From assembly GCA_947503625.1 (NCBI GenBank), contig CANNEK010000002.1, positions 372,001-436,000 on the forward strand: a stretch of DNA of 64,000 nt, given 5' to 3'. The stretch's first letter is position 1. Each line of letters starts with the position of its first letter. The notes under the pieces were generated by a model. It searched no databases, was not told the DNA's origin, and was given only the letters and a program-made list of their open reading frames with translations. Origin of the DNA: an uncultured Kordiimonas sp. (lineage in GTDB: Bacteria > Pseudomonadota > Alphaproteobacteria > Sphingomonadales > Kordiimonadaceae). The position numbers and the translations under genes were made by a program. This document shows, piece after piece, positions 1 to 64,000 of this stretch.

Positions 1-899
1 TTGATCGGTGACGTATAGGAGAACGGATTTGAATCATCCAGAACCGCGCCGCCTAAGAGGCCGGAAATTATTCCTGCTGTTGGGCCATTAATAATGTTGG
101 TCACGCCGCAGCAGACTTCATCAATCTCGCTATAGTCAGCGATCAGGCGGAAGCTCATGTTTTCAGTGGGTTCCCACAAAGCCTGCGTGCGCAAGTTGAA
201 ACGATCCCGGTCATTCAGGTCAGGAACATTGGGGTCCAAAGCATCAAAATAACCGTCCCGCTTGTTCCAGCCGCCGGAAAAACTCATCGCGAAAGTATCG
301 GACAGACCACCCGTGACGTAAGCACGAACCAGTTTCTGGTCATAGTTACCATACTGCACTTCCACTCGGCCTTCTGCATCATAGGACGGCGCGGCAGTAA
401 CGACACTGATCACACCGGCAGATGCGTTTTTACCAAACAGGGTACTTTGCGGACCGCGCAACACCTCGACGCGCTCAAGACGCGGCAGATCGCCGATAGC
501 GGCCGCAGACCGCGACCTGTAGACGCCATCGATAAACACGCCCACAGACGGCTCAATGCCGGCATTGTTTGCGCCATTACCAAAGCCCCGGATCACAAAA
601 TTCGTATTTGATGACGTTTGCAGCGTCGTCACCCGAAGGGACGGCACAACCGATTGCAGGTCTGAAATATCAAGCACACGGGCTTTTTCAATTACATCTG
701 CACCCGTAACAGAAACCGCGATAGGCGTTTCCTGCAGGGTTTGCGGGCGCTTGGACGCCGTTACAATAATTTCTTCAAGGGCAAAACCCTCGTCATCGGC
801 GTCTTGAGCATGCGCGCCGGTTGCTCCCATAATGGTCGCTGTCGCTGCTACTGAAGTTAACAGGTGTTTGCGCAACGAGCGTTGCAAAGTGGATGTCAT
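1..899 (-). CDS. TonB-dependent receptor, 5' part (runs off window start)
   Basis: This is the N-terminal 299 codons of an outer-membrane TonB-dependent receptor; the rest lies outside the window. The start (ATG at 897-899) has a strong GGGGAGGG ribosome site. A signal peptide ends near AHAQ, then comes a TonB box (EEIIVTASKR) and a plug domain with VPSLRV, FVIRGFG, VFIDGVYRS, LRGPQSTLFGKN and SAGVISVVT, all typical of the family. The first barrel strands follow (VEVQYGNYDQ). Receptors of this type import large or scarce substrates using the proton motive force through TonB-ExbBD. The substrate cannot be read from the sequence. It points the same way as the next receptor but is separated from it by a terminator, so it is probably transcribed on its own. 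Confidence 0.93.
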   Translation of the reverse strand, partial: MTSTLQRSLRKHLLTSVAATATIMGATGAHAQDADDEGFALEEIIVTASKRPQTLQETPIAVSVTGADVIEKARVLDISDLQSVVPSLRVTTLQTSSNTNFVIRGFGNGANNAGIEPSVGVFIDGVYRSRSAAAIGDLPRLERVEVLRGPQSTLFGKNASAGVISVVTAAPSYDAEGRVEVQYGNYDQKLVRAYVTGGLSDTFAMSFSGGWNKRDGYFDALDPNVPDLNDRDRFNLRTQALWEPTENMSFRLIADYSEIDEVCCGVTNIINGPTAGIISGLLGGAVLDDSNPFSYTSPI

Positions 900-1170
900 A
901 AAGCCCTCCCCAGACTTGTATAAATAAAGACATGACGGACAGAGTTTCCCGATCAGGAGGAGTATCAGGGGTGTTAGGTTAAACTCCCAGATACCGCGAT
1001 CGATGGAAATCAGACGTCTGTTTTAAGCACTTCCATTAATATCTTCCCTTGAGTTTTCGAAAACGTCAAGTTCTTCATAAAGTTGGCAGGCCATCGCGGC
1101 ATCAAAGTGTCGCATGTAAACAACAGTTGATGACGGCGCCACATGGTTGGCAAACCAATATTCAGAACAA
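900..1170. other. Upstream region of the partial TonB receptor
   Basis: About 270 bases lie between the start of the partial receptor and the terminator of the next one, and should hold the receptor's promoter. A perfect 10-bp palindrome, CAGACGTCTG, sits at 1011-1020, about 110 bp upstream of the start codon. I could not pick out a convincing -35/-10 pair. An open stretch on the minus strand (about 30 codons ending near 1023) resembles no family I know and is probably chance. Confidence 0.4.
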
Positions 1171-1202
1171 AAAAAGGGACGGCAAACGCCGTCCCTTTTT
1201 CC
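1169..1202 (-). terminator. Intrinsic terminator after the 893-aa TonB receptor
   Basis: A perfect inverted repeat, AAAAAGGGACGGC / GCCGTCCCTTTTT with a four-base loop, is flanked by A and T runs. It lies about 20 bases past the stop codon of the minus-strand receptor gene. Because both sides carry runs, it could work in either direction. Confidence 0.9.
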
Positions 1203-1221
1203 AGAATATATTGTGGTTTGA

Positions 1222-3903
1222 TCAGAAACGCGCCTGTATACGGGCATAAACCATCCGGCCACGCGGGTCATGTGTCCGGGATTCGAACCCGCCATTTGTC
1301 GCAACAAACGGAGGTTTCTTGTCAAACAAGTTGATAACCCCGACCTGAAGATTTGAACCGTCGGCGCCGTCCAGTATCCCGCCAAGATTCAGCGAGTACT
1401 GAGCGTCAACGGTGGTTTGAGAATCAATATCACCGTTTTCAACACCCCCGATAACCTGATCGTCGTCCATGCCACCAATGTGTCGTACATAGAAACGAGC
1501 ATCATGTGTATCATTGGTAAACGCCATGCCGGTATTGAAACGCCACTTAGGTGTCGGGCTACCAAAGTTTGCAAAGTTACGGTTGCCCGCACCTTCAACT
1601 TCACCCGCAAACGGATCATCGATATCATAGTTCAATACCCGCGTACCTTCGAAGAAGGGCACGATTGAGCCCGCATCTGTTTCGAACGTGTAACGAGCAC
1701 TAATATCAAAACCATCCGTTTTAACCGACGATGCATTCACAAAATCAACGAGGACAAGCAGGATATTTCCTGTATCGGTTCCTCCAGCGCGAATGACACG
1801 GTCACCTGTTGGGTCCGCATTTACGATCGACTGGAAGTTCTCCTGAATAATCACATCAGTGAACTTGTAGCGCCAGTAATCGAAATCGAAGTCAAAGCCA
1901 CCCTTCTGCCATGAGAAGCCCGCATTGATCGCCTGGCCCTGCTCGGGGCTGATATCCCGCGCATCTGCAGGGAGCGAACGCACCGCAGCGAAAGCATTAC
2001 CTTCTGTGACCGGGTCACTAACCTGATTAAGAGACGTGTTAACACCAGATTCCTGGAAAACACTTGGTGCACGGAAACTAGTTGAAAAGCTACCACGGAC
2101 CGCCAGTTCATCGGTTGGGCGCCACAATAGCGAAAACTTCGGGTCCAGTGTGTCACCAATGCTTCCACCATAATCTTCATACCGTAGAGCAGCAGAGAAA
2201 TCGATCGTGTCTGCGAGCGGAATGAAGGCCTCGGCGAAGATTGCCTTGGCAGTTCTATCGTCGGCAAAATCGGGGCCACCGATCAGAAAGGCAAAACCAT
2301 CAGCGTTTGAAATATCGTCCAAGTCCTGGCTGAAGGACTCGTCACGCCATTGTATTCCAATCGCGAGACCAATATCGCCGGCACCGGTTGAACCAACCGT
2401 ACCAGAGATAACAGCGTCAATGACACTTAGCTCAGACTTTGCATCAAATACCTGTTCGCCAATGATATAGTCCAATACTTCGGGGCTGTTTGGCAGAACA
2501 TTGAAGCTCGTGGAAAATGGATTGTAGTACAAACATCCATTTTCACCCGGTGTGCCAGCTGCAACATCACAATTGTTGCCGCCGAAACCTCTCAGAGACT
2601 GTGAAAAGTTAGAGGTAACTGTGTCTTCAATCACACGGACATTTCTGGTTTCCCCGCGGGTAAACGCTACGTCATAGCTCCAGTCGTCCCAAAGTGTGCC
2701 GGTCAGCTCGGCACTAATGCGCCAGGTTTCATGGTCTGATGTGGCTGGCGACACACTGCCGCCATTACCGATTGCACGCCCAAAGAATAGGATCGGACCT
2801 AGAGACTCCGGGAAAATATTTGCTGGGTGGTCCGCTGGAACAACGGCACTGCCGAGTTGCAGGAACGGGAAAGTTGGCGAGTTACCGCGCACAGAAGTCG
2901 TATCGGCATAAGACCCTTCAATGCGCAACTCATGATCGCCACCCAGCTTTTGGGTGATTACACCAAATGCCTGAACGCGCTCTTCTTCCGGAACCAGGTT
3001 AAAGAAGTCGCCGAAATCGAACTGACAAAAACCTGCTGTGAACGGCAGACCAATACCATCAACAAGTGGTTGCAGATCGTCCCTTTGAAACGTGTTGCCT
3101 CCAGCTGATTCACAACCCGTGGGGTCAACTACAGGCAGCGCCCCAAGCAGGAAAAACGCACCAGGGTTGCCGAGGTTTGATGTATCATCCTGTGGGCGGC
3201 TCAAGCGGCGCTCTGCTGTTGTAAGCGCTGTCCGGTCATAGTAGCTTGCAGCAACCATGATATTGGTATTATCGTTTGCCCAGCCAAACTTGCCTTCAAA
3301 CAGAGTGTCTGCCTGACTACCCTGATCGGTGAGCGTCTGATACTTCGCCGCAACCTCGAGGCCTTCGAAATCATCGTCTGTAATGAAGTTCACCACGCCG
3401 GCAACAGCATCCGTACCATAAATCGCCGCTGCACCGTCTTTCACGATTTCCACGCGCTGAACAGCAATCTGAGGAACCAGTGAACTGGTATCCACAAACG
3501 CGATGCCATCATTTGTCGTTGACGCTGAAACCACCTGACGGCGACCATTCATCATAACGAGCGTGGACGAAACTCCCAAGCCGCGGAGGTTGAAGTTTGA
3601 GGTACCTGTTGTACCACCCTGTGTGAAAGCATCCGGATTGTTTTGTGCGCCATTGTTAATGGTCAAGGTCTGCACGAGGTCCGCAACGTTGCTGGCGCCA
3701 ATTTGCGCCAGGTTGTCGGCCCCGATAACTGCGATAGGAGACGGGCTGCTGGCCTGCGTCTTCCCTTTAATGTATGTACCTGTTACGACAACCTCTTCGA
3801 TGGCAGTGTCTGCATCATCCTGAGCTTGCGCTGCCGCACTTGCAAGCATAGTGAGGCATCCGGCTGTTAAAGCCGTCGCCCGATAGAAACGTTTCTGGCG
3901 CAT
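1222..3903 (-). CDS. TonB-dependent receptor (893 aa)
   Basis: A complete outer-membrane receptor. Residues 1-28 form a signal peptide ending AAAQAQ. The TonB box EEVVVTGTYIKG follows at about 36-47. The plug (about 55-180) shows LVQTLTINNGAQN, FNLRGLG, LVMMNGRRQV, VPQIAVQRVEIVKDGAAAIYG and DAVAGVVNFIT. The barrel ends in the classical C-terminal signature VGVINLFDKKPPF...RGRMVYARIQARF with a terminal Phe. The cysteines in the large extracellular loops (CESAGG, CQFDF, CDVAAG, CLYYN) could pair. This plug/barrel style is common in alphaproteobacterial receptors for peptides, glycans or plant and algal compounds, but no partner gene shows the substrate. The start follows AGGAG, and an intrinsic terminator lies just downstream. 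Confidence 0.95.
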   Translation of the reverse strand: MRQKRFYRATALTAGCLTMLASAAAQAQDDADTAIEEVVVTGTYIKGKTQASSPSPIAVIGADNLAQIGASNVADLVQTLTINNGAQNNPDAFTQGGTTGTSNFNLRGLGVSSTLVMMNGRRQVVSASTTNDGIAFVDTSSLVPQIAVQRVEIVKDGAAAIYGTDAVAGVVNFITDDDFEGLEVAAKYQTLTDQGSQADTLFEGKFGWANDNTNIMVAASYYDRTALTTAERRLSRPQDDTSNLGNPGAFFLLGALPVVDPTGCESAGGNTFQRDDLQPLVDGIGLPFTAGFCQFDFGDFFNLVPEEERVQAFGVITQKLGGDHELRIEGSYADTTSVRGNSPTFPFLQLGSAVVPADHPANIFPESLGPILFFGRAIGNGGSVSPATSDHETWRISAELTGTLWDDWSYDVAFTRGETRNVRVIEDTVTSNFSQSLRGFGGNNCDVAAGTPGENGCLYYNPFSTSFNVLPNSPEVLDYIIGEQVFDAKSELSVIDAVISGTVGSTGAGDIGLAIGIQWRDESFSQDLDDISNADGFAFLIGGPDFADDRTAKAIFAEAFIPLADTIDFSAALRYEDYGGSIGDTLDPKFSLLWRPTDELAVRGSFSTSFRAPSVFQESGVNTSLNQVSDPVTEGNAFAAVRSLPADARDISPEQGQAINAGFSWQKGGFDFDFDYWRYKFTDVIIQENFQSIVNADPTGDRVIRAGGTDTGNILLVLVDFVNASSVKTDGFDISARYTFETDAGSIVPFFEGTRVLNYDIDDPFAGEVEGAGNRNFANFGSPTPKWRFNTGMAFTNDTHDARFYVRHIGGMDDDQVIGGVENGDIDSQTTVDAQYSLNLGGILDGADGSNLQVGVINLFDKKPPFVATNGGFESRTHDPRGRMVYARIQARF

Positions 3904-4087
3904 GTTTCTCTCCTGAGTAATATAAAGCGTGATACTTGATAGTCCTTCCCACCTTTAATGGATAAGACAAACCGCTTTTGGGTCAAGAGATTAGCAACAA
4001 CAGTTAACGCGAGAGTTATCCACCTGTAGCAAAACTACAACACTCGCATAACGATAGTCATATGGCCTCGGGAGTATTCAGACTGGT

Positions 4088-4540
4088 TCAGGTGGGTGTA
4101 ATAAGGGCGTGCTTCACGAAGATACCCACCTTGCCCTCGCCAATTCTGTGAGAAAGAAACGGCGTCAGATAAGCACGGACGATGTCCGGGTTGATGGGTT
4201 TGTTAACATCGAACCGCTGACGGGAAAGAATAGTCAACGCACCAAGAAAATCAGATCGAATTTGCGGCATCCGCTCCCTGATCATTTCGGAGTTCTTCTG
4301 GTCCTCGACGACAAGGGTGAGTGTAATGGCTGCTTTGCCAATCAGACGACCGCGCTCGAACATTGACAAGTTGAATGGATCCATCTCAATGGCAAGCTTT
4401 CCCTCGTCCGGCATAGCGTTGTCTTTGGCAGACGCATGGAGCGAAAGAGGTTGCCCGACGAAAACGAACATAATCATCAGCACCCGGGCCCAACTCCGAG
4501 CTAACCGCCAGATTCCAGAAATCACGTTACGTCTGTCCAT
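4088..4540 (-). CDS. FliL-like membrane-anchored protein (150 aa)
   Basis: A short N-terminal positive stretch and one hydrophobic segment (VLMIMFVFVGQPLSLHA) would export or anchor the protein. The remaining ~115 residues resemble the periplasmic domain of FliL-type flagellar proteins: an acidic M-D-P-F strand, GRLIGKAAITLTLVVE, then a helix with MPQIRSDFLGAL and a C-terminal strand GKVGIFVKHALITPT. FliL proteins surround the MotAB stator. The resemblance is by pattern only and no other flagellar structural gene is near, though a FlaEY-like gene lies upstream on the same strand. The start is uncertain: ATG at 4540 gives the neatest signal segment, ATG 4552 and GTG 4585 are in frame, and none has a good ribosome site. 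Confidence 0.5.
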   Translation of the reverse strand: MDRRNVISGIWRLARSWARVLMIMFVFVGQPLSLHASAKDNAMPDEGKLAIEMDPFNLSMFERGRLIGKAAITLTLVVEDQKNSEMIRERMPQIRSDFLGALTILSRQRFDVNKPINPDIVRAYLTPFLSHRIGEGKVGIFVKHALITPT

Positions 4541-4661
4541 GTGTAATGTCATCACTATCAATATATTTCGGGGTTGAGCCGCCACTATTAGATAGCAGCA
4601 CTGTTATCAGGAAGCATACTGCGAAGTCATAAACAGGAAATTAATGGTCACGCAAAGGCAT

Positions 4662-4699
4662 TGATGCAAAATGCATCATTCACGTCGCATAATGCATCA
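4662..4699. promoter_or_regulatory. Tandem palindromic box, candidate enhancer (UAS)
   Basis: A perfect 7-3-7 inverted repeat, TGATGCA AAA TGCATCA, occupies 4662-4678. A second, imperfect copy at 4683-4699 repeats the right arm exactly (AATGCATCA). The centres are 21 bp apart, two helical turns, so dimers would bind the same face of the DNA. The pair lies about 160 bp upstream of the inferred start of the small RNA at ~4831, the usual distance for sigma-54 enhancer sites. It is also about 120 bp upstream of the divergent FliL-like gene. The binding protein is unknown. Confidence 0.5.
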
Positions 4700-4764
4700 A
4701 AATAATGTCTCTTTTTGCGACAATTCCAAGTCTCCAACATAGTATAAAGCAACAACGTTATTAT

Positions 4765-4791
4765 AAGTGTTTAATATATAACACTTTTTTT
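4765..4791. terminator. Weak AT-rich hairpin with T run
   Basis: A 7-bp inverted repeat, AAGTGTT / AACACTT around an eight-base loop, is followed on the plus strand by a run of seven Ts. The stem is AT-rich, so its strength as a terminator is doubtful. It would shield the promoter at 4806 from read-through. Confidence 0.35.
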
Positions 4792-4805
4792 AATGCCAAT
4801 AAAAG

Positions 4806-4821
4806 TGGCACAAGCCTTGTA
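4806..4821 (+). promoter_or_regulatory. Sigma-54 (-24/-12) promoter candidate
   Basis: The sequence TGGCACAAGCCTTGTA matches the sigma-54 consensus TGGCACG-N4-TTGCA at nearly every conserved position, with the correct ten-base spacing between the GG and the second G. The one important deviation is T for C in the -12 GC. Transcription should begin about 12 bases past the -12 element, near 4831, just before the structured RNA described below. Confidence 0.5.
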
Positions 4822-4830
4822 ACTATAGGA

Positions 4831-4960
4831 GTACCTCTCGAGCAGGGGTGCGGGAATAGGTTTAAATTTACTCGACCCCCAATCGTGCACCTATTCCCGC
4901 GAACCCTGCCCGTAGATATTTCCAAAAAAGAGCGGCTCTCAACGAGCTGCTCTTTTTTTT
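4831..4960 (+). ncRNA. Predicted structured small RNA, ~130 nt
   Basis: No protein in this stretch looks real. From about 4831 the plus strand would give: a short 5' leader rich in CCUCUC; a long hairpin with stems GCAGGG/CCCTGC (4842-4847 with 4904-4909) and GCGGGAATAGG/CCTATTCCCGC (4850-4860 with 4890-4900); then a terminator hairpin. The 29-base loop can form a small CGA/UCG sub-hairpin presenting CCCCC, and both this and the leader could pair with Shine-Dalgarno sequences. A sigma-54-like promoter lies directly upstream. It matches no RNA family that I recognise (not 6S, SRP or tmRNA). Promoter, fold and terminator are read from sequence; expression and target binding are inference. Confidence 0.55.
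4922..4960. terminator. Strong, probably bidirectional terminator
   Basis: AAAAAAGAGCGGCTC and GAGCTGCTCTTTTTT form a near-perfect 15-bp stem (one G-U pair) around the loop TCAAC, with a T run on each strand. On the minus strand it lies 27 bases past the stop of the FlaEY-like gene. On the plus strand it ends the predicted small RNA. Confidence 0.9.
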
Positions 4961-4986
4961 GTCATGAAAAACCTGAAAAGCAGTAT

Positions 4987-7900
4987 TTATATAAACAAAC
5001 TAAGGGTTGGAGAGCTTGCACCACTTTGAAGGCGCGCAAGGCCGGTCTGGAAGTTGGCAATTTGTGACAAAGTGCGAGAAGAGGGTGTTCCGCTTTGTAC
5101 TCGGGAATCGTTCAGTAATTGTTGTCTTATTGGATCAAAACGGGTCGAACGAAATGCGCGCTGTGTGGTTGAGATCGCGGTATCGAGCAATCCCAAAACA
5201 TATTTTGCATTGGCTTTGTCGCCAAGATTGAGGGCGCCGTTCAACTTGAGGCCAAAAACACCGCCGAGATCCTCTTCCGGCGGGATATCTTCGTCATCCC
5301 CCAAATCAAAAACTTCGTTCTTGGGCAAGAGCTTGCCGGGCTCCAGACCAATACGATCAAGCAGGTCACGACCGCCCGTACCAGGAATAAGATCAATGGA
5401 AACTCCATCGTCCAGCGTACTTATTTTCAGCTTTTGGCCTTCTGCTGTGGTTGCAACGTCGGCGTCAATCTTGCCAAACGCCGCGACACGCAACTTGCGC
5501 TTGATATCATCGAAGGTGTCGTTTTCTTCCAACTCGATTTTGGTGCGGCTACCACCATCGACACGCAGATAGAAGAAGTCGCCAATTCGCGCTGTCGTCT
5601 GCGTTTCAAGGTCACGCGTTTCATCGGGAGCAATCAATCCGGTTGGCAGCCCGAGTGTTTCCAGCACCGAATCGCCCTGATTGGTGAACGCAACACCGCC
5701 CACAGAAGAGCGCGCAAGACCTTCGCCGTATTGTTCGGTGTCTTCCAGTGCACCCGATGTGCCATCCAGTCTTGCAATAAACCCGTCTGTTGCGCCGCGG
5801 CCTGTTTCACCGGAAAGAGTTCCAGTGGTAGAGCCGGCAGCATATACTTTGCCGCCCTGAACCGTTAGGTCGCTGACACCGTCTGTACCGCTGGTCGAAA
5901 GGTATGTTGTAAAATCGGCGGAAAGGGTCGAAGAGCCCGAGAAACTGAAGCCGCTTACAAACCCTTCCAGCCCACCATTTGCAGACTGGTTAACCGTCGC
6001 CGCACCCGATGCATCCAGAGAACTGTTCGCGGTAACACCAGAGAGATAAATTTTGCCGTTTGCAGTATCGACGGCAATGCCGGAAATCTCGCCACCATCA
6101 CCAAGCGACCCTAAACTGACGCTCGCATTTTGTGTTGAAAGATCCGAACCGGATAGCCGCACAACCGACGCAGACCCTGCTTCTTCAAGAGCAACAATCA
6201 AATTGTCATCACTGTCAACAGCCAGCGCTTTGATTACGTCATCACCCGACGCACCGAAAACGTTCGATGATGTCAGGCTACCATCAGCACCACTCAGCTT
6301 CAGCACCAGAGCGTCTGATGCGCTGGTTGCACCGGACGCGAAACTGATCGGTGCAGTTGCACCCCCAACATAAATATCGTCGCTCGAATCTATAGCGATT
6401 GCATAGGCTTTGGTGTCTGCGAATGTATCCAGTTGATATCGGAACACTTCATCGCCGCGTTTGCTTATTTTTACGACAAAAGCATCATTACCACCGTCGA
6501 TAACATCGTCATTCGATAGCGCGCTTTCGGTTGCACCGGCAATAATCACGTTATCCTGACTATCCACCTTGATATCAAAAGCCTCAGCCGATTCCGCAAC
6601 ACCCAGCAGCCGTGAAAACACCACATTGCCCTCGGTATCAAACTTGGTCAGGAACACGTCCTGGGTTTCCGCAACGTTTAATTGATGGCCAAAACTGCCC
6701 GCAGATGTACCCACGACATAGATGCCGCCATCGCTATCAACTGCAACCCGGTTACCGTTAGTGTCGGCATTGACTCTGTTTTCGCTATCAATGTTGGTAA
6801 TGGAGGACGTGTTGTCTTCCTCATCAGACGAACTTGTTGTTTCATCGTCACCCACCACATCTGCAACAGCGTCTGACAGGAATTTATCTCGCAACGAGGC
6901 GATTTTGGGGTCGAGATCGTCATCTTCCTGTTCGGCGACCAACCCTTTGATTTCAGTCGCTTCATAATCAATAGCCGCAAACGAGGTCGTATCATCCAGT
7001 GTTATGGTGCTGTCGATGCTGTTAAATTCGCTGATGCGGCTTGTAACTGCGAAACTGTCATCGAGCTGGCTGACGGCAGAGACAGCATATAAAGTCGGTG
7101 CAGCAACCGCGGCAGATAGTGTCACTTCTTCCGTAATCGTGCCTTCAATTTTAAGGCCGTACTGGCCGGTATCGCTATTGCGGGCGATATTGACCCGGGT
7201 CAGATGTTTTGCCGAAAAGTTGCCGGATGTATCGAAAGTGGACGATGACCCCGGATATCCCGCTCCTTCGTCCGCACTAAACTCGAACCCAAGCAACGTA
7301 GCTTCTGTCGCGGTATCCTCAGGTGTATAGACGAGCTTTCCAGCGGTGATATCAGCAACCGCAATTTCCTGACCATTCGTGACGTCAACGCCGTCCAGTT
7401 GCAAACCCGTTGCAGTGGTGTCAATTCTGACCGTCTGCAAGGTTTCGTCAGTGCTGTTAAAGTCTGCCGCCGTCAACGTCTTGGCAACGGGAATTTTCAA
7501 CGCTTCAATCGTTGAATTGATGTGAGCCACCACGTTGTTCAATGTCAGGTCACCGGAAATCCCGCTCAAGTCCACCGCAATACTATCTGTTTCACCACTT
7601 TTCTCGATGGAAACAGTGAAGACCTCCGTACCGGTCAGGCCATCAATGACCGTATCCGGGCTGGAGACAACATACGAACCATTGGTCTCTGTCTCATTCT
7701 TGCCCGTGCGTGTACTGGCTTCGGTATTATATTCCTTGTCACCCAGAAAAATGTCCAGTTTATCAAGCTCTGTAGACGACAAATAGTCACGCACTTCCGC
7801 AAGCCCGGACCGGAACTGTTCGTCAAGACGCTCAAGGGATGAATCAAGCGTTGCATCCTCCGACGCATATTCAGCCAGCACTCTCAGGTTCGTCAGCGCA

Positions 7901-8256
7901 TTGAATAAAACAAATGTCGCCTTCTGGTCTGCGTCATCAGCGACGGCCTCCAGGTTGGGGTCTTCCAGATCAATAAAACTGGTTAACTCGCGAACTTCGC
8001 GAATCTGCTCATTAAGCGTTTGAGGCTCTTCGGGAATTTGCCAGGGCGGTATGACGGCCGGACCGTCATTGCGGCCAAACGAAAACTGGGCGGCCCGCTG
8101 GTCCGCAGACAAGCTGTTGATACTGATCCGGGCGAGTTGCGCTTGCGCATCAAGTGCAATCAAGGACGAACTGATGCCCACAATCTGGGGGCGGGTAGAT
8201 TGCTCTTGAGCAATCCCAAACAAGCCTCCTGAATTTTGTGGTCCGAAGAACGCCAT
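4987..8256 (-). CDS. FlaEY-like large protein with beta-propeller repeats (1089 aa)
   Basis: No signal peptide is visible. Residues 1-200 include short helices (LNEQIREVRELTSFIDLEDPNLEAV, LDSSLERLDEQFRSGLAEVRDYL). About 200-440 is Thr/Asp-rich beta structure. About 500-880 carries repeats of the SBBP propeller type, recurring as AxDIKVDSQDNVIIAGAT, AYAIAIDSSDDIYVGGAT, IKALAVDSDDNLIVA and ISGIAVDTANGKIYLSGVT. The last ~200 residues (FFYLRVDGG, DDIKRKLRVAAFG, then LKISTLDDGVSIDL) recall flagellin/hook IN motifs and the flagellin C-terminus. This layout recalls the FlaEY regulatory/flagellin-modification proteins of Caulobacter and relatives; that name is my inference. The chosen start (MAFFGPQ, 8256) is the first with sensible upstream bases; an in-frame start 16 codons earlier is less likely. 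Confidence 0.6.
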   Translation of the reverse strand: MAFFGPQNSGGLFGIAQEQSTRPQIVGISSSLIALDAQAQLARISINSLSADQRAAQFSFGRNDGPAVIPPWQIPEEPQTLNEQIREVRELTSFIDLEDPNLEAVADDADQKATFVLFNALTNLRVLAEYASEDATLDSSLERLDEQFRSGLAEVRDYLSSTELDKLDIFLGDKEYNTEASTRTGKNETETNGSYVVSSPDTVIDGLTGTEVFTVSIEKSGETDSIAVDLSGISGDLTLNNVVAHINSTIEALKIPVAKTLTAADFNSTDETLQTVRIDTTATGLQLDGVDVTNGQEIAVADITAGKLVYTPEDTATEATLLGFEFSADEGAGYPGSSSTFDTSGNFSAKHLTRVNIARNSDTGQYGLKIEGTITEEVTLSAAVAAPTLYAVSAVSQLDDSFAVTSRISEFNSIDSTITLDDTTSFAAIDYEATEIKGLVAEQEDDDLDPKIASLRDKFLSDAVADVVGDDETTSSSDEEDNTSSITNIDSENRVNADTNGNRVAVDSDGGIYVVGTSAGSFGHQLNVAETQDVFLTKFDTEGNVVFSRLLGVAESAEAFDIKVDSQDNVIIAGATESALSNDDVIDGGNDAFVVKISKRGDEVFRYQLDTFADTKAYAIAIDSSDDIYVGGATAPISFASGATSASDALVLKLSGADGSLTSSNVFGASGDDVIKALAVDSDDNLIVALEEAGSASVVRLSGSDLSTQNASVSLGSLGDGGEISGIAVDTANGKIYLSGVTANSSLDASGAATVNQSANGGLEGFVSGFSFSGSSTLSADFTTYLSTSGTDGVSDLTVQGGKVYAAGSTTGTLSGETGRGATDGFIARLDGTSGALEDTEQYGEGLARSSVGGVAFTNQGDSVLETLGLPTGLIAPDETRDLETQTTARIGDFFYLRVDGGSRTKIELEENDTFDDIKRKLRVAAFGKIDADVATTAEGQKLKISTLDDGVSIDLIPGTGGRDLLDRIGLEPGKLLPKNEVFDLGDDEDIPPEEDLGGVFGLKLNGALNLGDKANAKYVLGLLDTAISTTQRAFRSTRFDPIRQQLLNDSRVQSGTPSSRTLSQIANFQTGLARLQSGASSPTLSLFI

Positions 8257-8302
8257 TTTTCTCGTTTTCCCAGTCGTATTCCGCCGAAGAAACTCAATAC
8301 AC

Positions 8303-8374
8303 ACTCGGCAATTTTTGCCCGCCCGGCATTAAGTGCCGAGCCAGGAGGCCAAACCACCGCTGGCGACTCGGCAA
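8303..8374. promoter_or_regulatory. Three CTCGGCA boxes in a divergent promoter region
   Basis: ACTCGGCAA occurs at 8303-8311 and 8366-8374, and its inverse TGCCGAG at 8334-8340. The centres are about 30 and 33 bp apart, close to three helical turns. They lie between the divergent FlaEY-like gene and yggT, 45-120 bp upstream of the former. CGGCAA-type boxes recall the ftr elements bound by FlbD at Caulobacter flagellar promoters; I could not confirm the match. Confidence 0.35.
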
Positions 8375-8504
8375 AAGAGGCAATATCTGCCGCCCAATTG
8401 CAAATCGGACGATTACACCTTACATCTCTTGCAAAGACTGTGACAAACACGCTGCCGCAATGATTGAAGCATTGGCAACGAAGACGACATCAAGGATATT
8501 GGCA

Positions 8505-8819
8505 ATGACCGCACTTTTTTGGCTGATCGACGCTATTTTGGGGTTTTATTATTTTCTGCTGATTGTCAGCATCATCATGAGCTGGCTGGTAGCCTTTGGC
8601 ATTATCAACAGTTACCAGCCTTTCGTCCAAACAGTTCAAAGGTTTCTTTACACGATTACCGAGCCGGCGCTTGCACCAATCCGGCGCACTCTTGGCCGTT
8701 TCATTCCCAATCTGGGCGGTCTTGATATCTCACCGATCATTCTGATCTTCCTGATATTTGCGCTTCGGGTTCTTCTGCGAAATGACATCGCCCCCCTCTT
8801 TGGAATATATGGATACTAG
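8505..8819 (+). CDS. yggT: YggT family membrane protein (104 aa)
   Basis: A small inner-membrane protein with two hydrophobic segments: LFWLIDAILGFYYFLLIVSIIMSWLVAFGIIN and, at the end, ISPIILIFLIFALRVLL. Between them sits the family signature FLYTITEPALAPIRRTLGRFIPNLGGLDISP. YggT proteins are linked to osmotic tolerance and cell-envelope functions, and commonly neighbour DUF167 genes, as here. Its end overlaps the start of the next gene by 11 bases. The start at 8505 has AAGGA upstream and gives the family's usual N-terminus; an in-frame ATG at 8460 would add 15 atypical residues. Confidence 0.88.
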   Translation: MTALFWLIDAILGFYYFLLIVSIIMSWLVAFGIINSYQPFVQTVQRFLYTITEPALAPIRRTLGRFIPNLGGLDISPIILIFLIFALRVLLRNDIAPLFGIYGY

Positions 8820-9135
8820 TCCCTTTGAAGCGCATCCTGATGGGGTGCGCCTTTTCCTCCATCTTACGCCAGGCGCTTCAAAGAACGCTTTGGTCCGGCT
8901 AGGTCCGGATGCAAATAATCAAATGAGGTTGAGGGCTCTTGTCACGACTGTCCCCGAGCAGGGAAAAGCCAACAAGGCCATCATTAAAATTCTTGCAAAA
9001 AAACTCAGGTTGCCCCGGTCTGATATTCGGATTATAGCGGGACAGCAATCGCGGGAAAAAACACTGCTGCTTTCCGGAAACCCGGCCAATCTTCTGGATC
9101 GCCTGTCCTGCTTGTTAACAGAAAGCGGTATGTGA
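8809..9135 (+). CDS. DUF167 (YggU) family protein (108 aa)
   Basis: A small soluble protein with the DUF167 pattern: [66 protein letters not shown]. The biochemical role of the family is unknown. It is co-transcribed with yggT, whose stop overlaps this start, and folD follows after 43 bases. ATG 8809 is preferred; ATG 8782 in the same frame would increase the overlap with yggT. Confidence 0.85.
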
Positions 9136-9178
9136 TCCCGACAGGGAAGCCTTTGCGCCGCTGAACCGGAGCAGAAAA

Positions 9179-10072
9179 ATGACCGCAACCCTTATTGACG
9201 GCAAAGCCTTCGCACAAAAGGTTCGTAGTGACGTCGCGCGCGACGTCAAGTCGCTAAGAGATAACCACGGCGTCCACCCCGGACTTGCCGTTGTTATTGT
9301 AGGAGAGGACGCCGCCAGCCAGGTCTATGTCCGCAACAAGGTCCGCCAAACAGCAGAAGTTGGCATGCAAAGCTTCCATTTTGAAATGGACGCAAGCACA
9401 GACCAGAAAACATTGATCAGCAAAGTTAAAGAACTGAACGCGGATCCGAGGGTTAACGGCATACTCGTTCAACTGCCCTTGCCCGATCATATCGATGAAG
9501 CGGCCGTAATTGAAACAATCAACCCCGCCAAAGATGTGGACGGGTTTCATGTTGTAAATTCGGGTAAGCTGGCAACGGGCGGCGGCGGCATGGTACCCTG
9601 TACGCCACTGGGGTGCCTGATGATGCTTCAGGATAACCTTGGTGATATGAGCGGCCTCAGAGCCGTTGTTGTAGGACGGTCAAATATCGTTGGTAAACCC
9701 ATGGCGCAGCTGCTGCTGGATGCCAACTGTACGGTCACCATCGCGCATAGTCGCACCAAGGACTTGCCAGCAGAGGTTGCTGCTGCAGATATTGTTGTCG
9801 CTGCTGTTGGCCGTCCGGAAATGGTTAAAGGCGAATGGATCAAACCCGGAGCAACCGTCGTTGATGTTGGCATCAATCGTATCCCGGCGCCTGAAAAAGG
9901 CGAGGGAAAAACACGGCTGGTTGGTGATGTGGAGTTTGCGGCAGCAGCGGAACGAGCGCGTGCCATCACACCGGTACCCGGCGGCGTCGGCCCCATGACA
10001 ATCGCATGTTTACTTAAGAATACAGTTACCGCCACACTGAGCCAAAACAACATAGATCCGGCGTCGCTCTAA
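9179..10072 (+). CDS. folD: Bifunctional methylenetetrahydrofolate dehydrogenase / cyclohydrolase
   Basis: FolD oxidises 5,10-methylene-THF with NADP to methenyl-THF and hydrolyses that to 10-formyl-THF, feeding purine and formyl-methionine synthesis. The 297 residues match the usual length. Signatures are the catalytic region [14 protein letters not shown] with its conserved Lys, [10 protein letters not shown] and [11 protein letters not shown], the nucleotide-binding [18 protein letters not shown], and the C-terminal [17 protein letters not shown]. The start follows GGAGCAG. It ends the yggT-DUF167-folD run, and a MarC gene follows after 16 bases. Confidence 0.97.
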
Positions 10073-10088
10073 CAAACGGACAAATCCC

Positions 10089-10709
10089 ATGTATGAGATT
10101 TTTGTATCTGCCTTCATCGCTTTGTTTGTGATCATTGATCCGATCGGTATTGCGCCCGTTTTTGCAGGGTTAACGCAGGGTGCCCCGGCGCGTTTCCAAC
10201 GCCTGATGGCAATCAAAGGTGTTTTTATCGGCACATTGATTTTGGTGTTCTTTGCCTTCGTGGGAAAGCCGTTTCTGGGCGCACTTGGTATCTCAATAGA
10301 TGCGTTACGCGTGGCGGGTGGATTGATGCTGTTTATCATCGCGCTTGAGATGGTTTTTGAGAAACGCACCAACCGCAAACGGGAAGCTGCCGAAAAGATG
10401 GACGACTTTTTCGAAGATGTTTCGGTGTTCCCCGTTGCACTGCCGTTGCTTGCCGGGCCCGGGGCGATCACCACAATTATGCTGGCGGTTGCGGACGCCG
10501 GTTCAAATACCACCGCGCAACTGGCTGTAACGGCAGCACTGTTGGTTGTTATGGCCATTAGCCTGATTGTCTTTCTGGCCGCAGGCCCGGTGATGAAATT
10601 GCTCGGACCAACTGTCAACGCAGTGCTTACACGCTTGCTTGGCGTTATTCTCGCGGCACTGGCAACTCAGTTCATTCTCGATGGTTTCAAAAACGCGTTT
10701 GCAGGTTGA
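10089..10709 (+). CDS. MarC family integral membrane protein (206 aa)
   Basis: Six hydrophobic segments and the family pattern are present: FIALFVIIDPIGIAPVF near the N-terminus, ALGISIDALRVAGGLMLFIIALEMVF in the middle and PVALPLLAGPGAITTIMLAV in the second half. MarC was once thought to confer antibiotic resistance, which was later withdrawn; the transported substrate, if any, is unknown. It starts 16 bases after folD and is probably in the same transcript. Confidence 0.9.
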   Translation: MYEIFVSAFIALFVIIDPIGIAPVFAGLTQGAPARFQRLMAIKGVFIGTLILVFFAFVGKPFLGALGISIDALRVAGGLMLFIIALEMVFEKRTNRKREAAEKMDDFFEDVSVFPVALPLLAGPGAITTIMLAVADAGSNTTAQLAVTAALLVVMAISLIVFLAAGPVMKLLGPTVNAVLTRLLGVILAALATQFILDGFKNAFAG

Positions 10710-10774
10710 GTTGATATTGAGGCGTTCACGCATTTGCCGGTGATTGATGCGAATTTCGGCTCTAGGCTGAAATC

Positions 10775-12421
10775 ATGATCATCCGCTATCTCTTTGCTGT
10801 TTGTCTTCTCTGCTTCGCCTCCACTGCCCAGGCAGTGTCCCTGAGTTCAAACATCGGGGATGAGCGGCAATCTTACGCGGCAAACCCGGGCAACACAGAA
10901 ACGGACCCAAGCTGGCAGCCCTATAGCCCTTTCCTGAAAACAGACGGTGCCCACTTCTGGTATTCGCACAAAATCTCTGTCTATCACGAGCCGGGAGAAA
11001 CGGTCAGCAACCCGTTAACGCTGTCAGTTCGCCTGAACGGCGTGTTCGATTTCTACTGGGATGGTGCTTTAATCGGTTCCAACAAATATCTGGGCAAATC
11101 AGCGAGCCAGTATAGCCGTGTCCATATCCCGGTATCTGGCCTCTCCGAAGGTGAGCATCAGCTGAAAATACATATTGTTGCCCTTGGAATGCGCGCAGGC
11201 GACAGTAGTGATCTACGGGTTGCGGTCGCCGCGGTAAAATCGGATTTTTTCGGTGTCCACCCGACCGTGGTCAGCACGTTTTTTATCGCCACTGCATCCT
11301 TGTTTCTTGCAGGGTATCTGACAGTCACTCTGCGCACCGGACGGCAGCGCCCGGGCAACGTGGCAACCATTTTCTTCAGTATTGCCATAGCAATGGTTGT
11401 GCTTCTGGAAGATGGACGGTTTCTGTTCAAGTACCCCTATGGCTGGCAATCCTTTCTGGATATGCTTCAGCCTCCATTTGCAGTCATGTTTTTCATATTG
11501 TTGACGTGGTTGGTTCTGACCCGCATCAGCTACCCCAACCGACTGGCATGGATGGTGGTCCTTCCTGTAAGTCTGGCGATTTCACTGATTGAGACTGGAG
11601 GCATCGAGCACCATATTCGGCTGTTTTTTACACTGTCGCTGTTCCTTTTGGCGCTGTCGTCGTACGGTTGGTACCGAGGCTATGGTAACGCTAGGCTTTT
11701 TGCCATTGGCTTCGCACTGGCTATAGTTGCGTTGCTGCTCGACTTGGACAAAGGGCATCTTTTCCTTATTGTGATAACAGTTTTATTTGCCACCGATCTT
11801 GCCATTGATATGCGTCAGCAGGGCAAAAATGCCATCCGCCATTTGCTGATGTCGGAACGACTGCGTTCTGACCTGATAAAGCGCAACGTCCAGCCTCATT
11901 TTCTGATGAATTCACTGACCGCTCTCATGGAATGGGTCGAAACAAGCCCCGACGAAGCGGTCAACTTCATCGACGGCCTAGCGCAGGAATTTCGTATCCT
12001 GGATGAATTTTCCGAAAGGCGAAGCGTCAGTCTCAAACAAGAACTGGCACTCTGCAATATTCATCTAACCCTTATGGGGCAGCGACTGGCAAGCTGCTTC
12101 AGGCTGGAAGCCAGCAGCGTTGACACAGACCAACAGGTACCCCCGGCCCTGTTTCACACATTAATTGAAAATGCTTTTAGCCACAATGACTACCGGGCCT
12201 TTGAAGCAACCTTCGTTCTGACACAGGAAACAACTGCTAGCGGTCGCATACTTCGACTATCTGTCCCTGTTAAAAACCCACATAGCAGCAGCCATAGCGC
12301 GGGCCTAGGCACACGTTACATCGAAGCGCGGCTTGAGGAATTCTGCGGAAAAGCTTTTAGCTTCCAATCCGAAATGATAGGGTCGACCTGGGTTTCTACA
12401 ATCACTTTAAACAGGCATTAA
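10775..12421 (+). CDS. LytS-type sensor histidine kinase with 7TM sensor (548 aa)
   Basis: A signal peptide (to AQAV) precedes an extracytoplasmic jelly-roll-like domain (about 25-160; SVRLNGVFDFYWDGALIGSN) of the 7TMR-DISM type. Seven or so membrane segments follow (about 165-345). The cytoplasmic part starts with SERLRSDLIKRNVQPHFLMNSL, the His_kinase motif in which the His is phosphorylated. The N box is VPPALFHTLIENAFSHND. The ATP-lid region is thin: a clear DxGxG is absent and only AGLGTRYIEARLEEF remains. This is seen in some LytS relatives, so activity is likely but not certain. The response regulator gene follows 11 bases later. Confidence 0.88.
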   Translation: MIIRYLFAVCLLCFASTAQAVSLSSNIGDERQSYAANPGNTETDPSWQPYSPFLKTDGAHFWYSHKISVYHEPGETVSNPLTLSVRLNGVFDFYWDGALIGSNKYLGKSASQYSRVHIPVSGLSEGEHQLKIHIVALGMRAGDSSDLRVAVAAVKSDFFGVHPTVVSTFFIATASLFLAGYLTVTLRTGRQRPGNVATIFFSIAIAMVVLLEDGRFLFKYPYGWQSFLDMLQPPFAVMFFILLTWLVLTRISYPNRLAWMVVLPVSLAISLIETGGIEHHIRLFFTLSLFLLALSSYGWYRGYGNARLFAIGFALAIVALLLDLDKGHLFLIVITVLFATDLAIDMRQQGKNAIRHLLMSERLRSDLIKRNVQPHFLMNSLTALMEWVETSPDEAVNFIDGLAQEFRILDEFSERRSVSLKQELALCNIHLTLMGQRLASCFRLEASSVDTDQQVPPALFHTLIENAFSHNDYRAFEATFVLTQETTASGRILRLSVPVKNPHSSSHSAGLGTRYIEARLEEFCGKAFSFQSEMIGSTWVSTITLNRH

Positions 12422-12432
12422 TTTGATCCGTC

Positions 12433-13158
12433 ATGTCTTTTAACTTGCTCATCGTTGAGGACGAACCGCTTGTTGCCAAAAGGCTGTCCAGACTATCAAC
12501 CGACATTCTCGACGACCAGATTTCTGCTCTGCACCTGGCACCGGATTTAGATGCTGCTCGCAACCTTGTCTCCAGCAACCCCATCGACCTTATTCTATTG
12601 GACCTCAATCTGGTGGGCAGCGACGGATTCGAGCTTTTGAAGGAGTTTACCTCCAAAGCAGCACACACTATTGTTGTATCCGCAGAAACGACACGCGCGC
12701 TTGAAGCATTCGAGTTTGGGGTACTGGACTTCGTCCCAAAACCTTTCACACGCGACCGATTGGCCAAAGCGCTGGCACGCTTCTGGAAACCTGCATTCGC
12801 CAATGAACCTGCTACAAGACAAATTGCATTTGAAACCGGAACAGGTTTCGATGTCGTCAGTACAATCGATATTCTTTATTTTAAAGGTGCTGACAAATAT
12901 TCTGAAGCTATGCTCAAAAGCGGTGCCGTGAAGTTTCACACGAAATCACTGAACCGACTGGAAGACATTCTGTCCGCAAACTTCGTTCGCAGTCATAAAT
13001 CCTATTTAGTACAACGTGGTGCCATTAAGTCGCTACGTTCGCTCGAAGGTAGCCGATACGAAATGGATCTTGTTGATGGCAATTCGCTGCCAATTGGCCG
13101 GACACGGGTTGACCATGTCCGGCACGCCATATCTGCGTGGGGAGGGCAGAACGGCTAG
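12433..13158 (+). CDS. LytTR-family response regulator (241 aa)
   Basis: The receiver domain (1-120) has the acidic pair EDE, the phospho-acceptor Asp in LILLDLNLVGSDG, the Ser of VVSAET and the Lys of VPKPF. The C-terminal half (about 135-235) is a LytTR DNA-binding domain: ILYFKGADKYSEAML, FHTKSLNRLEDIL, FVRSHKSYLVQ, LPIGRTRV. Such regulators bind short direct repeats upstream of exported-protein or metabolic genes. It forms a two-component pair with the kinase just upstream. Its stop overlaps that of the facing outer-membrane protein gene (CTAG at 13155-13158), which is a possible target. Confidence 0.93.
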   Translation: MSFNLLIVEDEPLVAKRLSRLSTDILDDQISALHLAPDLDAARNLVSSNPIDLILLDLNLVGSDGFELLKEFTSKAAHTIVVSAETTRALEAFEFGVLDFVPKPFTRDRLAKALARFWKPAFANEPATRQIAFETGTGFDVVSTIDILYFKGADKYSEAMLKSGAVKFHTKSLNRLEDILSANFVRSHKSYLVQRGAIKSLRSLEGSRYEMDLVDGNSLPIGRTRVDHVRHAISAWGGQNG

Positions 13159-13934
13159 AAGCTCAGGCGAACAATCACGCGCAGCCTGCCCGGGCGCCCA
13201 AATTCATAGTCACCGCCGACCTGAAATCTGTCACTAAAATGATAGTAGGTCCCGGCGCCCGCCTTGACTTCACCGGAAAATCCGACAGCTCCGTCCTCGT
13301 CACTGACAATTTTTCCGTTACCGTGATACCGGCCATATCCCATGAATTCGACATGTTTGCCCACCATGGCGCGCAGACCTATTTTGGCATCAAAAGACGT
13401 TCTGGATCCGCTAAAAAAACCCAGATCAGTAGTCACAGGGCCACCGCCAGTGAAAGTACCGGTTGCCTCCGCAAGATTTGCTTTGTTGCGGACCAGGCCT
13501 GCTTCGGCAAACCAGCTTATTTTGCTGCTAAACCGTGTGTGCAAACCGAACGCCAGCCGCACTTCTTTCTGATTTGTATCAACAATCCCGGCAGCAATTG
13601 CACCGCCATTCACTGCCGCAATATTGATCAACGGTGAATGGCTGCTTTGATGATAGTCTGACACAATGTGAAAACCGATGGTTCTTGACTTGAATGGCAA
13701 AGCGACAGACAGCCTCGCCGCACCTCCATCGCCAGCATGATCAGAGATTGTGCCCAAATTCAGTTCATCTTCGGTCTGGTTTCGAATTACAACGCCATTG
13801 GCATTAAAATTATCATGAAGATACCCACCTTCAATATAGGAATAACTTAGTGGGTTTGTCGATTTTTCCTCGTCTGCCGCAATCGGGCCAAGGCTTGTTA
13901 CTGCCGCCAACGCAAATAGAAAGGATTTTGTCAT
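13155..13934 (-). CDS. Predicted outer-membrane beta-barrel protein (259 aa)
   Basis: A signal peptide (MTKSFLFALAAVTSLGPIAA) is followed by alternating amphipathic strands such as YSYIEGGYLHDNF, AARLSVALPF, TIGFHIVSDYHQS, VRLAFGLHTRF, ISWFAEAGLVRN and GEVKAGAGTYYHF. The sequence ends in LRVIVRLSF, a terminal Phe typical of BamA-inserted barrels. It resembles small porin-like OMPs (OmpA-barrel or Opa type), and I cannot assign a family. The start at 13934 has GGAGGAACC upstream. It faces the LytTR regulator and shares four bases with its stop. Confidence 0.7.
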   Translation of the reverse strand: MTKSFLFALAAVTSLGPIAADEEKSTNPLSYSYIEGGYLHDNFNANGVVIRNQTEDELNLGTISDHAGDGGAARLSVALPFKSRTIGFHIVSDYHQSSHSPLINIAAVNGGAIAAGIVDTNQKEVRLAFGLHTRFSSKISWFAEAGLVRNKANLAEATGTFTGGGPVTTDLGFFSGSRTSFDAKIGLRAMVGKHVEFMGYGRYHGNGKIVSDEDGAVGFSGEVKAGAGTYYHFSDRFQVGGDYEFGRPGRLRVIVRLSF

Positions 13935-14103
13935 TGGTTCCTCCTGAAGTGTTTTGTTTCTGACCGCACTTTGCGCGATGAAAAACAAAACAACGATGCA
14001 GGAGACGACAACTTCTCAGGCAATTCGCCAACGGCTCATAAGGCTTTTTTTAAAAGATAAGGGATCAGTTACCGGCTTTTGGCTTTCAACAACCGTCACG
14101 ACA

Positions 14104-14694
14104 TCAGGCTCTGGGGTCTGTATCTTTCATATCTGGCTGCGCAATCACATCCCGATACCATTCAGCTGTTACGGGATACTGATCTGCCCATTCAAGTTCG
14201 GGCAAACGAAAACACAGATAGTCCAGCGCTGCAGCAGTTGCCATGGCATCCAGACGCCAGTGCTCCAGCGCATTGATAGCGCCTTCTTCCAGATGAGCAA
14301 GGGACCTGTCGATTGCTGCGCGCCAGCGCGCTATCCAGTAAGGCGACTGCTCCACCACTGGACGGCGTTTTTCCATCACTATTGCCAGTGCTGCGTCCGT
14401 CATGCCATCAGCCAGTGCTTGGCGTTTGAGCATTTCGTTCTTGGCTCGGCCCGTGTCATTCATGCCCGCACGATCCATCAAAAATTCAACGATTACGCGG
14501 CTGTCAAATAGAGCAGGCTCTCCGTCCACAACAAGCGCCGGCACCTTCGAGAGAGGGTTTGCTCGCAAAAAACCTTCATCCGGCTCTAGCGGGTTGACCG
14601 AAACGAGTTCTATTTCATCCATTAGTCCCAAATGGCGAGCCACTAGTAACACTTTGCGCGTGTAGGGCGACGTTTTGGAGTAGTAGAGTTTCAT
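14104..14694 (-). CDS. Glutathione S-transferase family protein (196 aa)
   Basis: The N-terminal thioredoxin-fold domain shows MKLYYSKTSPYTRKVLLVARHLGL with the candidate catalytic Ser/Tyr, NPLSKVPALVVDGEPALFDSRVIVEFL (cis-Pro after V and the glutathione gamma-glutamyl site). The all-helical C-terminal domain contains ALDYLCFRLPELEWADQYP. It is slightly short for the family but complete. It probably conjugates or reduces small electrophiles; the substrate is unknown. The start at 14694 follows AGGAAG. Confidence 0.9.
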   Translation of the reverse strand: MKLYYSKTSPYTRKVLLVARHLGLMDEIELVSVNPLEPDEGFLRANPLSKVPALVVDGEPALFDSRVIVEFLMDRAGMNDTGRAKNEMLKRQALADGMTDAALAIVMEKRRPVVEQSPYWIARWRAAIDRSLAHLEEGAINALEHWRLDAMATAAALDYLCFRLPELEWADQYPVTAEWYRDVIAQPDMKDTDPRA

Positions 14695-14815
14695 AGGACT
14701 TCCTGTTGTTGGTTCACCCGGTAGCAGCGGCGACTTTGCTACGCTATCATGTGGGGCAAATTCAAAGAAAACAAGCTGCAGAGCGCTTGACCCAGCTTTT
14801 CTGTCGGAGGAAATC

Positions 14816-15532
14816 ATGAAAAAAATTCTGGCAACTATTGCTATGCTTGGCGCTTTCACGGGTTCACTCGGCGCTGATGACAAAGAGACCTGGCAACAAC
14901 TTGTCGACATGAAACGCGCCGACATGTCTCTCTTTTCAATGACCATGATCAACGAAGGTAGCGCGGTTGGCAGCATGTCTTATGGCTGGCAGCGCGAGGG
15001 CAATACCTATGTCGTCAGTGACCGGACTGAAATGCAGCCAAACATTCTGGAAACTGCGCGCGCTGTGATTGATGCGCGATCCCTTCTGCCCCTGAGCAAC
15101 GATATCGACTTCGCTGTCGGTACCTCCCGGAATGTATTTGATGTTGAATGGAAAAATGGTGCTCTCGCGGGCGGAGTGCAGATGACCAAGGAAGGCGCAG
15201 AACCACGGGACGTGGACTTTGGCAACCCGGAGCACCCCAAAAGCGCGCTAAGATTAAGCATATTCGGCTTGATTGCCGGAATGCCCCTTGACGAAGGTTT
15301 TTCCGTTGATTTGCCTTGGTACAATACGCTGTCAAACTCCATCGAAAACATAACACTGGCTCACGTGGGCAAGGAAACCGTCGTCACGCCAGCCGGGGCG
15401 TTTGAAGCGCACAAAATACACATCCAGAACGGTACGCCCGAGAATATGGTGTATGTCACAACCGCACTGCCACAGAAAATTGTGCGCATTGATGTCCTGG
15501 GCCAGCCCATGCATTTTGAGCGCTTGCCCTGA
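14816..15532 (+). CDS. Exported DUF3108-like protein (238 aa)
   Basis: A clear signal peptide (MKKILATIAMLGAFTGSLGA) is followed by a beta-rich domain with SYGWQREGNTYVVSDRTEM, FDVEWKNGALAGGVQM, and near the end VGKETVVTPAGAFEAHKIHI with YVTTALPQKIVRID. The 'tpaGtfea+ki' and 'p.kivr' pattern is the mark of DUF3108-type periplasmic proteins, of unknown function. GGAGG precedes the start. It lies divergently from the GST gene. Confidence 0.6.
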   Translation: MKKILATIAMLGAFTGSLGADDKETWQQLVDMKRADMSLFSMTMINEGSAVGSMSYGWQREGNTYVVSDRTEMQPNILETARAVIDARSLLPLSNDIDFAVGTSRNVFDVEWKNGALAGGVQMTKEGAEPRDVDFGNPEHPKSALRLSIFGLIAGMPLDEGFSVDLPWYNTLSNSIENITLAHVGKETVVTPAGAFEAHKIHIQNGTPENMVYVTTALPQKIVRIDVLGQPMHFERLP

Positions 15533-15611
15533 CAGTTGCTTGACGCAGCGCAATGAGTTTACCCCCCTTCTGGATTATGAAGGTCGATATTCATTGATGA
15601 AGGGGTGAGCT

Positions 15612-16181
15612 ATGCGTGTATTCTTTGTTTTGCTGGTGTTTCTGACCGGCTCACCCACAAGTGTAAATGCCTTGCCTGTGACGGAAGAAGATCGCGTTGG
15701 CATTGATTTTCGGCGCACAACACTAGTGGTTCGAGACATCGAGACCTCGCTAAAGCTATACCGGGACGTGCTGGGCATGAAGGTTATCTATGACCACCCC
15801 ATTCGAACGCCTGCTGGCAAGCCTGACGAAGAAACGGACCGCATAAGACGGCTCGTGTTTCTCCGCGCAAACGACACTTACATCGGCGTTCTTGGTTTGC
15901 TCGAATACCAGAAGCCCCGTAAAACGCAGCCGCTTGACAGACTGGCGTTTGAACCCGGCACGAGCGTACAACTTTTTGCGACAACCGACCTGGAGGCGAA
16001 ATTTGACGCAGCCCGGAAAGTGCCCGGCGTTGAAGCCATGTCACCACCAAGAGTGGTCAATTACCCAAGCTACGACGGCAAAGGCACAATACCCGTGAAG
16101 GTAAGTGTGATTTCGGATCCTGACGGCTTTGTACTCGAGATTAACGAACCGATGGTCAATCTGGACGTTGAGCGAAATTAG
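15612..16181 (+). CDS. Exported VOC (glyoxalase/dioxygenase fold) protein (189 aa)
   Basis: A signal peptide (MRVFFVLLVFLTGSPTSVNA) precedes a single vicinal-oxygen-chelate unit: FRRTTLVVRDIETSLKLYRDVLGMKVIYD opens the first beta-alpha-beta motif, and VISDPDGFVLEINEP closes the second, its Glu being a usual metal ligand. Export is unusual for this fold. The substrate is unknown. The stop overlaps that of the facing AEC transporter gene by four bases (TTAG). Confidence 0.8.
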   Translation: MRVFFVLLVFLTGSPTSVNALPVTEEDRVGIDFRRTTLVVRDIETSLKLYRDVLGMKVIYDHPIRTPAGKPDEETDRIRRLVFLRANDTYIGVLGLLEYQKPRKTQPLDRLAFEPGTSVQLFATTDLEAKFDAARKVPGVEAMSPPRVVNYPSYDGKGTIPVKVSVISDPDGFVLEINEPMVNLDVERN

Positions 16182-17116
16182 GTGTCAGTTCCGATCAGTA
16201 CCAACAACGTCGACAAAGTCAGCAAAGAAAGCGATGTCGAGATGACAACCGTTGTCGCGGCCCTGCGTGCCCCAATGCCGTACTGCTCACCGAAGGTATA
16301 AGCAACCATACCTGTTGGCAGGGCGGCCGTAAGCGTTGCAACACCAACCCACACCGTTGGCAACCCAAGGATAAAATGCGTGGTTGTGAACACGAGTATT
16401 GGCAAAACCATAAGCTTGAGCGCGACAGCAATGGAAGCCTGACGAATGTCGCCGGCAATTTTGAACCCGGCGATGGCAAGGCCAGCGGCAAACAAGCCGG
16501 TTGGCGCTGCAGACTGCGCCGGCAACGCGAGAACCCGGTCAAGCCACTCGGGAAACGGCAAGCCAAGTGCAGACCAGGTAAGCCCGGAAACCAATGCAAT
16601 CAAGAGCGGGTTATGCGCTAGGCTGCCAATGGTTTTTCGCAAAACGCCCGGCCCTCCGCTGGAACGATTGGCACGCTCGGCTATAATGGTCGTGATGGTC
16701 AGCAGGGTCAGGCTATGAAAACTCAGGATCACCAGCAGAAGGCGTACCCCTTCATCCCCGAAAGCCCCTTCAAGGATCGGAATACCAATAAACCCTCCGT
16801 TGGCAAAACAAGAGGACAGAGCAAACACGGCCTGCTCGGATGCCGTTAGCCGAAACACATATTTCGATACCAAAACAGCAAGCATGTAGAGGAAAAGCAG
16901 GGATGAATAATATCCTGCAACAAACAACAGTTCCTCGGCTTGAGGCAGTGTCGCCGGTGCAACAGACCGGAACATCAGCGAAGGAATTGCAACATACCAA
17001 ACGAAGGTGATCAGTATGCCGCTAGACCCTTCCGGGAACAAACGCGTTTTCCCCAGCACAAAGCCGAGCGCCATAATCAGGAACACCGGCCCGACAATAA
17101 GGAAAACATCACCCAT
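16178..17116 (-). CDS. AEC (auxin efflux carrier) family permease (312 aa)
   Basis: Ten hydrophobic segments are arranged as two sets of five. The family pattern shows in VFLIMALGFVLGKTRLFPEGSSGILITFVWYVAIPSLMFRSVA, FALSSCFANGGFIGIPILEGAFGDEG and LTAALPTGMVAYTFGEQYG. Bacterial AEC members export or take up small organic acids and amino acid derivatives. The gene begins 14 bases after argG, so it is probably co-transcribed with it; a role in moving arginine-pathway metabolites is possible but unproven. Confidence 0.88.
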   Translation of the reverse strand: MGDVFLIVGPVFLIMALGFVLGKTRLFPEGSSGILITFVWYVAIPSLMFRSVAPATLPQAEELLFVAGYYSSLLFLYMLAVLVSKYVFRLTASEQAVFALSSCFANGGFIGIPILEGAFGDEGVRLLLVILSFHSLTLLTITTIIAERANRSSGGPGVLRKTIGSLAHNPLLIALVSGLTWSALGLPFPEWLDRVLALPAQSAAPTGLFAAGLAIAGFKIAGDIRQASIAVALKLMVLPILVFTTTHFILGLPTVWVGVATLTAALPTGMVAYTFGEQYGIGARRAATTVVISTSLSLLTLSTLLVLIGTDT

Positions 17117-17130
17117 GCTGGCGCTCGGCT

Positions 17131-18366
17131 TTATTCGTAACTTGGCGGTTCAGAAACTTTCCCCCGCTGCTTCAAAAGCTGCAGCCTGAGCGCATTTAGC
17201 TTGATGAAACCGGCAGCATCCCGCTGGTCATAAACGCTATCTTCCTCAAACGTTACATGTTCCATCGAATAGAGGCTGTAGGGGCTCTTGCGGCCAACCA
17301 CATGGGCAGAACCCTTGTAGAGCATCAGACGCACTGTGCCCGCGACAAATTCCTGGCTCTTGTCGATGAGTGCCTGCATCATTTCCCGCTCCGGGCTGAA
17401 CCAGAAGCCATTGTAAATCGCCTCGGCATATTTGGGCATGATCTCGTCCTTGAGGTGCGCCGCACCCCTGTCGAGCGTGATTTGTTCAATACCGCGGTGT
17501 GCAGCCAATAGAATTGTGCCGCCCGGGGTTTCATATATCCCGCGCGATTTCATGCCAACAAAACGATTTTCCAAAAGGTCCAGTCGTCCGATACCATGCT
17601 TGCGGCCATAGTCGTTCAATGCTGTCAACAGGGTAGCAGGGCTCATGACAATACCATTGATACCAACGGCGTCGCCTTTTTCGAATTCGACCTCGATGTA
17701 CTCGGGTTCATTGGGCGCGACAGTTACAGGATCATCTGTGCGGCTGTATACATATTCTTCTGCCCCAACCCATGGGTCCTCAAGTGCCTTGCCTTCACTT
17801 GACGTATGCAGAAGGTTGGCGTCCACGCTGAAAGGGCTTTCACCGCGCTTGTCTTTCGGCACCGGAATTTGATGTGCTTCGGCAAAATTGATCAAATCGG
17901 TCCTGGAATTCAGCTCCCATTCACGCCAGGGCGCAATCACCTTGATCCCCGGGTTCAGGCCATAATAGCCAAGTTCAAACCGAACCTGGTCGTTACCTTT
18001 ACCGGTAGCGCCGTGGCAAACCGCATCCGCGCCGGTCTCGGCCGCGATTTCAATCTGTCGCTTGGCAATCAGTGGCCTCGCAATTGCGGTACCCAGCAGA
18101 TACAGCCCTTCGTACACCGTATTGGCCCGAAACATGGGGAACACATAGTCAGCAACAAACTCTTCACGCAAATCCTCGATGTAAATTTCCTTGATGCCCA
18201 GCATCTCGGCTTTTTTGCGTGCGGGCTCCAGTTCCTCGCCCTGCCCCAGGTCCGCTGTGAAAGTCACGACTTCACAGTCGTAGGTCACCTCAAGCCACTT
18301 GAGGATTATCGACGTATCAAGCCCTCCAGAATAGGCAAGAACAACTTTATTGATTTTATCTGACAT
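17131..18366 (-). CDS. argG: Argininosuccinate synthase
   Basis: ArgG joins citrulline and aspartate with ATP to give argininosuccinate, the penultimate step of arginine synthesis. The 411 residues match the family length. Signatures: [18 protein letters not shown] (ATP PP-loop), [32 protein letters not shown] (citrulline/aspartate site) and [20 protein letters not shown] near the end. GGAG lies nine bases before the start. An AEC permease follows in the same transcript. Confidence 0.98.
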
Positions 18367-18529
18367 TGCGCTCAGCTCCGGTCTTCATGCATTCGCCGCG
18401 AGTATAGGCCTGGCCTGTGTCAGGTCAATTGTAGCAACTGTTTATTTTATCAGGATAATGATCAGAATTTCTTATGTGCTTTCAGGGACGGATAGAAAAA
18501 AATACAAAGCAGCTAAAATAGGACTTGCC

Positions 18530-18546
18530 CCTGACGTTACGTCAGG
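18530..18546. promoter_or_regulatory. 17-bp palindrome upstream of the MerR gene, likely operator
   Basis: CCTGACGT-T-ACGTCAGG is a perfect inverted repeat whose end lies 35 bases before the regulator's start codon. MerR proteins bind such dyads placed between a -35 and a -10 with a long 19-20 bp spacer. A TTGCCC at 18525-18530 could serve as -35, but the matching -10 is poor. Autoregulation is the simplest reading. Confidence 0.5.
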
Positions 18547-18580
18547 CCTCAAACCAGCGCTTGTGGAAAGGAATGCGGCG

Positions 18581-19351
18581 ATGAAACTCTTGTCGATTGG
18601 TGAAGTTGCCAAACGTTCCGGCGTAACAGTACGTGCGCTCCGGCATTATGAAAACATCGGACTTCTGGAGCCAAAACGAAGCGAGTCGCGACAGCGAGCC
18701 TATGCCTACCGGGACATAACACGCCTCCAGCAGATACAGATGCTAAAACGTGCAGGCCTGACACTTGCCAGAATACAAGAGCTTGTCAGCACCAATGACT
18801 GGCACGCCGAGGACATTCTGAAAATGCAGCGCGAGATTGCAATGGCGGAACTTGAAAAAGCCAAAGCCAAACTCGCCCTGCTTGAAGAAACCCTTGCCTG
18901 CGCGGCAGCCGGCCAACCAGCAGACCTTTCCACACTTTGTCATATCATCAAGATGGGAGAACACGCGATGGAAGAGGAAAAATGGAAAAAGGTCTGGGAT
19001 AAATTCTATACGGACGAGGAACAAAAACGATGGGAGGCGGCAAAAATGGCTGTCCCTGAAGATGTTATTAAAGAGCATGAACGGGCATGGCCTGCCCTTC
19101 TGGCCCGCACCGAGGAACTGGTAGGCACAGACCCGGCTGCACCTGAAGCTCGGGCGATTGTTAAGGAATGGAATGCTCTTACGCAGGTCATCTATGACAT
19201 CGACCCCACGCTGACAAATACTACTGCCAAACTATATGACAATATGGATGACTGGCCAGAGGATGGGCCTGAACCGCCTTTTTCCAAGGAAGTGTGGGCA
19301 TTTATCAAAGCCGCCGAAGCGGCGATGAAAGCGGCTGAGGGCGGGCAGTAA
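18581..19351 (+). CDS. MerR family regulator with TipAS ligand domain (256 aa)
   Basis: Residues 3-72 are a MerR winged-helix domain (LSIGEVAKRSGVTVRALRHYENIGLLEPKR, AYAYRDITRLQQIQMLKRAGLTLARIQEL), followed by a coiled-coil dimerisation helix (LKMQREIAMAELEKAKAKLALLEETL). The C-terminal 120 residues match the TipAS drug-binding domain: WKKVWDKFYTDEEQKRWE, WPALLARTEELVGTDPAAPEARAIVKEWNAL. TipA-type regulators sense antibiotics or hydrophobic compounds and activate efflux or their own gene. The chosen start follows AAAGGAA. It is divergent from argG. Confidence 0.93.
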   Translation: MKLLSIGEVAKRSGVTVRALRHYENIGLLEPKRSESRQRAYAYRDITRLQQIQMLKRAGLTLARIQELVSTNDWHAEDILKMQREIAMAELEKAKAKLALLEETLACAAAGQPADLSTLCHIIKMGEHAMEEEKWKKVWDKFYTDEEQKRWEAAKMAVPEDVIKEHERAWPALLARTEELVGTDPAAPEARAIVKEWNALTQVIYDIDPTLTNTTAKLYDNMDDWPEDGPEPPFSKEVWAFIKAAEAAMKAAEGGQ

Positions 19352-19516
19352 GCTCCATGCCATACATGTTGTAATGGTTGACGCGCCGATGAACAGATCA
19401 CGGACGTTCAAAATCGAAAGGATTTGGCCACAAACGGCGGCCATTTTCCAATGGTGCTCATATATCCAATTGGTTAAACTGAATGAACTCTGTCCCACTT
19501 TGAAAAGGCAGATCTC

Positions 19517-21508
19517 ATGATCAAGTCCGGAATTCAGATAACCGTTTCGATTTTTGCCGTGCTTTTAACGGCATGCAGTACAGAACCCCGGAGTGAACCG
19601 GCCGACATCGTTCTTTCAGGCGGCATTATCTATGCTGCTGATAGCGAAAGGTCAGTTCATCAGGCTATCGCCGTAAAGGATGGACGCATCATCGCAGTTG
19701 GCAGCGATACACAAATTGAAAAATATATCGGTTCGAATACCGATCACCGTCGCCTGGACGGCAAGATGGTACTGCCCGGCCTGCATGACATGCATATCCA
19801 TGCACTGGGCACCATTGCACCCGAAGCCTGTGATCTGGATGGCCGGGCGGTATCTCTTGATGAAATGGTTGAGATTATTCAGGGCTGTATTGTCGACTTT
19901 GATATTGCAGACGGCGAATGGGTCCCTGTCATGCAATGGAATCCTTATGAGGGCAACCAGCCAAGTACTGCTTACCCAACGCTGCGGGCCGCGCTCGATG
20001 CGGCATCAGATACACATCCTGTGTTTTTGCTTGGCAGCGATGGCCATCATGGCGGTGCCAATAGCCTGGCGCTAAAGTCGGTAACACCAGCCTTGTCAGC
20101 GGCCACGCTGGAGACAGATTATAAAGACCTTGATGGTCTGGTAGCCGTCGACGCAAGCGGCGAGCCTACAGGTGGCTTGAATGAAGGCGCGATGACCCTT
20201 GTGGGTGCAGGCGCGCAAAGCGGTCTGACCATGCCTGCGCCTGACCTGATGCCCAAAGTGGCTGAACTGCTGGCAAGCAGGGGCCTCACTTCGATACAGG
20301 ATGCCTGGGTTAAATGGGAAGAACTTGAACAGTATAAATGGCTGGATGACACAGACGGCATGACCTTTCGACTGAGGACTGCGCTCACTTATCCGTTGCA
20401 AAATGCCCATTCACCTGAAGACCTTGCCCGCGTGCCCGCAATGATTGCGGAACTGAAAAAAATGCGCGAGGCAATCTCGGACAGCCAGTACATCCGCACC
20501 GATGCGACAAAACTTTTCGCCGACGGCGTTATGGAAGGCAATCCCTATGGTCATCCACCGACCTTGCCGGTTGCAGCGATGTTAAAACCCTACCACCAAC
20601 CGATCTTTAAAACCGATGAAACAAGCGGTGCAACCGATCTGGTAGGATATGTTGATCCCGGAAGTGTTGAATGTCGGCAAGTACAGGCAAGTTCGGACAC
20701 TTTTGCCGGCACTGAAGCTCGGCAAAAATTCGAGCGCGACAACGGCTTTCTACCCGATCAGTGCCTTGAGTGGTCCGGCATGCTGGAGCATTCTGCGGAC
20801 CTGATCAAAGCTTATATTCAACAAGCAACTGACGCAGGTTTTCATGTGCATGTGCACGCGATTGCTGAAAAAGCTGTACAGGTAGCCGCCGACGCTTTCG
20901 AGCTTGCCAAACCATCAGCCGACCGGCAGGGCCTGACCCAGAGCCTGGCGCATGTACAAATAGCCAACGAAGACGACCTGAAGCGTCTTGGCAAACTGGG
21001 TGTTTTCATCGCCTATACCTATTACTGGATTCTGCCCAACGCCGATTATGACATGACCGTGATCCCGTTTGTCGACAAAGTGGCGAACGCGAACGACCTT
21101 TATAACCCGGAGCATTCCTACATGCAGCGGGCCTATGCAGTAAAAACCGCATTGGATGCAGGGATTATCCCAGTGTTTGGCAGTGATGCCCCGGTTGACA
21201 GTCGCGACCCGAGGCCCTTTCTGAATATGGAACAGGCGCTGACACGAGCGGACAATGGACGTGTTCTAAACGCCGCCGAGAGAATAAATATCCATGAGGC
21301 CATAGCGTCTTATACCCTCAACAGCGCAGCCATGATGGCAAGCGCGGATGAACTGGGCAGCCTTGAAGTTGGCAAACTGGCCGACCTGATTGTAATCGAC
21401 CGTGACATTGTTGCGCTGGCGGAAAGTGGTATGGCGGACCAGATCGGAGACACGCGGGTTTTAACCACCATCTTCGATGGCAACGTGGTGTTTGATGCTA
21501 AAAATTAG
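19517..21508 (+). CDS. Exported YtcJ-like amidohydrolase (663 aa)
   Basis: An N-terminal lipoprotein signal (VSIFAVLLTACS) would lipidate the protein at Cys20. The amidohydrolase-3 domain shows the metal HxH motif in GLHDMHIHALG, DGHHGGANSLAL, a mid-domain metal region HVHVHAIAEKAV and SLAHVQIANEDDL, and GSDAPVDSRDPRPF near the end, with a C-terminal LGSLEVGKLADLIVIDRD strap. Relatives hydrolyse N-acyl or cyclic amides; the substrate is unknown. It stands alone, with a hairpin terminator 3' of it. Confidence 0.9.
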   Translation: MIKSGIQITVSIFAVLLTACSTEPRSEPADIVLSGGIIYAADSERSVHQAIAVKDGRIIAVGSDTQIEKYIGSNTDHRRLDGKMVLPGLHDMHIHALGTIAPEACDLDGRAVSLDEMVEIIQGCIVDFDIADGEWVPVMQWNPYEGNQPSTAYPTLRAALDAASDTHPVFLLGSDGHHGGANSLALKSVTPALSAATLETDYKDLDGLVAVDASGEPTGGLNEGAMTLVGAGAQSGLTMPAPDLMPKVAELLASRGLTSIQDAWVKWEELEQYKWLDDTDGMTFRLRTALTYPLQNAHSPEDLARVPAMIAELKKMREAISDSQYIRTDATKLFADGVMEGNPYGHPPTLPVAAMLKPYHQPIFKTDETSGATDLVGYVDPGSVECRQVQASSDTFAGTEARQKFERDNGFLPDQCLEWSGMLEHSADLIKAYIQQATDAGFHVHVHAIAEKAVQVAADAFELAKPSADRQGLTQSLAHVQIANEDDLKRLGKLGVFIAYTYYWILPNADYDMTVIPFVDKVANANDLYNPEHSYMQRAYAVKTALDAGIIPVFGSDAPVDSRDPRPFLNMEQALTRADNGRVLNAAERINIHEAIASYTLNSAAMMASADELGSLEVGKLADLIVIDRDIVALAESGMADQIGDTRVLTTIFDGNVVFDAKN

Positions 21509-21522
21509 GCGCCTATTGGCTA

Positions 21523-21547
21523 AGGTGCGATAAGCGGCATCGCACCT
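21523..21547. terminator. Hairpin between convergent genes, likely terminator
   Basis: AGGTGCGAT and ATCGCACCT form a perfect 9-bp stem around a seven-base loop, midway between the stops of the amidohydrolase and GST genes. The following T run on the plus strand is short (CGTTT), so strength is uncertain. Confidence 0.55.
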
Positions 21548-21571
21548 CGTTTGCTGCAAACTGTTCAGTAC

Positions 21572-22240
21572 TTATGCCGCATCACGCCAGTGCGGCGGGT
21601 AGGCGGCATCGAAACCAGGCAAGGCTTCAATCCGTTTCATCCAGGCCGCAAGCTCGGGGAAATCTTCGGCATAATTCGGAATATTGGGTGTGATGCCCGG
21701 CAACTGGATTGTTGGGCCGATACGAGCAATCATCGCAAGATGCGGATATAACATTAAGTCAACGGCAGACGGTGCATCGCCCGCCATAAAGTCATTGCCG
21801 TCGAGCCAGCCGCTGACAGTTTTGATCTCATCACTCACTTTGGCGAAGTTTTTATTGATCTCGTCTTCTTTACCATCAAAGGTCTGGCTGAAAATTGGCT
21901 GGGCAGCAGCTGCAAGGGCGGTGCCCAGATACGCGTCCATTTCCATCACCCGTTGCCAGATGAGTGCGGCCTCTTGGGGCGACTTTCCAAACAGGGGTGT
22001 GTCCAAATACGCCCGCTCCAGATAAGCCATAACAGCGATAGATTCGTAAACCGTTATGCCACCGTCTACCAAAACCGGAACCTTGCCTCGTGGGTTACGA
22101 GCCAAATACTCCGGAGTTTGTGTGTCGCCCTGACTACCATGCAGTTCAACTGCATCATACTCAAGGCCCTTTAATCCAAGGGCAAGCATGGCGCGCCATG
22201 CATAGGGGCTGCCTGAAATAAAATAAAGCGTACGTGTCAT
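21572..22240 (-). CDS. Glutathione S-transferase family protein (222 aa)
   Basis: The thioredoxin-fold domain MTRTLYFISGSPYAWRAMLALGLKGLEYDAVEL carries the catalytic-site Ser. NPRGKVPVLVDGGITVYESIAVMAYLE gives the cis-Pro and the glutathione-binding E-S pair. The C-terminal helical domain has WLDGNDFMAGDAPSAVDLMLYPHL with the structural Asp of the N-capping box. ATG at 22240 follows AAGGAATG; an in-frame ATG 24 codons earlier lacks this. Confidence 0.92.
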   Translation of the reverse strand: MTRTLYFISGSPYAWRAMLALGLKGLEYDAVELHGSQGDTQTPEYLARNPRGKVPVLVDGGITVYESIAVMAYLERAYLDTPLFGKSPQEAALIWQRVMEMDAYLGTALAAAAQPIFSQTFDGKEDEINKNFAKVSDEIKTVSGWLDGNDFMAGDAPSAVDLMLYPHLAMIARIGPTIQLPGITPNIPNYAEDFPELAAWMKRIEALPGFDAAYPPHWRDAA

Positions 22241-22354
22241 CTGGTCATTCCTTACATTGATTGTTCGGCAGAACACCAGATTGGGGTTAAAACGCACTTT
22301 GTAAGCATGCATATTTGCATGAGTGGTTCGTCAGTTTTGAACCGGTATATTTTT

Positions 22355-23809
22355 TTACTCCGGCTTTGGTTTGTCATGCCCGTGATCAATGGTCAGCGGG
22401 CTCAGATAATGAGGCTCCGTAAGGCCGCGCTTGCGCATGGCGATCCCGGTCAGGCATTCGCGCAAGACCCGGTCCGCGTTCTGGGCCGTGGTGTAGCCCG
22501 GATCAACCAATGGGTTCACCTCAACAAGCTCGAAACCGACAATGTTTTTCTCTGCGCAAAGCCGGCGGACGATAGGGAAGATTTCCCGGGTCGTAAGGCC
22601 ACCGGGTTCGGGCGTGCCGGTGCCCGGCGCATAGGCAGGGTCAAGAACATCAATATCAAACGAAATAAAGATATACTCGGGGCCTTCCAGCACTTCGTCC
22701 ATCACGCGCTTCATCACCTGGTCCCAGCCATCTTTTTCGATCTCGGCCATGGTGTGATAACGAAGGCCGTGCTCTCGCATCCATTCAAAGCCCTCTTTGC
22801 CCGGCCAGTAACCGCGCAGGCCAACCTGAATGAAATTGGGGCCGGGCACGATTTCTTCCTGAAACAAACGATGGACCGGCTGTCCATGTGACAGAAGGTG
22901 TGTACCACCCTTTCCTGCATCATAGTGTGCATCAAAGTGCACCACGCCTACATTACCGGCACCGTATACATCAACAACACCGGCAACATCGGGGTACATC
23001 AGAGAATGGTCCCCTCCCACAATCATTGGTATTGCGCCCGCAGTTGCCACTTCCCGCACCATCTCGCGGATGTGGCGGATACTGCGCTCCAGACTCAGGC
23101 CATCAACAGCAATATCGCCGTAGTCGACAATCGTCAGTTCATTGTTGGGAGAGATCATGGTATGCATGTGAGGCGGTTGCACCGGACTATTACCCTTGTA
23201 AACATTACCAGTTCTTACGGCACGCGGACCATAGGCGGCCCCCCGAAAACCAGTGCCTGTGTCAAGCGGCACGCCCATGATCGCAACCTCGACTTCGCCC
23301 GCGACCAGATCCTCAGGCGTGATTGCAACCGGCATGTTCAGAAACGTGGGAATGCCGAGCTTGGGGCCCGAGCCGAAATAACGATTGATGTTGATAGGCC
23401 CAGGGTCACGCGGTGTATCAAACTCCGCCGGACGTGGCAGACGCCATCGGTTGAAGCCCTTGCTTTCCGTATTTAGCGGAATAGAGGCCATGTCTGTTTC
23501 AGGGTTAAACTTCGACAGTTCCGCTACGCGGATCATGGCGCGCACATAAGCTGCAATGCCCTCGGGCGTTTTGTTTTCAAGCCGGGCAAAAAGAATGTCA
23601 TGGCGTTCTGCATAGGAAAGCGCGCTTTCCCCCAAAAGGAAAGTCAGCTCTTCTTCGGTCAAACCTTCCAGTTTTGCCGACAGGCTTTCAGGTACTTCAG
23701 CAGGTTCGAAAGTCTTTTCTTCCTCTTCAAGGGCCTTGGCAAATCCGCCCAGATGAAATGCCAACACCAGCGAACCCAAAGCTGCGCTTTTGCGTACCAA
23801 TTTAAACAT
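22355..23809 (-). CDS. Exported agmatinase-type ureohydrolase (484 aa)
   Basis: The C-terminal ~330 residues form a full ureohydrolase domain. All six Mn ligands are present: His of GGDHS, Asp-His-Asp of HFDAHYD and the two Asp of SFDIDVLDPAYAPGTGTPEPGG. Such enzymes cleave guanidino compounds (agmatine, guanidinobutyrate, guanidine) to urea plus an amine. The protein is longer than the usual ~310 residues: it starts with a signal-like segment (SAALGSLVLAFHLGGFAKA) and an acidic helical domain (about 25-130; LEGLTEEELTFLLGESAL). An exported position is inferred from the signal-like segment. The start has GGAAGG upstream. No polyamine gene lies nearby. Confidence 0.85.
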   Translation of the reverse strand: MFKLVRKSAALGSLVLAFHLGGFAKALEEEEKTFEPAEVPESLSAKLEGLTEEELTFLLGESALSYAERHDILFARLENKTPEGIAAYVRAMIRVAELSKFNPETDMASIPLNTESKGFNRWRLPRPAEFDTPRDPGPININRYFGSGPKLGIPTFLNMPVAITPEDLVAGEVEVAIMGVPLDTGTGFRGAAYGPRAVRTGNVYKGNSPVQPPHMHTMISPNNELTIVDYGDIAVDGLSLERSIRHIREMVREVATAGAIPMIVGGDHSLMYPDVAGVVDVYGAGNVGVVHFDAHYDAGKGGTHLLSHGQPVHRLFQEEIVPGPNFIQVGLRGYWPGKEGFEWMREHGLRYHTMAEIEKDGWDQVMKRVMDEVLEGPEYIFISFDIDVLDPAYAPGTGTPEPGGLTTREIFPIVRRLCAEKNIVGFELVEVNPLVDPGYTTAQNADRVLRECLTGIAMRKRGLTEPHYLSPLTIDHGHDKPKPE

Positions 23810-23962
23810 ACTCGACCTTCCCTATTCATCCCATGCCAGCAACTGTAGCAGTGACACGAGCAAACGCAAAGGGACGAATGCGTGTGCAGATGGGCCGGAG
23901 GGAGATGGCAAGGATAGCAGCCGTGCCGTATGATCAGGGTATGCACAAGCCGAGAGGTTTCC

Positions 23963-24559
23963 ATGACCATTTTCATCAAACCACACCGTACGATTCTGTA
24001 TACAGTTCTGGCATGCTTGGTCTTGATTACACCGGTTGCGCAGGCTGAAGACGGGTTGGACGCATACGGAACCCCCGACACATCAAGATCGGAGTATGGT
24101 GAATATGCTTTCCTTCGCGGTGAGTGGGAAGCAGGCATGCAAACCGTAGGCGAGGACGGCGCCAAAACGCCAATTGAGGCAAAGGCCTACATCACGGGCT
24201 TTTACCACAGCGACGGACGCACTTTTCAAACCTGTTTCGAAGCACCGGGTTTCCATTCAACCGACGTGCGTGCCTTTGAAGAAAACAGTGAGACCTGGCG
24301 CGCAAGTTTTATAAATGCACGGTCACAGCGCTGGAACGGGCTCCAAAGCACAAAAGTCGGGGATACGATGGAAACGATTGTTCCCGGTGGATATGCCGGT
24401 ACGGCTGATTTTGATACAAAAACCGTGATGTACGACATCACGCATGAGAGTTTCAGGAACGATGTTTTCCAGCGCGACAAAGGATCAGATGTATGGCGCA
24501 AAACATTTGAGATGGTTTATCGCCGTTTGCCAGAAGAGCCTAGTGGTCCACGCTGTTAA
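23963..24559 (+). CDS. Exported protein of unknown function (198 aa)
   Basis: A signal peptide (TILYTVLACLVLITPVAQA) is followed by a beta-rich domain with YAFLRGEWEAGMQTV, ETWRASFINARSQRW and KTVMYDITHESFRNDVFQRD. The opening 'flrGeWe' and the recurring WRASF resemble DUF1579-like lipocalin-type proteins, but the match is loose. The start at 23963 follows GAGAGG. It is divergent from the exported ureohydrolase, so the two may share control. Confidence 0.5.
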   Translation: MTIFIKPHRTILYTVLACLVLITPVAQAEDGLDAYGTPDTSRSEYGEYAFLRGEWEAGMQTVGEDGAKTPIEAKAYITGFYHSDGRTFQTCFEAPGFHSTDVRAFEENSETWRASFINARSQRWNGLQSTKVGDTMETIVPGGYAGTADFDTKTVMYDITHESFRNDVFQRDKGSDVWRKTFEMVYRRLPEEPSGPRC

Positions 24560-24566
24560 GCGGTCG

Positions 24567-25016
24567 TTATAGGTCGAGCCACATCTCCACAAGATCAATG
24601 CCGGCGGCAAACTCATCCTTAACCCGCCGAATTTCGCGGAAACCGAACTGATTGAAAAAAGGTGCTGTCATCTGGCTGGTTAAGACGCGGATGCGGTCTG
24701 CCTCTCCGCTGGCGGCAATCAGCTTCTGCCGTTCCTGAAACAGTCGCTTGCCAAGGCCGCGACCTTTATAGTCGGGGTGCACCATCGCCCATGTTGTGCG
24801 AGCAATCCGCGTTTCGATATTGATCTCATAACCACCACAACCAATCACACGGTCACCGTCAACAAGCACCAGATAGGGGCCTGTTGGTGCCTTCAGAAAA
24901 GCCTCGAAATCCGGTCGTTCATTGACGCCGAAAAATTCAGGCGTGTTTGCGTCCATCAACGCGAGGCACGCATCCTGGTCACCAGTTTGGTACAGACGAA
25001 AAACGGGCTCAGTCAT
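24567..25016 (-). CDS. GNAT family N-acetyltransferase (149 aa)
   Basis: The acetyl-CoA-binding motif A is clear: WAMVHPDYKGRGLGKRLFQERQKLI, with the RGLGKRL pyrophosphate loop, followed by APFFNQFGFREIRRV, the usual C-terminal strand-helix. The acceptor substrate is unknown. It starts seven bases after rlmN and is probably translated from the same message. Confidence 0.9.
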   Translation of the reverse strand: MTEPVFRLYQTGDQDACLALMDANTPEFFGVNERPDFEAFLKAPTGPYLVLVDGDRVIGCGGYEINIETRIARTTWAMVHPDYKGRGLGKRLFQERQKLIAASGEADRIRVLTSQMTAPFFNQFGFREIRRVKDEFAAGIDLVEMWLDL

Positions 25017-25023
25017 GAAAGAC

Positions 25024-26241
25024 CTATGTCAGGCCGGTTGACGTGTGGTGAGGCGCTGCGCCCTCCAGAGCCGCTATCGCTGCCGCTTCCCGCGCAAGTT
25101 CAGCTTTTGATTTCTTTTCCGAGGCCGACTTCAACTGGCCACAGGCCGCCATGATATCGCGGCCCCGTGGTGTTCTGATCGGTGCAGATATGCCACCTTC
25201 GTAAACAATGTCGGAAAAACGCTGAATCTGGTCCCAGTCGCTGCATTCATATGCTGTCCCGGGCCACGGATTAAACGGAATGAGGTTCACTTTCGCGGGT
25301 AGTTTATATTTACGGATCAGCCGGACCAGATCACGGGCATCTTTGTCGCTATCATTCACGCCTTTGAGCATTGCGTATTCAAACGTGATGCGGCGTGCAT
25401 TGTGGGCGCCCGGGTAATTTGCGCAGGCTGTCAGAACCTGATCCAGATTATATTTTTTATTGATCGGCATGATATCTGTGCGCACCGGGTCGTTGACGGC
25501 ATGCAATGACACAGCGAGATTAACCCCGATTTCCTTCCCGCAACGTTCCATGTGCGGAACAACACCCGAGGTTGAAAGCGTGATGCGACGACGGGAAAGC
25601 TGTATACCCTCTTCGTCCATAACAATCTCAAGCGCCTTTTTGACATTGTCAAAATTGTAGAGCGGTTCGCCCATACCCATCATCACGATGTTGGTGACAC
25701 GGCGGCCTTCAGTCGGGTTTTCCCACTCGCCCAGATCATCGCGTGCAATCATCAGCTGCGCGACAATTTCCGCGGCGGTCAGGTTGCGCACCAGCTTCAT
25801 GGTACCTGTATGGCAAAATTTGCAATTCAGTGTGCAACCAACCTGACTGGAGATACATAGAGTGCCGCGATCTTCTTCAGGTATGTAAACGGTTTCGGCC
25901 TCGTTACCGTCAGCAAACCGGATAAGATACTTGCGTGTGCCGTCTTCGCTGTATTGTGCTTCAACAATTTCAGGACGCTTGATGATGAAGTGTTCCGCCA
26001 GTTTGGCGCGCACGTCTTTCGACACATTGAGCATATCATCGAAACTGCTGACACCGCGATGGTAAACCCAGTGCCACACCTGTGACACGCGCATGCGCAC
26101 CTGTTTTTCGGGCACGCCAATATCAGCGATTGCAGCTTTCAATTCAGCCCGGTCGAGACCCAGGATGTTTTGCTTGCCTTCCGGGTCGGGGGTTGCACGC
26201 GGGGAAACAATAGGCACACCGCCGTCTGGGGTCACTTGCAT
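25024..26241 (-). CDS. rlmN: 23S rRNA (adenine2503-C2)-methyltransferase
   Basis: RlmN is a radical-SAM enzyme that methylates C2 of A2503 in 23S rRNA and A37 of some tRNAs. The cluster motif CxxxCxxC reads [13 protein letters not shown]. Also present are [18 protein letters not shown] (with the Cys that resolves the intermediate in family members), [40 protein letters not shown] and the C-terminal [10 protein letters not shown] carrying the methyl-accepting Cys. ATG 26241 is preferred over the GTG three codons upstream. Confidence 0.97.
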
Positions 26242-26458
26242 TTTCTTCACCTTGCCTTTTGCGAGCTATTTTCGCGCCAGGTCGTTTGTCGCCCCTTCGC
26301 GTTCCGTGAAGCGGGCTGGTTAACAGATGCGCGGCTTATAAGCGTCTGTGTACGATTTGTAAAGTTTGCCGGGCAGATGGTTTGCCATAATCTGATCACA
26401 GAACCGTGGGATGAAACTTCACTCAATCATCATTCAAACGATTTACACCGGAGCTACA

Positions 26459-27367
26459 ATGCGCACTTTTTCAGCCCTGATTATTGGTATGTTTTCCTGC
26501 AGTTTCCTTCTAAGCAGCACAGCACTGACAAAGGACGAACCAGCACCTTGGGAGCAATGGGCAGAACACAACCCCTCGTGGGTTGAAAAGATCGAACCCT
26601 TTCGGGTGATAGGCAACGTATATTTTGTGGGTAGCAAGGGTCTGTCCAGTTTTCTGATAACATCAGAAACGGGCCATGTGGTGATTGACGGCGGACTACC
26701 CCAGAACGCACCGCTGATTATTGAAAACATCAACGAACTCGGTTTTGACGTTGCCGATGTGAAAATACTGCTGAACTCCCATGCACACTTCGACCATTCT
26801 GGCGGCCTGCATGCGCTGAAACAGACAAGCGGTGCCACACTGGTCGCGAGCGAAGAAGACTGCTCGGCCCTGGAGGGCGGCTTTTATCTGGGCTACGAGG
26901 ACAACATCAATTACACAGCCCCGCCTGTAAAAGTCGATCAGACTATCGGTGACGGTGAAACGCTGACAACCGGTGACATTGCCCTGACAGCTCATCTGAC
27001 GCCAGGCCACACGCGAGGATGCACCAGCTGGTCGATGACGGTTCAGGAACAAAAGAAATCATATGATGTTTTGTTTTTCTGCGGCGCATCGGTCGCCGGC
27101 AACAGTTTGGTTCCGCCCCAATATGAGGGCATTGTAGAAGACTATAAACACACGTTTGAAAAAACCCGTGAATGGCGCCCCGACGTTCTTCTGGTAAACC
27201 ACCCGTTCTATTTTGACATGATAGCAAAACGCAAAAAACAACTTGCGGGGGACACTTTTGCCTTTGTGGACAAAGGTGCATTCCCCGATCTGATGAAACA
27301 GTTTGAAACCGACTTCCAAAAATCCCTGATGAACGCCGAAAAAGCGCGAAACGCCGAAAAGCAATAG
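26459..27367 (+). CDS. Subclass B3-type metallo-beta-lactamase family protein (302 aa)
   Basis: A signal peptide (FSALIIGMFSCSFLLSSTALT) exports the protein. The zinc ligands fit subclass B3: HAHFDHSGG (His116-His118-Asp120-His121 in standard numbering), LTPGHTRGCTSW (His196; nearly identical to the loop of FEZ-1-like enzymes) and VNHPFYFDM (His263). Length is right for B3. Such enzymes hydrolyse penicillins, cephalosporins and carbapenems, but environmental members may act on other lactones or amides, so resistance is possible, not shown. ATG 26459 with GGAG upstream is preferred over an in-frame ATG 16 codons earlier. Confidence 0.85.
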   Translation: MRTFSALIIGMFSCSFLLSSTALTKDEPAPWEQWAEHNPSWVEKIEPFRVIGNVYFVGSKGLSSFLITSETGHVVIDGGLPQNAPLIIENINELGFDVADVKILLNSHAHFDHSGGLHALKQTSGATLVASEEDCSALEGGFYLGYEDNINYTAPPVKVDQTIGDGETLTTGDIALTAHLTPGHTRGCTSWSMTVQEQKKSYDVLFFCGASVAGNSLVPPQYEGIVEDYKHTFEKTREWRPDVLLVNHPFYFDMIAKRKKQLAGDTFAFVDKGAFPDLMKQFETDFQKSLMNAEKARNAEKQ

Positions 27368-27368
27368 A

Positions 27369-28514
27369 TTATCGTTTGATGGCCACACCGAAGAGAGGTC
27401 GCAGGAACCGAACCCTGCGAATGAGGTATTCATAAAAGATAAAACACCCGCCAAAAGTGACAAGCACAAGGCTCACAAACTCGGCCACTACCGGCAACCC
27501 AAGCCGACCCAACCACACACCTGCAATCACGATGATCGTCTGGTGTAAAATATAGAAGGCAAAAATAGCTGCTGTTAAGTAGGTCAAAACAGCACTTGGC
27601 CGGTTCAGGTATTTTTGTCCAAATGATAACAAAGCCACAATCACGGTCCACGCATATAGAGGCCGCAGGGCCTGCGCGACGACAACGATGGCGGACTGAT
27701 CCGATACCCACGACCAATTCGACCAAAGCAAACTGAGCGCAACCGCAAAACCAACAGCAAGAACCGCGCTTGAATTGCGTACAGTCGCGGACGCACGCCA
27801 GAACCCTTCGTGTTTCGCCAGCAGAATACCGATGACGAAGTAGCTGAAATACCGCACGTGCGCGCCCCAATCATCCACAAGAGCATGGGTCTCCTCGGGG
27901 AACCAGATATCTGTAGTGAAGCGGTAGGTAACAAACAAAACGCCGGGCAACAGCAGCAATCGCCATGCAGTGAAACTGTCTTTAACTGACACGACATCAA
28001 AAGCATCGGCACACTGTCTGATGAGCGGCATCAATGGCAAAACCAGCAAGGTGTAAACAAGCATATAGGCCACATACCAAAGATGATTCCATGTGGGCAG
28101 AATGACTGAATAGCGTTGGTCTGCTGCAATATACTTCTGGTAAAACACGAGAAAACCCGTAGAGATTTCGCCGTTAGACAACAGTTCGAGATAGCTTTGC
28201 GGCGGCACAACAAGGAACACGCCCACCATTAAAGGTATGAACAGCCGAAAAAACCTTCGCCGCGCGAACCCCGCTTCTGCCTTATCAACAGCAAACCGGA
28301 GAGCCACTCCTGAAATCAAGAACAACAGCGGCAACCGCCATGGGTTCAATAGCATCATCAACGGTTCGGCAAATGGTCCGGCATGCGGACTTTTTACGTG
28401 CCAACCCCAGGTCACGTAAAACATGCCAATATGATAGAATATCAACAGGCCAAAAGCGATAACCCGAAGCCAGTCCAGATCATAACGGCGTACACCGGAT
28501 TGGAAAGCATTCAT
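27369..28514 (-). CDS. Acyltransferase family 3 membrane protein (381 aa)
   Basis: About ten membrane segments with the N-terminal signature RRYDLDWLRVIAFGLLIFYHIGMFY, whose His is the catalytic residue of the family, and a following MMLLNPWRLPLLFLISGVALRF. It most resembles the OpgC/MdoC branch that adds succinyl or acetyl groups to periplasmic glucans, but many members modify other surface sugars. It is last in a minus-strand run after the TrmH and IalB-like genes, 22 bases from the latter, and ends one base from the facing beta-lactamase gene. Confidence 0.9.
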   Translation of the reverse strand: MNAFQSGVRRYDLDWLRVIAFGLLIFYHIGMFYVTWGWHVKSPHAGPFAEPLMMLLNPWRLPLLFLISGVALRFAVDKAEAGFARRRFFRLFIPLMVGVFLVVPPQSYLELLSNGEISTGFLVFYQKYIAADQRYSVILPTWNHLWYVAYMLVYTLLVLPLMPLIRQCADAFDVVSVKDSFTAWRLLLLPGVLFVTYRFTTDIWFPEETHALVDDWGAHVRYFSYFVIGILLAKHEGFWRASATVRNSSAVLAVGFAVALSLLWSNWSWVSDQSAIVVVAQALRPLYAWTVIVALLSFGQKYLNRPSAVLTYLTAAIFAFYILHQTIIVIAGVWLGRLGLPVVAEFVSLVLVTFGGCFIFYEYLIRRVRFLRPLFGVAIKR

Positions 28515-28536
28515 CTGATTGAATTGCCCCGATTTC

Positions 28537-29061
28537 TTATCTGCACGCTGCTGTGATAGCGTTGTAGGCAGCGGTGAAACCCGAGAGCGAATAGGTATCA
28601 GTGGTGTTGGTGCCGCGCTGGCTGGTGGCGTTCACAACAAGTCTGTTGCCGCGGCGCATGGCCGCAATTGTGGCGGCGTCGTCTTTCGGATCATAGGCCC
28701 ACGCACCGGAGCCTTCGGTGAAATACTCGAAGCGGCTACGGCCATCAACCCGAAGCACAGCATCTTGCCCCTGGCGGATAGGGTATCCGACCACCACATT
28801 TACCTCACCGGTTACCGCAAACTCGGGCCGGTGCGATACCATTATATAAATGTCACCTCGGCGTGCACCTGCGCGGCTCGCCTGGCTTGATTTGGGGCTT
28901 GAAATCATATGACAGGTCTTCTGGCCACCAGGATATGTATAGACAAATGCGTCCCAGTCCCGGTAAGCGCCGAGGTGTCGCCGCTTTTCGCTCTGCGCCT
29001 CTGCTAGTGTACCCAGAAGAGTAAGCGTCAAAAACAACCCTGCCAACAAACCCGATTTCAT
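28537..29061 (-). CDS. IalB (invasion-associated locus B)-like exported protein (174 aa)
   Basis: A signal peptide (GLLAGLFLTLTLLGTLAEA) is followed by the IalB pattern: DWDAFVYTYPGGQKTCHMISSP with a conserved Cys, GDIYIMVSHRP, VNVVVGYPI, and a C-terminal AAYNAITAACR giving the second Cys for a likely disulfide. IalB-like proteins are periplasmic, common in non-pathogenic alphaproteobacteria, and their role is unclear. ATG 29061 has AAGGATG upstream; an in-frame start seven codons earlier is possible. Confidence 0.82.
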   Translation of the reverse strand: MKSGLLAGLFLTLTLLGTLAEAQSEKRRHLGAYRDWDAFVYTYPGGQKTCHMISSPKSSQASRAGARRGDIYIMVSHRPEFAVTGEVNVVVGYPIRQGQDAVLRVDGRSRFEYFTEGSGAWAYDPKDDAATIAAMRRGNRLVVNATSQRGTNTTDTYSLSGFTAAYNAITAACR

Positions 29062-29096
29062 GCGTTTTCCATCCTTCATCATCGACGTTGCGTCAT

Positions 29097-29708
29097 TTAA
29101 CCGTCTTTGGGTCCGCGCGGCAAGATACCAACCCGGTTGGCCTCGCGTTCGGCGCGTTCCGCTTTAGTCAGCTTCCGGCTTCGCACACCCCCGTGCACAT
29201 GAACAGGCTTTGGTGTTGGTGCACCACCCGGCATTACGGGCCTGTCAGGATAACCGCCCATAAGCCTGTGCCTGTCATACATAACGATAGCGCCAGCCGT
29301 TGCAACATTAAGACTGAATTTTGACGGTATTTTGATGGTGGCGTCACAACGTGCGAGCATTTCTGTGCTCAGGCTCGACCGCTCGCCGCCCAGCACATAA
29401 ATCGCCTGTGCTGGATGGCGAAAACTTGGCAGATCAACAGCATCTTCTGTCAGTTCTATACCAACAAGCTGACATCCTTGTGGCACGTCCACATCAGCAG
29501 CGGTTTCATAGTTGAAAAAAGGGATCTGCTGGTGACTTTTACTTGTGTCGGTGAAGTCTTTGGTTACATGTTCGCCGGTGTGCGCAACAACTTTGGGATT
29601 AACGGCAAAGACAAAGCTGGCACCAAAAGCATGGGCTGTGCGGATCAGGTTACCAACGTTTCCTGCCTTTGATGCCTGATCAATTCCAATCGCAAAATAT
29701 CCTCGCAT
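29097..29708 (-). CDS. TrmH family RNA 2'-O-methyltransferase (203 aa)
   Basis: The SPOUT (knotted) fold is shown by motif 1 GNVGNLIRTAHAFGASFVF, motif 2 YVLGGERSSLS and motif 3 IKIPSKFSLNVATAGAIVMYDR, which forms the SAM-binding knot. The C-terminal ~50 residues are basic and rich in Gly/Pro/Lys, probably for RNA contact. The exact target (tRNA G18 or rRNA) is uncertain. It heads the TrmH-IalB-acyltransferase run; gaps are 35 and 22 bases. Confidence 0.92.
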   Translation of the reverse strand: MRGYFAIGIDQASKAGNVGNLIRTAHAFGASFVFAVNPKVVAHTGEHVTKDFTDTSKSHQQIPFFNYETAADVDVPQGCQLVGIELTEDAVDLPSFRHPAQAIYVLGGERSSLSTEMLARCDATIKIPSKFSLNVATAGAIVMYDRHRLMGGYPDRPVMPGGAPTPKPVHVHGGVRSRKLTKAERAEREANRVGILPRGPKDG

Positions 29709-29790
29709 ACAACCGCCCTTTGCCCCCTCGACCCGGCTTGGGCTCAACCATCACCGGCTCTGGTCATATAGCGGTATTTTTATCCCAAGT

Positions 29791-31419
29791 TCAACCGGCA
29801 GGGTCTCCGGTAATTCCGCGGTTTTTCAAACTCGTTTGAAAAGGAACCAGGTGACGCGCATAATTTTGCCAGCGACCTTTGGAACTTTTGTAGACAGCTT
29901 TCCGGACTTGATGAGCACTGTAGGTATGAACGGCACGTTTGTGTTTGTGAAACGTCAGACACCCAGGATGCCATACAAGCCCGAGGTGCTCGAAAGTGCA
30001 TTTCAAAGTCTGCTGCATGTCTTCAACCATATCTTCGTAAACAACAGCCTGCATGAGAACACCGTCTTTTTTCCAGGCGTCAATAATACGCTCGTCAGCT
30101 GCGATAAAATCGGCAATTGATGTAAGGTCAGTGGCGTAGATGTTGGTTCGCAGCAGCGGCGAAAAATAGATTGAAAGCCCAACGTCCATTATATTGCGTT
30201 TGCAGTTCAGGAACCGGGCATTGGGAAACAGCTTGAGCAGAAAACCAATGTACCGACTGTTTCCCAGCGTTTTATCAGCAATGAAGCGAATGCCCTGCTG
30301 ATCCAAATAAGACTGATCCGGCAACATATCTTGCTGCGATGCACGCTCGATAAACCGGTCTCGCCAGCCCCGCATGCTTGATTGTGCCTGTGATACCCTG
30401 CCTGCTTTCAACAAGGCCTCAGCTTCATGAACCAGCGTCGGAACAATATCATTTTCGCCCAGACTGGTGACTTGAGGGTGTGCGGATAAGGCCTGATCCA
30501 GCAACGTACTGCCGCTCCTCGGCAGACCAACAATAAATATCGGGGTCACACGACAATCGTCATCAAGCGGTGCAAGACCTTCAAACAGGGAACGCTGCGC
30601 ACAAAAACTCTCGAATTCACGAGTGCCATTAAACGACTGCCCGGCCACCTGAGGGATGGCGCGCATTAATCTGTTGGCTTCCTCGATCGCTTCAAAAGCA
30701 CGCGTGTAGGCACCACGTCCATCGTAAACCCGACCTATGTCGAACAACAGGCTGGCGGAGTTGACCGGTCCCAGTACCCCTTCAAACGCCCGGTGCTCGA
30801 ACCGTTCAACAAGCCGGTCATCGATTTTTTCGGGAGCAACCCGGGACAAAATATTGAAAGCGATGAAATTAACAGGATCAATCGACAGGAGTTGCAATGC
30901 AGACGTTTGCGCTTGGCCCAGATTACCGGCGTGCAAATGATAACGGCATAACAAGCCCAGTACAGTTGGGTGTTTTTGCCCGTTTTCAAGAGCTTTTTCC
31001 ATGTAAGGCCAGCCCCGCGCCAGTTCCTGTTGGTAAAAACAACAGCTAGCCATCAGGGCGTTTAGCTCGATGTCATTTGGGTGGCTCTCCAGCAACGGTT
31101 TCAGGAAGCCCTCTGCCGTTTGATACTGAAGGTGGGCAATAGCTTCCTGCGCCCAAAAAAACAGCGAAACTGCCTTGGTCTTGGTGTTTAAGCGATCATG
31201 GTAAGCAAGAGCACGCTCTGCGGGCTCTCTAAACCGCCCCAAAATAGCGGCAGCGCCATACAGCAGATAATCGGCAAGTGTATCGTACGGGTTTTTCCCT
31301 GCACGAAAATACTCCACTATATTGTCAAAATTGGCCTGTTCCAGCATGGGATAAAGTTTGTGTGTGCGTACACCAATCGTCTGGATAACTGGATGCCAAT
31401 CATACGCCAGATGTTGCAT
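29791..31419 (-). CDS. TPR-containing sulfotransferase (542 aa)
   Basis: The N-terminal ~280 residues are helical repeats of the TPR type (ERALAYHDRL, ANFDNIVEYFRAG, AQTSALQLLSIDPVNFIAFNILS, AFEAIEEANRLM). The C-terminal domain begins with FIVGLPRSGSTLLDQALSAHPQV, the PAPS 5'-phosphosulfate loop, and includes RFIADKTLGNSRYIGFLLKLFPNARFL and an RNIMDVGLSIYF segment in the 3'-phosphate region. Bacterial proteins of this type sulfate glycans, peptides or lipids. ATG 31419 follows GAGGACC; a longer frame would need a TTG start. Confidence 0.88.
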   Translation of the reverse strand: MQHLAYDWHPVIQTIGVRTHKLYPMLEQANFDNIVEYFRAGKNPYDTLADYLLYGAAAILGRFREPAERALAYHDRLNTKTKAVSLFFWAQEAIAHLQYQTAEGFLKPLLESHPNDIELNALMASCCFYQQELARGWPYMEKALENGQKHPTVLGLLCRYHLHAGNLGQAQTSALQLLSIDPVNFIAFNILSRVAPEKIDDRLVERFEHRAFEGVLGPVNSASLLFDIGRVYDGRGAYTRAFEAIEEANRLMRAIPQVAGQSFNGTREFESFCAQRSLFEGLAPLDDDCRVTPIFIVGLPRSGSTLLDQALSAHPQVTSLGENDIVPTLVHEAEALLKAGRVSQAQSSMRGWRDRFIERASQQDMLPDQSYLDQQGIRFIADKTLGNSRYIGFLLKLFPNARFLNCKRNIMDVGLSIYFSPLLRTNIYATDLTSIADFIAADERIIDAWKKDGVLMQAVVYEDMVEDMQQTLKCTFEHLGLVWHPGCLTFHKHKRAVHTYSAHQVRKAVYKSSKGRWQNYARHLVPFQTSLKNRGITGDPAG

Positions 31420-31758
31420 GGCAAGGTCCTCGCTTTGGGGCGAACACCTGCACAAAACAGCTTCAAAAAATGAAACTGCTCCTACGGGATCACACAAATA
31501 TCTTCATGGGTTTTCAATGGGTATCACTGGTCACTTGGGTGACTTCTTGAAAATCTCGTAAACATACCCAACCATGCAGTGTGACCTGGCACCGCCTGAA
31601 CTGTCGATGAGGACAGTCTAGTCAATCGACGGGCCAGACTCCACGCAACCATGGATTAAACTACTGATATATATGGGGTTTATGAATCTTGGTTTAGGGG
31701 AAAGGTTTATAAATCAGCACCGGCTGCTAAACGGGAAAGTCACACTAACAACCGCTCG
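31420..31758. other. Gene-free stretch between MFS and sulfotransferase genes
   Basis: These 339 bases hold no plausible gene. A 6-6-6 hairpin, ACTGTC / GACAGT, lies at 31600-31617, and a smaller dyad GTCAC-TTGG-GTGAC at 31530-31543, about 120 bases upstream of the sulfotransferase start, where an operator could be. Neither has a T run. The stretch should hold the sulfotransferase promoter, but I cannot assign one. Confidence 0.35.
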
Positions 31759-33066
31759 TCAGTGTTGTGGCTGGGTTTCTGACCGGGGTTTCGGTATGTG
31801 GCGGCTGTCAGGATGCAGGGCAGCAAGAATACAACTGACAACGATGATTACTGACGCAGCAATCAGAGAGACACCCAAATTCCATTCAAACGCCACACCC
31901 ATAATAATGCTGGCAATCGGAATTAACCCAACCGACATGAACATCATGATACTCATGACACGGCCCAAAAGCTTTTCTGGCGTTAACTTCTGAAGCCATG
32001 TGGTGAAATGAACCCAGATGAAGCTGTCTGCACAGCCTGTGCACAGAAACAGTAGCATGGCCCACCAATAGGGTTCATATAGAACAATCAGACCAATCGC
32101 AGCACCAGAACCCGAGAAGATGAAAAACATGACGCGCACAAGGTTTCTATCCGAGGGGCCTTGTGTCATACCCCCAATAAAGGCCCCCATAAATGCGCCT
32201 GAACCATAAGCCGCTACGATTAAACCATAAACATAGGCAGGCTCGAGAAATCTTTCCTTGGCAAGGGCTGGCAGTCCAACAAAAATTGGCGTTTGAAAGA
32301 AAAACTCCAGAATGGCAATGCCGATAAAACCAAGCCGGATCGCCGGCACCGACCAAACCCACCTGAGCGCCTCCTTGACTTCGCCAATCACCGACGCAGT
32401 ATTTTCATTAGTATCTTTTTCGTCCTGCTCAAGCGGACGGGCCCGAACAAACAAAAGCGTCAGGAAAGATAAGGCAAAGGTTAAGCTGTCAATAAAAAAC
32501 GCGCGGGCAAACCCTGCCCGATTGGATTGATAGTCTGCTGCCACCAGACCAACATCATGGCCCATAGTGGTAACCTGGCCCGCGATGATCAGCCCTGCAA
32601 TCGCTGGCCCGATGATGACACCGACCCAGACAGAACCCTGTACAATGGCATTACCTTCTTTGAGATCTTTTTTCGCAACAATTGTTGGCACCATGGCGGT
32701 ATTGGCAGGGTAAAAAAAGGCGTCTGCCAGACCAAAAAGCAGTGCAATTGAAAAAATGGCCGGCAAAGATATCTGATCGATATATATCAGATATGCGAGC
32801 AGCAGCATCAGGGCACACCGAACTATATTGGAGACCATCATGACAAGGCGAGGGCTCGTGCGATCAACAATCGCGCCGCCCACCAGCATCATGACAGCGC
32901 GCGGCAATCCCTGAGCCGCAAAAACAAAGGCGGTGAGTGCGGGGCTGCCTGTGAGTTGCAGCACCAGAAACGGAAACGCGACCAGGCTGATATGATCTCC
33001 AATGACGGAAATGAACTGCCCCACCCAGAAGGTGAAAAAATTTCGGTCTTTAAACAGTTTCAGCAT
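31759..33066 (-). CDS. MFS transporter (435 aa)
   Basis: Twelve hydrophobic segments, of the type related to MFS_3/enterobactin exporters: FFTFWVGQFISVIGDHISLVAFPFLVLQLTGS at the N-terminus, the motif-A-like GGAIVDRTSPRLVMMVSNIVR, DAFFYPANTAMVPTIVAKKDLKEGNAIVQGSVWVGVIIGPAIAGLII in the second helix pair, and LTPEKLLGRVMSIMMF late. Members export small lipophilic compounds or siderophores. MLKLFKDRNFF at 33066 is the natural start; the frame is open for 86 codons more but runs into the divergent gene. Confidence 0.9.
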   Translation of the reverse strand: MLKLFKDRNFFTFWVGQFISVIGDHISLVAFPFLVLQLTGSPALTAFVFAAQGLPRAVMMLVGGAIVDRTSPRLVMMVSNIVRCALMLLLAYLIYIDQISLPAIFSIALLFGLADAFFYPANTAMVPTIVAKKDLKEGNAIVQGSVWVGVIIGPAIAGLIIAGQVTTMGHDVGLVAADYQSNRAGFARAFFIDSLTFALSFLTLLFVRARPLEQDEKDTNENTASVIGEVKEALRWVWSVPAIRLGFIGIAILEFFFQTPIFVGLPALAKERFLEPAYVYGLIVAAYGSGAFMGAFIGGMTQGPSDRNLVRVMFFIFSGSGAAIGLIVLYEPYWWAMLLFLCTGCADSFIWVHFTTWLQKLTPEKLLGRVMSIMMFMSVGLIPIASIIMGVAFEWNLGVSLIAASVIIVVSCILAALHPDSRHIPKPRSETQPQH

Positions 33067-33169
33067 TTGTCCGGTCCGATAAAAAGAGGCTTGCCATCTA
33101 ACGGGCTCTTCCCACATGCGACAAGAGGCGATAGGGTCGCCTGCATTGGACGACAGCAAGAGAAAAAAC

Positions 33170-33790
33170 ATGACTGATAAAAAAGCAACAGGTGCTTCAA
33201 AAGCCCAAGAGACCCAAGCCGAGCCCAGCGCCAGCGAAGCCAAAAAGCCAGCAGGCTGGATTAAACCGCTCATCGAGTTCGGCTCTCTGATCAGTTTTTT
33301 TATCGCTTTCCGAATAGGCGGCATCTACGCAGCAACGGCCACCTTCATGATCGCACATCCTTTGTCCATGCTGGCTGCGAAGAAATTCCTTGGGCATATT
33401 GCAAAAGTCCAGTGGTTTACCCTCGTTGTCGTAATGCTGATGGGCGGCTTGACCCTTTGGCTCAAAGACGAGACTTTTGTGAAGATGAAGCTGACCGTTA
33501 TTAACAGTATCTTTGCGTCCATCCTTTTGTTCGGGTTGTTAACGGGTCGGCTGTTTATCAAAAGCCTTATGGAATCGGCCCTTGAAATGCCCGATGCAGG
33601 CTGGCAGATGATGACCCGGAACTTCGTTGTTTTTCTTAGCCTTATGGCTGTGATCAACGAGTTGATATGGCGTAACTTTTCTACCGAAATCTGGGTGAAT
33701 TTTAAAACCTTCGGCTATATGGGAGCCATGCTGGTTTTCATGATTGCTCAAGCACCTTTTCTGGCCAAATACCTGCCCAGCGAAGACTAA
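33170..33790 (+). CDS. yciB: Septation / inner-membrane-spanning protein YciB (IspZ)
   Basis: After a hydrophilic, Ala/Glu-rich 25-residue tail, five membrane segments show the YciB pattern: KPLIEFGSLISFFIAFRIGGIYAATATFMIAHP, LMGGLTLWLKDETFVKMKLTVINSIFASILLFGLLTGRLFIKSLM, and ARNF-type WQMMTRNFVVFLSLMAVINELIWRNFSTEIWVNFKTFG. Family members affect cell-envelope integrity and septation. The stop overlaps that of the facing methyltransferase gene by four bases (CTAA). Confidence 0.95.
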   Translation: MTDKKATGASKAQETQAEPSASEAKKPAGWIKPLIEFGSLISFFIAFRIGGIYAATATFMIAHPLSMLAAKKFLGHIAKVQWFTLVVVMLMGGLTLWLKDETFVKMKLTVINSIFASILLFGLLTGRLFIKSLMESALEMPDAGWQMMTRNFVVFLSLMAVINELIWRNFSTEIWVNFKTFGYMGAMLVFMIAQAPFLAKYLPSED

Positions 33791-34581
33791 CGTTTCTTCC
33801 CCGATACCAGTCGGCGGCCTATCTTCTTCCAGATCGATTTCTTTTTTTTGGTCTGGACATGCTTCTTCTGTTTTCTTTGTTTTTGGCCCTTGAGCTGCTC
33901 GGCAAATGAAGGCCTGATGCCATCGTCATTTATAAAAAAATGCTTATCTGGTTCCGTGCGGCGCTGATTATAGCCCTGCAACCACCAGTCATCGCCCGTG
34001 GTTGAAAGGGTTACAGCATCAGTCCGCCGGAATATTGCTGTATACCCATCAAGCACTTCCAGGTCCCACATGGCATCCTCCTGCAGGATGTCCGTCATGC
34101 GCCCAATTGAAGCAATTTGCACATCGTCAATGATCAATAGCCCGCCGACCTTTACCCACGGAAAAAAGCAAAAATACTCCATATCCGGAAATGGATACCC
34201 GTGAGGGCCATCAATCAAAACGCAATCATACTGGCCAGCGTGTTGATAAGTGGGCAGTGTCTGTTGGGTAGGACCATAGACACGCGTAACTGTTTCGGGA
34301 CGAAAAAGACCAGAACTCTCGAAATACCTGACACTTGATCCTTCACCGTAATCATAGTCCTCAAGACAGAAAACCGTATGATCAGCAGAGATGTTCGAGA
34401 AAACAATGGTAGATCGGCCGCAACCGGTTTCGGCTGTGCGTTCAACGCCCGACGGCATCAGTGCTTCAATGGTCTTTAGCGTGCCATAGCTCAGGCTGCC
34501 AGCCGCCTGCTCTTGCCGCTCGTTCTCTTCCTGCTCCAGCCGGTCAACAAAACCGGGTCGATACTTTTCACCGTCCGACAT
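33787..34581 (-). CDS. Class I SAM methyltransferase-like protein (264 aa)
   Basis: Rossmann motifs are recognisable: TAETGCGRSTIVFSNI (motif I, degenerate from ExGxGxG), HTVFCLEDYDYGE, and QYDCVLIDGPHGYPFPDMEYF followed by VKVGGLLIIDDVQIASI. This resembles Methyltransf_24 proteins found in surface-glycan gene sets. The last ~45 residues are very Lys/Arg/Gln-rich (QKQRKQKKHVQTKKKKSIWK) and may bind nucleic acid or membrane. ATG 34581 has TAGGAG upstream. Confidence 0.75.
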   Translation of the reverse strand: MSDGEKYRPGFVDRLEQEENERQEQAAGSLSYGTLKTIEALMPSGVERTAETGCGRSTIVFSNISADHTVFCLEDYDYGEGSSVRYFESSGLFRPETVTRVYGPTQQTLPTYQHAGQYDCVLIDGPHGYPFPDMEYFCFFPWVKVGGLLIIDDVQIASIGRMTDILQEDAMWDLEVLDGYTAIFRRTDAVTLSTTGDDWWLQGYNQRRTEPDKHFFINDDGIRPSFAEQLKGQKQRKQKKHVQTKKKKSIWKKIGRRLVSGKKR

Positions 34582-34706
34582 CAAAACTCCTAAATAAAGA
34601 ACCGAAAAACCAGTCTATCATAGTCGATCCGCCAGCCAACAGTCCCGGTTACCACACCAAACCTTCACGGCATTATTAATCAAAGAGAGTTCTCAATCGC
34701 CCCGCC

Positions 34707-35498
34707 CTAAGCTTTCGCCAGAACCTCGGCACATAGAGCTGGCAAAAGATCGGCAAAACCTGCCTTTTCTTCGGGTAGTGCAACGAATTCCCAACAAGAC
34801 CGATCTGATGCCCAATGATCCCGCGTAAAAGGTTCACCCGAAAGCCAGAAAACACGCATGCTGGTAGATTCGAAAAAACTGAAGAAGTCCTCGGACGTAA
34901 AACCATATGTTTCAGCCGATTGTTGTCGGCCACATTCAAAAACGACCAGAGGGCGAGACTTTTGGAGGCATTTGCGAGCGCCCATTAGAGCGTGTAATTC
35001 GCCGCCCTCAATATCAAGTTTGATCGCCGAAACATGCCTGAAAAAGGGTAGCTTTTTATCGAGCGTTGATTGCCGTACCTGTACTTTTGACACACCACCT
35101 TCTGCATCATCAAAAGGCGCGGGACGCTGCCTTAGTCCGCTAAAAGCAGGTCGTTTTTCAAAGTAGGTGAACTCTACGATACCCTGGGTATCCGAGAGTG
35201 CCAGTTGGTGCAGCTTGACATTGCCAACTCCCATTTCTTTCAAGGTTTTCCTGAGGCGATTGTGGAGTTTCGGGATGGGTTCAAAACCGTACACTTTTCC
35301 CTTTGGGCCAACAGCTTTCGCCATGGGTATAAGGTGACGGCCCTTGTGAGCACCCACGTCAACAGCCAGGTCCCCCGGTTTCAACCAGGCCTCATAAACG
35401 CCTTGAACGACCTTTTCAAAAAACTGGCCAGCCTGATGAATGTCATGCCCTGCGGCACTGTGAAAATCTTCTATGATATCAGGCATGTCTATAGTCAA
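34707..35498 (-). CDS. FkbM family methyltransferase (263 aa)
   Basis: Class I SAM methyltransferase of the FkbM type: LAVDVGAHKGRHLIPMAKAVGPKGKVYGFEPIP (motif I and the acidic residue after strand 2), VKLHQLALSDTQG, and VSAIKLDIEGGELHALMGARKCL, the family's characteristic KxDxEGxE. Members O-methylate sugars or other hydroxyls. The start is either TTG 35498, with GAGGG five bases upstream, or ATG 35486, with a poor site. It lies in tandem with another SAM methyltransferase 125 bases downstream, which suggests a shared role in modifying a surface polymer. Confidence 0.88.
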   Translation of the reverse strand: MTIDMPDIIEDFHSAAGHDIHQAGQFFEKVVQGVYEAWLKPGDLAVDVGAHKGRHLIPMAKAVGPKGKVYGFEPIPKLHNRLRKTLKEMGVGNVKLHQLALSDTQGIVEFTYFEKRPAFSGLRQRPAPFDDAEGGVSKVQVRQSTLDKKLPFFRHVSAIKLDIEGGELHALMGARKCLQKSRPLVVFECGRQQSAETYGFTSEDFFSFFESTSMRVFWLSGEPFTRDHWASDRSCWEFVALPEEKAGFADLLPALCAEVLAKA

Positions 35499-35610
35499 TC
35501 AGTCCCTCGATGGAACGCGCTTTTTACTGTCCCGTGATACCGGGTCAATCTAAGGAGAGACCCGGGCAAAAACGGCCTGGGGGCTTTTGTGCCAGTGCCC
35601 GTATCATATA

Positions 35611-36150
35611 TCACACTTCTTCCCAGCCTTCAGGATTGGTGAAAGGTGCGAAACCGGATTGGCCTCGAACTTCATCAAAATGATTGAGAACCCAGTGCAC
35701 GCTTGGAAACGCCAGCTCATCCCACGGAATGTCCCGCCAGTCAAACAGCTTGACCTCAAGGCTTTCAAAACCGGGTTTAAAATCCGGAGATGCGAGACGG
35801 GCGCGATACATCATGTGAACCTGACTGATGCGCCGAACCGAATAAACGCCAAGAAGATCTATAATTTCAATTGTAGCGCAGGCTTCTTCCATTGCCTCGC
35901 GCACAGCCCCTTCATGCGGTGCTTCCCCCATCTCCAGAAAACCCGCCGGTATGGTCCATCTACCTCGCTGAGGGTGGATTGATCGCTTACACAACATAAT
36001 TTGGTCACCTGCGGTCACAACCGCACCAGCTATGATCTTCGGGTTTTCGTATGAAACAAAACCACAATCACGGCACACAAGCCGCTCATGGTCATCACCG
36101 TCAGGCACGGCGCGATGGAAATGGTCTGGAGTGAAAGGCGGATTAGACAT
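35611..36150 (-). CDS. Nudix hydrolase with N-terminal zinc-ribbon remnant (179 aa)
   Basis: The N-terminus has [20 protein letters not shown], typical of NADH-pyrophosphatase-like Nudix proteins, though only one CxxC pair is present. The Nudix box is GFLEMGE-x7-REAMEEACA: the metal-binding REx2EE is intact, but the usual Gly after it is Cys. It should hydrolyse a nucleoside diphosphate linked to another moiety (NAD(H), FAD or nucleotide sugar). ATG 36150 is chosen because it gives the standard N-terminus. Confidence 0.88.
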
Positions 36151-36206
36151 AGGCTTAATGTGGCGCGCCTGTGCCCTGCCGTCCAGTGCAGTTATCAAAT
36201 TTTCGA

Positions 36207-36566
36207 CTAAACCAGAATATTGACGATTTGCCCTAGAGGCTGACCGCGTTCCTCTTCGGGAGCATTTGAAAAACGTCCAACAGGGGCTTCACGGCTACCG
36301 CCTGTGAACTCGGCGACCTTACGACCAGCGTTTTCGATTTCGTCCGAACTGGAGAGCGAATTACTGGTTGCGGATTGCTTGACGGGAGCCCGTCGGTCAG
36401 GTGTTGGAATATCCTGTCGTGCATCAATGCGCTGGCTAATCACATTCTGCGGGGTCGCTGTACTGTTCTCGCTCGCAGCAGCAAACGCCCGGACAGGACC
36501 ACGGCCCTGCTGGTTGGCTTGTAATTGTGCCTGCAATGCTGACACACTGGTATTAATATCTACCAT
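36207..36566 (-). CDS. Conserved-looking small protein of unknown function (119 aa)
   Basis: A hydrophilic protein without signal peptide or membrane segment. It is rich in Gln, Ala, Ser and Arg and probably disordered in the middle ([20 protein letters not shown]). The ends look more ordered: [19 protein letters not shown] and [10 protein letters not shown]...[17 protein letters not shown] lies ten bases before the start. I do not recognise it. It lies 120 bases downstream of ccmI and could be the tail of that operon or a separate gene. Confidence 0.6.
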
Positions 36567-36686
36567 GGTCTTCGGACCTCAATGATATCAGATAGCCACT
36601 TCAGCTCAGGGAGGGCCTTCGTCTTCTGCGCGCCCGGATAAAGATCTTTCCATCTGCAACTCTAGAGCTGAGTGGTAAAAGCAACG

Positions 36687-37796
36687 TTAAAGATCAGGAC
36701 TAGAAGGCAGATTGTCAAGAAACGCCTGCAAATCTGCCGATTTTTCGCCCGGATTCGCTGCAATACCACTTTCAAGAGCAGCAATTGCGCCTTCCCGGTC
36801 ATCAAGTGCGAGCTTTGACCGGGCCAACATCAACCACCCCGCCACATCGGCAGGGTCCGATTCGAGGCGATCCTCCAGGCGGCTCAACATACTGGCAAGA
36901 AACGCTTCCCGTTCCTCGTCATCCATTGCGTCAACAACGGCAACATCTTCTTCGGTCAACTGCGGAGGCCCACTTCCTCCTATGGCAGCCAGTTGGCGGC
37001 GCACAACCGGCATCCAGGGTGCATTTTCCGATGATCGGTCAGCTAGTGCCGTCCAAACCGCGCGTGCACCGTCTTCATTGCCAGACTGCAATTGGACCAG
37101 GCCAAGATAAAACTGACCAGCCGGATGATTGGGCGCCATGTCGATCAAAGCGGCAAGAACCAACCTACCGGCCGGTGTAATCTGACCACCTGCATGCCCC
37201 ATGAAAGCTTCTAGCTCGCTAACGCGCCAGTTTGGTTCATCGGGGTTCATACGGGCCAGCTCGCCGAATGCGGATGCTGCTGTCTCGTAATCACCAATGG
37301 ACTGCGCTGTACGCGCCAAAACCTGCCAGCCTTCCATATCACGTGGATTGGTCTGCAAATGTTCCCTTACCTGTGCAAGCGCTTCCCCCAAGGTCGGGCC
37401 ACCTTCTTCTACCAATTGGTTGGCCGCCTGAAGACGGGGGCTTGGATTGGCCGCAGGAACTGAAGGTGATCCCATCCATGCATAAAACACTGCTGCAACA
37501 AGGATTATGGACACAACACCAACAACAAGCGTTGATCGCGCGAATGCTCCGGCTTCAATCGCAAACCTGCCCCGTTTCACTTGACCGGCTCGCAGTAACC
37601 GGCGTTGCAGTTCAATGCGCGCAGTCTTGGCACTGTCGGCATCGATCATTTGCCGGGCTTCATCTGTGTCAATTTCATCAAGCTGCGCCTGATAATGTGC
37701 AACCGGGTCCACAGCTCCATCACCGCTTTTTGTGCGGCCCAGAAACAGCACACTCAGACCAACAAGCAAGAGGGCAGCAAACATGAGCCAGATCAT
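36687..37796 (-). CDS. ccmI: Cytochrome c maturation protein CcmI (CycH)
   Basis: Two N-terminal membrane segments (MIWLMFAALLLVGLSVLFLG and STLVVGVVSIILVAAVFYAWMG) flank a cytoplasmic loop with a leucine-zipper-like helix (DEIDTDEARQMIDADSAKTARIELQRRLL). The long periplasmic part has TPR repeats (DMEGWQVLARTAQSIGDYETAASAFGELARMNPDEPNW). CcmI holds apocytochrome c by its C-terminal helix and delivers it to the CcmF/H ligase. It starts inside the ccmH stop (ATGA). Confidence 0.95.
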   Translation of the reverse strand: MIWLMFAALLLVGLSVLFLGRTKSGDGAVDPVAHYQAQLDEIDTDEARQMIDADSAKTARIELQRRLLRAGQVKRGRFAIEAGAFARSTLVVGVVSIILVAAVFYAWMGSPSVPAANPSPRLQAANQLVEEGGPTLGEALAQVREHLQTNPRDMEGWQVLARTAQSIGDYETAASAFGELARMNPDEPNWRVSELEAFMGHAGGQITPAGRLVLAALIDMAPNHPAGQFYLGLVQLQSGNEDGARAVWTALADRSSENAPWMPVVRRQLAAIGGSGPPQLTEEDVAVVDAMDDEEREAFLASMLSRLEDRLESDPADVAGWLMLARSKLALDDREGAIAALESGIAANPGEKSADLQAFLDNLPSSPDL

Positions 37797-38263
37797 GATC
37801 GCTCCTCCCCGGTTCGCTGCGCCAGCAATGCCTGAAGTTCAGCCTGCTCTTCGTCAGATAGAGGTGCAGCCGTGGGAACCGCCCGCCTGCGCCTGAATAC
37901 AAGGGCTGCGATAACCAGGACGGCAAAAAACGGCGAAGCCCACAGAAAATACGTCGAGGATTTTACTGGCGGCTTCAAAAGAACCCAGTCACCATAGCGA
38001 TCAACCAGATAGGCGCGCACGTTGTCCGGGCTGTCACCAAGTGCAACTCGTTCTCGCACAATTGCGCGCAGGTCCCGGGCAAGCTCGGCGTTTGAATCTT
38101 CAATAGACTGGTTCTGGCATACGAGGCAGCGGATTTCTTTCATTAATTCCCGCGCCTGCGCCTCCTGCACTGGATCAGGTAACGGTTTTTCGTCAACAGC
38201 AACGGCATAAGCAGGCAACGAAAAGCCACATACGAGGGTGACCATTTTGAAGAAACGGATCAT
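37793..38263 (-). CDS. ccmH: Cytochrome c maturation thiol oxidoreductase CcmH (CycL)
   Basis: A signal peptide, then the family motif RCLVCQNQSIEDSNAELARDLR whose CxxC reduces the apocytochrome haem-binding cysteines. Also present are YLVDRYGDWVLLKPPV and a C-terminal membrane anchor (FLWASPFFAVLVIAALVF). It is the short form of CcmH, since the TPR half is encoded by the separate ccmI, as usual in alphaproteobacteria. It overlaps ccmG upstream and ccmI downstream by four bases each (ATGA). Confidence 0.97.
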   Translation of the reverse strand: MIRFFKMVTLVCGFSLPAYAVAVDEKPLPDPVQEAQARELMKEIRCLVCQNQSIEDSNAELARDLRAIVRERVALGDSPDNVRAYLVDRYGDWVLLKPPVKSSTYFLWASPFFAVLVIAALVFRRRRAVPTAAPLSDEEQAELQALLAQRTGEERS

Positions 38264-38787
38264 TGGAGACGCTCCAGTTCCGGCAACAAGCGTTTTTCAA
38301 GGCTATCACCGACGATGGGACCCCAATGGCGGTAACGGATCACACCCTCACCGTCCACAAGGAAAGTTTCAGGCACACCGGAAACGCCCCAATCAATTCC
38401 AACGCGCCCGTCCAGATCAAGGCCGGTTTTTGCAAAAGGGTTTCCAAGCTCCGACAAAAACCCGCGCGCTTTATCAGCTTCATTTTTATAGGCAATCCCA
38501 ATTACCGGAATACGATACTGTCCCGCCAAAACCATCAGGTTTTCATGTTCCGCACGGCAAGGCACGCACCAGCTGGCAAAGAAGTTTACCAGGACAGGTT
38601 TGCCGGTTTTAAGGTCAGCCTCTGTCAAGACAGGCGCGTCTTGCGCGAGGCTCTCCAGCGAAAAGGCGGGAACAGGCCTGCCGATCAAAACACTATCTAT
38701 TTCCTTCGGGTTGCGGTCGGAAAGCATCATACCAAGAAACAGAAGGACGAGCGCGCTGACAATAATCAGCGGGATAAAACGTTGCAT
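38260..38787 (-). CDS. ccmG: Thiol:disulfide interchange protein CcmG (DsbE)
   Basis: An N-terminal membrane anchor (FIPLIIVSALVLLFLGMML) is followed by a periplasmic thioredoxin fold with the active site NFFASWCVPCRAEHENL and the cis-Pro region WGVSGVPETFLVD. It is kept reduced by CcdA/DsbD and passes electrons to CcmH and the apocytochrome. ATG 38787 shares its A with the ccmF stop (TGATG). Confidence 0.97.
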   Translation of the reverse strand: MQRFIPLIIVSALVLLFLGMMLSDRNPKEIDSVLIGRPVPAFSLESLAQDAPVLTEADLKTGKPVLVNFFASWCVPCRAEHENLMVLAGQYRIPVIGIAYKNEADKARGFLSELGNPFAKTGLDLDGRVGIDWGVSGVPETFLVDGEGVIRYRHWGPIVGDSLEKRLLPELERLQ

Positions 38788-40769
38788 CACGCAGCACCCC
38801 TTGTAATCGCCTGCACCTTCTTTTTGCCTGTGGGCAAGCCAATGCGAAGTCTGCGATCAGAAAGTGACAAGATACCGCCAATCATCATCATCAGCGCTCC
38901 GAGCCAAAGAGCCGAAATCATCGGTTTGAAATAGAGCCTGACGGACCAACGGCCCGCACCCGCAGCTTCACCAATCACAGCATAAAGGTCACCGGCAATC
39001 AGCGGATAGATGCCAGCTTCTGTCGTATTCATAACCGGGTTGGTGTAAACGCGGTCCTCCGGCGTCAGGGTTGTCAATGTTTCGCCACCCCCTCTTACCG
39101 TAAAGAAACCGCGTACCGCCGTGAAATTCGGGCCAGCAACGGGTGCAACACCCTCGAATGTAAAGTCGTAGCCGGCGACTGTTGCAGTGTCTCCGGGGGC
39201 CATCACCCTGAGGTCTTCTGTTGTGAACGCTTCACTAATGGTAACACCCAGCAAAATCACACCAAGGCCGGCGTGAGCAAGGCTCATACCCCACTGCGCG
39301 CGGGTAATTTTCGCAAACCTGGCCCATGCCTTACCAGGTGCCTGCCAAAGCTTGATCCGCGATGCAATTTCAAGAAACACCGACGCCAACAACCAAATTG
39401 CCAGCCCAAAACCAATCGCTGTCATGACGTAGCCACCTGATGTGCGCCAGACGAGCACGGTGCCCGCAACGAGCGCGACCACAAGGGCAGGGACGACAAT
39501 CTGAAACGCGCGTGAAACCTTGCCTCTTTTCCACGCCAGCAGGGGTCCGACACCAAGCGCCACAATCAAGGGGCTCATCAATACGGCAGCAGCATATTCG
39601 AAGAAAGGTGGTCCAACAGTGATTTGGCCAGCACCGAATGCCTCAACAAACAAGGGGTACAATGTGCCAACAAGAACGACCGCAGCGAAGGTGGAAAGGA
39701 AGATATTGTTAACGACCAATGCGCTTTCCCGACTGACAACACCGAACAGACCACTGGGCGCCATTTTGGGAGCGCGCCAAGCGTAAAGGGCCATTGACCC
39801 GCCGACAACAATACCAAGAAAAGCCAGAATAAAAATGCCTCTGGCCGGATCGGTCGCAAAAGCATGCACACTGTTGACCACGCCGGAGCGCACTAGGAAG
39901 GTACCCAGCAGGCTGAGTGAAAAAGCCACAATGGCCAGCAGTATTGTCCAGCTTTTGAGGGCATCCCGCTTCTCGACAACAATGGCTGAATGCAATAGCG
40001 CCGCAGCGGCGAGCCACGGCATGAAACTGGCGTTCTCTACCGGATCCCAAAACCACCAGCCGCCCCAACCAAGCTCATAGTAGGCCCACCAGGACCCAAG
40101 AGCGATACCCCCGGTCAGGAAAACCCAGGCCAACAGCGCCCATGGCCGCACCCACCGCGCCCACAAGGGTGTCACTTCACCTTCAAGAAGGGCTGCAACA
40201 GCAAAGGAAAAAGCGATGGACAGACCAACATAGCCCAGATAGAGCATCGGAGGATGGAAGGCCAGTCCCGGGTCTTGCAGCAAAGGGTTCAGTCCGTTGC
40301 CTTCAAGCGGCGCAGGGTCCAGTCGCAGGAATGGATTGCTGGTAAACAGGATGAACATCAGAAAGCCAACCACCAACAGGCTTTGTACTGCAAGTACGCG
40401 GCTCCTGAACTGGAGTGGTAGCTTCTGACCACGCCATGACACCAGCGCTCCGAACAGCGTCAGTATCAGAACCCAAAAAAGCAAGCTGCCCTCATGATTG
40501 CCCCATACGCCGGACACCTTGTAGAGCATTGGCTTTAGCGTGTGCGAATTGGTGGCAACGTTCACGACCGAAAAGTCAGAGGTAATAAAAGCATATGTAA
40601 GAGCTGAGAATGCAGAAATCGCCATCAGGAACTGGGCAAACACACTTCTATCACCAAGTGCCATAAGACGCGCGTCACCGCGTGCGGCGCCAATATGAGG
40701 CACCGTAGCACCAATCAGGGCGAATATCAGTGCCAAAATCAGGGAAAAATGACCGAGTTCACCCGCCAT
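38787..40769 (-). CDS. ccmF: Cytochrome c haem lyase subunit CcmF
   Basis: Large membrane protein (660 aa, about 15 segments) of the haem-handling family. The WWD domain is GWGGWWFWDPVENASFMPWL, with the preceding GVWGNHEGSLLFWVL and conserved periplasmic His residues. CcmF receives haem from CcmE and attaches it to the CxxCH of apocytochrome c together with CcmH and CcmI. The start MAGELGHFSL at 40769 lies one base after the ccmE stop. The long N-terminal extension available in this frame overlaps ccmE and is rejected. Confidence 0.98.
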   Translation of the reverse strand: MAGELGHFSLILALIFALIGATVPHIGAARGDARLMALGDRSVFAQFLMAISAFSALTYAFITSDFSVVNVATNSHTLKPMLYKVSGVWGNHEGSLLFWVLILTLFGALVSWRGQKLPLQFRSRVLAVQSLLVVGFLMFILFTSNPFLRLDPAPLEGNGLNPLLQDPGLAFHPPMLYLGYVGLSIAFSFAVAALLEGEVTPLWARWVRPWALLAWVFLTGGIALGSWWAYYELGWGGWWFWDPVENASFMPWLAAAALLHSAIVVEKRDALKSWTILLAIVAFSLSLLGTFLVRSGVVNSVHAFATDPARGIFILAFLGIVVGGSMALYAWRAPKMAPSGLFGVVSRESALVVNNIFLSTFAAVVLVGTLYPLFVEAFGAGQITVGPPFFEYAAAVLMSPLIVALGVGPLLAWKRGKVSRAFQIVVPALVVALVAGTVLVWRTSGGYVMTAIGFGLAIWLLASVFLEIASRIKLWQAPGKAWARFAKITRAQWGMSLAHAGLGVILLGVTISEAFTTEDLRVMAPGDTATVAGYDFTFEGVAPVAGPNFTAVRGFFTVRGGGETLTTLTPEDRVYTNPVMNTTEAGIYPLIAGDLYAVIGEAAGAGRWSVRLYFKPMISALWLGALMMMIGGILSLSDRRLRIGLPTGKKKVQAITRGAA

Positions 40770-40770
40770 T

Positions 40771-41256
40771 CTAGCGACCTGAGTATGCGGCATCTGCCGC
40801 GGCTTGTGCATCGGGGTGGACACATTGATCGGCGGACTTTGGCATAGTGCCAGGCGGCACATAGTTTTCGTCATGCTTCGCGAGGACTGTCGAAGCAATG
40901 AAAACACCATCCGTGTTCAACGCTCCCTCGGTAACAACACCTTGTCCTTCCCGGAAGAGATCAGGCAGCAGGCCTTTGAATTCCACGGATAAAGTCGCTG
41001 CACAGTCTGTCACTGAAAAATGGTATGTCAAGCCGTCCTCCGCCCTGGCAAACGACCCGGTTTCCACAAGGCCCCCAAGCCGGAAATGTTGTCCAGCTGC
41101 AACCTGTTTGGCTTTAACATCAGATGGCTGAAGGAAGAGGCTTAGGCTATCGCCGCCAAGCGCCAGAAGTATCAGAAGCGTTGCACCCATCAGGCTTGCC
41201 ACGGCTAGCGATACGACAAGCAACCGCTGTTTCTTGCGTGTTTTCAAACCCGCCAT
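40771..41256 (-). CDS. ccmE: Cytochrome c maturation haem chaperone CcmE
   Basis: A basic N-terminus and one membrane anchor (LLVVSLAVASLMGATLLILLALG) precede an OB-fold periplasmic domain (GQHFRLGGLVETGSF, FREGQGVVTEGAL). The motif VLAKHDENYVPP carries the His that covalently binds haem in transit and the Tyr that stabilises it. The ATG shares one base with the ccmD stop (TAATG). Confidence 0.97.
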   Translation of the reverse strand: MAGLKTRKKQRLLVVSLAVASLMGATLLILLALGGDSLSLFLQPSDVKAKQVAAGQHFRLGGLVETGSFARAEDGLTYHFSVTDCAATLSVEFKGLLPDLFREGQGVVTEGALNTDGVFIASTVLAKHDENYVPPGTMPKSADQCVHPDAQAAADAAYSGR

Positions 41257-41420
41257 TAATTGTCGCCTTTTCGACGGGCCCGTGCAGCATCGACAGCCAC
41301 AACGCTTGCCGTGAGTTTGCGGCGCGAACTTACAAGCAGCCACACCAATGCTGACGCACTCAGCCCATAAGCGGTCCAGACAAATGCGGCATACCCGCCC
41401 ATATCAAGAAACTCGGTCAT
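41256..41420 (-). CDS. ccmD: Cytochrome c maturation protein CcmD (54 aa)
   Basis: Read directly from the minus strand between ccmC and ccmE: MTEFLDMGGYAAFVWTAYGL, then a hydrophobic helix ending LVWLLVSS, then the basic tail RRKLTASVVAVDAARARRK. This is the standard CcmD layout of one membrane helix followed by a charged cytoplasmic coil. CcmD ties the CcmABC complex to CcmE and is needed to release holo-CcmE. Its ATG shares one base with the ccmC stop (TGATG) and its stop shares one base with the ccmE start. Confidence 0.93.
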   Translation of the reverse strand: MTEFLDMGGYAAFVWTAYGLSASALVWLLVSSRRKLTASVVAVDAARARRKGDN

Positions 41421-42166
41421 CAGCCGGCAACCTCCATTTGGGTTTCTGTGTTTTGCAGGCTCGCCTGCCGCATAACCGAAAGTTTGCGATTATTGATCTC
41501 GAGTTTCATTCGCCACAGGAATACCACCACAAAATATGCCTGATAGGCTGCAGCCATCAGAAACAGCGGCACCAGCATGGCGCCATCGATCGTAGGCCCG
41601 TCAAGACGCATTACACTTGCGGGTTGGTGCAGCGTGCTCCACCAGTCCACGGAAAATTTGATAATCGGAATATTCACAACACCAACAAGCGCAAGAATGG
41701 ACGCGGCCCTCCCGGCTTTTTCTTCATCTTCCATCGCCTGCCACAAAGCCATGTAGCCAAGATAGAGAAAAAACTGAACCAGAACCGACGTCAAACGCCC
41801 GTCCCAGACCCAGTAGGTACCCCACATTGGCTTGCCCCAAAGCATGCCTGTGATTAAAGCAAGTGCGGTAAAAATGGCTCCAATGGGCGCCGCAGCCTTG
41901 CCTGCAAGCAAGGCCAGCGGGTGTCGCCAAACCAGCGCCGTAAAGCTGGCAGCTGCCATGACCATATACACGAACATACCCATCCAGGCGGCCGGCACGT
42001 GCACATACATCACACGAACACTCTCTCCCTGTTGATAGTCGGGCGGGCTTGAAAACAGGGCATAATAAAGCCCGGCAACCGATAGCAAAACGGTAAGGCC
42101 AATAGCCCATGGCAAGACAACGTCTGCAAGACGGTTAAACTGAGCTGGATTTGCGAATCTATGCAT
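41420..42166 (-). CDS. ccmC: Haem exporter/handling protein CcmC
   Basis: Six membrane segments, 248 residues. The periplasmic WWD domain reads LWGKPMWGTYWVWDGRLTSVL, with flanking axial His candidates in MYVHVPAAWMG and WWSTLHQP. CcmC presents haem to CcmE. It lies 141 bases after ccmB, the only real gap in the operon, so a second promoter or processing site may exist there. Confidence 0.97.
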   Translation of the reverse strand: MHRFANPAQFNRLADVVLPWAIGLTVLLSVAGLYYALFSSPPDYQQGESVRVMYVHVPAAWMGMFVYMVMAAASFTALVWRHPLALLAGKAAAPIGAIFTALALITGMLWGKPMWGTYWVWDGRLTSVLVQFFLYLGYMALWQAMEDEEKAGRAASILALVGVVNIPIIKFSVDWWSTLHQPASVMRLDGPTIDGAMLVPLFLMAAAYQAYFVVVFLWRMKLEINNRKLSVMRQASLQNTETQMEVAG

Positions 42167-42241
42167 AGCCTCTATCTAAACCGAACCTGCCCGGCCCACA
42201 AGTGCGACCAGCTGCCTCAGCGATAGTTTTTGACTATGATA

Positions 42242-42259
42242 CCGACGCTTTATCGTCGG
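42242..42259. other. Hairpin in the ccmB-ccmC gap
   Basis: CCGACG and CGTCGG form a perfect 6-bp stem around a six-base loop, 75 bases upstream of the ccmC start. On the minus strand no T run follows directly, so it is unlikely to be a full terminator; it could be an attenuator or an RNA processing and stability element. Confidence 0.35.
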
Positions 42260-42307
42260 CAATTGATTCTTTTTCAGAAGATACCCTGACAGCGCCGACC
42301 AATCGGC

Positions 42308-43000
42308 CTACTCCATGGCCAGATTCAAAGCGGCGACCGATGCGAACAAACCGACAACAAATGCAATTAGTGTGGTGGCGCCCAGAAGTGCAAGGTGCGG
42401 CAACGGGTCTGTCATGGTGACAGCAGCATCTACAGCACCGACCCCAAAAATCAACGTCGGCACGTAGAGCGGCAAAATGAGCAAAAACATCAAAACACCG
42501 CCGCGCCGGACGGCAACCGTCAGGGCGGCGCCAACGCTGCCAATCAGGGAAAGCGCGGGTGTTCCAATCAGAAGCGAAGCCACGAGCGGGCCGTAGGCAT
42601 TATCAGGCAAATTCAACAAAATGCCCAAGGCTGGCGCCGCCAGCGCCAATGGCAATGTCGTGGAAAACCAGTGAGCCAGAACCTTGGCAGTTGCGACGCC
42701 CAGCATGCCCAGCGGAGACAGTGCCAGGTCATCAAGCGAGCCATCTTCATAATCTGCCTGATAAAGGCGGTCCAGACTGACAACCGACGAAAGGAGCGCA
42801 ACAACCCAGATAACGCCTGGTGCGATCCGCGCCAGCACTTGTGGTTCAGGACCAATACCGAAAGGAAACAACGATACGGCTATGAAGAAAAACCCGATCG
42901 CCAACAGGCTTCCACCACCTTGGGACCAGGCGAGTTTAATGTCACGATTAACCAGAGAAAAGAACACAGAACCATGGGAAACTGTTTGCATGGAACTCAT
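42308..43000 (-). CDS. ccmB: Haem exporter membrane subunit CcmB
   Basis: Six hydrophobic segments with CcmB hallmarks: NRDIKLAWSQGGGSLLAIGFFFIAVSLFPFGIGPEPQVLARIAPGVIWVVALLSSVVSLDRL and the acidic ADYEDGSLDDLALSPLGML, where CcmA docks. It is the permease of the CcmAB ABC system that uses ATP to release holo-CcmE from CcmCD. The ATG at 43000 overlaps the ccmA stop by four bases (ATGA). Confidence 0.96.
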   Translation of the reverse strand: MSSMQTVSHGSVFFSLVNRDIKLAWSQGGGSLLAIGFFFIAVSLFPFGIGPEPQVLARIAPGVIWVVALLSSVVSLDRLYQADYEDGSLDDLALSPLGMLGVATAKVLAHWFSTTLPLALAAPALGILLNLPDNAYGPLVASLLIGTPALSLIGSVGAALTVAVRRGGVLMFLLILPLYVPTLIFGVGAVDAAVTMTDPLPHLALLGATTLIAFVVGLFASVAALNLAME

Positions 43001-43683
43001 AGCCAATCCTCATCAACGGAAGGGTTTCCTGTTGGCCTGAAAACATCCATGTTCAATGTTTGCCCCGACACCCCCATCGGGTCATGTGTTGCCGCTATCA
43101 CAATCCCGCCACAAGCAATATGCCTTTGAATCAGGCCCGCAAGAGCCTGGCGGTTTTCAGCGTCAAGGCCGACGGTCGGTTCATCCATCAACCAAATCTG
43201 TCTTGGTACAAGGCAAAACCGCGTGAGCGCACTGCGGTGCCGCTGTCCTGATGAAAAATACTGCACAGATTCGTCAAGAAGGGCGGCCAACCCAAAAGTG
43301 CACGCAGCTTCCAGAAGGCTATCATCGTCAATATGCCTGCCCGTCATCAAACGGGAAAACAGCTGCAAATTTTGCCGCAAACTGAAAGCAGGTTTCAAAC
43401 CGTTCATGTGACCAACCATCAAGAAGCTGTCCCGTGCAACACCAGTGGCGCTTTCGCCATCAACAGAAAAACCCATTGCACCTTCACTTGCAGGGATAAA
43501 ACCCGCCAGAACACGCAAAAAAGTCGACTTTCCACTGCCATTTTTGCCCGTAAGAGACACAAAATCACCAGATTTTGCCTGAAACCCCAAGCCATCAAAC
43601 ACTCGCCGGCCACCCCGCCGACACGAAAGGTTCCGCGCCGATAGCACCGTATCGCTGGAAAAGTATCTATCCTTCATCGTCAT
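42997..43683 (-). CDS. ccmA: Haem exporter ATP-binding subunit CcmA
   Basis: ABC ATPase of 228 residues: Walker A GKNGSGKST, the signature region YFSSGQRHRSAL (a diverged LSSGQ, normal for CcmA), Walker B IWLMDEPTVGLD and the switch His in ATHDPM. It drives release of haem-loaded CcmE through CcmB. It is the first gene of the ccmABCDEFGHI operon and is divergent from the cardiolipin synthase gene; the 169 bases between them should hold both promoters. Confidence 0.97.
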   Translation of the reverse strand: MTMKDRYFSSDTVLSARNLSCRRGGRRVFDGLGFQAKSGDFVSLTGKNGSGKSTFLRVLAGFIPASEGAMGFSVDGESATGVARDSFLMVGHMNGLKPAFSLRQNLQLFSRLMTGRHIDDDSLLEAACTFGLAALLDESVQYFSSGQRHRSALTRFCLVPRQIWLMDEPTVGLDAENRQALAGLIQRHIACGGIVIAATHDPMGVSGQTLNMDVFRPTGNPSVDEDWL

Positions 43684-43852
43684 GCGTGCACGCTAGCGAA
43701 TGCAGCGTGCGGCGACAAGCGCGGACTGCATTTGTCGCAGGCAGTCTTGTTCTTGATAAATTTCAGGGGCTTTCAGCATACGATTTTTCGCTTATATACA
43801 ATGAAGAAAGTTTGGGGTGATCTGGGAACAGCGAACGCCTCGGGAGCGCAAG

Positions 43853-45310
43853 ATGGATTTGGAAGCATTGGTTTGGCCCGACGGCGTCGTCATTGCCTTC
43901 AGTGTGCTCATTGTGCAGATCGCAACAACAGTTCATATTCTCTATACGAAAGATGAAGTGCGCTCGGCGATCGCCTGGGGTGCCATCGTTTGGCTGGCGC
44001 CTGTTTTCGGACTTCTGTTTTATATGCTTTTCGGCATAAGCCGGATCAGAAGACGCGCGGCAGCTGCCCGGCAGCGCAGAGGCATGGCACCGCGCGGCGG
44101 TACAGCAATTGACCCTCACGGTCTCCGTCTTGAAGACCTGCATACTGATGCGCCCCAGCGATGGCGGGCTCACGACCGCCTTTCTGGCCGAGTGGCAGAA
44201 ACATCGCTGACTGCAGGCAACAAAATAGAGTCTTATGACGGCGGCAGAGCAGCGTATGACGCCATGGTCGAGGCGATCAACAACGCTCAGCGAACCGTCG
44301 CGTTGACAACATATATTTTCCAGGCAGACGCAGCTGGCCGCAAGTTCATCACGGCGCTTGTGCGCGCGAAGGAACGCGGTGTTGATGTGAAGGTTTTGGT
44401 CGACGCGGTCGGCAATATGTATGGCCTCAAACCGGTCTCGAATCTGCTGCGTCGCAGGGGTATTGATGTAGCAACCTTTAACCCGGCCCGGCTTTCCTGG
44501 CGGCTAGCTTTCTTCAATTTGCGTACGCACCGAAAACTGTTGATTATTGATGGTAGCAGGGCTTTTGCCGGCGGCATGAACATCCGTAAACATCATCTTG
44601 AAGACCCGGTCCATGGCCAACGCGTCCGGGACACACACTTTGGTTTGTCCGGTCCTATCGTTCATCAGATGTCCGAAGCTTTCGCAGATGACTGGTTGTT
44701 TTCAAATCAGCCAGAGCTCGATAGCGCCATCTGGATGTCAGACATAGATACCAAACCCGGCAACGTTGTGGCCCGGTCAATTCCGGACGGCCCTGACGAG
44801 CCGAAAATGAAGACTGCAATGATTATGGAAAGCGCTCTCGCGTCTGCACGCAAGCGGGTGCAGATCGTCACGCCGTACTTCCTTCCGGAACAGGCACTGC
44901 TGTCTGCTTTGAAACAAGCCGCCCTGAGAGGGGTACAGGTTGATATTCTGCTGCCCGAAAAAAGCAACCTGCCATTTTTCTCCATGACGGCCATGACCAA
45001 CGTACGCCAACTGATTCAATCTGATTGCCGTGTTTTTCTTTCCAAACCACCATTCGATCATAGCAAGCTTATGATGGTGGATGGCGCCTGGACACTTTTT
45101 GGATCGTCAAACTGGGACGCCCGTTCGCTGAAACTGAATTTTGAATTCAATGTGGAATGTTATGACGAAGAGTTCGGCGCCCAGATGACAGACTGGGTCG
45201 AGCCCCGGTTTAAAGCGGCAAAGCAGATAACACTGGCAGACTTGAAAAACAGGCCACGCAGCCATCGGATATTTGGCCGGTTGATGTGGCTCCTAAGCCC
45301 TTACCTATAG
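43853..45310 (+). CDS. cls: Cardiolipin synthase (phospholipase D type)
   Basis: Two N-terminal membrane segments (VVIAFSVLIVQIATTVHILYT and IAWGAIVWLAPVFGLLFYMLFG) are followed by two HKD catalytic motifs, HRKLLIIDGSRAFAGGMNI and HSKLMMVDGAWTLFGSSNWD. The enzyme condenses two phosphatidylglycerols (or PG with PE) to cardiolipin at the inner membrane. ATG 43853 with GGGAG upstream gives the usual N-terminus; an ATG 12 codons earlier is in frame. Confidence 0.93.
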   Translation: MDLEALVWPDGVVIAFSVLIVQIATTVHILYTKDEVRSAIAWGAIVWLAPVFGLLFYMLFGISRIRRRAAAARQRRGMAPRGGTAIDPHGLRLEDLHTDAPQRWRAHDRLSGRVAETSLTAGNKIESYDGGRAAYDAMVEAINNAQRTVALTTYIFQADAAGRKFITALVRAKERGVDVKVLVDAVGNMYGLKPVSNLLRRRGIDVATFNPARLSWRLAFFNLRTHRKLLIIDGSRAFAGGMNIRKHHLEDPVHGQRVRDTHFGLSGPIVHQMSEAFADDWLFSNQPELDSAIWMSDIDTKPGNVVARSIPDGPDEPKMKTAMIMESALASARKRVQIVTPYFLPEQALLSALKQAALRGVQVDILLPEKSNLPFFSMTAMTNVRQLIQSDCRVFLSKPPFDHSKLMMVDGAWTLFGSSNWDARSLKLNFEFNVECYDEEFGAQMTDWVEPRFKAAKQITLADLKNRPRSHRIFGRLMWLLSPYL

Positions 45311-45404
45311 GCTGTTTCGGGTTCTTAATAGATATTGCCTATTCTTAACTGGTATTAAACAAGCGCCGAACGCACCCTTTTTTCACTGCAAAAAGGGGAC
45401 GACA

Positions 45405-46520
45405 ATGAAACCGATAGAATTGATCCGCCGCAAAGTGTTCAACTGTGTGCTTGTATGCGCAGCATTAGCGAGCATATCGCACGCCGGAAAAGCGGACCCG
45501 TATCAGCCAACGTTTGAAGAACTGGCACCCGGCGTCTGGTCCGGTGTGAGAGACGACAATCCCAGGTTCCCTGTCATGGGTACGGCTACGTTCGTTTTAT
45601 CGGATGATGGCGTTGTGGTCTTTGACGGCGGAGGTTCAGCTTTAATGGCAGAACGCATAATCGCCAAAATTCGTTCGTTAACCGACAAGCCGGTTACTCA
45701 TGTTGTGGTTAGCCACTGGCATGGGGACCATAACTTCGGGATTTTTCGCTACCTTGAGGAATTCAGGAACGTGCAGGTAATCGCACACAGGTTCACCCAG
45801 GAAGTCTTTAGCGGTTCCAGAATTCGATACATTGACGATTACCCAACTCAAATGCCGGAGTTCAAAGGCCTTATTGAAAAGGGCCTAGCGGAGGGCAAAA
45901 TGCTCAACGGCGAACCCATTCCTGATTTCATGCGGGAAAGATACGAAACCATCCTGGAAGACGCAGACGTCATTCACAAAGACTTCAATCGGGTCAAAGT
46001 GACCAACGCGACCATCACTTTTGAAGACAAACTTGCCATCCGCTCAGGCGGCCGTCGCATTGAGCTTCTGTATCTGGGAGATGGTAACACTGCCGGTGAC
46101 ATTGTCATGTGGCTGCCAAAGGAAAAAATTGTTGCAACAGGTGATATTGTTGTCCACCCAATTCCTTATGCCTTCAACATGCCTCCGGCAAAATGGGCCG
46201 CAACCCTGGGCAGAATTAATGATCTTGAGTTCGCCATTCTTGTACCGGGCCACGGCGATATCCAGCACGATAACAGGTATGTCAATCTGCTGATAGAAAC
46301 CGCAAAAGATGTTGTCAGGCAGCGTGACCAACTGGCGGCAGACGGAGTGGACGAAGAGAAGGCTGTTTCGCAGATCGACTTTACGGCATTTGAAACGCGC
46401 TATACCGGAGGCAGTGACTATTTGGCGCTATATTATGATGCCTGGTTCAAAAAACCTTTCGCAGCTGCTGCGCTCAAGGAACTGAAAGGCATCCCGATGG
46501 TTTTACCCAACGAGGAATGA
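45405..46520 (+). CDS. Exported MBL-fold metallohydrolase (371 aa)
   Basis: A signal peptide (to ISHAGKA) precedes an MBL core: TATFVLSDDGVVVFDGGGS, the metal motif VVSHWHGDHNFG, a downstream GDGNTAGDIVMWLPKEKIVATGDIVV (third-site region) and LVPGHGDIQ. A helical insertion lies at about 135-190 and a helical C-terminus follows. It resembles the family of PQQ-dependent-oxidase-linked MBL proteins and class-B-like hydrolases, but lacks specific features of true beta-lactamases. The substrate is unknown. A good GGGG ribosome site precedes the start. Confidence 0.85.
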   Translation: MKPIELIRRKVFNCVLVCAALASISHAGKADPYQPTFEELAPGVWSGVRDDNPRFPVMGTATFVLSDDGVVVFDGGGSALMAERIIAKIRSLTDKPVTHVVVSHWHGDHNFGIFRYLEEFRNVQVIAHRFTQEVFSGSRIRYIDDYPTQMPEFKGLIEKGLAEGKMLNGEPIPDFMRERYETILEDADVIHKDFNRVKVTNATITFEDKLAIRSGGRRIELLYLGDGNTAGDIVMWLPKEKIVATGDIVVHPIPYAFNMPPAKWAATLGRINDLEFAILVPGHGDIQHDNRYVNLLIETAKDVVRQRDQLAADGVDEEKAVSQIDFTAFETRYTGGSDYLALYYDAWFKKPFAAAALKELKGIPMVLPNEE

Positions 46521-46555
46521 GCGCCGCAATTGATTGTATCCAAACTCTTTTCAGA

Positions 46556-47083
46556 TCAACCCAAATTCTCATCAGCAGGCAAATAACGCGGCATGCGGGC
46601 TTCTATCTCTGCCTTCAGGCCCTGTTCCAGCCCAACAGCAAACAGAATTTCAGCAATCAGGAAAGAAGGCGCCATGAATATTTGAAGAAGATTGTCAAAC
46701 AAAGCCGGTTTGCGCCCCTCGAAGGCATGGCCCCAAAACTGGATTATCCAGCCTCCTACAAACAAGGCGCCGAATACAATCAGCGCAACCTGCGTTCCCA
46801 TGGCTCCAATTGTCTCTGCCAGATAAAGCAGCGTCGTATAGATCAGCACGGCAACCATGCCGACAAGGGGGGCCGAGATCAGATACATCAGCAATAGAAC
46901 GCTGATCAACAAACCTGCCAAAGTCAGCACACCAACCTCAAATGTATAGACCGGCACAAGACTGAAAAGCACCATGATCGAAAACACGATCATTGGTACA
47001 CCCAAATGATGGGTCATCTGGTTGCGCTTGTCGCGGTGGTACGCCGAATACATTGCTATTTGTTCATAAAACCAGTTACGCAT
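46556..47083 (-). CDS. Mpo1-like (DUF962) membrane protein (175 aa)
   Basis: The N-terminus has AMYSAYHRDKRNQMTHHLGVPMIVFSIM, matching the YxxxH-xx-N-xxxH-xxGxP signature of the Mpo1/YGL010w family, whose His residues bind iron. Four hydrophobic segments follow, then FWGHAFEGRKPALFDNLLQIFMAPSFLIAEILF with further conserved His. Yeast Mpo1 is a dioxygenase that shortens 2-hydroxy fatty acids; bacterial members are uncharacterised. ATG 47083 has GGGGAAAG upstream. The gene is divergent from an enoyl-CoA hydratase, which may fit a lipid-degradation role. Confidence 0.87.
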   Translation of the reverse strand: MRNWFYEQIAMYSAYHRDKRNQMTHHLGVPMIVFSIMVLFSLVPVYTFEVGVLTLAGLLISVLLLMYLISAPLVGMVAVLIYTTLLYLAETIGAMGTQVALIVFGALFVGGWIIQFWGHAFEGRKPALFDNLLQIFMAPSFLIAEILFAVGLEQGLKAEIEARMPRYLPADENLG

Positions 47084-47220
47084 CGTCTTTCCCCGAAAAT
47101 CAAATATGTCGCATTGTGACGCCAGCAAAACCAGTTTGCAAGATCGGCCTCCATCAACCGGGTATCGACAAAACCCTTAAGCGGCCTATCCTAATCATGA
47201 AGACAACAAAGGAGCATTTC

Positions 47221-48084
47221 ATGGCGTTCGAAACACTGCAAACCAGCAAAGACGACGGCATCTATACAATTATGCTCGACCGGCCGGACCGCATGAACGC
47301 TTTCACGGTACAGATGGGCAACGAGCTGATCGAGGCACTGGATGAAGCTGATGGTGACGACAGTATACGCAGCGTCATCCTTTCAGGGAATGGCCGCGCC
47401 TTTTGCGCTGGTATGGACCTTTCTTCAACCGGCAACGTGTTTGGTCTGGACGAAACCGTGGATGCAGCGGGTCCAGAAATGGTCCGCAACAGGGACGAAG
47501 GCGGCAAGGTCGTTCTTCGGATGTTCAGGATGAAAAAACCTCTTGTTGGTGCGATCAACGGTGCATCTGTTGGCGTTGGTAGCACCATGCAGCTGCCGCT
47601 GGATGTTCGTATCGCCTCGCCTTTTGCGAAATTTGGATTTGTGTTTTCTCAGCGCGGTATCACTCTGGAAAGCTGTGCCAGCTGGTTTTTACCCCGGCTG
47701 GTCGGCATCCCAAAAGCGCTTGAATGGTCGTTCAAGGGAAATGTATTCGACGCTGAAGAAGCACTGGCTGCAGGTCTGGTGTCGGAAATCGTTGATGCCG
47801 AAAACCTGATGGCTCGTGCGCGAGAAATTGCTGACGGTTTTTCCTCAGGCACCAGCGCGATGTCTATCGCCGTTAACCGTCAACTTATCTGGCGCATGAT
47901 GGGCGCAGCGCATCCCATGGAAGCGCACGCAGCAGAAAGTAGAACGATGTATCATACCAGCACCAGAGACGGAAAAGAGGGTGTGCAGTCCTTCCTCGAC
48001 AAGCGCCCGCCTGAATTTCAGGATGCTGTTTCCAGCGGCCCGCCAACAGGTTTTAACTGGGACGACGAACCCCCGTTTCAATAA
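47221..48084 (+). CDS. Enoyl-CoA hydratase/isomerase family protein (287 aa)
   Basis: Crotonase fold: IMLDRPDRMNAFTVQMGNELIEALDEAD, the oxyanion-hole segment GNGRAFCAGMDLSS, GAINGASVGVGSTMQLPLDVRIAS and FVFSQRGITLESCASWFLPRLVG, whose Glu is a catalytic residue in hydratases. It should hydrate or isomerise 2-enoyl-CoA in beta-oxidation or a related degradative path. AAGGAG precedes the start. The SDR gene facing it resembles 2,4-dienoyl-CoA reductase, so the two could degrade unsaturated acyl-CoAs. Confidence 0.93.
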   Translation: MAFETLQTSKDDGIYTIMLDRPDRMNAFTVQMGNELIEALDEADGDDSIRSVILSGNGRAFCAGMDLSSTGNVFGLDETVDAAGPEMVRNRDEGGKVVLRMFRMKKPLVGAINGASVGVGSTMQLPLDVRIASPFAKFGFVFSQRGITLESCASWFLPRLVGIPKALEWSFKGNVFDAEEALAAGLVSEIVDAENLMARAREIADGFSSGTSAMSIAVNRQLIWRMMGAAHPMEAHAAESRTMYHTSTRDGKEGVQSFLDKRPPEFQDAVSSGPPTGFNWDDEPPFQ

Positions 48085-48162
48085 GTCGTCAATTCAGGCT
48101 AGCAGTTTGGTTGAAGACAAAAGCGACACCTTGGAACGGGTGCCGCCGTTGTTTGGAAATGG

Positions 48163-48960
48163 TCAGGAATGTGAACTCATGCCCATGCCAGCAGAACCTG
48201 CCGCAACAGCGCCGCCATCCGCGGGCAAGATCACACCCGTAACATAACGCGCGGCATCTGACGCCAGAAACAAGCATACATCCGCTACGTCGTCTACGGT
48301 GCCCATGCGCTGCAGAGGCACGGCTTTTTCAACTGCATTTCGCATTTTTTCTGTTGGTGCAAGACGCGCCATACCTTCAGTGCCATCAATAGGGCCAGGG
48401 ATAACCGAATTGACCCGCACACCCATCGGGCCCCACTCGATAGCCAGCGTACGCGTGATCATATCAACACCTGCCTTGGCAGCACACACATGAGATTGCA
48501 GGGGCATGGCTATCTCTGCTTGTGGTGCCGAAATATTGATGATGCTGGCACCGGGTTGGGTGAGGTGCTCAAAACCGGCACGCAGGACGTGAAAAGTTCC
48601 CAAAAGATCAATTTCCACTACGGCCCTGAAACCGTTTGGGCTCATTCCCAGTGCTGGCGCCGGAAAGTTCCCGGCAGCACCCGACACCAGAATATCGATG
48701 GTACCACCCGCATCTTTCACGAAAGATTTGTAGACGGCAGAAACGGCTTCAAAATCCCGGACGTCTGCACTGTAACAAAAAGCATTACCGCCATGAGCGG
48801 CAACAGCGTCTCGCGCTGCTTCTGCTTTGTCGACATTGCGGCCGACAACGCCGACCGTCGCACCACACCGGGCATAACCTTCTGCGATACCGAGATTGAT
48901 GCCGCTGGTTCCCCCAAACACTAGGACATTGCGCTTCTTGAAATCGAATTCTGCATTCAT
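48163..48960 (-). CDS. SDR oxidoreductase resembling 2,4-dienoyl-CoA reductase (265 aa)
   Basis: Rossmann fold with VFGGTSGINLGIAEGYARCGATVGVVGRN for NADP. Residues match peroxisomal DECR2-type enzymes rather than classical SDRs: ILVSGAAGNFPAPALGMS, SAPQAEIAMPLQSHVCAAKAGVDMI, LAIEWGPMGVRVNSVIPGPIDGTEGMARL. The usual catalytic Tyr of YxxxK is absent (VCAAK), as in DECR enzymes, which use other residues. The likely reaction is NADPH reduction of 2,4-dienoyl-CoA during oxidation of polyunsaturated fatty acids. CAGGAG precedes the start. Confidence 0.85.
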   Translation of the reverse strand: MNAEFDFKKRNVLVFGGTSGINLGIAEGYARCGATVGVVGRNVDKAEAARDAVAAHGGNAFCYSADVRDFEAVSAVYKSFVKDAGGTIDILVSGAAGNFPAPALGMSPNGFRAVVEIDLLGTFHVLRAGFEHLTQPGASIINISAPQAEIAMPLQSHVCAAKAGVDMITRTLAIEWGPMGVRVNSVIPGPIDGTEGMARLAPTEKMRNAVEKAVPLQRMGTVDDVADVCLFLASDAARYVTGVILPADGGAVAAGSAGMGMSSHS

Positions 48961-49063
48961 GGCTTTGCTCCTGAATCTGCCGCGTTTTTACCTGTCTCTA
49001 TAGTGAAATCTAAAGCGTAGAGAGCACCAATCAAACAGTTTGTTTGATGCTGGCCCACAAAGG

Positions 49064-49993
49064 TCAGGACCGGGCAAGGATACGAGGCAGGTTTGAGGCC
49101 CAGTCCGGGCGACGTTTCATCATAAAATCAATGAATATGCGGATGCGCTTTGAAACAAGCCGACGATCCAGATACAGTATGTGATAAGGCTGAGGAATAG
49201 GCCAAAGGCGCTTCATCAGGGGGACAAGACGCCCCGCCTCCAGATCATCCATCACCATATAACTTGGCAGCTGACCAATCCCGGCCCCTGCAACAGCGGC
49301 ATTTTTCAGTGCTTCTCCTTCGTTGGCAATCAAACCACCCCCCAGGACCTTACTGATGCTATGTCCTTTAAGTGTAAAGCGGTAAGGATACAGGCGGCCG
49401 TGAGCGGGGTTCCTGAACTGCAGACAACAATGATTGTCAAGGTCTTCGACCGATTGCGGTACACCGCGGGCCGCAAGATAGTCAGGGCTTGCGCACAATA
49501 CGGTCTGGTCTTCAAAAAACTTGCGCGCTACCAGATTGGCGTTGTCTTCCAATTCACCGGCCCGCACAACAACGTCCAGCCCATCTCCTGCAAGGTCAGA
49601 CGCCCGATCATCCAGCACAAGTTCTATTTCAACGTCCGGATAGAGCTTTCTGAACTCAACTGCGCATTCCATCAGCCACATACGGCCAAACACAACTGTC
49701 GAACCGATCACCAGTCTTCCCTGAGGGGTTTCCCGGGTATCGGTGATTTCTCGAACAAGATCATCCATATCCCCGACAACGCGTGTCGCCCCTTCCAGAA
49801 ACCGCGTCCCTTCCGGGGTCAGACCAACACTTCTGGTGGTGCGGTGCAGGAGTTTTACGCCTAGGTCTTCTTCAAGCCGCGATACGGCCTTGCTGGCAGC
49901 AGACGTGGACAAGCCAAGACGGGATGATGCTGCGGCGAAACTTCGACATTTGGCGACTTCAATGAATGTTGCGATATTACTGTAACTATGCAT
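49064..49993 (-). CDS. LysR family transcriptional regulator (309 aa)
   Basis: The N-terminal winged helix SNIATFIEVAKCRSFAAASSRLGLSTSAASKAVSRLEEDLGVKLLHRTTRSVGLTPEG is standard. The C-terminal periplasmic-binding-protein-like effector domain (about 90-295) follows, with the family phrases RLVIGSTVVFGRMWL and GLDVVVRAGELEDNANLVARK. It is divergent from a small exported protein gene, with two dyads in the 123-base gap, so it probably controls that gene and perhaps the nitrilase-like and M20 genes beyond. Confidence 0.95.
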   Translation of the reverse strand: MHSYSNIATFIEVAKCRSFAAASSRLGLSTSAASKAVSRLEEDLGVKLLHRTTRSVGLTPEGTRFLEGATRVVGDMDDLVREITDTRETPQGRLVIGSTVVFGRMWLMECAVEFRKLYPDVEIELVLDDRASDLAGDGLDVVVRAGELEDNANLVARKFFEDQTVLCASPDYLAARGVPQSVEDLDNHCCLQFRNPAHGRLYPYRFTLKGHSISKVLGGGLIANEGEALKNAAVAGAGIGQLPSYMVMDDLEAGRLVPLMKRLWPIPQPYHILYLDRRLVSKRIRIFIDFMMKRRPDWASNLPRILARS

Positions 49994-50010
49994 TCCCCAT
50001 TAATGACATA

Positions 50011-50056
50011 AAGTGGATAAAGAAACGATTAAATTCCACTTATTGTTCTCAATAAG
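50011..50056. promoter_or_regulatory. Two dyads in the LysR divergent promoter region
   Basis: AAGTGGA-N17-TCCACTT spans 50011-50041. CTTATTG-TTCT-CAATAAG, a perfect 7-4-7 dyad, spans 50039-50056. They overlap by three bases. Paired recognition and activation sites of this kind, with T-N11-A cores, are normal in LysR-controlled divergent promoters. Confidence 0.5.
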
Positions 50057-50116
50057 CTCCCCCATATCCTGTTCATGAGAAACACAAACGCCGACCAGAC
50101 CGGCAGGAGCCAGGAC

Positions 50117-50506
50117 ATGACACAGAAAAGCTTACAATTCATCCGGAACTCGATTTTCACCGTAACAGCAACTCTTGCTGCTGTGATCGTAACGCTGCCG
50201 GGCGGGGCAAGCGAACTTTCTGTAGCAGAGAAGCTGGGCGCATTTTCCGGCCTTGTTACAACAGCCGATTATAACCCTGCGCTTGTCCAGCAAACCGGTT
50301 ACTACGGTGATCGCTATCGCGTGAATCCTGACGTCCAGTCGCAATCCGAATTGGCACCCAGAAACATTTTTTCTGTTCAGTTCGATCAAAAGAACCTTCT
50401 GCCCATTTCGGCCAGCGCCAACTCCGGTTTGAAAAAACGCACAGACCTGACATTTGACCGCGACCGGTCATTGCTGGCGGACTTCAAACTGTCATCAAAG
50501 AATTAA
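50117..50506 (+). CDS. Small exported protein of unknown function (129 aa)
   Basis: A signal peptide (NSIFTVTATLAAVIVTLPGGA) is followed by about 95 residues without recognisable family features: LSVAEKLGAFSGLVTTADYNPALVQQTGYYGDRYRVNPDVQSQ and a charged tail. It has no cysteines after the signal. GGAGCCAGGA precedes the start. It is the gene divergent from the LysR regulator and is probably its direct target. Confidence 0.65.
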   Translation: MTQKSLQFIRNSIFTVTATLAAVIVTLPGGASELSVAEKLGAFSGLVTTADYNPALVQQTGYYGDRYRVNPDVQSQSELAPRNIFSVQFDQKNLLPISASANSGLKKRTDLTFDRDRSLLADFKLSSKN

Positions 50507-50733
50507 GAGACCCCCAACCCTCGCCCTTCTGTTGCCCAACAACGTCCAGAGGGTATCTATTGTGGCCAGCGAGTATATTCCTGATTTCCTCCTCGCACTC
50601 GCTGGTCACATTTTTTCTGAGCAGCCTTTTACCCCTCAAGAAGCCACCGCCGCCGGCCGTCCCATGACGTACGTCAATGTCTGGCGGATGGGTTGCGGGC
50701 ACTGTCTTCTCCTGTTCAAGGGAGGAGACAACG

Positions 50734-51879
50734 ATGAAACCGGTATGGGGACTATTGGGCGTAGCTGCGCTGTCAGGTGCGTTTTTTTTAGGTCAGACGA
50801 CTGAACCAGGAACTGCGAAGGCCAGCGCCGAAGATACACCCGTTTTAGTACGAGCGGATGGGTCCTATCCCACAAAACCCCTTGAAAAAGATGTCGTGGT
50901 TCTCAAGGTTATTCAGACAGGCGTCAATTCACTGCAATCCTTTCCCAGCATTCAGGAAGGCCTTGATTTCAATCTGGCGCACATGGAAAAGATGGCGAAG
51001 GATGCCTGCACAACCGGCAAGAAGCCGGATATATTGTTGTACCACGAGTTCCCGCTAACCGGATATTCTTCAGGTTCACGCACAGAAAAACTGCCCTACA
51101 CCGTCCAAATTCCGGGGCCGGAAACAGAGCGTTTGGGAAAAATTGCTCGCTCCTGCGACACCTATATGATCTTTGGCAGCTATGCCACCGACCCTGACTG
51201 GCCGGGCCATATCCTTAGCATCAATGCGGTTATTGGCCGCGACGGCACGGTGGTGAAAAAATTCTGGAAATCCCGCAACATCAAACGGCTTTATGCAGAC
51301 CGGGAAATTACTACCACCACCATTGAAGCAGTAAGGGATCGCTACCGCGAGATGTACGGCATGGAGGAGGAATTCCCTGTGCTGCAAACAGAATTCGGCA
51401 ACATTGCCGTGAGCACGGTGCAATTTGACCCGTTTATTTTTGCCGCTTTCGCCATACGCGGTACCGAGATCATGCTCCGTACTGCAACTCTGTTTGATCA
51501 GGCGGACGTAACCTACACAGCCTTTACCAACAATTATTATTCGGCAATGTCGAACTTTGCTCTGCCTCTCAACCCAAACTATGAAGCGGGCGAATCGATC
51601 ATTGTTGACAATAAAGGGAAGATCCTCGCCAAAGAACCAAGCCTCGACAAAGATGGTATCATCGAAGCAGAAATTCCGATTGCCGAATTTCGCAAGGGAC
51701 GCAAAATTCCTAACTATGCCTACGAAATGGTGAAACCCGTTTTCGAACAATACCGTCAGGAAATCCCGATCAATCACCTTGACATGCCACGCGAACAGTT
51801 ACCGGAAACAGGTGCAGCCATGAAGGACCTGTTCGACCGCATCAGTCGCTTTATCGGTGACGGCGTGAAGGAAGACTGA
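50734..51879 (+). CDS. Exported nitrilase-fold protein lacking the catalytic cysteine (381 aa)
   Basis: A hydrophobic N-terminus (WGLLGVAALSGAFFLGQ) marks export. The carbon-nitrogen hydrolase fold shows DILLYHEFPLTGYSSG (first catalytic Glu), GRDGTVVKKFWKSRNIKRLY (catalytic Lys region) and FGNIAVSTVQFDPFIFAAFAIRGTEIML, the segment that normally reads GxxICxDxxFPE. Here the nucleophilic Cys is replaced (Gln two before the Asp, and no Cys nearby), so ordinary amide or nitrile hydrolysis is not expected. It may be a binding protein or a pseudoenzyme. GGAGGAG precedes the start. An exported M20 amidase follows. Confidence 0.82.
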   Translation: MKPVWGLLGVAALSGAFFLGQTTEPGTAKASAEDTPVLVRADGSYPTKPLEKDVVVLKVIQTGVNSLQSFPSIQEGLDFNLAHMEKMAKDACTTGKKPDILLYHEFPLTGYSSGSRTEKLPYTVQIPGPETERLGKIARSCDTYMIFGSYATDPDWPGHILSINAVIGRDGTVVKKFWKSRNIKRLYADREITTTTIEAVRDRYREMYGMEEEFPVLQTEFGNIAVSTVQFDPFIFAAFAIRGTEIMLRTATLFDQADVTYTAFTNNYYSAMSNFALPLNPNYEAGESIIVDNKGKILAKEPSLDKDGIIEAEIPIAEFRKGRKIPNYAYEMVKPVFEQYRQEIPINHLDMPREQLPETGAAMKDLFDRISRFIGDGVKED

Positions 51880-51908
51880 AGCCAAACCAACATTCAGGTA
51901 GCAAATGA

Positions 51909-51940
51909 TCACAAGCCTTCGGAATTTATCAGGCTTGTGA
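51909..51940. other. Hairpin between the nitrilase-like and M20 genes
   Basis: TCACAAGCCT and AGGCTTGTGA form a perfect 10-bp stem with a 12-base loop. No T run follows on the plus strand, so it may be a weak terminator, an RNA stability element or an operator for the downstream gene. Confidence 0.45.
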
Positions 51941-51987
51941 AGCATGAAACATGCAGTATCCTTCAATGAACTTCAGGGGAGAGTATC

Positions 51988-53622
51988 ATGCCTGTTTCAA
52001 AGCTTTTGCGTGTGTTCGTGGTCATTGTGGTTTCGCTCTATGGCCTAGGCGGTTTGTTGGCTCCGGCAGGGGCGGATCAAACACCGGAGAAAACCGATGA
52101 ACCACTGCCTGTCCTGTCTGGCCTTTCCGCAGAAGCAGCCAACAAGATTGATCAACGGCAAAAACAAATTCAGGAAATTATCGATTCGCTGTTTTCCTTC
52201 TCCGAACTGGGTTTTCAGGAGTTTGAGACCCAGCGCTACCTGACCGAATTGCTGGCGAAGGAAGGCTTCGACATAGAAACCGGCATTTCAGGCCTGCCTT
52301 CCAGCTGGTGGGCCACGTGGGGAAGCGGAAAACCCGTGATTGCGCTGGGATCTGACGTTGACGGTATTCCCAAGTCTTCTCAGTTCCCGGGCGTTGCTTA
52401 CCGCCAACCGATGGTCGAAGGTGCACCGGGCCACGGCGAAGGCCATAACTCCGGCCACGCAGTTACAATTGCTGCAGCGCTGTCAGTGAAAGAGATTATG
52501 GAGAGGGAAGGCTTGTCCGGCACTCTCATAATCTGGCCGGGCATCGCCGAGGAACTGGTTGCTGCAAAAGCCTATTACGCGCGGGATGGACGGTTTAAAG
52601 ACGTGGACGCTGCACTTTTCACTCACGTGGGGAAAAACCTGACAACGTCCTGGGGCGGTGACCGCGGCACAGGACTTGTATCTGTTGAATATCAGTTTGA
52701 CGGCGTAGCAGCCCACGGTGCTGGCGATCCCTGGCGCGGCAAAAGTGCGCTCGACGCCGTTGAGCTGATGAACATCGGATGGAATTTCAAACGTGAGCAT
52801 TTGCGTCCTCTGCAGCGCTCACATTATGTGATCGTGGACGGTGGCGACCAGCCTAACGTAGTGCCCTCAAAAGCCAGCGTCTGGTATTTTATTCGCGAGA
52901 TCACCGCGCCGCGTATCCGGGAAAACTTCAATAGCTTGCAGGCCATCGCTGAAGGTGCCGCAATGATGACAGGAACGACGGTCAAGCGCCGGATCATCGG
53001 TTCGGCCTGGCCAAGGCATTTCAACAAGGTGATTGCGGAACGCATGGACAGCAACATCCGCGCAGTTGGTCTGCCGGAATGGTCCGACGACGATCAGGCT
53101 TTTGCTAAAGCTGTCCAGGAACTGATGAAAGCGGAAGACCTGGATGAAGAAGGCATGCCAACCAAACTCAAAGGGCTGGAAGGCCCACCGGACAAACCTA
53201 TTAGCGGCGGGTCGGATGATATCGGCGACGTGTCGTGGAATGTGCCAACGGTGACGCTTCGCTACCCTTCCAACATCAACGGTACTATCGGCCACCATTG
53301 GTCTTCAGCTATGGCCATGGCGACACCCATTGCCCACAAAGGAGCAAACGTAGGTGCCAAGGTGCTTGCAGCAACCATGATGGACCTGATCGTCGATCCA
53401 CAGCTTCTGGAAGGTGCGTGGCGCTATTTCCGGGAGGAACAGTTGAAAGATATGGAATACGAGCCTTTCATTGGCCCGGACGATAAACCCGCAACAGAGA
53501 AAAATGCCGCTATTATGTCGCTCTACAAAGAGCGATTGAGCGAATTCTATTATGATCCGTCCAAATACGATACCTATCTGGAACAGCTCGGAATTGACTA
53601 CCCGCAGCTAGAGAAAAACTGA
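51988..53622 (+). CDS. Exported M20 amidase of the AbgB / aminoacylase type (544 aa)
   Basis: A signal peptide (to PAGA) precedes an M20D peptidase domain: ELGFQEFETQRYLTELLAKEGFDIETG, GSDVDGIPKSSQFPG, GHGEGHNSGHAVTIAAALSVKEIM (metal His), WPGIAEELVAAKAYYARDG (catalytic Glu pair), a dimerisation insert with FDGVAAHGAGDPWRGKSALDAVELM, and SGGSDDIGDVSWNVPTVTLRYP near the end. Relatives split N-acyl or p-aminobenzoyl-glutamate amide bonds. At 544 residues it is longer than cytoplasmic M20 enzymes because of the signal and a C-terminal extension. GGGGAGAG precedes the start. Confidence 0.9.
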   Translation: MPVSKLLRVFVVIVVSLYGLGGLLAPAGADQTPEKTDEPLPVLSGLSAEAANKIDQRQKQIQEIIDSLFSFSELGFQEFETQRYLTELLAKEGFDIETGISGLPSSWWATWGSGKPVIALGSDVDGIPKSSQFPGVAYRQPMVEGAPGHGEGHNSGHAVTIAAALSVKEIMEREGLSGTLIIWPGIAEELVAAKAYYARDGRFKDVDAALFTHVGKNLTTSWGGDRGTGLVSVEYQFDGVAAHGAGDPWRGKSALDAVELMNIGWNFKREHLRPLQRSHYVIVDGGDQPNVVPSKASVWYFIREITAPRIRENFNSLQAIAEGAAMMTGTTVKRRIIGSAWPRHFNKVIAERMDSNIRAVGLPEWSDDDQAFAKAVQELMKAEDLDEEGMPTKLKGLEGPPDKPISGGSDDIGDVSWNVPTVTLRYPSNINGTIGHHWSSAMAMATPIAHKGANVGAKVLAATMMDLIVDPQLLEGAWRYFREEQLKDMEYEPFIGPDDKPATEKNAAIMSLYKERLSEFYYDPSKYDTYLEQLGIDYPQLEKN

Positions 53623-53629
53623 CGCTGCC

Positions 53630-54310
53630 TTATTCGTCAAAGCCAACAAATGTAACGGCTTCTTCAAGCGGCTTGCGGTTGGTAACAACATCGTTTGCCG
53701 CGAAGTTTTCGTCCGGATACCCCATGGCGATACAGATCATGATGATCTGATCATCTGCGATCTGCGCGTGTTCGCGCACCACTGGCGTTTGCATAATGCC
53801 CTGACTGTTGATCACGCATCCAAGTCCGCGCGACCAGGCCGCATTTACAATGGCGTTGGACAACCCGCCGCAATCAAACGGAGCGACGTCATCGCCGTGT
53901 ACGGTTTTATCGTATGTGATGACGATAGAAACCGGGGCATCAAACTGGCGAAACCCTCGCAATATCCAGTCATTACGCTTTTCTTTGTCATGGCGCTCGA
54001 TCCCCATTACGCCGAACAGTTGTTTGGCAACCTCGATTTGGCGAGTGCGATGGGGCCCGTCGTCATAGCCATGGCGAACACGAATTTCGCGGGAATGAGG
54101 CACGCCGCCCACATTTCGCTCCACGTTACCTTTGCGGATTTCGTCCAGCGCATCACCTGTTACAACGGTCATGTTCCACGGCTGCGTATTGAACGAAGAC
54201 GGTGCACGCATGGCAAGGCTTACAACCTCTTTAATCACGTCTTTGGGTACTGGCTTTTTCAGAAAGCCACGCGTGCTGCGCCGCCCCATGACAACTTCAT
54301 CATAATTCAT
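53630..54310 (-). CDS. Nitroreductase family protein (226 aa)
   Basis: FMN-dependent fold: VMGRRSTRGFLKKPVPKDVIKEVVSLAMRAPSSFNTQPWNMTVVTGD (FMN phosphate Arg and the N-terminal helix), SNAIVNAAWSRGLGCVINSQGI and IMICIAMGYPDENFAAN, VTNRKPLEEAV. Members reduce nitroaromatics, quinones or act in other redox steps. The gene ends seven bases from the facing M20 gene; AGGGG precedes the start. Confidence 0.92.
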   Translation of the reverse strand: MNYDEVVMGRRSTRGFLKKPVPKDVIKEVVSLAMRAPSSFNTQPWNMTVVTGDALDEIRKGNVERNVGGVPHSREIRVRHGYDDGPHRTRQIEVAKQLFGVMGIERHDKEKRNDWILRGFRQFDAPVSIVITYDKTVHGDDVAPFDCGGLSNAIVNAAWSRGLGCVINSQGIMQTPVVREHAQIADDQIIMICIAMGYPDENFAANDVVTNRKPLEEAVTFVGFDE

Positions 54311-54415
54311 CGGTAATCCCCTGCTTATGCTACCCGAATGAAAACACTTTCATTGAACTAGCGTGCCCGGACTGCACGGCAAGGGTGAATGGTGCAAGTA
54401 GATCGGCCAGGAAGG

Positions 54416-54441
54416 AAAAGGGCTACCAGCAGGCAGCCCGT
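54416..54441 (-). terminator. Intrinsic terminator after the M14 carboxypeptidase gene
   Basis: On the minus strand GGGCTGCC-TGCT-GGTAGCCC (one G-U pair) is followed by TTTT, and begins nine bases after the stop codon. The A run on the other side means it may also work on the plus strand. Confidence 0.75.
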
Positions 54442-54447
54442 TTTGGT

Positions 54448-57270
54448 TCATTTGAGGTCGTTCCAGAACATGAGCGCGTTATAAACAAAAGCATGATCAT
54501 GGTGGTTAAGATGCCGGTGGAGCGGATTCCAGCCAAACAGAATAGCCTGGCCCGCGCCAACGCTGGTTTCCAGAATTGCCGGGGCGCCATCAAGCTGTGA
54601 TTTCCCACTCAGGATACCACCTGACAAAACCAGTGGGGGTTTCTTCGCCCCGCTGGCGTCTGCTTCCTGGTCATCATCCCGTTTCCAAGGCCGCACACTG
54701 GCTTCCTTGAAACCAAACTGCGCAACAACAAGGTCCCTGTCGTCTTTACCGACACTATAAAATGGCGTATTGCCGCGAAATGCGTGCGTCGTCTCTTCAT
54801 AGCCAAACGTGAGCGGCGAACCAGTTTTGGTGATCTTCATTGAAATGACCGACCCTGGTGTATTCACCCTCGGTCTGCTCATCGAAATATCTGACGTAAT
54901 GCCACTTTCTGCAACGAGACTACCACCTGACCCTAAGCCAATGAACGTACCGCCATCATTCATAAAGGCTTCCAGGGCGGCCATACCGTCAAAACCAAAG
55001 CCTCCTGTGATATCAGGAGAGCTGACGATGCGACCATGGCTCGGTGTCGCTTCAGTGGTTTCATAGGCAAGTGGTGACCATTTTTTGTCGATACCATTTA
55101 TCAGACGCTTCAGAGTGCCCCGGCGCCCGAAGCTTGGCGCAATGATCACGTCATACTTTTCGTTCAGGTTGCCAGCCTTCAGTTCTGTTTTTTCGATCAG
55201 GCTATATGGCACTCTGGACTGATCAAGGGTATAGCGCACCCAGCCCGGGTCCTGTGTTGAAACCCAGCTATGCAAAAGGCCAATGCGCGGCACATCAAGA
55301 TCGATAAGGTCTTCCTGTGGCAACCGGTTCACACCCGCGATATCGATAAGAGTGGCGTCAACAACCGTCTTCAGGTCATCAGCATCAACAGTTTCAGCAT
55401 CAATAAAAATTGTGCCGGCAGGGAAAGTTTCGCGACCAACTTTGACTTCGCTTTTTGCAGCCTTCATATCGGCACCTGAAAGCACAAAACGTAGTTGACC
55501 AAGCCCTTCCTGCGCCTTGTGGCGGACGGCAAAATACCTGGCACGCCCTGGCAGGTTTTCCGGCGCATATACATCGGTACCGGTCTTTATGGACTTAACC
55601 TTCAGGTCCAAAACGTCAGCACCGCGCACCATTTCGGTGTGAACACCGCGCAGCAACCCCAGTGTCCATGCCACGTCATCATAAGGGGGCACATCAACTT
55701 TTTCCGGGAACTTCTGTTTTTCAAACAAAGCTTTGGCAAAAGGCCCGTAAGGCTGGTTCAGCAGGATGACTATGTCACCTTTTTCAATTTCGCTATCGCC
55801 GACTTCACTATCTTCATCCGCGACGCTGACTTCAAGGCCTTGCTCGATCACCAGATCAAGCAGCTCTCGCGTTGCGCCTTTGTCGCGTTGCTCATACGGA
55901 ATCAAAATCGCATTTACGTCACCTGAAATACCCTGATCGACGGCAGATTTGGATTTTGCATAAAAATTCGAAACCAGATCCCGGCCATTTTTCGATGCAT
56001 ATTCAAGCGAAGCATATACGCCGCTCGACATGTAGTTGACGTTATTGCGCATCGACCACAGCACTTGCTCATCTGGAGGACTCGGTCGGTACCAGGTCTT
56101 GTCGACAACCTTGTCTCCTGCATACCGGCTATCACTCAGGTCACGCATCATGGTTTCGGAACCGCCATTACCGTAAGTCTCGTAGAAGCGGCCATTGGAG
56201 TTGCGATTATTGGTAACCCAGAGCATATAACCCGGCCACCATCCAGTGTAAAAACCCCACGTCCACACACCCGGCATGCCTTTGGCTGTCAGGCGTGTCA
56301 CCTCATAATTTGCGATTGATGCCCATTCGGAAACAGTTGTGGCGCTAACACCCGGGTTATACGGCCCTGTACCGGTCGCCACATAAAGATAGGGGACGCT
56401 TTCATGCAGATCGAGTGAAAGGGTAGGTTTATATTCCATGAAGCCTTTCAGGAAGTTTTTTGTCATTGGCTGTGTCAGGCCAATACCATCGCGGTTGTTG
56501 TCATGAAAAGTATAGTGCCCCCAAAAAGGCGGTCCACTTTGTGGTCGGTCATAATAGTCTGTGCGGCCTTTATTGTGAGCCTTGAACCATTCTGTTGATC
56601 GGTTACGCCCGTCCACTTCAAACACCGGCGTGATCATGGTGATCACATTGGCCCTGATATCCTGAAACAACTGACGTTCTTCCGCTGCAACCCGGTAGGC
56701 AATCTCCATTGCTGTTTCCGGTGGCCCATATTCGGTTGAATGAAGCCCCGCTGTGATCCAGTAAATGGGCTTGGCGTTATCAATCGTCGCCTGCGCTGTC
56801 GCTTCATCCATACCTCGAGGGTCTGCCAGCGCATTCAGGCGTGCTTTATAATCGCCGAGGTTCGCAAGCGTTTCCGGTTCTGCGATGATCAGCGCTATCA
56901 TCTCCCGGCCTTCCGCCGTTTGACCCAAACTGACAACCTGTGCACGGTCTGTTGCATCCGCAATAGCCCGCATGTACCCATGAATCTCGGTAACGTTTGT
57001 CATCTCGCCCGGGCTGCCGGCGATGTGGCCAAGAAAATCACGCGGACTTGGAATGGTTGGATGGTCTGGTATTGCAGAGACCCAGTCGTTCAGAAACCGG
57101 CTTTCCGTTGTTGCTTCGTGAATTGCCTGAGTAGAAACCGTATCAACAGGCAGTCCGCCCAAATTTTCGGGTAACACCGTCCTGTTTTCCTGCGCCGAAC
57201 TTCCCACCGACAGCGCTGCGGCAAGCGCCAGCGCGCTGGTTGCTTTGTTCACTCTTGAAAATTTTCTCAT
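54448..57270 (-). CDS. Exported M14 zinc carboxypeptidase-like protein (940 aa)
   Basis: A signal peptide (ALALAAALSVGSSA) precedes an M14 peptidase domain (about 85-400): GQTAEGREMIALIIAE, YWITAGLHSTEYGPPETAMEIAYRV (HxxE zinc motif), VITMITPVFEVDGRNRS, and TLSLDLHESVPYL with the third zinc ligand. The remaining ~500 residues are a long beta-rich region (GDIVILLNQPYGPFAKALF; IIAPSFGRRGTLKRLING; FIGLGSGGSLVAESG) including a glutamine-amidotransferase-like segment seen in other giant M14 family members. It should trim peptides outside the inner membrane. An intrinsic terminator follows. Confidence 0.9.
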   Translation of the reverse strand: MRKFSRVNKATSALALAAALSVGSSAQENRTVLPENLGGLPVDTVSTQAIHEATTESRFLNDWVSAIPDHPTIPSPRDFLGHIAGSPGEMTNVTEIHGYMRAIADATDRAQVVSLGQTAEGREMIALIIAEPETLANLGDYKARLNALADPRGMDEATAQATIDNAKPIYWITAGLHSTEYGPPETAMEIAYRVAAEERQLFQDIRANVITMITPVFEVDGRNRSTEWFKAHNKGRTDYYDRPQSGPPFWGHYTFHDNNRDGIGLTQPMTKNFLKGFMEYKPTLSLDLHESVPYLYVATGTGPYNPGVSATTVSEWASIANYEVTRLTAKGMPGVWTWGFYTGWWPGYMLWVTNNRNSNGRFYETYGNGGSETMMRDLSDSRYAGDKVVDKTWYRPSPPDEQVLWSMRNNVNYMSSGVYASLEYASKNGRDLVSNFYAKSKSAVDQGISGDVNAILIPYEQRDKGATRELLDLVIEQGLEVSVADEDSEVGDSEIEKGDIVILLNQPYGPFAKALFEKQKFPEKVDVPPYDDVAWTLGLLRGVHTEMVRGADVLDLKVKSIKTGTDVYAPENLPGRARYFAVRHKAQEGLGQLRFVLSGADMKAAKSEVKVGRETFPAGTIFIDAETVDADDLKTVVDATLIDIAGVNRLPQEDLIDLDVPRIGLLHSWVSTQDPGWVRYTLDQSRVPYSLIEKTELKAGNLNEKYDVIIAPSFGRRGTLKRLINGIDKKWSPLAYETTEATPSHGRIVSSPDITGGFGFDGMAALEAFMNDGGTFIGLGSGGSLVAESGITSDISMSRPRVNTPGSVISMKITKTGSPLTFGYEETTHAFRGNTPFYSVGKDDRDLVVAQFGFKEASVRPWKRDDDQEADASGAKKPPLVLSGGILSGKSQLDGAPAILETSVGAGQAILFGWNPLHRHLNHHDHAFVYNALMFWNDLK

Positions 57271-57356
57271 GGTCGACCCTTCCCGAACAATGCCAAGAGA
57301 GGCAAACTAGAGCAAAATACACCAATCACAAAGCCGGAAAACGAGGCTATGGTGAT

Positions 57357-57374
57357 CAGGTTTTGACGAACCTG
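57357..57374. other. Small hairpin between the tRNA and carboxypeptidase genes
   Basis: CAGGTT-TTGACG-AACCTG is a perfect 6-bp dyad about 80 bases downstream of the tRNA on the minus strand. With no T run it is not a clear terminator. The rest of 57271-57450 holds nothing I can assign beyond the promoter of the carboxypeptidase gene. Confidence 0.3.
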
Positions 57375-57450
57375 TGCTTCAGCTTTAGCGGGCCGACGCC
57401 ATCAAACGCACGGTTACCTACAATCCGTCCTTCATCTTTTGCATCAGAGT

Positions 57451-57527
57451 TGGTGATCCCGGCTGGATTCGAACCAGCGGCCCCCAGATTAGGAATCTGG
57501 TGCTCTATCCAACTGAGCTACGGGACC
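57451..57527 (-). tRNA. tRNA-Arg (anticodon CCT)
   Basis: The minus strand folds as a full 77-nt cloverleaf: acceptor GGTCCCG / CGGGATC (one G-U), D-arm with AGCTCAGTTGGATAGAGC, anticodon stem CCAGA/TCTGG with loop TTCCTAA (anticodon CCT), and T-arm CTGGTTCGAATCCAG. The 3' CCA is encoded. It reads AGG codons. An unusual palindrome overlaps its 5' end. Confidence 0.96.
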
Positions 57528-57545
57528 CGAAGTCGACTTCGGGTC
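57524..57545. repeat. 22-bp perfect palindrome overlapping the tRNA 5' end
   Basis: The half-site GACCCGAAGTC is followed at once by its exact complement, with no spacer. The last four bases on the minus strand (GGTC) are the first four nucleotides of tRNA-Arg. In the precursor RNA the leader could therefore form a hairpin that includes the tRNA's 5' acceptor strand. Confidence 0.85.
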
Positions 57546-57749
57546 TGGGCTTACCCCCAAATACCATAGACGTCAACATGATCTATTCTTGGTTAGGTTG
57601 TTAAAGTCTCCTATAGCGGGTTTTTTATGCAAAATGTGAATTTTTAAAAGCAAAAACAGCAGTTTGCATTGGGCAGCTGTTCGCATTTAATTTACATTCG
57701 TGGTCTATGTTGGTGATGCACTTGGGGGTATTTTGGCTCGGAACGGCAC

Positions 57750-59306
57750 ATGAAGCTGCTGAGACTTATTTCACCCGTCATTGGGGCAATCGTTGCCAGT
57801 CTTCTGGCGCTCATCGGCGTTGCCTTCATTTTCGCACACAGCCTTGATAGAAACGCTGTAGCAGCTGAAAAACGTCTCCTCTCCAGTATTTTGAACAGAA
57901 TACCAATGGGGCTCGTCAGTCTTGCGGAAGACAACGCCTGGTGGGACGAAGCGGTTGATCATCTGGTTTTGGTAGAAGACCAGGAATGGTTGCGTACAAC
58001 CATTGGAGATACTGTTATCGAAGATGGTATTGTTATACTGCGCGCAGACAATAGCGTCCTATATCACTACAGCAAGAAACGATACCCACTCCCTGTTAAA
58101 GAGGCTCTGGCCAACGGTCTGGAAACCGCGTTCGCCAGTTTACAGCCGATCAATGAGGCCGTGTCGGTATCAACACATGGTTATGTGATGGTTGCAGGAA
58201 GAGTGTTTGCGGTCGGCGCCAGCATGGTCCAACCATCAGGGGGCAAGGAGTTTGACCCGCCTCTGAGTAACAGGCGGCGCCCGATGATATTTTTTTACCA
58301 CGAAATCGACGACAATCAATTGCGTGAGATATCGGAAGATGTCGGGTTACATGATCTGACTTTCACATCGACTGACACTGAGGGTGACGGAACGCTCATG
58401 TTCTTCAACATCGCAAGGAAACCAGTTGGCAAATTCGTGTGGACACCCAAAAAGCCAGGCAGCGAGCTTCTTGCCAACCTCCAATGGCCAGTCACAATCT
58501 TCCTGATAATAGTATTTTGGGCCATATTTAGCTTTATTCGGCGCGCACAGAGCCTTGTGCGGGAACTGGAACAGGCGGACGAGGCAAAATCAGCATTTTT
58601 AGCCTCAATGAGCCATGAAGTACGCACGCCCCTAAATGCAATTATCGGGTTTGCGGAGATGCTGAGCCTCGAATTGCAGGATACGGCCGACAAAACCAAA
58701 ACCGAAGAGTATCTGGATATCATCAAGACCAGCGGCGAGCACATGCTTACGATAATTAATGATATTCTTGATATTTCCAAACTTGATGCCGGAAAAATGA
58801 AGGTTTTTGCTGAAAAAATGGACCCCATGGAGGTTATTTCCCAGTCCATGCGGATGCTCGAACACACAGCGCGTGATTGCTCCGTGAGGCTGGTGAGTGA
58901 TCTGGAAGCAGCTTCAATCACCAGCGACGAGAGAATCATTCGCCAGATACTGATCAATATTCTGTCGAATGCCATTAAGTTTACCGGCGCCGGCGGGCAG
59001 GTATCTGTACATTCAGAGAAGAGACCTTCAGGCTACAAAATCGTTGTATCAGATACCGGCATTGGCATGAGCCAGGACGAAATTGAAGTAGCTCTGCAGT
59101 CTTTTGGGCAAGTCGCGGGAAGAGAAAGAGAAGAAATTCGGGGGACCGGACTAGGGCTGCCGCTAGTGAACCGTTTCATGACATTGATTGGGGGTACCAT
59201 GACCATACGCTCCGCCCCGGGGCATGGCACAAGCATTACACTGGATTTCCCGCAGTCACCCCCCACAGCAACCGGTGCCAAACCTGTCTCCAACCCACTG
59301 GTTTAG
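57750..59306 (+). CDS. CHASE4-domain sensor histidine kinase (518 aa)
   Basis: Membrane segments at about 8-30 and 245-265 bracket a periplasmic CHASE4 domain, identified by SLAEDNAWWDEAVDHL. The cytoplasmic part has the phospho-acceptor SHEVRTPLNAIIGFAEML, then the ATPase boxes LINILSNAIKFTGAGG (N), VVSDTGIGM (G1) and GTGLGLPLVNRFMTLIGGTMTIRSAPGHGTSITLDFP (G2). It has no receiver domain, and no response regulator gene is adjacent, so it is an orphan kinase. Confidence 0.95.
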   Translation: MKLLRLISPVIGAIVASLLALIGVAFIFAHSLDRNAVAAEKRLLSSILNRIPMGLVSLAEDNAWWDEAVDHLVLVEDQEWLRTTIGDTVIEDGIVILRADNSVLYHYSKKRYPLPVKEALANGLETAFASLQPINEAVSVSTHGYVMVAGRVFAVGASMVQPSGGKEFDPPLSNRRRPMIFFYHEIDDNQLREISEDVGLHDLTFTSTDTEGDGTLMFFNIARKPVGKFVWTPKKPGSELLANLQWPVTIFLIIVFWAIFSFIRRAQSLVRELEQADEAKSAFLASMSHEVRTPLNAIIGFAEMLSLELQDTADKTKTEEYLDIIKTSGEHMLTIINDILDISKLDAGKMKVFAEKMDPMEVISQSMRMLEHTARDCSVRLVSDLEAASITSDERIIRQILINILSNAIKFTGAGGQVSVHSEKRPSGYKIVVSDTGIGMSQDEIEVALQSFGQVAGREREEIRGTGLGLPLVNRFMTLIGGTMTIRSAPGHGTSITLDFPQSPPTATGAKPVSNPLV

Positions 59307-59319
59307 TGAAGCCTGCCAA

Positions 59320-60084
59320 TCAGCGCCCCGGCGCAACATCCAGACTTAACTTATAGCCTGATAACCGGCGATGCAGTATCATTGCTTGCTCGGCGATCTC
59401 TTCATGTTCAGGCGGCAGGCTCCCCTCAAAAGGCTTGCGGGTTTCAAAACCAGACGACTTTTCAACTCTTTCGTACCACCATGGTGCCCAGGCGCCGTCG
59501 CTGTCGCGCGGCCCGATCGGCCACGCCAGCATTTTGGGCGAAAAGGCTATTCCCAGCCTGTCGCATATCAATTTCAGCATTTTATCAGGTGCTGCGAGCA
59601 AATCATCACTATCAATTACCATTGGCACCGTATCGCTTTGGTCAGCAACACGATCAAACAAGTCTGCAAGTTGGGGTAATCCTAAATCTGACAAAGTCAC
59701 GTCAGGTCGGGATTTTACATAACTGGCAATCATCGCCTTCGGGTCACGCAGCAGAAAGCAACTGGTCACGTCCTTCAACCAATCTGCCGGAGTATCCGGC
59801 AAAAAATGATGGCTCATATGCTTCTGATATTGTAGCGAAACATCCTTTGGCAATGGTGCCATCAATGCCTCAATTATTGCATCTGCAGCCAATGGCTGAC
59901 TTGCCAAAACTGCTTCCCTACCAGGGTGATTCAAGCCGGTCTTATGAAGATAACGGGCATAAAGTGGTTCGTCGACAACCAGGCAGTCGTGCCGGTTCTC
60001 AAACGACCGCATCAGGGCGGTAGAGATGTTGCGCGGTCCTGACCACATGGCAATTCGCAAACTGTTTGAGTGGTTTTTTGCCAT
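59320..60084 (-). CDS. P-loop sulfotransferase-like protein (254 aa)
   Basis: The N-terminal IAMWSGPRNISTALMRSFENR is a sulfotransferase-type P-loop, followed by VVDEPLYARYLH, SLQYQKHMSHHFLPDTP, SCFLLRDPKAMIASYVKSRPDVT and the downstream segment VIDSDDLLAAPDKMLKLICDRLGI. It starts immediately after the stop of the class IV aminotransferase gene (TAAATG), so the two are coupled. Some animal branched-chain-aminotransferase-like proteins fuse these same two domains, suggesting they act on one substrate, which is unknown. Confidence 0.8.
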   Translation of the reverse strand: MAKNHSNSLRIAMWSGPRNISTALMRSFENRHDCLVVDEPLYARYLHKTGLNHPGREAVLASQPLAADAIIEALMAPLPKDVSLQYQKHMSHHFLPDTPADWLKDVTSCFLLRDPKAMIASYVKSRPDVTLSDLGLPQLADLFDRVADQSDTVPMVIDSDDLLAAPDKMLKLICDRLGIAFSPKMLAWPIGPRDSDGAWAPWWYERVEKSSGFETRKPFEGSLPPEHEEIAEQAMILHRRLSGYKLSLDVAPGR

Positions 60085-61014
60085 TTAACGACCCCCCGAA
60101 ACCGCGGCGGCAATCTCTGCTTTATAGGCCTCTCGCAAACGAACAACCATCGGTCCAGGTATCGTAGCACTCTCATCGCCTATCGTGCGCCCGTCTATCT
60201 CGCGTACCGGCACCAGTCCCGCATATGTTCCGGTGACAAACGCTTCATCTGCACTGTAAACGTCCGTCAGGCTGAAGTTTTTCTCCCGCACCGTAATCCC
60301 TTTAGCTACTGCAGATTCCAGGACACGCTTTCGGGTGACCCCTCCCAGACAAAACTGACCTGTCGAGGTCCAGACTTCATCATTTTTCACGATGAAAAAG
60401 TGAGTTGAATTACAAGTGGCAACAAATCCGTGCGGATCCAGCATGAGGGCCTCATCTGCCCCCGCTTTGGTCGCCTGAATACAAGCAAGGATACAATTCA
60501 GTTTGGAGTGTGAATTGATCTTCTGATCCTGCACATCAGGGTAGCCCCTTCGAACATGAACAGTGAATAGCTTGATGCCTTCATCCAGTGTTTCGGTTAG
60601 CGGAGTTTTAAATTCGGGAATGATAACAATTGTGGCTGAACCGATTGTTACCCTCGGGTCCTGATAAGGTGTGGCTTTCACGCCGCGGGTAACCATCAGG
60701 CGGATGTGTCCACCTTCAGTCATCTCATTGGCATCAATGGTTTCATACAGTCGGCGGGTCAAGGCGCTTTTGTCCAGTGGTAGGTCGATGTCCAGCGCTT
60801 TCGCCCCCTCGTAGAGACGGTTGAGATGATGGCCCAAAAACACAATCACACCGCCATGGACCCGCAAACCTTCCCAAACTCCGTCCCCAAGTACAAACCC
60901 GCTATCAAAAACAGACACCTTGGCGTCTTCACGGCGAACAAGCTCGCCATTGATATTGATCAGAATATCTTGATTGCGTGGGTCATCCCTATAGTCGTGC
61001 GTGCCATGTGCCAT
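60085..61014 (-). CDS. Class IV aminotransferase (BCAT / D-amino acid transaminase fold, 309 aa)
   Basis: PLP enzyme of fold type IV: ILININGELVRREDAKVSVFDSGFVLGDGVWEGLRVHGGVI, GGHIRLMVTRGV, DVQDQKINSHSKLNCILACIQATKAGADEALMLDPHGFVATCNSTHFFIVKND, in which the Lys of QKINSHSKLN region is the candidate PLP lysine, and FCLGGVTRKRVLESAVAKG. The specificity cannot be fixed between branched-chain and D-amino acids. AAGGATATTG precedes the start. It is coupled to the following P-loop protein. Confidence 0.9.
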   Translation of the reverse strand: MAHGTHDYRDDPRNQDILININGELVRREDAKVSVFDSGFVLGDGVWEGLRVHGGVIVFLGHHLNRLYEGAKALDIDLPLDKSALTRRLYETIDANEMTEGGHIRLMVTRGVKATPYQDPRVTIGSATIVIIPEFKTPLTETLDEGIKLFTVHVRRGYPDVQDQKINSHSKLNCILACIQATKAGADEALMLDPHGFVATCNSTHFFIVKNDEVWTSTGQFCLGGVTRKRVLESAVAKGITVREKNFSLTDVYSADEAFVTGTYAGLVPVREIDGRTIGDESATIPGPMVVRLREAYKAEIAAAVSGGR

Positions 61015-61083
61015 TCAATATCCTTTTTCTGCAGGCGTTGCGTCAAACAGTTCTGCTGCGTAAGCTGCCGTGCCGGAGGGTCA

Positions 61084-61935
61084 ATGGTCAAGTCGCACAC
61101 CATAATTTTTAAACTGTTCACCATACTGGCGGGTTGGGGCGGCGCGGACGCACAGCCTATTCCCACCACGCTTGATCCGTGTGGCAGGGCGGTTGTGGAC
61201 TCTGCGACAAGCGGTGACCGCCTGATACTGCAAGACAGCGGACAGATTGTTTTATCAGCGGTGAAAGCACCTGAGTTGTGGCCTGACGACAGCCCTTACG
61301 CCAGCTGGCCATATGCGAACGAGGCGCGCGCAATTCTGGAAAAACTAACGGCCGGGAAGGTGGTTCATTTTTATTGTGAAGGCGAAACGACCACGATGAG
61401 TGGTGACAGGATCGCACACGTTCAACTGCCCAACGGCAACTGGCTGCAGCACGACCTATTGATGGCTGGGGCAGTTTTCGTTTTTCCCAGGGCTGGCCAC
61501 AACACTGGCTTGCCAAGCCTATATGAAGCAGAACTATCTGCAAGGAGCACAAAAAACGGGCTGTGGAACGGGATGGATATTCTGGCGAGTGCCCAGGATT
61601 ATATCCCGTCTGGCTGGTTCAAAATTGTTGCCGGAAGCGTTCAATCTGCAAAAAAAGTTGGCAAGCGCGTGTTCCTGAACTTCGGCGGCAATTGGCGCGA
61701 AGACTTTACTGTAGAGATTCCGTCACCAACATTGCGACAATTCGATAAAACGGGACTGAATCCATTAGCGATGGAAAACAGGCAAATTGAGGTCCGCGGC
61801 TGGGTGACGTGGAAAGGTGGCCCACATATCTTGCTGGAAACACCCGGTCAAATTCGCCTGCAGGAACGAACCATACCGGACTCAGGCATTAGTCAGACCG
61901 GCAGCAACAGGATCGCCAATACGGCGCACAAGTGA
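61084..61935 (+). CDS. Exported SNase (thermonuclease)-fold protein, active site degenerate (283 aa)
   Basis: A hydrophobic leader (IIFKLFTILAGWGGADA) is followed by a staphylococcal-nuclease-like OB fold: SGDRLILQDSGQIVLSAVKAPELW, AREAILEKL-type ARAILEKLTAGKVVHFYC, SGDRIAHVQLPNGNWLQHDLLMAGAVFVFP, LYEAELSARSTKNGLWN. Compared with Staphylococcus nuclease, the catalytic Arg35 is Val and Asp40 is Lys; Glu43 and the Arg87 equivalent remain. Nuclease activity is doubtful. A beta-rich C-terminal domain (about 180-270) is added. GGAGGG precedes the start. The last 54 bases overlap the 3' end of rpoH on the other strand. Confidence 0.8.
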   Translation: MVKSHTIIFKLFTILAGWGGADAQPIPTTLDPCGRAVVDSATSGDRLILQDSGQIVLSAVKAPELWPDDSPYASWPYANEARAILEKLTAGKVVHFYCEGETTTMSGDRIAHVQLPNGNWLQHDLLMAGAVFVFPRAGHNTGLPSLYEAELSARSTKNGLWNGMDILASAQDYIPSGWFKIVAGSVQSAKKVGKRVFLNFGGNWREDFTVEIPSPTLRQFDKTGLNPLAMENRQIEVRGWVTWKGGPHILLETPGQIRLQERTIPDSGISQTGSNRIANTAHK

Positions 61936-62763
61936 GTCGCGCAATTTGCCAAGGGCTTGAGCTTCCAATTGGCGAACCCTCTCTTTGGAAATACCAAGTT
62001 GAGAACCCAAAACTGCCAGCGTTACGCTGTTTTCCTTCAGCTGGCGTTCTCTGATGATAAAGCTTTCGCGCTCTGTGAGGTCGCCCATTGCGTCTTCCAG
62101 AAGAACGGACTTTTTGGAGCGGTCGTGAGTAGCCATATAGACCTGATCCGGCTGCGGCGTCTCGGCAACAAGCAGATCCTGCCATTCTTGCGCAGACTCG
62201 TCAGCTACCGGCGCATTGAGAGAGCGATCAACGCCTGACAGCCGTCCCTCCATTGCCTCTACATCACGCAACCGAACGCCCATCTCGTCAGCAATTTGGT
62301 TGCGCGCCTGAAACGATAATGGTCGGTCTGCATCAACGCCCATTTTGGCTTTCAACCGCTTCAGGTTAAAAAACAGGGCTTTATGGGCAGATGTCGTGCC
62401 AGTACGTACGATCGACCAGTTCCTGAGAACATAATCCTGCACAGCGGCGCGAACCCACCATGACGCATAGGTGGAAAACCTTACCTCGCGAGACGACTCG
62501 AATCTGTAAGCGGCTTCCATTAGGCCAACTGTGCCTTCCTGAATCAGATCGGAAACCGGTAGTCCATAGTGACGGTAACGGCTTGCCGCAGCGACAGCGA
62601 GACGAAGGTGCGCTTCGGTCAACTTCTTGAGAGCATGTTCATCGCGCTCGGTTTGCCAGGCAATCGCCAGCTCCGTTTCTTCGTCTCGTTCCAGCATCGG
62701 TGCTTTCATCGCATGCCGAATAACGCGTCTATCATCGCCAGTTGCCCAGTTTCCTATCGCCAC
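61882..62763 (-). CDS. rpoH: RNA polymerase sigma-32 factor (RpoH)
   Basis: Region 2 reads ALKKLTEAHLRLAVAAASRYRHYGLPVSDLIQEGTVGLMEAAYRFESSREVRFSTYASWWVRAAVQDYVLRNWSIVR. The RpoH box is HKALFFNLKRLKAK. Region 4 is LTERESFIIRERQLKENSVTLAVLGSQLGISKERVRQLEAQALGKLRDSL. RpoH directs heat-shock (and, in alphaproteobacteria, oxidative stress) genes. GTG 62763, with GGAG six bases before it, is the best start; a TTG five codons earlier lacks a ribosome site. Alphaproteobacteria often have two rpoH genes, and which this is cannot be told. Confidence 0.93.
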   Translation of the reverse strand: MAIGNWATGDDRRVIRHAMKAPMLERDEETELAIAWQTERDEHALKKLTEAHLRLAVAAASRYRHYGLPVSDLIQEGTVGLMEAAYRFESSREVRFSTYASWWVRAAVQDYVLRNWSIVRTGTTSAHKALFFNLKRLKAKMGVDADRPLSFQARNQIADEMGVRLRDVEAMEGRLSGVDRSLNAPVADESAQEWQDLLVAETPQPDQVYMATHDRSKKSVLLEDAMGDLTERESFIIRERQLKENSVTLAVLGSQLGISKERVRQLEAQALGKLRDSLVRRIGDPVAAGLTNA

Positions 62764-62873
62764 ATCTCTCTCCGTCAATAGAATTAATGCACCTGATTAA
62801 TTGCGAGCATTATCACTATTTTAACCAAGATTGGTAGCATTTTTTTTACAGACGGGTTTCGCAGGCACCGGAA

Positions 62874-62903
62874 CAAAAAAACCCGCCATGAAGGCGGGTT
62901 TTA
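62874..62903 (-). terminator. Intrinsic terminator after carD
   Basis: AAAACCCGCC-ATGAA-GGCGGGTTTT is a perfect 10-bp stem, with a run of seven Ts following on the minus strand, 22 bases past the carD stop. It separates carD from rpoH. Confidence 0.92.
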
Positions 62904-62924
62904 AGAGGCTGATATAAAACCTGT

Positions 62925-63425
62925 TTACGCTGCGAGTTCTTTCTCTAGCTTTACCATGGCGGCAGCTTCATCAATCTCTTCAACAGCGGCAAGCTCACGG
63001 GCCAGACGACCAAGCGCCGATTCGTAAATCTGGCGCTCGCTATAGGATTGCTCAGGCTGGTCTTCGCCACGATGAAGGTCACGCACCACTTCTGCAATTG
63101 ACACCAGATCACCGGAGTTGATCTTCGCTTCATACTCCTGCGCACGGCGGCTCCACATGGTACGTTTGATGCGCGCCTTACCCTTCAACGTCGTAAAGGC
63201 TTCCTGCAACGTTGCATCTGAAGATAAACGGCGCATGCCACTGACTTCGGCTTTGTTCGTCGGCACGCGCAGCGTCATGCGTTCTTTTTCAAAACGAATT
63301 ACATAAAGCTCAAGCGCCAGGCCGGCAATTTCCTGAGTTTCCAATTCAACTACACGACCCACGCCATGTTTTGGATAAACGATATAATCACCAACTGAAT
63401 ATGGATGGTTTTTCGATTTAGCCAT
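62925..63425 (-). CDS. carD: CarD/CdnL family RNA polymerase-binding regulator (166 aa)
   Basis: The N-terminal RNAP-interaction domain is YSVGDYIVYPKHGVGRVVELETQEIAGLALELYVIRFEKERMTLRVPTNKAEVSGMRRLSS. The C-terminal helical DNA-binding domain contains MWSRRAQEYEAKINSGDLVSIAEVVRDLHRGEDQPEQSYSERQIYESALGRLARELAAVE. Such proteins bind the RNAP beta subunit and stabilise open complexes at rRNA and other promoters. ATG 63425 follows AAGGAT. The neighbouring fdxA and rpoH fit the usual alphaproteobacterial arrangement. Confidence 0.97.
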   Translation of the reverse strand: MAKSKNHPYSVGDYIVYPKHGVGRVVELETQEIAGLALELYVIRFEKERMTLRVPTNKAEVSGMRRLSSDATLQEAFTTLKGKARIKRTMWSRRAQEYEAKINSGDLVSIAEVVRDLHRGEDQPEQSYSERQIYESALGRLARELAAVEEIDEAAAMVKLEKELAA

Positions 63426-63946
63426 TTCTATTTTTATCCTTCTAAAGTCCGGGTTGGCTGCAAAGCCATCATTCCACAATCTGGACGAACACAAGTCTAT
63501 CGGCTCTCCGCTGAATAATAGCGGTCCCCCAAGCTTCAATTGTTCGTGTTAACTCTGCCTTTTGATCTCAACATCATCTTCGAGGGCAAATATGCCAATC
63601 GAATCGGCGTTCCCGGATATTACAACTCCATACTGGCTGCGCCTGTTCTCCACTGTGGAATAAACCACAGCGTTCCAAACCAGCATCCCAATTTCCCTAC
63701 AAACCTCAATGAACTAGCCAAAGTCCATTCGGCTCGTTATGTGGCTATACCCACAATGAAGACGATTAGAATGCTCATTTCGCGCAACAATTTTTATATT
63801 GTAACATAAAATACATGAAAAATGTACCCCCAAGGCTGACTTGAGGCCAAAAAGGACACAAAAATGCAGAAAAATACCGAGAAAATCATGCACACCAGAC
63901 GGCGACGCCCGGACCACCAAGATGCCCCTGGAGGTTACCTTAAACC
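63426..63946. other. Gene-free region between fdxA and carD
   Basis: These 521 bases contain no plausible gene; short frames look like chance. A 6-6-6 dyad, CTGTGG / CCACAG, lies at 63653-63670. AT-rich sequence at 63790-63835, with a TACAT-GAAAA-ATGTA hairpin (63813-63827), lies about 380 bases upstream of carD. The distance suggests a long carD leader or an undetected small RNA. I cannot name a promoter with confidence. Confidence 0.4.
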
Positions 63947-64000
63947 TTAATTGCCCGCACCCGGGTTCGGCGAGAAGTGTTCCATCTTGCCTTCTTTATC
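63947..64000 (-). CDS. fdxA: Ferredoxin FdxA, last 17 codons (runs off window end)
   Basis: Only the C-terminus is visible: DKEGKMEHFSPNPGAGN and a stop. This matches the tail of alphaproteobacterial 7Fe/8Fe ferredoxins of the FdxA type, which end in a similar F-S-P-x-P-G segment. The gene usually neighbours carD in this class, which supports the call. No cluster-binding cysteines lie inside the window. Confidence 0.75.
   Translation of the reverse strand, partial: DKEGKMEHFSPNPGAGN

Follow-up and report, generated by a model that had tools for sequence, protein, structure and literature searches.

What does the intergenic stretch at positions 4806 to 4960 of this Kordiimonas DNA encode, and what controls it? 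The window, by which we mean the whole 64-kb stretch analyzed, lies on contig C2 of a 4.07-Mb genome (G000). An earlier note on its letters had proposed a structured small RNA of a new sigma-54-dependent class, set beside flagellar-type genes. We consider it quite likely that the locus encodes a LuxO/sigma-54-driven trans-acting regulatory RNA with Qrr-like wiring, in which a C-rich loop is the acting part. Five parts of this explanation are supported by sequence, namely the promoter, the upstream boxes, the structure, the conservation, and the co-occurrence with LuxO-like genes.

A small RNA gene and its neighbors

The promoter claimed in the earlier note, a sigma-54 type −24/−12 element TGGCAC-N5-TTGTA, is present at 4806..4821 on the plus strand, where it is supported by both sequence and family comparison. 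TGGCAC-N5-TTG occurs a single time in the 64 kb with both strands counted. All 29 family loci have a −24/−12 match ahead of the loop; because the search imposed TGGYAY-N5-TTG, the fixed letters of this pattern carry no independent weight. The −12 element is mostly TTGT in the family (23/29) as opposed to the usual TTGC. From fold and conservation we place the small RNA gene at 4831..4960 on the plus strand with a predicted start at G4831, and G or A occupies the predicted start position in 24 of the 29 family loci.

The predicted fold of 4831-4965 has an energy of −59.5 kcal/mol, compared with a mean of −30.5 for 200 dinucleotide shuffles (z −8.7), none of which was as low. The long hairpin proposed at 4842-4909 is there, although it extends slightly further, over 4836..4916 on the plus strand, with an inner stem of 4849-4861 paired with 4889-4901. 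It carries the loop ACUCGACCCCCAAUCG (4870..4885, plus strand), identified as invariant from alignment and fold, in which a predicted mini-stem at 4873-4875/4883-4885 (CGA/UCG) encloses CCCCCAA. The CCCCC run at 4876-4880 sits in a loop, as had been noticed, here an apical one closed by CGA/UCG; the leader motif CCUCUC (4834-4839), put forward as another site able to pair with Shine-Dalgarno sequences, fares worse, with four of its six bases paired in the fold. The strong terminator seen at 4924..4960 on the plus strand was found again as a hairpin at 4924-4958 running into T residues. It is absent from the list produced by a simple terminator scan of the window, and a crude scan found a terminator-like element in 23 of the 29 family loci.

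A protein-coding reading was rejected because the flank of the loop varies among genomes by lengths that are not multiples of three, in agreement with the earlier judgment that no real protein frame exists here. The statement that the element belongs to no RNA family also holds for Rfam 15, in which no family matches the small RNA at the gathering score. The sole match at that score in the window is a tRNA gene at 57454-57527 on the minus strand.

Both neighboring genes are on the minus strand. The upstream gene (4088..4585) encodes a protein of 165 residues that is weakly FliL-like by profile match (E 3.5e-4, 20.4 bits against a cut-off of 131), and the downstream gene (4987..8304) encodes a beta-propeller protein of 1105 residues recognized by its SBBP repeats. 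The label FliL-like, given to the first at the outset, is therefore weakly upheld; the second had been called FlaEY-like, and SBBP beta-propeller repeats alone matched. Relatives of the upstream and downstream proteins flank the RNA in 28 and 29 of the 29 family loci, respectively, and both neighbors recur in all five non-family loci for which longer flanks were available. The proposed flagellar link of the RNA is weak, given that the neighbors are weakly flagellar and lie on the opposite strand, and that the boxes upstream of the promoter match a published LuxO site. Elsewhere in the window, a gene for a histidine kinase with a 7TM region adjoins one for a LytTR response regulator (10775-13158, plus strand).

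Conservation within and beyond the Kordiimonadaceae

The RNA gene occupies one syntenic place in all 29 Kordiimonadaceae (f1) genomes. A DNA search of 98 relatives matched every one of the 29, with best E values from 5e-93 to 1.3e-3, and the 13-nt core CGACCCCCAATCG was found in all of them at 37 places, comprising the 29 genes and eight extra copies, one of which forms a tandem with the gene of G006. Sixteen nucleotides of the loop are identical across all 29 loci. Covariation of the stems, which the earlier note had asked for, is evident in the inner stem, where 96.9% of cells are paired, 8 of 18 pairs show double changes, and none of 500 shuffles did as well on any of five measures, with the alignment's own consensus as the structure tested and statistics that ignore relatedness. 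The promoter, stem pairs, and terminator were also examined for conservation together, the lack of which would have spoken against an RNA; the outcome favors one, with the promoter in 29 and the terminator in 23 of the 29 loci. Overall, comparison of these sequences gives strong support to a small RNA that is structured and has a sigma-54-type promoter and a terminator of its own.

Matches to the loop pattern in 28 stretches carry the names Kordiimonas, Eilatimonas, and Pseudokordiimonas, or come from metagenome-assembled genomes labeled Kordiimonadaceae, Kordiimonadales, Sphingomonadales, or Alphaproteobacteria, with one labeled Acidobacteria; on the strength of these names, f1 is equated with the Kordiimonadaceae. 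The Acidobacteria match (L087) was rejected as a chance loop match without synteny, and one stretch that matched the terminator part alone (L028) is excluded from all counts. In one family genome (G006), two loop-bearing hairpins lie in tandem (L004, 1565 and 1665) with one terminator after both.

Three further families of the order (f2, f7, and f8) also have the RNA, in 16 genomes together. Model R1, built from the 29 loci and run over 396 genomes of the order, recovered all 29 and further loci in other families; 18 order stretches were read from its matches and 13 were kept, the other five (L169 and L175-L178) being taken for chance matches for want of boxes, promoter, or core. Model R3, built from these 13, matched four of 30 chosen genomes, three of them new. 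At 15 of the 16 non-family loci, the conserved CCUCU of the RNA is preceded at 27-28 nt by TGGCAY-N5-NTGC (some with N), and the same 15 have at least one upstream box of 8/10 letters, with box and −24/−12 element at a fixed distance from the 5′ end of the RNA; the exception is G035. Support for the structure is weaker here than in the family, with 81.9% of cells paired, a figure that 1 of 500 shuffles reached, and 57.6% for helix 3, and the number of pair types outside the family is not above that of the shuffles (421/500). A joint alignment of the families (A2) gave a poor automatic structure of 7 pairs because the stem is shifted between families. Model R2, applied to 385 genomes of the class with stricter filters, gave E ≤ 0.05 in 31 genomes including its own, and nothing convincing emerged from the loci read: nine of the 30 others (L180-L188) were set aside as chance, with no box of at least nine letters and a −24/−12-like match in L187 alone.

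Upstream boxes and LuxO-like activators

In the family, phased palindromes resembling TTGCA-N3-TGCAA are placed about 98, 121, and 140 nt ahead of the −24 element. This consensus is the LuxO site of Vibrio qrr promoters in excerpts of PMC11443567. In the window, putative box 1, ATGCAAAATGCAT (4664..4676), and box 2, TCGCATAATGCAT (4685..4697), each match 8 of its 10 letters, and the third position (4708..4720), found at about −98 from the −24 element in other loci, is degenerate with 6/10. A box of at least 8/10 occurs within 250 nt in 27 of the 29 family loci (30 dinucleotide shuffles, mean 8.7, maximum 12) and one of at least 9/10 in 21 (mean 1.1, maximum 3); the 250 nt upstream in L022 and L026 hold no box of at least eight letters. 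In the span from −160 to −80 relative to the −24 element, 16 loci have three or more 8-letter boxes, seven have two, four have one, and two have none. Between boxes and promoter, positions 4764..4776 read on the other strand form an IHF-like site with 8 of 9 letters of an IHF consensus, and 19 of the 29 loci reach 8/9 (single-base shuffles, mean 3.7, maximum 8).

Among 12 matches to enhancer-binding proteins in this genome, nine are clear. FlbD, NtrC, NtrX, and PspF pass curated cut-offs, and three further activators are less clear. Two activators score best with the Vibrio LuxO model, at 548 and 608 bits against a cut-off of 800, below which all matches to this model in the 98 genomes fall, and the solved structure nearest to both is that of LuxO. 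The critical recognition-helix residues of Vibrio cholerae LuxO are given in excerpts of PMC11407668 as Ser423, Ile425, Tyr426, Arg427, Lys428, and Leu429. Aligned by eye, the helices PSTLYRKL and PSTIYRKK of the two proteins keep nearly all of these residues, the exceptions being Ile425 to Leu in one and Leu429 to Lys in the other. Of the two, the protein encoded at G000:C2:485150-486532 matches LuxO better. The gene for the second lies in stretch L109 (7320-11579, minus strand; within G000:C2:326000-345000) directly beside genes for an H-NOX (HNOB) protein and a kinase of GAF-HisKA-HATPase-REC-Hpt architecture, a row that is a possible one-operon pathway from nitric oxide to LuxO. An exosortase-type gene is also found in L109.

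At a threshold of E ≤ 1e-125, a LuxO-like gene is present in all 29 family genomes and in 21 of the 69 others. Within the latter set it occurs in 10 of 11 genomes with the RNA versus 11 of the 58 in which no RNA was found (Fisher p ~1e-5, by a test that ignores relatedness and with the sensitive model R3 covering part of the 58); in the 11 LuxO-positive genomes of the second group, the R1 and R3 searches did not find the RNA. The luxO-like genes of the family themselves have an upstream box in 11 of 14 loci read (L113-L130; 200 single-base shuffles, mean 0.7, maximum 4), which suggests LuxO autoregulation there. The luxO-like genes of other families have a box in none of five. Among four other activator genes in G000, one has an 8-letter box. 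The sole RNA genome found without a LuxO-like gene at threshold is G035, which is listed as complete. Its RNA (L163 / L190) keeps place and fold, and the boxes and −24/−12 element are missing. This genome offers a natural test of the wiring, with the RNA in place while the LuxO-like gene, boxes, and promoter are gone.

The activation side, through LuxO and sigma-54, is well supported as a prediction from these comparisons. A LuxO-like response regulator would bind two or three palindromic boxes that lie about 110-165 nt ahead of the start. Bending of the DNA, to which IHF may contribute, would bring the regulator to the sigma-54 polymerase at −24/−12, and a transcript of about 130 nt would be made down to the terminator. 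The presence of FlbD in the genome and the weak FliL-likeness of the upstream neighbor would also fit an RNA driven by another sigma-54 activator, such as flagellar FlbD, as a member of the flagellar regulon. We regard this as improbable, however, since the boxes fit the LuxO consensus, the RNA co-occurs with LuxO-like genes, and in G035 the LuxO-like gene, boxes, and promoter are absent together. Less probable still, to the point that we give it very little weight, is a cis element acting as the leader or 3′ end of an adjoining gene. The best sub-threshold Rfam match of the RNA is Thr_leader (31.6 of 55 bits), a likeness that reflects two hairpins and a T run, but the minus-strand orientation of both neighbors and the RNA's own promoter and terminator argue against such an element.

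The loop, its candidate targets, and known systems

The mini-stem of the loop, invariant in the family, covaries elsewhere (UCCG/CGGA, UUCG/CGAA, and UCUG/CAGA). The same loop is borne on unrelated stems in six stretches read from other genomes (L031, L032, L033, L034, L035, and L037), none with a −24/−12 match, and three extra copies checked for LuxO boxes had none. Terminator-like hairpins follow the copies in L031 and L032 as judged by eye. The occurrence of the loop on unrelated stems suggests that it is the active part of the RNA. Pairing by the C-rich loop is plausible from its letters: the RNA would act by base-pairing, with a rigid stem presenting ACCCCCAA to the G-rich UUGGGGGU at ribosome-binding sites, and would lower translation of the target mRNAs.

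Four genomes were compared for TTGGGGGT a short way ahead of ATG, and each has more such sites than sites of the reversed pattern, a crude control (114 versus 47 in total). The 114 are the sites of TTGGGGGT-N1-15-ATG with overlapping ATGs counted apart; 112 loci were read, and 47 open frames of at least 60 residues lie behind them, duplicates included. In this genome they include a luxI-like synthase, a chemoreceptor, and a BLUF protein; in the three other genomes, RTX-repeat proteins lie behind such a site. The pattern RTTGGGGGTYG has 32 sites in the four genomes; among 30 loci fetched for it, the RNA loop itself accounts for six, and most of the rest are intragenic. The luxI-like autoinducer synthase gene (L109 16920-17534, plus strand; G000:C2 ~342919) lies about 8 kb from the LuxO-like gene of L109 and has UUGGGGGU at its ribosome-binding site. 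Its relatives give 33 matches in 25 of the 29 family genomes, and among 30 loci read, GGGGG is near the assumed start in four, and the UUGGGGGU site occurs solely in the locus from this genome. A PD40 protein has matches in nine of the 29 genomes, with TTGGGGGT in G000 and G003 and TTGGGGTG in the G014 leader, in a comparison that covers part of the loci. The luxO leaders show no consistent complementarity to the loop, and no target conserved through the family was found among the luxI, PD40, and luxO leaders and the pattern sites. Real pairing sites and chance sites are indistinguishable by these pattern counts.

Two further readings share the LuxO and sigma-54 control. The bolder proposes an alphaproteobacterial LuxO/sigma-54/small RNA circuit with an RNA unrelated to Qrr; either the circuit would have arisen twice, or LuxO would have been coupled to a new RNA. 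The loop would be a seed module that satellite RNAs with different promoters also carry, and silencing of a luxI-type synthase in this species would link Vibrio-type and LuxI-type quorum systems. We find this whole doubtful, and less likely because the recounted luxI and other target leaders add no support. In the other, the RNA would be a decoy whose C-rich loop titrates a protein or another RNA without mRNA pairing. A loop invariant over 16 nt and carried on unrelated stems, the tandem hairpins before a single terminator in G006, and the lack of a conserved mRNA target found in our searches all speak for a decoy, whereas the excess of TTGGGGGT before ATG over its crude reversed control is what pairing at ribosome-binding sites predicts, and we judge a decoy fairly unlikely. 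We favor the trans-acting regulatory RNA, which by analogy with Qrr may be the output of a phosphorelay reading cell density or a different cue, for example nitric oxide.

Qrr RNAs have several stem-loops, and Rfam contains a Qrr family. No Qrr entry is among the one gathering-score match in the window or the 34 matches listed to E 10, and the Kordiimonas RNA is apparently not homologous to Qrr by sequence. It also differs in having one long hairpin and a terminator, one main copy, a C-rich seed, an alphaproteobacterial host, and a location away from luxO (about 108 kb apart on contig C2). The resemblance lies in the intergenic position with a terminator, the LuxO-like activator, the −24/−12 promoter, and the TTGCA-N3-TGCAA boxes at a distance similar to that in Vibrionaceae as given in excerpts of PMC11443567. 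As in Qrr genes, a sigma-54 −24/−12 promoter is found at the 29 family loci and 15 of the 16 others, and TTGCA-W3-TGCAA boxes, predicted by letter match, at 27 of 29 and 15 of 16. The proposal of a new class of sigma-54-dependent RNA therefore stands in that no Rfam family matches, but because the LuxO-driven Qrr RNAs are its closest kind, we regard the locus as a variant of a known circuit and not a wholly new class.

Small RNAs with C-rich loops that pair with Shine-Dalgarno sequences exist, such as RNAIII of Staphylococcus aureus. The unpaired C run in the apical loop, with its predicted pairing, is similar to these, although they differ in regulation and organism. The row containing the second LuxO-like gene, with H-NOX and a hybrid kinase carrying receiver and Hpt domains, resembles the H-NOX/HqsK/LuxU/LuxO nitric-oxide branch of Vibrio harveyi described in PMC3759921, but differs in that all genes are adjacent in one apparent operon. 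In excerpts of the open-access literature, LuxO-driven small RNAs are described for Vibrionaceae only (PMC10162802, PMC11443567, and PMC11407668), and those of PMC4896933 and PMC12559287 cite Qrr solely as a Vibrio system. Named culturable strains exist for testing the Kordiimonas circuit. Were a LuxO-type RNA with an unrelated sequence to operate in another class, it would show reuse of the wiring and not of the RNA.
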